Positions 1 to 25,034 of a stretch of DNA of 25,034 nucleotides are shown here, in pieces; within the stretch, counting starts at the first letter, position 1; each line of letters begins with the position of its first letter. The position numbers and the translations under genes are program-made. Below the pieces are notes generated by a model, which was not told the origin of the DNA, made no database searches, and saw only the letters and a program-made list of their open reading frames with translations. The stretch is from a virus: positions 1 to 25,034 of IMG/VR virus record IMGVR_UViG_3300035701_000273; one strand, 5' to 3'.

Positions 1-252
1 CCTCCAGTCCGCGACCCACGCCTTGTAGTTCGCGAGGAGCTGCCGGTCGATGATCTGCCCGAACAGGTACGGGAAATCACTGGTCGTGATGGCCTCTTCC
101 ATCATGGCCTTGTGGCGGTACGGGGGGTCCCTGGCCTTGTTGGTGATGAGGTTCAGGGCCCTCGAGAGGGCGGCCTCATTGATGGGGCGCCCCTGGACGG
201 AATGGAAGCCACTCCAGTCCTCGGTGAGCTTCAGGAATTCGCTTTCTGCCAT
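1..252 (-). CDS. Major capsid protein, HK97-fold type (N-terminal part, runs off the left edge)
   Basis: The 84 visible residues start with MAESEFLKLTEDWSG and contain ITTSDFPYLFGQIIDRQLL followed by a Tyr-containing helix. That segment resembles the N-terminal region of many tailed-virus major capsid proteins, in which a '(T)T.DFP.L.g...dr.Ll..Y' stretch follows the N-arm. The ATG at 252 has a strong Shine-Dalgarno (AGGAGGG) about 8 nt upstream. Position supports the call: it follows the protease/scaffold and DUF2190-like decoration genes, as in many HK97-type head modules. The polypeptide would assemble into the capsid shell after scaffold-guided procapsid formation. The C-terminal bulk lies outside the window, so the fold itself cannot be confirmed. 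Confidence 0.75.
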   Translation of the reverse strand, partial: MAESEFLKLTEDWSGFHSVQGRPINEAALSRALNLITNKARDPPYRHKAMMEEAITTSDFPYLFGQIIDRQLLANYKAWVADWR

Positions 253-257
253 AGTAC

Positions 258-476
258 TCAGCCCTCCTTGGAGGGTGTTGCGGCCTTCACGATGGCCGCC
301 TCCGTGTTAAGGTCGCGGCGGGTGGCCTCGTTCTCCAAGAGGGCTCCCTCAAGGTACCGGATCTGCTCATCCAGCCCCTCAAGTTCCCTCTCCAGGAGGA
401 CCCTGCGATAGCAGAGTTCCTTGAGGTCGTTGTCGATTCGCGCCCGGCGGTTCGTGTTCTCCTGTACGGTCAGCAT
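258..476 (-). CDS. Small coiled-coil protein between decoration protein and capsid protein
   Basis: A 72-residue, highly charged protein with a predicted helical heptad-like core (roughly residues 10-55, rich in Leu, Glu and Arg: LKELCYRRVLLERELEGLD). It has no signal peptide or membrane segment. The ATG at 476 is preceded by GAGGG, and the gene sits 10 nt after the decoration gene and 5 nt before the capsid gene, so it is co-expressed with the head genes. Position and coiled-coil character suggest a head-assembly accessory role, but I recognise no family. Real gene: likely. Function: unknown. Confidence 0.7.
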   Translation of the reverse strand: MLTVQENTNRRARIDNDLKELCYRRVLLERELEGLDEQIRYLEGALLENEATRRDLNTEAAIVKAATPSKEG

Positions 477-486
477 TCAAATTCCC

Positions 487-1518
487 TCACGTCGCTTCTG
501 CACTGGTAAAGTGTAGGTACCTCACGGCCCCATTGACAAGGATCCTGATAGATCCGGTCCAGTCGGGGGAGGCATCGGTGGCGGAGCAGATCATCTGCCC
601 GGTACCATCGGTGCCCTTGTGGTCAAAGCTGATGGCGTTCTTGATGGTATTTAGGGCGGTTGTATCCGAGCCATCCACGGAGATTTCTAGGACGGCGTGC
701 TTGGAGGAGGCTGCAATGCTTGCGCCCGATCCATTGCAGAAAATCTCGGCCATCGCGCCATAGTAGGTCCCGCCCGCGGGCAGGGCCCGGGCCGCGAGGA
801 CAAGGTTCGCACGGAGTCCCGTTCCGAGACCCGTGACGCTCCCCGCGGAGGTGTCCGTCTCCAGGGTGGAGTGACTACCATGGGCGTTCCCGACCGCGGC
901 CACCGTGAGGAGGACCTTCGGACGCATCGCAATCACTTCGGAACCTGCTCCTTTTGCGTCGACTCGCGTGTAGTCTCCGTAAGTGGTGCCCGAGACGGCC
1001 GTGGTGGAGTAGTACTTCCGGTACGCCATGAAGTCCACGGTGTTGATGGCCATCGGGACCGCGGAGGTGCCGACTCTCTCCAGAGCATCGTCTGGGTTCC
1101 AGTGAACCTTTACGGCGACCACGGCTGTGGCTCCACCTGTGACGGGCCCGAGTGCATACCCGAAGCGTTGCTGGGTGGCCTTGTCGGAGTTCTTTGAGAG
1201 GACTGCAGTGCTCTTGTTGATGAAGATCTCATCTCCATAGGCGACTGCGGAGCTTACCGCCCCATACTCTGTGGCGACCACTGAAAGGAACCAGATCCCT
1301 TCGGTGTCGATGGCGATGAGATCTGTCGCGGCGGCAGCGGTCTTGAAAGCGACCCCCACGATGTTCTCCCCATGGAGGACGGGATCTCCCTTGTTCACGT
1401 AATCCGGGCTGTGGCTCGGATGGGTCAGTTCGCCCTCAACAATCGTGAGATGCCGGCCCTCGTAGGTACTGGAGACTTCATCCCCAGCGATCTTTCCGGT
1501 TGCGTCGTAGTAACACAT
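487..1518 (-). CDS. DUF2190-like capsid decoration protein with a C-terminal extension
   Basis: 343 residues. The first ~150 resemble DUF2190-type small capsid/decoration proteins: a 'VNKGDPVLHGENIVGVA' opening, an acidic 'DLIAIDTEGIWFLSV' strand region, then 'GDEIFIN' and a closing 'RFGYALG...AVVAVKVHW'. This is the expected order of GD, GVA and V.V motifs in these beta-rich proteins. Residues ~160-343 form an additional Gly/Ala/Ser/Thr-rich, beta-predicted domain, roughly tripling the usual ~110-residue length. The ATG at 1518 has a GGAGGGAGG Shine-Dalgarno that overlaps the end of the preceding protease/scaffold gene. Family members sit on the capsid exterior between protease and major capsid genes, matching this position. 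The role of the extra domain is inferred only; a surface-exposed knob is plausible. Confidence 0.7.
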   Translation of the reverse strand: MCYYDATGKIAGDEVSSTYEGRHLTIVEGELTHPSHSPDYVNKGDPVLHGENIVGVAFKTAAAATDLIAIDTEGIWFLSVVATEYGAVSSAVAYGDEIFINKSTAVLSKNSDKATQQRFGYALGPVTGGATAVVAVKVHWNPDDALERVGTSAVPMAINTVDFMAYRKYYSTTAVSGTTYGDYTRVDAKGAGSEVIAMRPKVLLTVAAVGNAHGSHSTLETDTSAGSVTGLGTGLRANLVLAARALPAGGTYYGAMAEIFCNGSGASIAASSKHAVLEISVDGSDTTALNTIKNAISFDHKGTDGTGQMICSATDASPDWTGSIRILVNGAVRYLHFTSAEAT

Positions 1519-1521
1519 GAT

Positions 1522-3111
1522 TTACCTCCCTCCGGCGGCGATTGCCGCCATGGCCTTGGCCTTCTCGGGGGTCATGCCCTGCGCGAGGTACGTGGCCTCG
1601 AAGGACTCCTGGAGGATCTTCCGGTCCTCAGGGGCGGATCCCCCGAAGCCCTTGACCTTCCCGGCCTCGGAGATCTTCTGGGCGTACTCGGACTCTACCT
1701 TGATGGTAGTCTGGAGGACCTCCTTCAGGGCGGCCTCGTCGAGCTTACCCTCCTTGATCTTCGCGGCCTTCGGGACCGCCTCCTGGATCCGGATCTTCGT
1801 AACCTCCGGGAGCTGGGTCTTCTGGAGCTCGGCGCTCGTGAGGACCGCCGCCTCCTGGAGGATCCGGATCTCGGTGAGACGCGCCACCTGCTCCTTGAGG
1901 GTCTTGTTCTCCGTGAGGAGGGTCTGGTGTTCGGACTCCTTTGCCTTGCCCTCATCGGAGGTCTTTTGCTCCTTGAGGATAGTCTCCCTGAGGGTGGCGA
2001 CCAGATCGGGCCGGCCCTCCTGGAGAACCTTCATGGTGATATCTTTCAGATCCATGTCACTGGTCTCCTTGTTCAGCTTGTCGAGGATCCCCTGGAGGTG
2101 GGACTTCACGGAGTCCGGGACGTTCATGGCGCCCCCGGTCCGCGCCCCGCCGATCGCGGCAAGCGCCGCCCGCACGCACTCGGGCTTCACGGTCCCATCT
2201 GTGCCCTTGTAGGGCAGGTGGAGGGCCCCGAAGGTGTCACCTCCATCGTTGTACGCGAAGTGAGATGCAATTCCTATCTTCTCGGCTGAGGAGAGCTCCT
2301 CCCAGGTCTTGTCGGTGAGGTCCGAGAGGGCAAGTTTGCACCCCGTGGGTTCCTCAAGGGTCTCCTCGGGCCTCCAGGACTCGTACATCTGCACGAGGGA
2401 TCCCCCCGCACCGGGCAGGGTCACGAAGTCCACCGAGAGGCACTTGTCGAGGCTCTCGATGATCTTCCCGGACTTCCCCTCGGCCTCCCCGGTCTTGGCC
2501 TTCCCGAGAGCGCGATGACTGATCCCAATGAAGGGAGCGGTCTCGTTGAGGAAGTTCCTGTACTGCTCGAACACCCTGGCCTCCGCGTACACGCCGGGAC
2601 CGTTGGGTCCATCCTCCAGGAACCGCGCCTTCTCCGTGATGACCCCCGCGAGGGTCGTGAGGGATCTCTCGGGGCGGCCCTTCTCCTGGGAGGACGTCGG
2701 ATGATCGATGTGCATGTGCGTAGCGGGCACGTACACCTTGGGGGCGTCCCTCTTGAGCATCTCCTTAGAATAGTACCCTGAGCTCCCCCACCCAGGGGCG
2801 ATAATCTTCACGAGTGCATTCCCGTCCTCGCGGATGAACTTCCCCGGGAGGGCCGTCGGACTCGTCTCGACGAATTGTTCGGCGTCGTTGTTCACATTCA
2901 CACCACTCTCGGATTTGATCCAATGACCCACCGAGTCCTGGGAAAACCCCGCGTTGTGGACGGCCTTCCAGGCGGATCCCGCGCAGAGGGCCTTATTCTG
3001 ATGGTTCTCGCCGGGGTGCTTCTCTCTGCAGGATTGATAAACGTCGGCGAGGATCTTTTTACCCTCTTCAGGAAGATCCCCAGACTCGGGGGGTTCGTAC
3101 GTCCCCGGCAT
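1522..3111 (-). CDS. Prohead protease/scaffold fusion with N-terminal ChaB-like domain
   Basis: 529 residues, apparently four regions. Residues ~12-60 look like a ChaB-type domain (LPEEGKKILADVY, then a Cys/Ala-rich AW motif). Residues ~85-245 look like a viral head-maturation protease: a His-containing HMHIDHP segment near 132-138, FIGISHR with a candidate serine at 198, and the characteristic SVDFVTLPGAGGSL at 226-239. Residues ~265-345 carry the 'FGALHLPYKGTDGTVKPECV' type domain seen next to viral proteases. Residues ~350-490 are charged coiled coil, a likely scaffold, followed by a basic tail. Protease and scaffold would act inside the procapsid, and cleavage would release the scaffold. 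The gene starts its own transcription unit: a TATA-like box lies 25 nt upstream and there is no Shine-Dalgarno, so it is probably read from a leaderless mRNA. Confidence 0.75.
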   Translation of the reverse strand: MPGTYEPPESGDLPEEGKKILADVYQSCREKHPGENHQNKALCAGSAWKAVHNAGFSQDSVGHWIKSESGVNVNNDAEQFVETSPTALPGKFIREDGNALVKIIAPGWGSSGYYSKEMLKRDAPKVYVPATHMHIDHPTSSQEKGRPERSLTTLAGVITEKARFLEDGPNGPGVYAEARVFEQYRNFLNETAPFIGISHRALGKAKTGEAEGKSGKIIESLDKCLSVDFVTLPGAGGSLVQMYESWRPEETLEEPTGCKLALSDLTDKTWEELSSAEKIGIASHFAYNDGGDTFGALHLPYKGTDGTVKPECVRAALAAIGGARTGGAMNVPDSVKSHLQGILDKLNKETSDMDLKDITMKVLQEGRPDLVATLRETILKEQKTSDEGKAKESEHQTLLTENKTLKEQVARLTEIRILQEAAVLTSAELQKTQLPEVTKIRIQEAVPKAAKIKEGKLDEAALKEVLQTTIKVESEYAQKISEAGKVKGFGGSAPEDRKILQESFEATYLAQGMTPEKAKAMAAIAAGGR

Positions 3112-3130
3112 GATATAAATGTATTCGTGC

Positions 3131-3140
3131 CTTTTATTTA
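3131..3140 (-). promoter_or_regulatory. TATA-box promoter for the capsid maturation operon
   Basis: The - strand reads TAAATAAAAG centred 25 nt upstream of the ATG at 3111. A second AT-rich stretch (ATTTATATC) directly abuts the start codon. This spacing fits an archaeal TATA box with transcription starting at or near the ATG, and no Shine-Dalgarno is visible. The promoter is inferred from sequence only. Confidence 0.55.
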
Positions 3141-3150
3141 GGTTTAACAG

Positions 3151-3160
3151 GCAAAAAGAG
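3151..3160 (-). terminator. T-rich terminator after the mini-protein operon
   Basis: The - strand reads CTCTTTTTGC about 130 nt downstream of the zinc-ribbon gene stop and just upstream of the next TATA box. Archaeal termination commonly occurs at such oligo-T tracts without a stable hairpin. The 3112-3286 interval contains no other convincing gene. Confidence 0.4.
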
Positions 3161-3286
3161 TGTGATTTCCCAAAAGGGGGATCGGGACCTGGTCCGGTGG
3201 TGGGCCCCCCGAAACGTCTTACGGATAACTATGGCATACTCCTCAGAGGGTTATGGCCCCAGTCCACCACCATCATCCCGGGGCTT

Positions 3287-3418
3287 CTATGGCAGGGGCT
3301 TCCTCCACGTGTACCCGCACCCCTTGCAGTGGAGGCGCTGGACGGGTTTTGCCCTGGCGAGCATCTCCTTCCCGGCCTTGGTGACCTCCGTGGAGTGGCA
3401 CCTGGGGCAGGTCGTCAT
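3287..3418 (-). CDS. 43-residue zinc-ribbon mini-protein
   Basis: The protein begins MTTCPRCHSTEV and ends with LHCKGCGYTWRKPLP. This gives two CxxC knuckles about 30 residues apart, a compact zinc ribbon like those at the N-termini of some transposases and nucleic-acid-binding proteins. The ATG at 3418 overlaps the stop of the upstream gene by 4 nt and has GGGAGG upstream. It is the last gene of the 4182-3287 operon. DNA or RNA binding is the likely activity, but the target is unknown. Confidence 0.75.
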   Translation of the reverse strand: MTTCPRCHSTEVTKAGKEMLARAKPVQRLHCKGCGYTWRKPLP

Positions 3419-3567
3419 TGGCGCCTCCCGGGGCCGAATGTCCGTGCCAGGAATGCCGCCACTTCCCGGTACTCATCATCCATCAGAGGCCACTCGATTT
3501 CCTCCATGGGGTCCATCAGATCCATCGCGCGGTATTTCTTGATGATCGCGAAGCACTTAAAGGCCAT
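3415..3567 (-). CDS. 50-residue acidic mini-protein, unknown function
   Basis: The protein reads MAFKCFAIIKKYRAMDLMD..., then an acidic, Trp-containing middle (EEIEWPLMDDEYREV) and a basic C-terminus. I chose the ATG at 3567 rather than an upstream in-frame ATG because it overlaps the previous stop (TGATG) and is preceded by GAGGGG at suitable spacing. The upstream portion is Pro/Arg-rich out-of-frame sequence. The gene overlaps the next one by 4 nt. No family recognised. Confidence 0.65.
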   Translation of the reverse strand: MAFKCFAIIKKYRAMDLMDPMEEIEWPLMDDEYREVAAFLARTFGPGRRQ

Positions 3568-3707
3568 CAGACTTCCCCCTCGAAATCTGGATCCACCACG
3601 AGGACATGGGCCGTCTCTGGGAGGTGGTTGAGGTGAAGGTGGGTTCCTGGTGGGAATATCGACCACAACACAAGTCCCCCAAAGCACTTGATCACGAGGA
3701 GCATCAT
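3567..3707 (-). CDS. 46-residue mini-protein with hydrophobic N-terminus
   Basis: It starts MMLLVIKCFGGLVLWSIF, a hydrophobic stretch of about 18 residues that could be a membrane anchor, followed by a His-rich segment (THLHLNHLPETAH) and an acidic tail (DPDFEGEV). The ATG at 3707 overlaps the preceding stop (ATGA) and no independent Shine-Dalgarno is strong, so translational coupling is likely. With the preceding membrane mini-protein it may form a membrane pair. Function unknown. Confidence 0.6.
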   Translation of the reverse strand: MMLLVIKCFGGLVLWSIFPPGTHLHLNHLPETAHVLVVDPDFEGEV

Positions 3708-3811
3708 AGGGTAGCCCCCATCTGCACGCACATCCCCACGAACCAGAAGAGGGCCCCGAACGCGAGGAGGATCCCCGCGAGGGTCCAGTAGATCCGGCCC
3801 CGGAGGGTCAT
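3704..3811 (-). CDS. 35-residue single-span membrane mini-protein
   Basis: The protein has a short basic N-terminus (MTLRGRIYW), then a clear transmembrane segment (residues ~8-28: LAGILLAFGALFWFVG) and a short tail with one Cys. By the positive-inside rule the N-terminus would be cytoplasmic. It has a strong Shine-Dalgarno (GGGAGGTG) and 4-nt overlaps at both ends with neighbours. A small holin-like or membrane-regulatory peptide is possible, but nothing specific can be claimed. Confidence 0.65.
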   Translation of the reverse strand: MTLRGRIYWTLAGILLAFGALFWFVGMCVQMGATL

Positions 3812-3960
3812 CGGGGCACCTCCCTGGGCGCGAAGGGTCCCGGGGTCTGCTCAACTTCCTGGAGGAGGAAGGACTGATAACGGTCCATGCGAGTCTTGAA
3901 GTCCTCGGTCTTCGCGAACTCCGAGAGGACGATGGCATCGATCTCAAAGAAGGGATCCAT
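3808..3960 (-). CDS. 50-residue mini-protein, unknown function
   Basis: An amphipathic protein starting MDPFFEIDAIVLSEF and ending in a Pro-rich tail (QTPGPFAPREVPR). The ATG at 3960 directly follows the stop of the preceding gene (TGA then ATG), and its own stop overlaps the following ATG by 4 nt, so it is embedded in the operon. The helical N-terminal two-thirds could mediate protein contacts. No family recognised. Confidence 0.65.
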   Translation of the reverse strand: MDPFFEIDAIVLSEFAKTEDFKTRMDRYQSFLLQEVEQTPGPFAPREVPR

Positions 3961-4182
3961 TCAGACCTCAAGTTCCTCAAAGACTTTCTCAATTTCCCGG
4001 ATCGTATTGAGGACGCCCCGTTGGTACTTCGCGAACCCCGACTCAGGACCCGCGAGTTCCACGGCATCCCTCAGGTGGAGGTCGGCCTCCCCGCGCATCT
4101 TGGTAGTCTTCTCCCGGAGGGTCTTCAGGATTTCGCGCTGACCCTCCAGGACTTCCCCTGCGATATTGTTGCAGTCTGCCAT
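3961..4182 (-). CDS. 73-residue helical protein, first gene of the mini-protein operon
   Basis: Starts MADCNNIAGEVLEGQREIL and is almost entirely predicted helix with heptad-like Leu spacing and many Lys/Glu/Arg residues, so a small coiled-coil protein is likely. The ATG at 4182 has an AGGGG Shine-Dalgarno, and a strong TATA-like box lies about 52 nt upstream, leaving a leader of about 27 nt. The five following mini-genes share this promoter. Function unknown. Confidence 0.7.
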   Translation of the reverse strand: MADCNNIAGEVLEGQREILKTLREKTTKMRGEADLHLRDAVELAGPESGFAKYQRGVLNTIREIEKVFEELEV

Positions 4183-4227
4183 TCTTATTCCCCTGGGACG
4201 TTGTCCCTGTATCTTAATAAGGCTCCC

Positions 4228-4239
4228 AAATATATATAA
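4228..4239 (-). promoter_or_regulatory. TATA-box promoter of the mini-protein operon
   Basis: The - strand reads TTATATATATTT, a near-ideal archaeal TATA box in a GC-rich genome. The expected start about 25 nt downstream gives a leader of roughly 27 nt containing a Shine-Dalgarno (CAGGGGAA) before the ATG at 4182. This is the clearest leadered promoter in the window. Confidence 0.65.
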
Positions 4240-4260
4240 CTAACTACCTCACAGACTTAT

Positions 4261-4277
4261 GGGTAAAAGAGAAAGGC
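4261..4277 (-). terminator. T-rich terminator after the 48-residue gene
   Basis: Immediately after the stop of the 4426-4280 gene the - strand reads CCTTTCTCTTTTACCC, a pyrimidine/T-rich tract typical of archaeal transcript ends. It is followed by the next TATA box at 4228-4239. Confidence 0.45.
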
Positions 4278-4279
4278 CA

Positions 4280-4426
4280 TCACGGGAGGGGGACGTCCGC
4301 GATCTCCCCCTCCTCGCAGTGGGGATCCATGAAGCGAACCCGTTCATGGTACCGGGGGTGCGTGAGCTCCGTGATCACGCCCCAGCACTTGGATCCCTTC
4401 TTGTGAGCCACGACCACTTGAACCAT
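4280..4426 (-). CDS. 48-residue mini-protein, monocistronic, unknown function
   Basis: Starts MVQVVVAHKKGSKCWGVI and continues with a His/Arg-rich middle (LTHPRYHERVRFMD) and an acidic end. It looks like a small beta-rich domain. It appears to form a transcription unit of its own, with a TATA-like CTTAAATA about 29 nt upstream and a T-rich tract just after the stop. No Shine-Dalgarno is present, which fits leaderless translation. The single-gene unit suggests a dose- or time-controlled product, such as a regulator. No family recognised. Confidence 0.65.
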   Translation of the reverse strand: MVQVVVAHKKGSKCWGVITELTHPRYHERVRFMDPHCEEGEIADVPLP

Positions 4427-4429
4427 ATC

Positions 4430-4459
4430 TATATATAATTCCACAAGGGGGTATTTAAG
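4430..4459 (-). promoter_or_regulatory. Promoter with TATA box and AT-rich element at the start codon
   Basis: The - strand has CTTAAATA at 4452-4459, centred 29 nt before the ATG at 4426, and TTATATATAG at about 4430-4439 directly before the ATG. The distal box has TATA-box spacing for a leaderless start. The proximal AT-rich element resembles the one before the gene starting at 3111. Which element TBP binds cannot be settled here. Confidence 0.5.
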
Positions 4460-4477
4460 GCTGACCGTAACCTGGGG

Positions 4478-4780
4478 TTAATTCTGCGCCTTCCGCTGCA
4501 TGGCCTCCCTGAGGATCGTGAGGGCCACGATCGTGATCTGCTCGATATCCAGAGAGGAGCCCCCCACGGCATCATAGAGGGGACGGGGGATCTTCACCAC
4601 CCGCAGGACGACCTCGTGACGCTTGCGGGCCGTCCACTGCGCGACCCCATCCCGGGACCTGGTCCCCTGGTTGTACGAGTGGAAGAGCTCATTCAGGTCG
4701 TCCGCGAGGGCCCCGTGGTCCTCCTCGGGATGCGCGAGGATGTGGGCGATCTCCCCGGGGGAGTAGGGGAGTCCTCTCAT
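4478..4780 (-). CDS. 100-residue protein, unknown function, end of the structural operon
   Basis: Begins MRGLPYSPGEIAHILAHPEED and is mostly helical, with a basic central segment (QWTARKRHEVVLRVV) and a hydrophobic C-terminal helix. I start it at the ATG at 4780, which overlaps the preceding stop (ATGA), rather than an upstream in-frame ATG inside the neighbouring gene. It is the last gene before a promoter region. The helix-rich, basic character could suit nucleic-acid binding, but no family is recognised. Confidence 0.6.
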   Translation of the reverse strand: MRGLPYSPGEIAHILAHPEEDHGALADDLNELFHSYNQGTRSRDGVAQWTARKRHEVVLRVVKIPRPLYDAVGGSSLDIEQITIVALTILREAMQRKAQN

Positions 4781-5388
4781 GTCTCGAGAGTCTCCCGGTC
4801 GTCCGCCCACTTGGGGAGTTTCCCCGAGTATCCCTTCAGGAAAGCCCGGTACCTCTGGGAGGTCTCAAAGAGCGCACCGTGCATGAGCTTCAGCACCTCC
4901 AGGGGAAGGTCGGCGTGCTTCGAGTCCGCAACTCCCTCCTCGAGGGCCTTGAGGTTCTCCCAGAGGCCCGAGGCGCCGTTCTGAAGGTTAAGGACTATTC
5001 CCTGAAGGGCAGTCTTCTCACCTTTGAGGGTATCAATGGTTTTCTCCAGAGAGACCATCCTCTCCCTAAGGGCCTTCTCCTTCTGGGTGAGTTCCCCCTG
5101 GAGAACCTTCAGGTGCTCCTCGAGTGAGGAAACTCGGGCCGTGAAGGGATTCGCATCCACCTCAAAGGACTTCTCCAGCGTACGGAGCTCCCCTTGGAGC
5201 TCCTTCAGGATCCCCTCGAGGATTGTGACCTTCTCCGGGAGGGACGGCTCCCCCAAGGGGGGCTTCTCGCTCTGGGGGACCTTCGGGGGTTTGGGCTTCT
5301 TGACGGGTAGCCCCGTCTGGACCCAGCAGAGGACTCTCCGTCCTCCGACGTCCATCATCCTTGTGCCCCGAGGGCGTCCTCCGGGCAT
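4777..5388 (-). CDS. Coiled-coil protein downstream of the fibre-like gene
   Basis: 203 residues: a basic N-terminal ~30 residues, a Pro/Lys-rich linker (PVKKPKPPKVPQSEKPP), then a long heptad-patterned coiled coil (residues ~50-135, e.g. LEGILKELQGELRTLEKSF) and a helical C-terminus. It starts right after the stop of the repeat-containing fibre-like gene. The architecture fits a fibre or virion-associated stalk or assembly factor, such as a chaperone for the fibre. That role is inferred from neighbourhood only. Confidence 0.6.
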   Translation of the reverse strand: MPGGRPRGTRMMDVGGRRVLCWVQTGLPVKKPKPPKVPQSEKPPLGEPSLPEKVTILEGILKELQGELRTLEKSFEVDANPFTARVSSLEEHLKVLQGELTQKEKALRERMVSLEKTIDTLKGEKTALQGIVLNLQNGASGLWENLKALEEGVADSKHADLPLEVLKLMHGALFETSQRYRAFLKGYSGKLPKWADDRETLET

Positions 5389-5389
5389 C

Positions 5390-6847
5390 TTAGAAGGCCG
5401 TTGCGGAGCTCATCCGGATCACCTTCAAGTAGGAGCCCGCGTTGATGGTGACGGTCCCCGAGGTGACGGCCGCGAACTGGATCTGCAGGGTCCCCGCGGT
5501 GCTGCCGTTCTTGAAGGTCCCCATGAGGGTCGCCCTCCCGACCTGCGTCGCGAGCGTGTGGTAGATCTCCGTCGTGAGGGTCGCGGCCGCGGTCACCTTG
5601 GACTGCGTCATCGCGGTCACCCCGGAGGTGCTCCCCTCGAAGTGGCACATGAGCGTCCCCCCTGAGGGGAAATTCACCGCGAACTTGTTCCCGGTGGTGC
5701 CGGTGTTCCCATTATTTAGGTATGCCTCGAACTGGATGGTCTCGTTGGCGGCAACACTCACCGAGAGGCCCGTGATGTTGGCGGCGGTCGTGGAGGTCGT
5801 GGTGACTGCTGCATCCAGGCGGGCGAGTGCGATCACCGTTGGGTGGACGTGGTCCCTTCTTGCCGCAATGAGCAGAGTTCCCGGTGCAGCCGTCCCCTCC
5901 CTCGCTGGGTTCGTAGTATCAAACATTGCCTTCATTGAGTAGATGGTTTCCCCATTCCCAATGCCGACGACGTTTAGAAGTCCAGAGGCAGGAGCCACAG
6001 CTTTCAGGAGGAGGCCGTGCAGAGTCGTGCTTGCATTCAAGGTTATGATATCCGTTGGGGATTCCAGTGTGTCGAGTGCTGGCATGGCATGGACGTGGTC
6101 ACGCCTTGCGGAGATGATCTGGCTCCCGGGTCCTGCTGTCCCGAGGTTCGCCGGGTTCGTAGAGTCGAACATCGGCTTCATCGTGTAGACTGTCTCCCCG
6201 TTGGCAATCCCAGGAACATTGAGGAGACCCGCTGCGGGTGCGGTTGCTGCCAGGAGGAGGCCGTGGGTGGTGGTGGATGCATCGCCGAGGATGGTCAAGG
6301 TTTCCGCCAGTGTTTTCTTGACGAAGACCCCAGATCCTGATGCTACCAGAAAGTCATTCGCTGCAGTTGCCAGAATATGGCGAATATATTGGGTGTGGTC
6401 ATCATCACCGAGTCCAGAGAGGGCTCCATGGTCGTCATGGGAGACGACAGTTCCCAGGGTATGGCGGGTCGTCGTGTCATGCCGGGTCGTATTCAAGTAT
6501 TGGGAGTGATCATCGTCCGCGAGGCCCGCAAGGCCACCGTGGTCGACCTGGGCCCCGTCTCCCCCGGCGTGATCATGAGAGTCCCCATTGGTGACCCCCT
6601 TTGAGAGGGGAGGATATCGGGCGTCTCCCCGGGAGTCATTGTGGTACTGGGAGTGGTCGTCATCCGAGAGCCCCGCGAGCTCGTGATGGTCCGTGATGAA
6701 ACCCTTCGTGATCCCTCCCTGCTTGTAGGTGGTGGCATCTATGACGGTCGCGAAGACATTCACGACGTACGCGTTCAGCCACCTCTTGAGAGTGGTCCCG
6801 AGACCCCCCTCCTGGTCCCCACGGGGGACGTTATTCCTGGTCGTCAT
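5390..6847 (-). CDS. Fibre-like protein with DDDHxQY and DHVH repeats
   Basis: 485 residues. Residues ~53-155 carry three copies of a motif of the form DHxxLxGLxDDDHxQY, common in virus tail or head fibres and often part of trimeric stalks. Residues ~191-335 contain two long tandem repeats, each starting (S)TTxHGLLL and ending ARRDHVH. The C-terminal ~140 residues are Thr/Gly/Ala-rich and beta-predicted, a likely trimeric receptor-binding or tip domain. The gene overlaps the MuF-collagen gene by 4 nt (ATGA), so fibre and head genes are translationally coupled. I infer a virion surface fibre involved in host attachment. Whether it sits on head or tail cannot be told, but the MuF linkage favours the head or neck. 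Confidence 0.7.
   Translation of the reverse strand: MTTRNNVPRGDQEGGLGTTLKRWLNAYVVNVFATVIDATTYKQGGITKGFITDHHELAGLSDDDHSQYHNDSRGDARYPPLSKGVTNGDSHDHAGGDGAQVDHGGLAGLADDDHSQYLNTTRHDTTTRHTLGTVVSHDDHGALSGLGDDDHTQYIRHILATAANDFLVASGSGVFVKKTLAETLTILGDASTTTHGLLLAATAPAAGLLNVPGIANGETVYTMKPMFDSTNPANLGTAGPGSQIISARRDHVHAMPALDTLESPTDIITLNASTTLHGLLLKAVAPASGLLNVVGIGNGETIYSMKAMFDTTNPAREGTAAPGTLLIAARRDHVHPTVIALARLDAAVTTTSTTAANITGLSVSVAANETIQFEAYLNNGNTGTTGNKFAVNFPSGGTLMCHFEGSTSGVTAMTQSKVTAAATLTTEIYHTLATQVGRATLMGTFKNGSTAGTLQIQFAAVTSGTVTINAGSYLKVIRMSSATAF
5843..6277 (-). repeat. Two long protein repeats ending in ARRDHVH
   Basis: Residues 191-254 and 273-335 of the fibre-like protein align along nearly their whole length. 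Each has the same order of blocks: THGLLL, AP.(A/S)GLLNV, NGET(V/I)Y, MFD(S/T)TNPA, G(T/S)xxIxARRDHVH. The copy-to-copy offset is 82 residues, consistent with internal duplication of a fibre domain. Confidence 0.75.
6383..6691 (-). repeat. Three DHxxLxGLxDDDHxQY-coding repeats
   Basis: Within the fibre-like gene, the motif with core DDDHSQY/DDDHTQY recurs at residues ~53-69, 102-118 and 139-155. Spacing between copies varies (about 49 and 37 residues), so these are divergent fibre repeats rather than a perfect tandem array. Confidence 0.7.
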
Positions 6848-8394
6848 TTCGGCATCAGATCTCCATTTGCGTCCACTTCCCAGCTCGGGTCCTCATAGAC
6901 GTCCATGCAGGGCATGAGGTCCCCGTACTGGTCAACCTCCCACATCCCGGGGGGTGCATTCGTGCCTGGGGTCCCTGGGGTTCCCTGTGAACCCGGGTCC
7001 CCTTGATCGCCCTTCGCGCCGGGCGTACCCGGATCTCCCTGATCACCCTTCGAGCCCGGGGAGCCCGGTACTCCTTGGATCCCCTGGTCGCCCGGATATC
7101 CCTGGGGACCGGGATTGCCCTGATCACCCTTCGCACCTGGAGCCCCGTCCTCTCCGGGGGGACCTTCATCCCCTGGGACACCTTGAATCCCCTGCGCACC
7201 CGGGACTCCATCCTGACCAGGGACTCCTGGGACCCCCTGCTCACCCGGTACCCCTTGGGGACCGGCCTCCCCTGGGTCCCCCTTCAGACCGTGCTCTCCC
7301 TGAAGACCCCGTTCTCCTGGGGAGCCCGCCGGCCCTGGCTCGCCCGGATCGCCCTTGTCGCCCTTGTCGCCCTTGTCACCCTGTCCCGTACTGGGAGTTC
7401 CGGTGACACCCACAGCGACCCCGGTGGGGAAGATCTGGTGCCAGTCGATGCCAGTATGGTATGAGAGGGTATTTCCGGTCGCCCAGAAATCTCCCTCTCC
7501 GGAGTCGGGAGGACTCTCCACTCCGAACGCCATCCATGCCTTTTTCCATCTGGAGTCCCCGGCCTCCGAGAAGGCTTCCCTGAGGGACTCTGAGGGGCTC
7601 GAGGGGACGTAGATCCCCCAGCTGCACCTACAGTTAGGATGGCTCTCCTGATCCACTTCCGCAGCCTGCTCAAAGGTGTAGATCCCCGGACCCCATCCGT
7701 TGTCCCTCTCGGCCCACTCCCGGCACTGGTCGCACACGAGCTCATCGTTGGCGGCGATCCTCTCGAGGAGCTCGGCCCCGGCGGCCTTATACCGGGTGCG
7801 GACACCCACGTTGACGGCCCGCATGGTCTCCGTACGGACCATCGCGGAGGCCCTCACGATCCCCACGTCATCCACGTTCCGGACGATATCTCTGGCGACA
7901 TCCCCGAACTTCGCATTGTTGATGACGCCGTCCGTGATGGTTCGCATAATCTTGGCGCTCGTGGCTTCCGTGATCCCCTTGAGGCCCGCAAGGGAACGGT
8001 CCTTCAGGACCTGGATGAGCTTCTGGTCTCTGGGTCCCGCCCCCAGGATGATCCCGAAGCCCTTCCCCTTCAGCTCCTCGTTCGCGAACTTCTGCCCCTG
8101 CGAGTACGCCTCCGGGATGGCCTTCCAGAGATGGTCCTGCCCGGGCACGAGGACCTTCACGAACGCGGCCTGCGCGAGATATCCCATGATGGCGTTCGTG
8201 TTGATGATGTACGCGGCCGGGGTGGCCTCCCTGAGGGACTCCCCACCCTGGGTGAAGAAGCTCTGCTGGTCCAGGACCCTCACGGCCTCCTGCTTGAAGT
8301 CCTCAAAGAGGGCCGTGATCTTCTTATCGAGCTTCTCGTAGAGGGGTTCTGCCGCAGTGGGGTCCCGCTTCCGGCGCTCGCTGTAGAGTTTCAT
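6844..8394 (-). CDS. MuF-type head morphogenesis protein with a collagen-like tail
   Basis: 516 residues. Residues ~1-260 form a MuF (SPP1 gp7-like) head protein, ending in the hallmark LVCDQCREWAERDNG (219-233) and SHPNCRCSWG (251-260), the CxxC...HPNCRC signature of this family, which binds portal and acts in head assembly. Residues ~280-335 are a Trp/Gly-rich linker domain. Residues 339-479 are 47 uninterrupted Gly-X-Y triplets rich in GDK, GDP, GVP and GDQ, predicted to form a collagen triple helix. The C-terminus holds two copies of WEVD..GDLMP. It overlaps both neighbours by 4 nt. MuF proteins normally end near the Cys/His motif, so the collagen fusion is unusual and suggests a projecting or trimerising appendage on the head or neck. 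MuF identity is solid; the extension's role is inferred. Confidence 0.85.
   Translation of the reverse strand: MKLYSERRKRDPTAAEPLYEKLDKKITALFEDFKQEAVRVLDQQSFFTQGGESLREATPAAYIINTNAIMGYLAQAAFVKVLVPGQDHLWKAIPEAYSQGQKFANEELKGKGFGIILGAGPRDQKLIQVLKDRSLAGLKGITEATSAKIMRTITDGVINNAKFGDVARDIVRNVDDVGIVRASAMVRTETMRAVNVGVRTRYKAAGAELLERIAANDELVCDQCREWAERDNGWGPGIYTFEQAAEVDQESHPNCRCSWGIYVPSSPSESLREAFSEAGDSRWKKAWMAFGVESPPDSGEGDFWATGNTLSYHTGIDWHQIFPTGVAVGVTGTPSTGQGDKGDKGDKGDPGEPGPAGSPGERGLQGEHGLKGDPGEAGPQGVPGEQGVPGVPGQDGVPGAQGIQGVPGDEGPPGEDGAPGAKGDQGNPGPQGYPGDQGIQGVPGSPGSKGDQGDPGTPGAKGDQGDPGSQGTPGTPGTNAPPGMWEVDQYGDLMPCMDVYEDPSWEVDANGDLMPK
6958..7380 (-). repeat. Collagen-like Gly-X-Y array, 47 triplets
   Basis: The Gly periodicity is unbroken from residue 339 to 479 of the MuF protein. 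Triplets are dominated by GDK, GDP, GEP, GVP, GDQ and GIQ. The DNA is correspondingly repetitive (runs of GGN-CCN-type codons), so the array could expand or contract by recombination and may be mis-assembled in short-read data. Confidence 0.9.
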
Positions 8395-8990
8395 GACTTG
8401 ACCAGATCCCCATAGGTTTCCTGAGTCGCCCTCTGCAGTCCTTCAAGGATAGGATGTAGAGGTGCGAGATCCGGGTTTCCCAGCCAGAGTTTTATCCACC
8501 GTCCCATGTCCTTGACCTGTTGTCGGAAGAGAATCTCCTCCCGGGTGCCCGGGAAGGGAAACTGTTTCTTGATATCGAAGAGTTGCGAGGTGGTCTGGGA
8601 GGGTTTCTCTTTGGGTTTTATCTCCCCCTCTTCCCTTGATATGGGTGGTTTTGTGGGTGGGTTCGCCTGCATCTGCTTTACCACCCGGACCAGATCGGGC
8701 CCCGGAGTTGTTCCACCACGGGCAGTTAAGAGAATCCCCTTAACTTCTTGGGCGGAAAGTTGCTGCCCGGATTTGATCTTCTCTTCCGTCGTGGCGAGTG
8801 CCCGATCCAAAACCTCTTTATCTCGTTCCTTCGCAAGAACGAGCACCGCATCGGTCGCCAATTGAGAAATGTTTCCCGGGTGTTCATCTGTGAATTTCAG
8901 GGCCTGCTTGACTTTCCGCACTGCCGACGGAGTGAGATCACAATATTCAGCAGCTTCATCGATATGTTCACGGCACCATTGATTTCTCAT
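8391..8990 (-). CDS. Putative HTH/ParB-like protein between portal and MuF genes
   Basis: 199 residues when started at the ATG at 8990, which overlaps the preceding stop (ATGA). Sequence upstream of that ATG in the same frame is a shadow of the preceding Cys-rich gene. The N-terminal ~85 residues are helix-rich and resemble a DNA-binding helical domain of the ParB/KorB type (a DLTPSAVRKVKQALKF segment, then ISQLATDAVLVLAKERDKE and an LSAQEVKGIL helix). A Pro/Lys-rich linker (~110-150) and a helical C-terminus (~155-199) follow. Location inside the packaging/portal operon is odd for a partition protein, so a packaging or head-assembly DNA-binding role may fit better. The family assignment is tentative. 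Confidence 0.5.
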   Translation of the reverse strand: MRNQWCREHIDEAAEYCDLTPSAVRKVKQALKFTDEHPGNISQLATDAVLVLAKERDKEVLDRALATTEEKIKSGQQLSAQEVKGILLTARGGTTPGPDLVRVVKQMQANPPTKPPISREEGEIKPKEKPSQTTSQLFDIKKQFPFPGTREEILFRQQVKDMGRWIKLWLGNPDLAPLHPILEGLQRATQETYGDLVKS

Positions 8991-9199
8991 GGATTCTTTC
9001 CTCCTTTCCCGGGTTTCTTCTTCTCGGGCTCCTTCCCGGGGACGCCGGGCTCCACGTAGGAAGCGCAGCCAATGATGGACGTGACGCCTTCGATCATCCT
9101 GGAGATCCCCTCCACGTGCTGGGTCTGCTCGTACTGGATCGCGGGGCACTCGCTCTTCTGGTGGATCTGGCACCCATTGAGGCAGTTCTGGGAGTGCAT
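8987..9199 (-). CDS. 70-residue Cys-rich protein, unknown function
   Basis: Starts MHSQNCLNGCQIHQKSECP, giving closely spaced Cys (C6, C10, C18) and nearby His residues, with a further Cys near residue 45 and a Lys/Pro/Gly-rich basic tail (GKEPEKKKPGKGGKNP). A small metal-binding module is possible. Its ATG at 9199 overlaps the portal stop (TAATG) and its stop overlaps the next ATG, so it is translationally coupled to portal. No family recognised. Confidence 0.65.
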   Translation of the reverse strand: MHSQNCLNGCQIHQKSECPAIQYEQTQHVEGISRMIEGVTSIIGCASYVEPGVPGKEPEKKKPGKGGKNP

Positions 9200-10881
9200 T
9201 ATGTTCCCTCCTCGGGCGGGAAGAGCACCGGGAGGCGGGCCCTTACCCTCTCGGGGGTCTCCACGACCGCCATCGAGTCCATCCCGGAGGCCACCATGAA
9301 TGCCGCGAGCTGCCTCGCGATCTCGGCCTGCGTCTGCAGGACGGACTCTCCATCCGGGAAGAGCCCCTTCAGGAGCACCTCGGGGTTCTCCACGTTGAGC
9401 GCCTGCAGGACCTGGCGGGCGACCGTCCTGAGGTCCATCGTCCCCGCGAGGGGCTTCGCATCCAGGGTGGCCCCCAGGATGACGGCCTGCATGGTCTGGA
9501 GGACGTCGTGCTCCAGGAGGGGCGGGAACCTCACGGTGGTCGTCCTGGGGATGTCCCCTGTGGGGTCCTTCATGGTGAGCACCCAGGTGGTTTCACCCGT
9601 GAGGGGATCCTCTTCTTCCCTCCCCTCGAGGGGCCCGTTGGGGGCCTTGATGGCCTGATCGATCACGTACTGGAGGATCTGATCCCAGACGTCCCTCCAG
9701 AGCTGCTGCCGGTTCCGGAACTGCAACTCGAGAGGACGCTCCATGGCCTTCGCGGTCGCGAGGTTTCCCGTACTTGGGTCCCCCGCGAGGATCTGCTCGG
9801 GGATCCCCGAGCTGGACGCGACCATCAGGAGGAGGCGCCGGCTGTCATCTGCACTCGTGGTGGCGCCCTGTGTGCGGATCGTTTCGAGCTTCACACCCTC
9901 GGAGGCGATCAGGGTACTCCCCACGGGGCGGTACCTCGTGGAGAGCTCCGTGAGCTCCGCGGTCTCGGCGGTGTTGGGATTCGTCTTCGCGAGGAGAGAC
10001 TCGATACGGGCCTTGGCGGCCGCCACGGACTTCGCGCCCCCCTTGGTGGTGAGGGAAAACGCGAACCTCGCGTACGCCTCCACGAGTTTCGACCAGTTCT
10101 CGAGGAACTTCTTGTAGGCCATTGCCCAGTCAAGGGCCGCGTAGATCTCGCTGACCCCGAAGTGCATGTCCGGAAGGCAGTTCGTCTTGACGTGGGAGAG
10201 GGGTATGTCCCAGAGCACCTTTATCCCCCCGATCTGCTCGGGCTTCTCCTGGGGATTGTACTTCCAGTCCGGGTGGAAGACCTGCTGCATGGAGCCCACA
10301 ACGTACCCGGTAGTGGTGTTGAAGTCGTTCCGGATGTATCCCCGCCGGTACAGCTGGGGCTCGTTGCGGTCGTCGGGGTTCGTGATGATCTCCGTGATCT
10401 CCGAGAACGGAACGGACCTCACAAGGACCCTCCCCGTGTCGGGGTTCGTGAAGAACGCCAGGAAGAGGTTCCCGCTCAGATGGAGAGCTCTCTCGTTCTG
10501 GATCCACGCCTGGTGCGAGGTCAGCGCGGCAAGGTTCTTCTGGTCCTTCAGGAACCTCTGCACGACCTTATCCACCTCGGGATGGTCCCCCTTGAGGGTC
10601 ATGCCCTGTGCGAACACGTAGAGCGCCTGCACTTCAACGGCCCGCCTGATGAGGGGGTTCTTGAGCCAGTAAATCCTCCCCAGGTCGTAGAGCGTATTGA
10701 GGGCCTGCTTCGAGAGTTCCCTTCCCTCCCCGCCGAAGATCGTGATCCATCCTTGCTCGTGAAGCTGCTGCTCAAGCGCGGCGAGCGTCTCCTCGAGGAG
10801 CCCCTCGTTGTTGAGGCTCGAGGAGAGAGCGATCCGGAGACCCTGGATCTGCTCCTGGGTTGTGAGTTTCTTCTTTGTCAT
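9199..10881 (-). CDS. Portal protein
   Basis: 560 residues. Position directly after the large terminase and before MuF, plus length and composition, identify the dodecameric portal through which DNA is packaged and where the neck attaches. Portal-like features include an N-terminal 'LYDLGRIYWLKNPLIRRAVE' block (a path of helices), a central beta/helix region with a DNA-tunnel-like acidic/Gly-rich segment (ERALHLSGNLFLAFF), and the 'SSGIPEQILAGDPSTGNLATA' helix before a C-terminal helical part (QFRNRQQLWRDVWDQIL). The ATG at 10881 has an AAGGTG Shine-Dalgarno and lies 9 nt after the terminase stop. Confidence 0.85.
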   Translation of the reverse strand: MTKKKLTTQEQIQGLRIALSSSLNNEGLLEETLAALEQQLHEQGWITIFGGEGRELSKQALNTLYDLGRIYWLKNPLIRRAVEVQALYVFAQGMTLKGDHPEVDKVVQRFLKDQKNLAALTSHQAWIQNERALHLSGNLFLAFFTNPDTGRVLVRSVPFSEITEIITNPDDRNEPQLYRRGYIRNDFNTTTGYVVGSMQQVFHPDWKYNPQEKPEQIGGIKVLWDIPLSHVKTNCLPDMHFGVSEIYAALDWAMAYKKFLENWSKLVEAYARFAFSLTTKGGAKSVAAAKARIESLLAKTNPNTAETAELTELSTRYRPVGSTLIASEGVKLETIRTQGATTSADDSRRLLLMVASSSGIPEQILAGDPSTGNLATAKAMERPLELQFRNRQQLWRDVWDQILQYVIDQAIKAPNGPLEGREEEDPLTGETTWVLTMKDPTGDIPRTTTVRFPPLLEHDVLQTMQAVILGATLDAKPLAGTMDLRTVARQVLQALNVENPEVLLKGLFPDGESVLQTQAEIARQLAAFMVASGMDSMAVVETPERVRARLPVLFPPEEGT

Positions 10882-10890
10882 ATCTGCACC

Positions 10891-12363
10891 TTAAATGGGA
10901 CTGATCTGGTAGTCACTGTCATAGACGATAACTCCTTCCATTGGCCCCTCCTGCCCGAGGGTGAGGTCATAGAAGGCCCCGCTGAGGGTGTCGACGATAT
11001 CATCGTGGGCGCCGTTCGGGAAGGCTGCGACCTCGTCCAGGAAGACCCGGTTCCAGGACCCCCTCAGGAGGAGGACGTTCCCGGCCTCCGCGGCGGCCCT
11101 CACGGGGCGGGCCCGCTCCACCTTGGAACCCGTGCTGGGGTGCCCCGCGAAGTCAAATCCCATGAGGACCTTCTTCCGGAAGTGGTCGATGGTGTACTTC
11201 CCGGATGCCCCGGGTTCCTGCTCCATGCGGATTCGCATCCCGAGGCCCCGTTGGAGGTCCAGGATGGCGGTCTGCCTCACGAGGGCCTCCCCGCCCGCCG
11301 GGGAGAGGCGATCCCGGCGGACGTCGATTACGTACGCGATCCCGTCCTGGATGCCGAGTTGGAGACCCGTGGTCCAGTCCCCCTTCCCGGAGGAGGCCGC
11401 GAGATCCCAGCGGCGCTCCGCGAGGAGCCCCCGGGGGTAGTCGTCCACGATCCGGAACCATTCCCGCTTGAAGAGATTCCCCCCGGGGGGCGCGGGCTTC
11501 CCCTGGTAGAGGGCCGCCCAGAAGTAGCTCCCCACGGCGATCTTCTTCCTCTCGAGGACCTCCTGGGGGAACCTCACCGGCCAGAGGGCCTCGCCGGGCT
11601 GGCGCCCCAGCGGGTCCCCCGCCTCCGCGAGCGCCGGGAGATTGATGATCTCCCACTGCTCGCCGCCCTCCTGGTGCATCTCCTCGAGGAGCTTCCCCGA
11701 GAGGTCCTCCTCGTGCCAGCGGGTCTGGATGAGAATGATCGCCCCCCCGGGCTCGAGGCGCGTGTAGGCGGTGCTCTTGTACCACTCCCAGGCGGCCTCC
11801 CGGTAGGTGGGACTCGCGGCCTCCTCGGCGTTCTTGACGGGGTCGTCGATGATCAGGACGTCCGCGCCCTTCCCGGTGATGGGGCCCCGGACGCCCGCGG
11901 TGATCATCCCCCCTTGGTGCCCCTTGAGGTCCCAGCGATCTGCCGCGGAGCTGGTCTGGTCGACCCGGACTCGATCCCTGAAGAGGAGTCCGAACTCCTC
12001 CAGGACATCCCGGGCTCGGCGCCCCCACTGGGCCGCGAAGTCCGCCTCGTAGGAGCATAGGATGACGCGCCGATCCGGGAACGTCCCCAGGTACCACGCG
12101 GGGAAGTACCTCGAGATGAGTTCGGACTTTCCATGCCGGGGCGGAAGGTTCACCATCAGCCTGAGGAGGTCCCCGCGGGCAATCCTCATGAGGGCCTCGT
12201 TGATGAGGTCCAGGTGGGGGGCGTCCACCCACCGGTCCCTGCTCACGATCCCCGCGAAGTCCGCGGGCGTCCAGGACCGCGTGATGAACTGCAGCGCAGC
12301 CGCCCGATCCCGGGCATGGAGGGACATCCCGATGCGTTTCGGTCGACGCGCCACCATGCTCAT
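10891..12363 (-). CDS. Large terminase subunit (TerL), ATPase/nuclease
   Basis: 490 residues. The ATPase domain shows Walker A (PPRHGKS, 74-80), Walker B (VLIIDDP, 169-175) and the coupling motif ILIQTRWHEEDL (210-221). The C-terminal RNase H-fold nuclease domain shows candidate metal ligands D320 in RRWDLA, an EQEPG segment near 381, and HDDIVD at 453-458. The protein cuts concatemeric DNA and drives it through the portal. The start at 12363 overlaps the small terminase stop by 4 nt (ATGA). The full complement of motifs suggests it is functional. Confidence 0.95.
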   Translation of the reverse strand: MSMVARRPKRIGMSLHARDRAAALQFITRSWTPADFAGIVSRDRWVDAPHLDLINEALMRIARGDLLRLMVNLPPRHGKSELISRYFPAWYLGTFPDRRVILCSYEADFAAQWGRRARDVLEEFGLLFRDRVRVDQTSSAADRWDLKGHQGGMITAGVRGPITGKGADVLIIDDPVKNAEEAASPTYREAAWEWYKSTAYTRLEPGGAIILIQTRWHEEDLSGKLLEEMHQEGGEQWEIINLPALAEAGDPLGRQPGEALWPVRFPQEVLERKKIAVGSYFWAALYQGKPAPPGGNLFKREWFRIVDDYPRGLLAERRWDLAASSGKGDWTTGLQLGIQDGIAYVIDVRRDRLSPAGGEALVRQTAILDLQRGLGMRIRMEQEPGASGKYTIDHFRKKVLMGFDFAGHPSTGSKVERARPVRAAAEAGNVLLLRGSWNRVFLDEVAAFPNGAHDDIVDTLSGAFYDLTLGQEGPMEGVIVYDSDYQISPI

Positions 12364-12833
12364 CCCTTAGCCCTCTGGAGAATCCGGGTCACCCTCTGGA
12401 GGGCCTCCTCATCGGTCATCTCCAGGAGGGGTTTCCCGTCTGCGCCGGTGATCTCCCTGCCCTGGACGTCCCGCCATGCCTCCCGGTTGCGGTTCTTGAG
12501 CCAGAAGATGCACGCGGTGACGTCCGCCGCGACCTCCTTCTCGGTGACCTCTATACGCTCCTCGCCCTTCTTGCCCGATCTCATGACCCTCTTCTCGGTG
12601 TACGTGTATCCAAGGGCCCGCTTCCGGAGGGCATCCTCCACCTCGGAGTCCGCGATAAGCTTGTTCTCCCTTAGGGCGAGTCGCACCGCGTCAGAATCCC
12701 GCGTCCACCTGGAGAGGGTCCTCGTAGAGATCCCCAGATCGTGCGCGATCTGCTCGTTCGTGAGACCCCTCCGGGCAAGCGCCGCGATCGTCCTGGGGTG
12801 CTTCTCCACGTCATACTTGCTCTGGAAGGTCAC
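12360..12833 (-). CDS. Small terminase subunit (TerS)
   Basis: 157 residues. The N-terminal helix-turn-helix (GLTNEQIAHDLGISTRTLSRW) is typical of small terminases of tailed viruses that recognise the packaging site. The middle resembles an oligomerisation helix, then a characteristic 'FWLKNRNREAWRDV' motif and an 'ILQRAKG' C-terminus. It sits directly before TerL, with 4-nt overlaps to both TerL and the preceding mosaic gene. It would bind viral DNA and deliver it to TerL. Confidence 0.85.
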   Translation of the reverse strand: MTFQSKYDVEKHPRTIAALARRGLTNEQIAHDLGISTRTLSRWTRDSDAVRLALRENKLIADSEVEDALRKRALGYTYTEKRVMRSGKKGEERIEVTEKEVAADVTACIFWLKNRNREAWRDVQGREITGADGKPLLEMTDEEALQRVTRILQRAKG

Positions 12834-13375
12834 GGCACCAACTCCGGCTCCTTCCCGAAGGTATCCTTGTATCGCTGTAGCGTGACGGCGATATACTCCG
12901 GGGCGATCTCCATTCCTCGGCAGATCCGCCCGAGATTCTCACACGCGATTAGGGTGGTGCCGCTCCTGACGACTGCGACATGGTACCAGGTATTTAGGGA
13001 AATGGGGTCGGGAAAGTCCGCGAGATGCAGGACTCCGTTGACGATGACGTTCCAGAGCCAATGATACAACCGCACCCCTTTATCAAAGGAAGTCCATGCC
13101 AGCTCAGCATCAGCGAAGTTTCCTGTATTCTCCTTGTCCCAGACGATCCAACATCGTGACGGAGGAAGAAAATCAGTGAAATAATTCCCACCGAAAATAA
13201 TCTTATTCTTTATTTCTACTAGGATTGGAAAAAGCACCTTCATAGTATCGGTTGATTCGTCGCCCATGAGATCCTCCGCCTGCTCCTTCGGATGCTTGCG
13301 CCAATTCCGGGGGTTCGGGGCGAGCTTGCTGGGATCCGCGAGTCCCGTCCGGATGATGCGGTTCTTCCAGCTCAT
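12830..13375 (-). CDS. Mosaic ParB-like / adenine methyltransferase / LamG-like gene, probably catalytically dead
   Basis: 181 residues that look like a patchwork. Residues ~1-36 resemble the ParB-like N-terminus of ParB-methylase fusions (LAPNPRNWRKHPKEQ). Residues ~50-109 match the middle of a Dam-like adenine methyltransferase (IIFGGNYFTDFLPPSR, WIVWDKENTGNFADAEL). Residues ~110-143 look like part of a LamG/concanavalin-like domain (NTWYHVAVVRSGTTL). Residues ~144-181 resemble the methyltransferase C-terminal tail (LGRICRGMEIAPEYIAV). The SAM-binding DxxxGSG-type motif and a DPPY-type catalytic motif are both missing, so activity is unlikely. GC is much lower in part of it (44 G/C of 120 at 13141-13260, about 37%, against roughly 60% around it). 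The frame is intact and it overlaps TerS by 4 nt. Decay, recombination or an assembly chimera are all possible. Confidence 0.7.
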   Translation of the reverse strand: MSWKNRIIRTGLADPSKLAPNPRNWRKHPKEQAEDLMGDESTDTMKVLFPILVEIKNKIIFGGNYFTDFLPPSRCWIVWDKENTGNFADAELAWTSFDKGVRLYHWLWNVIVNGVLHLADFPDPISLNTWYHVAVVRSGTTLIACENLGRICRGMEIAPEYIAVTLQRYKDTFGKEPELVP

Positions 13376-13560
13376 AGCGAGACCCGGACCACTATCTTCC
13401 GCAGATCCTCCACGGCCTCGAGCGCCAGGGCCTCCTTGTAGGGCCTCCGGTGCTTTCGGCAGATATTATAGGCTCTCTGATAGTCATTGGTGCCCGATCT
13501 GAAGGGGATCCCCAGTGTGGAGGGGGCCCCTGGGTGTCTCATGCCGTCATTTCCATTCAT
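13372..13560 (-). CDS. 62-residue protein, unknown function
   Basis: Ends in a basic, helical region (SGTNDYQRAYNICRKHRRPY and EDLRKIVVRVSL) with one Cys; the N-terminus is Gly/Pro-rich (MNGNDGMRHPGAPSTLG). I prefer the ATG at 13560 because an AAGGAA Shine-Dalgarno lies about 8 nt upstream. An in-frame ATG at 13578 lacks one but would add six residues. It overlaps the mosaic gene by 4 nt. A small nucleic-acid-binding role is possible, but no family is recognised. Confidence 0.5.
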   Translation of the reverse strand: MNGNDGMRHPGAPSTLGIPFRSGTNDYQRAYNICRKHRRPYKEALALEAVEDLRKIVVRVSL

Positions 13561-13628
13561 GAGTGGTGATTCCTTCATGGACGGGCCCCGGGTGGGGTGA
13601 ACCACGCGCAGCAGCGCCCCGCGGGAGG

Positions 13629-13642
13629 AGCCCCCCGGGGGG
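13629..13642. repeat. CCCCCC-GGGGGG palindrome within an interrupted inverted repeat
   Basis: A perfect 12-bp palindrome (CCCCCCGGGGGG, 13631-13642) is flanked at 13623-13627 and 13646-13650 by a matching GGGAG/CTCCC pair, separated by unpaired trinucleotides. It lies in the 13561-13694 gap between the peptidase-like gene and the 62-residue gene. It could fold into a strong RNA hairpin or be a protein site, but may also be chance in GC-rich sequence. Confidence 0.35.
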
Positions 13643-13694
13643 AGTCTCCCTTCGCGGCCGTCCGCATGATTTCGGGCGCGGGGCCCAGGTGGGA

Positions 13695-15056
13695 TTACTT
13701 CCTGAACCAAGACCGGATCCACTCCAAGATACTCTCGAGGAGTCCCTTCTGGGGCTCCTGGGGGGGCGTCGGTTCCGGTGGGATGATGGTGATCGGGAGG
13801 GGACCTTCCTTGTCGAGCAGGTAGTTCTGGGTCACGTTGAGGTTGTTGTACTCGATGGCCTCCGCGAAGATCTCGAAGGGGACGTTCTTCCTGACCCACA
13901 CCGGGAGGGACTCTCCGGGTTTTACAGTCCCGATAAACTGCCGGCCGTTATACGAGAGCCGGGTCAGATAGAGGTTCGCGTACAGGTTACAGGTCAGGGT
14001 GACCTTGATATTCTCCTCCCTGTACCGTTTCGCCTCGTCCGCCCCCAGGGGGATGAAGCAGTCCAGGCGCGCCGCCAGCCAGTACTCGTACGTGGTACCC
14101 CCCATGAGGACCCTAGGGGCCTTCGGGCCCGTGGGGATCCCCGTGAAGCCCACCCAGGAGATCGGCTTCCGGAACCCCCTCCGGTTCCAGCCTGTGAAGA
14201 TCTCCGAGTGCGCGCCGATCTTCTGCAGGTCCGTGAGGGGCCTCGGGTACCATCCGTCCCCGCCTTCCATCTGGATAAAGTTCTCGTACACGGCCTCCGA
14301 AATCGCCACCCAGCCACGCTCCATGATGGCTCTCTTCATGAGCTCAATCTGGTTCCCATCCGGGGGGAGCTCCGCGAACCCATGGAGCCGGTGGAGGATC
14401 CGAGTCTGCTCGATGTCCTGGAGGTGGTCCTGGGGGGGCTGGACATTCACGCACCGGGAGTCCTGTGCGGTCGCCCACTGGCGTTCGAAGCAGTGCCCTC
14501 GCTTGACCCAGTTCTTCAGGACCGCGATCGTGTACCCCCCCATGGGGGCCGTAACGTGTCCCTCGAGGCGTCCCTCCTGGTAGAGACCCTCCGAGGAGGC
14601 CGTGATCTCGAAGCCCGTACTGTGCAGGACCCCATTGGGGTCCAGGACATTCTCCCGGTACTGGGCGCGGTCCTCCTCCGTGGGACGTTCTCCCGTGACA
14701 CGCATGTGCTCTAGGTCGGCCCCAAAGCGGGGATTCGCCCCGGTGCAGATCCCTCTCCCGCCACCCTGGTTCCCGGGGGCGAGCTCCACCACAAGGGGGT
14801 TATCGTACTCCTCCGGGAGAGGGGCGAGTCCCTCCAGGGGGGGGGCCTTAAAGGGCCACGCGGTGGCCTTCACGGTCGGGAGCGGATCCAGGGCGACCTT
14901 GAGGGTCATGGTATCTCCTGCGAAGATCAGGTACTGCTTGATCTCGAGGAGTGCCCCCCAGAGAACGGAGTATGGGATCCCCATCTCGGGCGCTAGGTTG
15001 GAGATCGAGATGGGACCCCGCTTGAGGCGGAGCCAGAGTTGGTCCCTGAGGTCCAT
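13695..15056 (-). CDS. Putative papain-like peptidase with N-terminal winged-helix-like domain
   Basis: 453 residues. Residues ~5-55 resemble a winged helix (ISISNLAPEMGIPYSVLWGAL then a short beta-wing). Residues ~85-340 show a papain-like pattern: GNQGGGRGICTG with a candidate nucleophile C104 following a Gln, then IELMKRAIMERGWVAI and YENFIQ in the order typical of C1 peptidases, and GAHSEIFTGW with a candidate catalytic H283. The C-terminus is Pro-rich followed by an amphipathic helix (LLESILEWIRSWFRK). With the membrane protein just upstream it could be a lysis enzyme, or alternatively a virion-associated protease. Shine-Dalgarno GAGAGG precedes the ATG. The active-site assignment is by eye and uncertain. 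Confidence 0.55.
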   Translation of the reverse strand: MDLRDQLWLRLKRGPISISNLAPEMGIPYSVLWGALLEIKQYLIFAGDTMTLKVALDPLPTVKATAWPFKAPPLEGLAPLPEEYDNPLVVELAPGNQGGGRGICTGANPRFGADLEHMRVTGERPTEEDRAQYRENVLDPNGVLHSTGFEITASSEGLYQEGRLEGHVTAPMGGYTIAVLKNWVKRGHCFERQWATAQDSRCVNVQPPQDHLQDIEQTRILHRLHGFAELPPDGNQIELMKRAIMERGWVAISEAVYENFIQMEGGDGWYPRPLTDLQKIGAHSEIFTGWNRRGFRKPISWVGFTGIPTGPKAPRVLMGGTTYEYWLAARLDCFIPLGADEAKRYREENIKVTLTCNLYANLYLTRLSYNGRQFIGTVKPGESLPVWVRKNVPFEIFAEAIEYNNLNVTQNYLLDKEGPLPITIIPPEPTPPQEPQKGLLESILEWIRSWFRK

Positions 15057-15068
15057 CGGGATCCTCTC

Positions 15069-15368
15069 TCAGGTGATGCCGATACGCTTGAGGAACCCCA
15101 AGGCAGCTTCGATGATCTTCTGGCCGACCTCAAGACCCCCGATGGTAGCGAAGATCCCGAGTATAGAGGCTTCCGTGATGGGGATCCCCAGGGCGTAGCA
15201 GCCGAGTCCCACGGCCCCGCCCACGGCGAGTGTTCCGTAGAACTTCTTCTTCTGGAAGGGCTCCCCGGGCTTGTCAAGTCGACCCGCGAGATATGCGCCT
15301 CCCCCGTAGATACCCGCCGTGAAGGCTGCCCGCACGATGGGCTCGATGACGTTTATCACTTCAACCAT
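15069..15368 (-). CDS. Multi-TM membrane protein, holin-like
   Basis: 99 residues with about three hydrophobic segments, roughly 7-28 (IVRAAFTAGIYGGGAYLAG), 44-60 (YGTLAVGGAVGLGCYALGI) and 66-90, joined by a charged loop (RLDKPGEPFQKKKF). Size and topology are holin-like, and it lies directly upstream of the putative peptidase, 12 nt away, suggesting a lysis pair. A weak Shine-Dalgarno (GGTAGG) precedes the ATG. It is the first clear gene after the promoter region at 15534-15556. A structural membrane role cannot be excluded. Confidence 0.55.
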   Translation of the reverse strand: MVEVINVIEPIVRAAFTAGIYGGGAYLAGRLDKPGEPFQKKKFYGTLAVGGAVGLGCYALGIPITEASILGIFATIGGLEVGQKIIEAALGFLKRIGIT

Positions 15369-15533
15369 TCAAGAACCTACCGGGGGCAGGGCGGGCAAGG
15401 TGGGGCTCCCTGGGGAAAGAGGGATCCAGTGTCTTGGGCGGGTGAATGCAAACGGTTTCCGCCTGAGATTGATGGATTACCGCCACACAAGGGGTCCCGC
15501 ATCCTGCTCCCCATGTGTAATAGTGAGAACCCC

Positions 15534-15556
15534 GATATAAAGGTATTTTTATAGAG
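15534..15556 (-). promoter_or_regulatory. Double TATA-like promoter of the late/packaging operon
   Basis: The - strand contains CTATAAAAATACC followed by TTTATATC within 23 nt, just after the HNH gene stop and upstream of the holin-like gene. The downstream box is about 24 nt before an ATG at 15514 that opens a 45-codon frame (15377-15514). That frame uses unlike codons and may simply be leader RNA. The 15369-15548 interval otherwise shows no gene. Confidence 0.55.
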
Positions 15557-16043
15557 AGAGCGTTGTCTGGCGGGTTTTCTCCTCAGGGGTGAGGTCCAGC
15601 GCGAGATCCGTGAAAGTCCCCGCCATCCGCTCCTTGAGGCGCTTGTAGCGGGCGATCCTCCCGAGGTCCTTCTTGGTCTTCCAGAGGTTGCACTTATAAC
15701 AGAGATCCTGGAGGTTCTCCCGGTCCCACTGCGAGCCCCCCATCGCGAGGGGGATGATGTGGTCCAGGATGAAAGGGTGATCGTGATCGTAGATGTCGAT
15801 CTTCCCTTTGCACCTCGCACAGAGTCCCCCTTGTTCCTCGAGGATGTTCTTCCTGAGCTGGGCCGCCGTGGGACGCTGATGGTCCCAGTACTCCACGGAG
15901 TGCTCCCGGCAGCAGCACTTCGCGCTCTTGTGGGACTTCGGGAACTCTTTCCGCTCACGACCGCACACGGGGCACGCGCACCGCTGGAGGCGATCCTCCT
16001 CCTGGGGAGTGCAGGCGTCACGACGATATTCCCGGTAGACCAT
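15549..16043 (-). CDS. HNH endonuclease with N-terminal zinc finger
   Basis: 164 residues. The HNH core spans ~70-125: LCARCKGK (C75, C78), FILDHIIPLAMGGS with the catalytic-type H95, RENLQDL with N110, and CYKCN (C115, C118) completing a zinc-bound treble-clef site. The N-terminal ~50 residues hold another Cys cluster (CACPVCGRE, AKCCCREH), probably a second zinc finger for DNA contact. HNH enzymes nick or cut DNA. Near viral genes they may serve packaging, homing or host-DNA attack; here it ends the accessory operon, overlapping the radical-SAM gene stop (TGATG). Confidence 0.8.
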   Translation of the reverse strand: MVYREYRRDACTPQEEDRLQRCACPVCGRERKEFPKSHKSAKCCCREHSVEYWDHQRPTAAQLRKNILEEQGGLCARCKGKIDIYDHDHPFILDHIIPLAMGGSQWDRENLQDLCYKCNLWKTKKDLGRIARYKRLKERMAGTFTDLALDLTPEEKTRQTTLSL

Positions 16044-16960
16044 CAGCGACTCCGGTACCGCTGGCGATCGAGATCCTCAAGGTCGGTCTTCCAGAATACC
16101 GGGGCTCGTGCCCACCATGCGAGGCGCTTCGTCCAGGGGGTTCTCCGGTACTGCATCACGAAGGGTTGCACCTGGAGTTCCTTGAGGATCCGGAGGCGGG
16201 TCACGTCCTCCTCGGGGGTGCTCCGGTGCCCCACCAGGACGTAGAACTGAATCGTGGAGCGCCAGACCCGGATCCCGGCCTCTTTGAGCATCCGGATCCC
16301 GTCCCGGACGGCGCCCTCATAGGTGAGAGAGTCGAACGCGAACCTCAGGGGACCGCTCCACCTGAGCTCCCTGAGGCGGGCACAGATCTCCGGGGTGAGG
16401 AGGCGGACATCCATGCCCTGGTTGATGTCCACCTTGAGATTCATCTCCAGGAGGAAATCCGTGTTCAGGAAGAACCACTCGGGATCCCCGAGGATGTTGT
16501 TATCCAGGAGGACCACCTTCCGGAAGCGGTCATCGTGGAAGTCCCTGAGGGGCTGCCACCTCTGGAGGGGGCCCTCCTTCTGGGGGACCACGCACCAGGG
16601 ACAGCTCCGCAGGCAGCCCCGGGTCGTGAACCCCAGGGAGCGGTCCATGCCCTCGTAGAGGTCATAGTCGGGCTTCACCTTCTGCATCTCCTCGGGCAGC
16701 CACCCCCAACCGATGCCGGATCCTCCCGCGCTCACCTCGGCCCCGAGGTCCCCCCAGAGGGCAGTCATCCCGAGGGCCTCGGCGCGGTTCTCCCCGAAGA
16801 TACACGAGATATAAACCTTGTCGGGGCTCTCCGTGTCAAAGTCCCCCCTACCGGCTCTCGTAAGGACCACCTCGTCCCCCTGGGCTTTGTGCCATGCGGA
16901 GATCTGCATGAGAGCAAGGTTAGGGATCCGGCTGTCAATATCCACGAGGAGAACTTTCAT
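16043..16960 (-). CDS. Radical-SAM protein with B12-binding-like N-terminus
   Basis: 305 residues from the ATG at 16960, which overlaps the previous stop (ATGA). An in-frame ATG further upstream lies inside the neighbouring gene. The N-terminus (MKVLLVDIDSRIPNLALM) is the usual opening of cobalamin-binding-type radical-SAM proteins. The cluster motif RGCLRSCPWC provides CxxxCxxC (C116, C120, C123) for a 4Fe-4S cluster that cleaves SAM. A beta/alpha barrel pattern follows (VVLLDNNILGDPEWF, VDINQGMDVRLL). Some family members methylate or modify unactivated carbons; the viral substrate is unknown. Embedded between HNH and methylase genes, it may modify nucleic acid or a virion/host component. 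The family call is firm, the substrate open. Confidence 0.8.
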   Translation of the reverse strand: MKVLLVDIDSRIPNLALMQISAWHKAQGDEVVLTRAGRGDFDTESPDKVYISCIFGENRAEALGMTALWGDLGAEVSAGGSGIGWGWLPEEMQKVKPDYDLYEGMDRSLGFTTRGCLRSCPWCVVPQKEGPLQRWQPLRDFHDDRFRKVVLLDNNILGDPEWFFLNTDFLLEMNLKVDINQGMDVRLLTPEICARLRELRWSGPLRFAFDSLTYEGAVRDGIRMLKEAGIRVWRSTIQFYVLVGHRSTPEEDVTRLRILKELQVQPFVMQYRRTPWTKRLAWWARAPVFWKTDLEDLDRQRYRSR

Positions 16961-17259
16961 CTGCCCAGCTTCACCTGCCGCGTCCTCCTCCCCTCTGGGG
17001 CCTTCCCCCTCAGGGGGACCCTCCCGAGGTCCACGCATTCCCCAATGGGAGTCTGCTCAATCCGCCTCACGGCCACTAGGTAGGTCTTCTCGTTGAGTTC
17101 GTACCCCATGAATCGCATCCCCTTCAGCTTCGCCGCGAGGAGATTGGTCCCGGAGCCCACGAAAGGGTCCAGGACGAGGTCGCCCTCCTTCCCGTACAGG
17201 GTCAGCAGGTAGAGGGCCTCACGGATGCTCTGCTGCCAGGGGTGATACTTCTTCTCCAT
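16957..17259 (-). CDS. Truncated DNA methylase (C-terminal SAM-binding part)
   Basis: 100 residues: YHPWQQSIREALYLLTLY, then the SAM-binding motif VLDPFVGSGTNLLAAKLKG and the following strand/helix (MGYELNEKTYLVAV) typical of the C-terminal portion of DNA methylases. A DPPY-type catalytic motif is absent, and full enzymes are two to three times longer, so this is probably a 5'-truncated remnant. In frame upstream (17260-17325) there is still a coding-like stretch (PETLPEGW) without a usable start. The ATG at 17259 is preceded by GGAGGG. It could pair with the separate methyltransferase at 20091-20633, but that enzyme has both motifs. Confidence 0.7.
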   Translation of the reverse strand: MEKKYHPWQQSIREALYLLTLYGKEGDLVLDPFVGSGTNLLAAKLKGMRFMGYELNEKTYLVAVRRIEQTPIGECVDLGRVPLRGKAPEGRRTRQVKLGR

Positions 17260-17361
17260 CCAGCCCTCCGGGAGTGTCTCGGGACTCCCTCCCAGCCATG
17301 GAAGGCCACCTCGTCCCCATGCCGATGATCAGGTGGAGCCCCGTGGGGGTTCTCGGAGGGG

Positions 17362-17598
17362 TTATTCGGGCCACGCCTGGTCCCTCTGCTGGATGCTGGT
17401 GACGTCCAGCCTTGGGAATTTCTCGATGAGATGTCCCAGCCCTTGGAAGGATCCGTCCTCGTTGCCGGTGATCCTCACAAGTTCCCCGCACCAGGAGCAC
17501 TTATGGGTGAGGTCTCCCTGGACGTCCACCTTGGGGAGGATGAAGACCTGCCCGCACTTCGGGCAGAGCCACCTCAGAAACCACCAGCGGGACTTCAT
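17362..17598 (-). CDS. 78-residue zinc-ribbon protein
   Basis: After an N-terminal aromatic patch (MKSRWWFLRW), the protein carries two knuckles, LCPKCGQVF and KCSWCGELV, forming a zinc ribbon, and an extended C-terminus. It may bind nucleic acid or another protein. I take the ATG at 17598, which overlaps the preceding stop (GTGATG); a GTG one codon earlier is also possible. The ~100-bp gap downstream (17260-17361) is gene-free apart from methylase remnant sequence. Confidence 0.7.
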   Translation of the reverse strand: MKSRWWFLRWLCPKCGQVFILPKVDVQGDLTHKCSWCGELVRITGNEDGSFQGLGHLIEKFPRLDVTSIQQRDQAWPE

Positions 17599-17819
17599 CA
17601 CGTTTCCTCGGCCTCCTCATAGGGAGAGAGATGTCCCCGGAGGGTCTTCAGGGAGATCAGGCATCCCCTCGAGATCTCCCCCTCGGGGGGTTCCTTAGTG
17701 GTGAAGAGACAGACGTGGCCCCCTCCGCCCTTCCAGTGACACGGGTGGTCCCCATGATAATTGCATCGGTACTTCTTGGGCTTCTTCTCCGTACAACAGA
17801 GACCTCCGATGTTTGTCAT
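17598..17819 (-). CDS. 73-residue Cys/His-rich protein
   Basis: Starts MTNIGGLCCTEKKPKKYRC and continues with several Cys and His residues (NYHGDHPCHWKGGGGHVC), enough for one or two metal sites, then a charged C-terminal half. Coupled to both neighbours by 4-nt overlaps. Its place just after the PD-(D/E)XK nuclease suggests a nucleic-acid-related accessory role. No family recognised. Confidence 0.6.
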   Translation of the reverse strand: MTNIGGLCCTEKKPKKYRCNYHGDHPCHWKGGGGHVCLFTTKEPPEGEISRGCLISLKTLRGHLSPYEEAEET

Positions 17820-18175
17820 GAGTTTTTCCTCTGGTCCTTCACCATCTGGACAAAGTCCCCAAGGGGGATCGCCACCCAGGGATGCGTCCGGGCTCTCTTG
17901 AAGACCAGTGCCGGGATGAGAGCCTCCTTCCGGGCGTTCTCCTCACATTGCTCGAGGGCGGCCCAGATCTGGATCGCCTCCTGGGACTTGCACTCTACCC
18001 CAAACGGGAAGAGCTCCCGGGCGCTCTTACTGAGTAGGATATCGCATCCTGCGAGCCCCATGGGGGTCGAGAGGACGTCCACCTCGGGGATCCCAAGGTC
18101 CACGAGGATCTCCCGCACGAGGTTCTGGAGGATCCGCCCCTTGGCCTTCCGGGACTTCGATGTGGACGCGGTCAT
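17816..18175 (-). CDS. PD-(D/E)XK nuclease, viral resolvase-like family
   Basis: 119 residues. GRILQNLVREILVDLGI at the N-terminus, then AGCDILL (candidate D45) and FPFGVECKSQE, giving E61-x-K63, the acid/acid/ExK pattern of a PD-(D/E)XK active site, followed by a conserved-looking IWAALEQCEENA helix and LVFKRAR. This small-nuclease layout resembles a family common in tailed viruses and may process recombination or replication intermediates. It is coupled to genes on both sides by ATGA overlaps. Exact substrate unknown. Confidence 0.7.
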   Translation of the reverse strand: MTASTSKSRKAKGRILQNLVREILVDLGIPEVDVLSTPMGLAGCDILLSKSARELFPFGVECKSQEAIQIWAALEQCEENARKEALIPALVFKRARTHPWVAIPLGDFVQMVKDQRKNS

Positions 18176-18384
18176 TTCCTCACCTTCTTTATCTCGGTGA
18201 GGATTCCCCCAGGCCCCAAGGCGGTGGTGCCCAAGTACCCCTCCCGGGGAACGACGTGAATAAGGGTAACCATGGGGGCGCCCTTCTCACCGTTCTCGAC
18301 TGCCTCTGGGGTGATGAGAATACTGCACCGTTTCAGGCCGATCCTTATCCATTCGTCCCGGATCTCTATTTCGATATCTTTCAT
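18172..18384 (-). CDS. 70-residue protein, unknown function
   Basis: A compact beta-rich protein (MKDIEIEIRDEWIRIGLKRC, then MVTLIHVVPREG and a basic tail TEIKKVRK). It overlaps both flanking genes by 4 nt, between the 155-residue protein and the nuclease, so it probably works with one of them. No family recognised, but a small nucleic-acid-binding or anti-defence protein is possible. Confidence 0.6.
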   Translation of the reverse strand: MKDIEIEIRDEWIRIGLKRCSILITPEAVENGEKGAPMVTLIHVVPREGYLGTTALGPGGILTEIKKVRK

Positions 18385-18848
18385 TTTCTCTCTCCTGTAG
18401 TGAGCTGCGGGAATATCAGTACCCTTGCGGTGAGCTCGGCGCGGTGTTCCTCCACGTAGTCGTACATGGGTTCGGGCCGGCCGTCCGCCCCGGGGAGCGC
18501 CAGGAAGGGGCTCATGGCCTGTGTGAAGCTCCAGAGGTCAATCTCCACCTCGATCAGCATGGCCTTGATACGGTGGAAGATGATCCTCCCGCTGATCTCC
18601 ATCCTGAGCTTCCCCTGGGGGGAGTACGTCACCGGGAACTCCACCATGAAGGGGATCCCCGAGTGCTCCCAGGCGAGCGTCACCAGGGGGTCCTTGCCGC
18701 GTTGGTCGGTCATCTCCGCGATCCTCGTGCAGCCGTGCTTCCCCAGGAGGGTTTTGATCTCACCCACGGACATCTCAAGGGTGGCCTTGGTGCCCTCATA
18801 GGGGTAATGCCCGTTCCCGAGGACTTTCAGCTTCACGACCTTGTGCAT
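18381..18848 (-). CDS. 155-residue alpha/beta protein, unknown function
   Basis: Starts MHKVVKLKVLGNGHYPYEG; predicted mixed strands and helices (LEMSVGEIKTLLGKHGC, MVEFPVTYSPQGKLRMEI) with an Ile/Leu-rich helix and a Trp segment (IEVEIDLWSFTQAM). I use the ATG at 18848 within the preceding stop (GTGATG). Similar mid-size proteins of unknown function occur in viral accessory operons, but I cannot name a family. Coupled to the SplB-like gene upstream. Confidence 0.55.
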   Translation of the reverse strand: MHKVVKLKVLGNGHYPYEGTKATLEMSVGEIKTLLGKHGCTRIAEMTDQRGKDPLVTLAWEHSGIPFMVEFPVTYSPQGKLRMEISGRIIFHRIKAMLIEVEIDLWSFTQAMSPFLALPGADGRPEPMYDYVEEHRAELTARVLIFPQLTTGERK

Positions 18849-19588
18849 CACTCCACCCCCGCTGCGAGCCGGAGGTCCCGCTTGATGAGGTACTTCTTCT
18901 TGTGCTCCTCGAGGAGGCGGACCGCGATCCCCAGATACTCCCGGTAGTCAATCCTCCCGGGGGATTCCATGTGATTCAACATCCCAAGGCGGTACTCGTC
19001 CACAAATCCCAAGGTGGCCTCCAGGAGGGCAAGGCTCTGGTAGGGGTCGAAGACGGGCTCCAGAGAGACCCACGTGGGGATCCCGAGCTGGTGCGCGTGC
19101 ACGAGGGCCTGAATGCGTTCCTCGGTATGTGCCGCACAGGGCTCCCATATCTTCTCCTGGCACCAGTCCGTGAATACGAGGGTGGTCCCGTACCGGCAGT
19201 TCCCCCGGTAGATCCTCATGAGGTCAAAGTCCCGCGTGCTTCGGAGACCCCCCTTGGTGAGGATCGTGAACCTCCTCCCGTAGATCATGAAGAGATTAAT
19301 GGACTTCCTCGTGAGGCGGAGCTCCTCCTCGATGGGTTGGTAGGGGTCCGTACTGAAGCTCATGAGGACCTCCCGGAGGTCGTGGCGCTCCTGCATCTGC
19401 GCGAGGTCCCGTTCAAGCTTCTCGAGGATCCCCTCCCTGGGGAGAGAGTTCAGGTAGTCCGCCGGATCCTTGTGGAGGGCTTCCGGGTTGAAGCAGTACC
19501 CGCACCCATGGGAGCATCCCGAGTACGCGCTGAAGGCGAGCTCGGCGTACTCGCGGGCCCTCCCTCTTGGTTCGTAAATCGCTTGCAC
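18848..19588 (-). CDS. SplB-like radical-SAM protein
   Basis: 246 residues. SGCSHGCGYCF supplies CxxxCxxC (C25, C29, C32), followed by NPEALHKDPADY and a barrel-like series of strands (REVLMSFSTDPYQPIE, RFTILTKGG, YGTTLVFTDW, IPTWVSLEPVFDP) matching the COG1533/SplB-like radical-SAM group, whose spore-photoproduct-lyase members repair DNA. The start is a GTG at 19588, directly preceded by a GAGGTGAT Shine-Dalgarno; an upstream in-frame stop excludes a longer form. It might act on DNA lesions or another nucleic-acid substrate in infected cells, but most SplB-like proteins lack proven substrates. Confidence 0.75.
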   Translation of the reverse strand: MQAIYEPRGRAREYAELAFSAYSGCSHGCGYCFNPEALHKDPADYLNSLPREGILEKLERDLAQMQERHDLREVLMSFSTDPYQPIEEELRLTRKSINLFMIYGRRFTILTKGGLRSTRDFDLMRIYRGNCRYGTTLVFTDWCQEKIWEPCAAHTEERIQALVHAHQLGIPTWVSLEPVFDPYQSLALLEATLGFVDEYRLGMLNHMESPGRIDYREYLGIAVRLLEEHKKKYLIKRDLRLAAGVE

Positions 19589-19592
19589 TTCA

Positions 19593-19757
19593 TCACCTCA
19601 TTACGTAGTCAGGTCCCTGCGGATAGTGCTCATCGCAGAGGTCCCATTCGTTGGTCTCATGTTTGAACTTCCTGCAGCTGGGCTTCATGTTCGGCTGCCA
19701 GCCCCCGCAGGTCCCGCAGAACTTCGGGGACGTCTCATGAAGATTTGGCGGTTTCAC
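19593..19757 (-). CDS. 54-residue Cys-rich protein with GTG start
   Basis: Contains FCGTCGG, PSCRKF and LCDEHYP, four or more Cys/His ligands consistent with a small zinc-binding fold. No ATG opens the frame; the GTG at 19757 has an AGGGAGAG Shine-Dalgarno 6-7 nt upstream and starts inside the 3' end of the HNH gene. A longer frame upstream reads as out-of-frame HNH sequence and is rejected. Function unknown, likely nucleic-acid-related by neighbourhood. Confidence 0.6.
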   Translation of the reverse strand: MKPPNLHETSPKFCGTCGGWQPNMKPSCRKFKHETNEWDLCDEHYPQGPDYVMR

Positions 19758-20094
19758 GTTCTCTCTCCCTCTGGATGTTCTTCTGCACGAGGTCCAGGAG
19801 GATCTTCTGGGCCGTGACCTGTTGCTCGATCGTGATGGACTTCCTGACCTGGGGAGTCGGGAGGAGTTCGATGGCGTCGAAGAAGTGGTGACATCGCGGA
19901 TCCAAAGTGCACCTCCACTCGTGCCGGTTGTCCCCCCCGTTCTCAAGGGCGAGAATGTGATGGTCCTGGAGGTTCCGCCTTCCGTGACAGAAGACGCACA
20001 TGTGACCGTCCCTGCGGAGGATCTCGTGCCGGTCCTTGCAGGCCTCCCTGCGGAGGAGGGCGACCCGGTCTCTCTCGGCGGGCGTGAGAGTCAT
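19735..20094 (-). CDS. HNH endonuclease
   Basis: 119 residues. The HNH core is HEILRRDGHMCVFCHGRRNL, then QDHHILALENGGD with the two active-site-type His (45-46), and a CTLDPRCHHFFD segment providing further zinc/His ligands. The family cleaves DNA. Overlaps the methyltransferase stop (ATGA). With the HNH at 15549-16043 this makes two independent HNH genes within 5 kb, unlike each other outside the motif. Confidence 0.8.
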   Translation of the reverse strand: MTLTPAERDRVALLRREACKDRHEILRRDGHMCVFCHGRRNLQDHHILALENGGDNRHEWRCTLDPRCHHFFDAIELLPTPQVRKSITIEQQVTAQKILLDLVQKNIQRERERETAKSS

Positions 20095-20633
20095 GTTTCC
20101 CTCCCGGGCTTCCTCTCCACGGTGCAGATGGTATCATTATGTCCCTGACCATGGCAGACGAGGAGAATCTCCTCGAGCACGAACCCTCGCCGGACCCCGA
20201 ATCCATGAGAGTTCCACCCAAACGATAACACATGGCCACCAGGCCCGATCTTGTCGCACACGGCGTTCTTTACCCGGTTATAGAACCGATCCGAGGTATC
20301 CAGGGAGGTCGCCCTCTTTCCGCAGGCCCGGTAGTGCTCGGAGATCTGCCGCTTCGAGTACGGGGGATCAAAGAGTACTCCCACGAAAGGCCCGGGAAGA
20401 ATCCTGCAGAATACCTCGGCCTCCACGTGGTAGGTCGCGGAGGTTGCTGGATCCATATCGTTTGTGAACTCCGCCGGACTATACATACCCGCGAAGGGAT
20501 CGGCCCATCCCTCTCCCCCACCGACATATCGCTTGACGAGGGCCGCGATGGGGGGGATCGTGAACGTCCACCTCGAGGGAGGCGCCACCGCCCGGGAGAT
20601 CCTTATCCCAAGGATCCCATGACCCGCGCTCAT
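20091..20633 (-). CDS. DNA adenine-type methyltransferase with DPFAG and DPPY motifs
   Basis: 180 residues from the ATG at 20633 (ATGA overlap with the preceding stop). The SAM-binding motif is WADPFAGMYSP (~43-53) and the catalytic motif is LFDPPYSKRQISEH (~87-100), in the alpha-type order of N6-adenine or N4-cytosine DNA methyltransferases. A C-terminal region (FGWNSHGFGVRRGF) completes the fold. Both motifs are intact, so activity is plausible, giving protection from host restriction or regulation of virus genes. A target recognition domain is not obvious. A longer in-frame N-terminal extension lies in the neighbouring gene and is rejected. Confidence 0.75.
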   Translation of the reverse strand: MSAGHGILGIRISRAVAPPSRWTFTIPPIAALVKRYVGGGEGWADPFAGMYSPAEFTNDMDPATSATYHVEAEVFCRILPGPFVGVLFDPPYSKRQISEHYRACGKRATSLDTSDRFYNRVKNAVCDKIGPGGHVLSFGWNSHGFGVRRGFVLEEILLVCHGQGHNDTICTVERKPGRET

Positions 20634-20812
20634 GATCCCCGCTCCCTCTGAAGGCGCTCCCGGTAGTCGCAGATCACCTTCACCTCGTAGTCCTCTCCGT
20701 TTCGGAAGATATCTAAGCAATCTTGACAGCCTTTGCAGACTGAGAGTTTAACCCAGACAGGATTTTCTTTTGAGGGGCAGAGAACTTCCACTCGTGCGAT
20801 CTTCTCACCCAT
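20630..20812 (-). CDS. 60-residue Cys-containing protein, unknown function
   Basis: Starts MGEKIARVEVLCPSKENPVW and contains VCKGCQDCLD with further Cys, so a small zinc-binding fold is likely, ending in a basic Arg-rich tail (DYRERLQRERGS). An 8-nt overlap with the upstream gene (ATGGGTGA) and an ATGA overlap with the methyltransferase couple it to both. Perhaps a nucleic-acid-binding partner of the methyltransferase. Confidence 0.6.
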   Translation of the reverse strand: MGEKIARVEVLCPSKENPVWVKLSVCKGCQDCLDIFRNGEDYEVKVICDYRERLQRERGS

Positions 20813-21050
20813 ACTTGACCTCCTGAATGAACTCGTATCTCTTCATGAAGGGGTTTTTCTGGTCCCACTCCAGGATGAGCTGCCGGGCGTCCATCTCGTT
20901 GAGGCAGAAGACCGTACTGGTCCCATCCCTGCGGGTCTCGAGGTCTCTCCATCTGTACTTGAATACCCTCCAGGGCCGCAGGGGACGCTGGCCTGGGCGC
21001 GGGAGGATGTAATCTATGCCTCCTGTCCTGTACGGCTGCTCTTCACGCAT
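20805..21050 (-). CDS. 81-residue protein, unknown function
   Basis: Starts MREEQPYRTGGIDYILPRPG; Arg/Trp-rich and predicted mixed alpha/beta (RVFKYRWRDLETRR, ARQLILEWDQKNPF). I start it at the ATG at 21050, overlapping the upstream gene by 8 nt, because residues upstream in frame belong to the overlapping gene. Basic character suggests nucleic-acid contact. No family recognised. Confidence 0.6.
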   Translation of the reverse strand: MREEQPYRTGGIDYILPRPGQRPLRPWRVFKYRWRDLETRRDGTSTVFCLNEMDARQLILEWDQKNPFMKRYEFIQEVKYG

Positions 21051-21450
21051 CCCCGCCCCCCTGGTGCTTCCTGAGGCACCTCTTACAGAGAATCGCATAG
21101 TGGCCGTCCCTGAAGATGGGGTTCCCCCGGGAGGCGTGGAGTTGCTTCCCGCAGGAGCAGGTCACGATGGGATCCTCGGATTTCGGGTACCGGAAGAACC
21201 TTATGAGAAGGTCATCGAACATCGCGTACTGCCGGCGCTTCTCGCTCACGGTGGGGCCGCCCTGGTGCCAGCCTCCCTTCCGCCTCCAGTGCTGCCCGAG
21301 GACCTCGATCGCGTAGATCTTACCCTCCGGGGAGATCGCGATCCCGTCGGGGCTCATCCCCCTCAGGAGGATCACCCGGTACCCTTGCTGGAGGAGTTCC
21401 ATCTGGAACTCCTTGAGGCTCTTCTCCCGCTCAGGGGTCCCTCGTTTCAT
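21043..21450 (-). CDS. Nuclease-like protein with C-terminal zinc finger, first gene of its operon
   Basis: 135 residues. GYRVILLRGMSPDGIAIS and KIYAIEVLGQHW give an acid (D35), a spacer and an E49-containing strand resembling the PD-(D/E)XK layout, but the expected Lys after Glu is Leu here, so catalysis is doubtful or uses a variant residue. The C-terminus has VTCSCGKQL and LCKRCLRKH, a zinc finger. A TATA box lies about 25 nt before the ATG at 21450. It could be a restriction- or resolvase-like nuclease or a DNA-binding derivative. Confidence 0.5.
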   Translation of the reverse strand: MKRGTPEREKSLKEFQMELLQQGYRVILLRGMSPDGIAISPEGKIYAIEVLGQHWRRKGGWHQGGPTVSEKRRQYAMFDDLLIRFFRYPKSEDPIVTCSCGKQLHASRGNPIFRDGHYAILCKRCLRKHQGGGDA

Positions 21451-21469
21451 AGATCTCCCTTTGGGGAGG

Positions 21470-21480
21470 AAATATTTAAA
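21470..21480 (-). promoter_or_regulatory. TATA-box promoter of the accessory operon
   Basis: The - strand reads TTTAAATATTT centred about 25 nt upstream of the ATG at 21450, in otherwise GC-rich DNA. A GGGAG Shine-Dalgarno is present only inside what would be the promoter-to-start interval, so either the transcript is leaderless or it starts slightly upstream. The genes from 21450 to 15549 form one closely packed unit behind it. Confidence 0.6.
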
Positions 21481-21525
21481 CCCCCCCTAATTGGATTGGG
21501 GACCCCATCCGCGCTCATGGAACTG

Positions 21526-21545
21526 GAGAGAGAGAGAGAGAGAGA
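21526..21545. repeat. (GA)10 microsatellite
   Basis: Ten uninterrupted GA repeats on the + strand, i.e. a CT/pyrimidine tract in the leftward transcript, lie in the 21451-21706 intergenic region. On the - strand this tract plus nearby T runs could act as a pyrimidine-rich terminator after the 21707-22036 gene. Length variation is likely in such a repeat. Confidence 0.85.
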
Positions 21546-21563
21546 AGAAAGAGATCCGTACTT

Positions 21564-21576
21564 AGTAGTAGTAGTA
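21564..21576. repeat. (AGT)4 trinucleotide repeat
   Basis: Four AGT units (plus A) on the + strand, about 20 nt from the (GA)10 tract. Both short repeats lie in the only extended gene-poor stretch of the right half. No convincing gene crosses them. Confidence 0.7.
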
Positions 21577-21592
21577 TTAATTCTTTCTTTTC
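21577..21592 (-). terminator. A/T-rich, pyrimidine-containing transcript end
   Basis: The - strand across this interval reads AAAGAAAGAATTAATA, then within 40 nt CTCTTTCTTCTCTC, before the promoter at 21470. A pyrimidine-rich end of the upstream operon is plausible. The exact stop site cannot be placed. Confidence 0.3.
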
Positions 21593-21706
21593 TGCAGGTG
21601 AATGTGATAATAAATGCTTCTCTTTGAGTCTTCGCCCCAAGGAGATCTCCATCTCTGTGGGGCCATCTCCATGCACCCGGATGGGGTCCCCCTTTCAGGT
21701 GGGGGG

Positions 21707-22036
21707 TCACACTGAGCTCCCCGCGGTGGCCCTCCAGGCGAACACATCCGGGAACCTGGTCGGGTCGAAGGGGATTCTCTCGTGGAGGTCCACGCACTTC
21801 ACGATCGCAGCCTGCGCGATCCGCCCGATGAGGTATTTGGCGGCCTTGCTGGAGCCCGCATTGGGAAGTTGTTCCCGGGATACCATGATCTTCTCCCCCA
21901 CGAGCTGCCCCTCGTAGTAGAACCACATCTCCCGGGCGTCATAGTGGACCTCCCAGGGACCGAGGCGGATCCTCGTGATGGGTCTCCTCCGGAGTCTGTA
22001 CTGGGCCCGGTACGCGGGGGTCTGACAACGCATCAT
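21707..22036 (-). CDS. 109-residue basic protein, last gene of the rightmost operon
   Basis: Starts MMRCQTPAYRAQYRLRRRP, strongly basic at the N-terminus, then a mixed alpha/beta body (LGPWEVHYDAREMWFYYEG, AAKYLIGRIAQAAIVKC). The start at 22036 overlaps the stop of the preceding membrane-protein gene (ATGA). The basic N-terminus could bind DNA or RNA. No family recognised. Downstream lies a ~256-bp gene-poor region with microsatellites. Confidence 0.6.
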   Translation of the reverse strand: MMRCQTPAYRAQYRLRRRPITRIRLGPWEVHYDAREMWFYYEGQLVGEKIMVSREQLPNAGSSKAAKYLIGRIAQAAIVKCVDLHERIPFDPTRFPDVFAWRATAGSSV

Positions 22037-22335
22037 ACCATGCTCCCCGTGAGGTTAATACCAAAGTTGAGGCCCGGGGTTTCCCACTCCTTGCAGTTCG
22101 CGGCGATGGACCGGACGAGCTGGTCCCGCTGGGCGTTGGCCTGCTGGATCCCGGTGGTTTCCCCGGCGGTGAAACCTTGATCATAGATCTGCTTAACCGC
22201 GATAACGGTATTATCGGTGGTGACCCGGGCCCCCAAGTAGAAGGCTCCCGCTATGCCTCCAATGAACATCAGGAGGATGATATAGACTTCATACCTCTTC
22301 GCGCCTGTAAGGGCATCATATCTCCCCGTGAGCAT
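22033..22335 (-). CDS. Single-span membrane protein, unknown function
   Basis: 100 residues with one strong TM segment (~17-38: VYIILLMFIGGIAGAFYLGA) after a short basic N-terminus, and a polar ~60-residue C-terminal part with a Cys, probably extracytoplasmic. The Shine-Dalgarno AGGTGA lies 7-8 nt before the ATG. Spanin-like or membrane-anchored anti-defence roles are conceivable, but it lies far from the putative lysis genes. Function not assigned. Confidence 0.6.
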   Translation of the reverse strand: MLTGRYDALTGAKRYEVYIILLMFIGGIAGAFYLGARVTTDNTVIAVKQIYDQGFTAGETTGIQQANAQRDQLVRSIAANCKEWETPGLNFGINLTGSMV

Positions 22336-22341
22336 TTTTAT

Positions 22342-22620
22342 TCACCTTCTGAAGCCGAGGCGGGCCAGTAACCCGGTTCGTCCATCGGCACGATACTGTT
22401 TTTCTCGCTTCTGCTCTTCCTTCGTGATATTAACGAGATTCCTTTCGACCTCCGACTCCTCTGCGACTCGTGCGATATGTTTTCCCTCGACGAACTCACG
22501 GAGTCCTTCGATGAAGTCGCAAGCCCATTTAGTGCATCGCACGACACCATACCTATTCGTCAGTGGACTCCCGCATTTAGGGCAGTCCCCAAGGTCTCGT
22601 TTCTCACCGGCGTTAATCAT
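22342..22620 (-). CDS. 92-residue zinc-ribbon protein
   Basis: The N-terminal zinc ribbon reads DCPKCGSPLTNRYGVVRC with a second Cys-containing half (CTKWACDF), followed by a helical, Glu/Arg-rich C-terminus (EESEVERNLVNITKEEQKR). It probably binds nucleic acid or protein. The GC content around 22400-22560 is slightly lower than neighbours. Shine-Dalgarno GGGGGT precedes the ATG at 22620. Confidence 0.65.
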   Translation of the reverse strand: MINAGEKRDLGDCPKCGSPLTNRYGVVRCTKWACDFIEGLREFVEGKHIARVAEESEVERNLVNITKEEQKREKQYRADGRTGLLARLGFRR

Positions 22621-22641
22621 TGAGAGACCCCCAGGTCCATG

Positions 22642-23130
22642 TCAGCCCTCCATGACGATGATGGGATCCCGTCTCCGGACCACATGGGGGGTCCTGGTGA
22701 TGGCGACCTCGCAGAGGGCCGTTACGGAGTCCTTCCCGGTGAGGGCGTCCGCGACCCCCAGGGGGATCCGGCTCCCGATCTGGTCGATTTCCCTCATGAG
22801 GTCCCGGCGCTGCTGGTCGCAGATCGTCATGAAGTCGTGCGGGTACCGCTCCCTGAAGAGGGGCACGTTGAGGACGCGGTCCATCCTTTCCCTGAACTCA
22901 ATCCGGCAGTACTCATCCTCAAGGGCCCCCACCTGGAGAGCCCGCTCAAGGAACTCCTTGCGGGTCCCCCTGAGGGCCTTCAGGGACGCCTCGAGGGCGA
23001 GGATATGGATATCGATCTGCGCGATCCGCGTCGGGAGGTACGTGTCGTCCTCGGTGACGATCACCGGGAGGGGGAACTCCTCGAGGGACCTCCTCTCCTC
23101 CCCGGGAGTCATGGTGTCGGGATGCTTCAT
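22642..23130 (-). CDS. 162-residue helical protein, unknown function
   Basis: Starts MKHPDTMTPGEERRSLEE at the ATG overlapping the preceding stop (ATGA); a longer frame exists but would overlap the neighbour more deeply. Predominantly helical with a coiled-coil-like central segment (ILALEASLKALRGTRKEF). Soluble, acidic/basic mixed. Sits in the rightmost operon next to the MazG-like gene. No family recognised. Confidence 0.55.
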   Translation of the reverse strand: MKHPDTMTPGEERRSLEEFPLPVIVTEDDTYLPTRIAQIDIHILALEASLKALRGTRKEFLERALQVGALEDEYCRIEFRERMDRVLNVPLFRERYPHDFMTICDQQRRDLMREIDQIGSRIPLGVADALTGKDSVTALCEVAITRTPHVVRRRDPIIVMEG

Positions 23131-23384
23131 GGAAGCCTCCCCGGGCACTCATTGATCAGGCACATCGCCATCGCCGCCACCTGGAGGGCCTCCCGGTGGA
23201 TCTTGTCGTAGTTCCGGACGGCCTTCCGCTTCTTGATCTCCTCCCAGAGCTCATCCATCTCCTCCAGAAGGACCGCGTACCCCTCGTGGACACTGTTAAA
23301 GGGAGGATGGAGCTGCCGCGCCCTGAGAGCCTCATGGCAAGCGGCGATCCCGATCACGGAGATCTCCTCGGTTCTGTTAGACAT
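23127..23384 (-). CDS. MazG-like / NTP-pyrophosphatase-like protein
   Basis: 85 residues from the ATG at 23384. Shows the MazG-like helix pair pattern: HEGYAVLLEEMDELWEEIKK (acidic EExxE-type metal-binding helix, ~33-52) and REALQVAAMAMCLINEC (64-80), the second helix of all-alpha NTP pyrophosphohydrolases. Such viral proteins are thought to adjust nucleotide or (p)ppGpp pools during infection. Shorter than typical full MazG. Real start is chosen over an upstream in-frame ATG because it avoids most of the overlap with the preceding gene. Confidence 0.65.
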   Translation of the reverse strand: MSNRTEEISVIGIAACHEALRARQLHPPFNSVHEGYAVLLEEMDELWEEIKKRKAVRNYDKIHREALQVAAMAMCLINECPGRLP

Positions 23385-23385
23385 G

Positions 23386-23565
23386 TCAATCGAACCTCCT
23401 CCCAATGTCCAGGAGGAGCTCCCCGAGGAGGATGATGTCCTGCTTGGGATGCCCCTCGGTGATCATCTTCTCCGCGATCCCCTGGGCCTTGCCCATCATG
23501 GAGAGGACGTGACGGTTTCGCTCCTTCCAGGCTTTCTTCTGCTGGGTCTTCTCTTCGGGTGTCAT
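23386..23565 (-). CDS. 59-residue helical protein, unknown function
   Basis: Starts MTPEEKTQQKKAWKERNRH, a basic/acidic helical protein with a C-terminal hydrophobic helix (QDIILLGELLLDIGRRF). The ATG at 23565 overlaps the preceding stop (ATGA); the upstream in-frame region is part of the adjacent gene. It ends 1 nt before the MazG-like start, so the two are probably co-translated. Function unknown. Confidence 0.55.
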   Translation of the reverse strand: MTPEEKTQQKKAWKERNRHVLSMMGKAQGIAEKMITEGHPKQDIILLGELLLDIGRRFD

Positions 23566-23738
23566 GATCTCGCCTCCCCTTCCCTCTTGAGGGCCCTCAG
23601 GCAGCTCGCACACTCGCGATCCCCCTGGCGGGTCCCATTAGGTTCCCCCGTGTACTTCTGCCTCCCGCAGAGGGCCGTCCCGTTCCGGATATAGTGGGCG
23701 ACGGTCCAGCCCCACCTTCGGTGCCATCCCTCGCTCAT
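23562..23738 (-). CDS. 58-residue zinc-finger-like protein
   Basis: Starts MSEGWHRRWGWTVAHYIR with a Shine-Dalgarno GGGAGA about 5 nt upstream; an in-frame GTG further upstream is less likely. A His (AHYI), CGR and RECASCLR provide ligands for a small zinc site, a pattern seen in several viral mini-proteins. Coupled to the next gene by ATGA. Function unknown. Confidence 0.6.
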   Translation of the reverse strand: MSEGWHRRWGWTVAHYIRNGTALCGRQKYTGEPNGTRQGDRECASCLRALKREGEARS

Positions 23739-23881
23739 GGTTCTCCCTGATGGATATCGCACATACCAAGATGCAAAGGCAGATCCGCACTCATCGTCAC
23801 AGGCACCTTGACGCTGATGACAAAGTACTGCCCGGAGTTGCGGAGATCCTCAATCAACCCAGAGATTATGCGTTCGGTCAT
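23735..23881 (-). CDS. 48-residue protein, unknown function
   Basis: Starts MTERIISGLIEDLRNSGQYF, an amphipathic helix followed by a strand-like FVISVKVPVTM and a short polar end. It overlaps the preceding gene by ATGA and the following gene likewise, and its codon composition is slightly less GC-rich than neighbours. Coupled membership in the operon supports it being real. No family recognised. Confidence 0.6.
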   Translation of the reverse strand: MTERIISGLIEDLRNSGQYFVISVKVPVTMSADLPLHLGMCDIHQGEP

Positions 23882-24366
23882 GAGGACCTCCAAACCCAGT
23901 TCTCCAGAGAGCCAGCCTTCGCATAGAGATCATCGATGGGCACCTTCCCATTGATGACGAGTTCGACCGCCGCCGTCAGGCAAGTCTGGCGGACGCTAAG
24001 CTGATCTTTGTTGGGTGGCATTAGGGGTTTCCCCGGGGCCTCCCTAAGAGGACCCGTTTCGGCCTTCCCGGGGCCTCCCTGGGGGGATGTCCCCACAGAC
24101 CCCCCTGCGGCTGCTGGCGCCCCTACCTTGCCCGCCCGGGGGGGAGATACGGTCGATGTGGGTGGCTCCCATCCCTCTGGAGGCGTCCAGGGAAAGATCG
24201 CGGAGAACTCCCCCTTCTTAGGGAGGACGATCCGGGCCCCATCTCCGGGCTGGTACTCCTTGAGGTGGAACCTCGCGGTCTCCAGGGCAAAGTAGGGTCT
24301 CTCGTGCCCTTTCAGGTAGAGGTTGTTCCCATCGATGTTCTCGACGATTCCCGTTATCTCGCTCAT
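23878..24366 (-). CDS. OB-like N-terminus with helical C-terminal domain, possible ssDNA-binding protein
   Basis: 162 residues. Residues 1-62 look beta-rich and OB-fold-like (ITGIVENIDGNNLYLKG, GARIVLPKKGEFSAIF). Residues ~65-118 are a Pro/Gly/Ala-rich disordered linker, and ~119-162 form a helical domain (LSVRQTCLTAAVELVINGK, then IDDLYAKAGSLENWV). This domain order resembles some viral ssDNA-binding or accessory replication proteins, whose C-terminal helices contact partners. The assignment is structural guesswork. Coupled to both neighbours by ATGA overlaps. Confidence 0.5.
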   Translation of the reverse strand: MSEITGIVENIDGNNLYLKGHERPYFALETARFHLKEYQPGDGARIVLPKKGEFSAIFPWTPPEGWEPPTSTVSPPRAGKVGAPAAAGGSVGTSPQGGPGKAETGPLREAPGKPLMPPNKDQLSVRQTCLTAAVELVINGKVPIDDLYAKAGSLENWVWRSS

Positions 24367-24632
24367 CCCTTTTTCACCTCCTCGGGTGATGATCCCACCA
24401 TGAGGAGCTGAGCGCGCTCCCGCAGGGTGATCATGGTCTTAATACGTTCCGTGAAGCCCTCGGGGTCGCCGGCGTCCCCGTAGACCTTTATCTTCCCGAA
24501 CTTCTCGGTCCCAATCTCGATGGAGTCCCTGAACTGGGGCCCCTCCTGGGTATGAACGTGCTTCACGATCAGAGAAGGTAAAAGATACTTCCCGAAGATC
24601 GTCGGCGGCTCGGCCTCTGGTGATTCGCCCAT
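24363..24632 (-). CDS. 89-residue protein, unknown function
   Basis: Starts MGESPEAEPPTIFGKYLLPSL; predicted mixed strands and helices (VKHVHTQEGPQFRDSIEI, FGKIKVYGD, ITLRERAQLLMVG). Shine-Dalgarno AAGGGG precedes the ATG. It overlaps the next gene by ATGA. Because it sits directly before the OB-like gene, a replication-linked partner role is possible. No family recognised. Confidence 0.55.
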   Translation of the reverse strand: MGESPEAEPPTIFGKYLLPSLIVKHVHTQEGPQFRDSIEIGTEKFGKIKVYGDAGDPEGFTERIKTMITLRERAQLLMVGSSPEEVKKG

Positions 24633-24659
24633 ACGTTTCCCCTTGTGCTCAAAAAGAGG

Positions 24660-25034
24660 TTAGGCGTCCTTCCGCCTGAAGTGTCCCTTCTCGTCGCGGG
24701 GACCCTTCCCTCTGTGATCCACGGGAGTCTCGCTCCCTTTGCTCTTCTCGGCCTCGGCGGCGTCCGCTTCGGCCTGCCTTGCTGCGACCTCCTCAAGGGC
24801 CTTCCTCTCTCCCTCCGTGGGGATCTCTCCTCCGGTGATCTGGTCCCCCGTGCGGAAGTCGTCGAGGGACTGGTCCTTCCTCTTGGAGATCGTGAACGTG
24901 TACGTGATGACGGTCTGCGTGATGACGATCTCCATCCCTGGCCCGAGTCCCGCGAGGACACTCGACTTGGCGGCCCTCTTGAGCTGGTTCTGGGCGGTCT
25001 CTTGGTGGTCGTTCTGGGCGTCGATGTCGAGGGC
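24660..25034 (-). CDS. Helical protein, incomplete at the right edge
   Basis: The frame stays open from the stop at 24660 to the window edge (124 visible residues), and no stop interrupts the 33 codons upstream of the first internal ATG at 24935. The gene therefore most likely begins beyond the edge. The visible end is Lys/Glu/Ala-rich helix (EEVAARQAEADAAEAEKSKG) with a basic tail (RGKGPRDEKGHFRRKDA). Upstream residues (AQNDHQETAQNQLKRAA) are also helical. A DNA- or scaffold-associated helical protein is possible; function unknown. Confidence 0.55.
   Translation of the reverse strand, partial: ALDIDAQNDHQETAQNQLKRAAKSSVLAGLGPGMEIVITQTVITYTFTISKRKDQSLDDFRTGDQITGGEIPTEGERKALEEVAARQAEADAAEAEKSKGSETPVDHRGKGPRDEKGHFRRKDA

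Follow-up and report, generated by a model that had tools for sequence, protein, structure and literature searches.

An open reading frame of 181 codons in a viral metagenome sequence is probably a genuine remnant of a ParB-methyltransferase gene left by in-frame recombination, and its product would have lost methylase activity. The whole stretch of DNA analyzed, termed here the window, comprises 25,034 nucleotides (positions 1 to 25,034 of IMG/VR record IMGVR_UViG_3300035701_000273). The frame is composed of four pieces joined in frame, namely a ParB start, a methyltransferase core, a LamG fragment, and a ParB-methyltransferase tail; three joints and three protein families are thereby packed into a single 543-base open frame in which no stops arise (Table 1). 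An earlier note on this DNA had proposed a mosaic of at least two protein families in one frame, immediately preceding the small terminase gene. Both points hold, as the frame is open and correctly placed, every piece has matches, and the terminase start overlaps its stop.

Table 1. Coordinates of the mosaic open reading frame (ORF), its pieces, and its surroundings in the window.
Feature	Position	Strand	Evidence and remarks
Mosaic ORF	12830..13375	(-)	181 aa; span counts stop codon; same sequence in second record (G001)
ParB-domain start, residues 1-38	13262..13375	(-)	20/36 identities to L094; ParB matches
DNA methyltransferase core, residues 39-109	13049..13261	(-)	phrog_23224 E 1.5e-9 (core scanned alone)
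LamG-derived piece, residues 110-142	12950..13048	(-)	PF13385 E 0.0043 on piece; LamG protein matches
ParB-methyltransferase fusion tail, residues 138-181	12833..12964	(-)	phrog_498 E 1.7e-12 (tail scanned alone); 28/43 identities to L094
Terminase small subunit	12360..12833	(-)	phrog_309 E 1.4e-41; start codon overlaps mosaic ORF stop (GTGA)
Small upstream gene, 62 aa	13372..13560	(-)	stop overlaps mosaic ORF start (ATGA)
Block replaced relative to L167	12512..13583	(-)	L167 without mosaic ORF and small gene; small terminase 5′ half divergent

When the whole ORF is scanned against profiles, family matches are only weak or split. PF01555 is matched at residues 138-164 and Laminin_G_3 at residues 116-142, and phrog_498 and phrog_23224 match different stretches. 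The score against the PF01555-type methyltransferase profile is 16.9 bits, below the Pfam curated cut-off of 26.7, and a search of solved structures with the product returned nothing convincing.

Both outer pieces correspond to the ends of a single protein, the intact ParB-methyltransferase L094, which is encoded by a 419-residue frame of 65% G+C and whose central part is unrelated to that of the mosaic ORF. The ParB-like start and the methylase tail described in the earlier note are therefore borne out. The start shows up to 64% identity to ParB proteins (e.g., L253), but the N-terminal domain is incomplete, with only its first 38 residues present, and the DGHxR motif sits further on in the relatives. 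Compared to L094, approximately 330 residues are missing from between these ends, among them DPPY and the beginning of FxGxG, and the foreign core and the LamG piece occupy the place of the lost middle. Phage ParB-methyltransferase fusions of the phrog_498 type are like the mosaic ORF in location as well, since ParB and methylase genes are likewise found just before small terminases.

The core belongs to a different methyltransferase subfamily. It shares 56 of 72 residues with the intact enzyme L003, and the corresponding DNA identity of 80% ends at gene base 328, which is the LamG joint. The stretch GDxTTDT...NYFTDFLPPSxCWIVWDKENTGNFADxELAW is the core of the phrog_23224-type methyltransferases such as L002 and L003; in these, DPPY precedes the core and HPTQKP and FxGxG follow it, whereas all three are absent in the mosaic ORF. 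The middle had been called Dam-like, of which the methylase part stands; no match points to Dam itself. Because the outer pieces match L094 but the core matches another subfamily, the mosaic ORF is not a simple deletion. An internal deletion of one ParB-methyltransferase was considered and rejected on the subfamily of the core, on its different third-position G+C content (GC3), and on the presence of the LamG piece.

The base composition also changes along the frame, with GC3 values of 0.87, 0.47, 0.73, and 0.80 from start to tail. The ParB start has 64% G+C and the core 42.7%, and a GC3 as low as that of the core occurs in only 1% of 71-codon windows of other genes. The AT-rich middle noted previously thus corresponds to the methylase core and does not extend to the LamG piece, which has 57.6% G+C. 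Among intact methyltransferases, L003 and L009 show no comparable dip and L002 shows a slight one (0.68, 0.55, 0.68), but composition alone is not decisive because L037 does dip. Elsewhere in the window, the gene at 8391-9173 has a GC3 of 0.53, unusually low for the genome.

An internal LamG-like segment had been suspected and was recovered by Laminin_G_3 when its 33 residues were scanned alone, although with a score (17.6 bits) below the curated cut-off of 27.6 and over 21 of the 151 profile positions. The stretch NGVLHLADFPDPISLNTWYHVAVVRSGTT has 57-88% identity to phage and bacterial LamG proteins over 16-30 residues, and the segment DPISLNTWYHVAVVRSGTTL is common to the mosaic ORF and the LamG domains (PF13385) of phage structural proteins. 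Compared to the full profile, only about 21-33 residues are present and the domain is incomplete; therefore, no LamG fold is expected. The joint to the tail lies at the SGTTL codons, which are common to the LamG piece and the methylase tail and part of both consensus sequences; of these 15 bases, up to 14 are matched by methylase genes and up to 11 by LamG genes among the fetched loci. Neither the window nor the 35 kb second record yielded a source for the LamG piece. The window also encodes, at 6844-8394, a protein whose translation has a collagen-like GxP-repeat as its C-terminal part.

The DPPY, HPTQKP, and FxGxG motifs are absent from the 181 residues, in agreement with the earlier statement that SAM and catalytic motifs are missing; of FxGxG, only the downstream SGTTL part is left, after LamG-derived residues. 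Across 11 intact relatives, little or no variation occurs in DPPYG, HPTQKP, and the G-x-G of the SAM site, and the DPPY-type catalytic motif is invariant in 11/11. As a methylase, the gene can thus be regarded as decayed, and to judge from the lost motifs its product should not methylate DNA. AlphaFold, which had been suggested as a check, predicts a poor fold with a mean pLDDT of 54.9 and a pTM of 0.40, compared to 70.1 and 0.53 for intact L002, and the ParB start reaches a pLDDT of only 26-37 in the mosaic ORF versus 83-92 in L002. This low confidence is partly expected because the alignments were shallow, at 30 and 11 rows, and the ParB fragment is truncated. Two other methylase-type genes occur in the window. 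One, at 16957-17259, is a 100-residue fragment with the C-terminal half only of an N6/N4 methylase (PF01555 E 2.4e-11), in which DPFVGSGT is present and the DPPY half is missing; the other, at 20091-20720, matches phrog_11619 (E 7.7e-34) and has the DPPY motif. Radical-SAM-type genes at 16043-17038 and 18848-19588 (phrog_9298; PA0069-like) are not what a small tailed virus usually carries.

Two related viruses are without the gene. L167 (3300032156_000087) is 92-97% identical to the window in the long aligned parts on either side of the replaced block and carries an unrelated block in its place. In the more distant L248 (3300032163_001471), a 62-residue gene, 72% identical to the one in the window, leads directly to the small terminase, which it overlaps by ATGA. 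This junction is the empty site of the mosaic ORF, which relative to L248 is therefore one additional gene placed precisely at the junction of two others. In 10 of 69 related loci, a ParB- or methylase-type gene ends at most 300 nucleotides upstream of the small terminase or just overlaps it, suggesting that the slot is recurrent for such an ancestor. A search for a close homologue with the same full-length architecture, as in an ordinary single-domain family, found none; beyond the window and the second record, no contig in the scans has this architecture. L252 and L275, considered as naturally short homologues with the same order of pieces, are actually a ParB protein and a plain methyltransferase. 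The immediate parents of the pieces were not found among the sequences searched, in which the closest by residue reach 56% for the start, 78% for the core, and 65% for the tail, and among deposited phages the only DNA-level donor match was Bacteroides phage BI-TP1 (70% over 22%).

The earlier note had also raised the possibility of an assembly chimera, in which reads of several viruses would have been joined in silico or during DNA amplification. Pieces from unrelated genes with differing base composition are what such an artifact would give. However, a second record, G001 (IMGVR_UViG_3300035659_000065, 35,196 bases), contains the mosaic ORF without a single difference over 546 bp and is the only record retrieved by an exact search spanning the first joint. 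Over the 10.5 kb that were compared, it differs from the window at 60 bases, 59 of which lie in the large terminase gene, and an assembly chimera is unlikely because the ORF is identical while the surroundings differ. The three joints in frame, the absence of stops, and the 4-base overlaps kept at both ends also speak against it, as does the stretch shared at the last joint, which is at most about 15 bases. A stretch of about 15 bases is short for an assembly word. The independence of the two assemblies is plausible, although the two records may not stem from independent samples, and strain mixing is conceivable because a large-terminase stretch is identical to L167 and the rest equals G001. 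Taken together, these data leave an artifact with a low probability, and the mosaic ORF is very probably a real chimera.

Over the 907 bases at 11317-12223, the window has 100% identity to L167, while G001 is 93.7% identical to L167 there. This points to recombination between these viruses or to strain mixing in the window assembly; either the window and G001 represent different genotypes or strains are mixed in this patch of the assembly. The large terminase (10891-12363) is closest (52%) to that of Caudoviricetes sp. vir524, which is assigned to Methanomicrobiales, and by this relationship the virus host may be a methanogenic archaeon.

For a real chimera, it could be asked whether the product or the frame has a present role. 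A repurposed protein, folding as a chimera with a new job such as DNA binding without methylation, would be compatible with a frame open across three joints, with the identical ORF kept in two virus records, and with the tight packing of the neighbouring genes. It is nevertheless unlikely: both the ParB and the LamG piece break off within their domains, the predicted fold is worse than that of the intact relative, and no diverged homologues of the same architecture were found that would show constraint. Alternatively, the frame rather than its product could be useful, with translation delivering ribosomes to the small-terminase start and the RNA possibly pairing with this start. The ATGA and GTGA overlaps would fit, and an inverted match of 13/14 bases between the core-LamG joint (13045-13058) and the terminase start (12819-12832) is present in the predicted RNA fold and was matched by only 1 of 100 codon shuffles; it hints at translational control. 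Yet the pairing was noticed post hoc, the overall RNA fold is no better than that of shuffles (z -0.57), a GGAG of its own lies 8 nucleotides upstream of the terminase start, and L248 manages with the small gene alone, so that we give this explanation about the same small chance as a repurposed protein. Slightly less probable still is that the ParB-methyltransferase-LamG chimera has gained a new function, for instance in binding DNA without catalysis or, as a translated leader, in controlling the small terminase. By our own estimate, all three joints would be in frame with a chance of about 1 in 27 without selection, and some function of the frame or the product is therefore possible.

A recombination remnant with lost methylase function is thus the most likely identity of the mosaic ORF, and the proposal of a recombined gene is upheld by the four pieces, the two methylase subfamilies, the LamG fragment, and the empty site in a relative. 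As in phage mosaics, its segments have different closest relatives and sharp joints, and related genomes (L167 and L248) are without the segment. In the most likely course of events, a ParB-methyltransferase fusion gene would have arrived between the 62-residue gene and the small terminase gene and then lost its middle, including most of ParB, the DPPY half, and HPTQKP with the SAM-binding stretch. The AT-rich core of a different methyltransferase subfamily and a LamG fragment would have replaced it, with the last joint placed inside the SGTTL codons, in line with joining at short similarity. The frame might have been kept since ribosomes crossing it arrive at the small-terminase start that overlaps its end, or simply because little time has passed since the event. 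Such mosaics are known to arise by illegitimate or relaxed homologous recombination, and joints between diverged sequences have been described in homology regions as small as two bp (PMC2327257). A RusA-like resolvase gene is present in the window.

The mosaic ORF is ordinary phage mosaicism in kind, in that foreign segments are joined at short or diverged similarity; compared to the mosaicism described at the genome level (PMC2327257), what is unusual is that three in-frame joints mixing three families are packed into 181 codons. It provides a snapshot of gene scrambling within a virus gene, present in two records, and with the empty site and intact related genes at hand, it allows the birth (or death) of a chimeric gene to be traced. 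A further lesson is a cautionary one for viral metagenomes, where a short gene called as a methyltransferase can be a catalytically dead mosaic.
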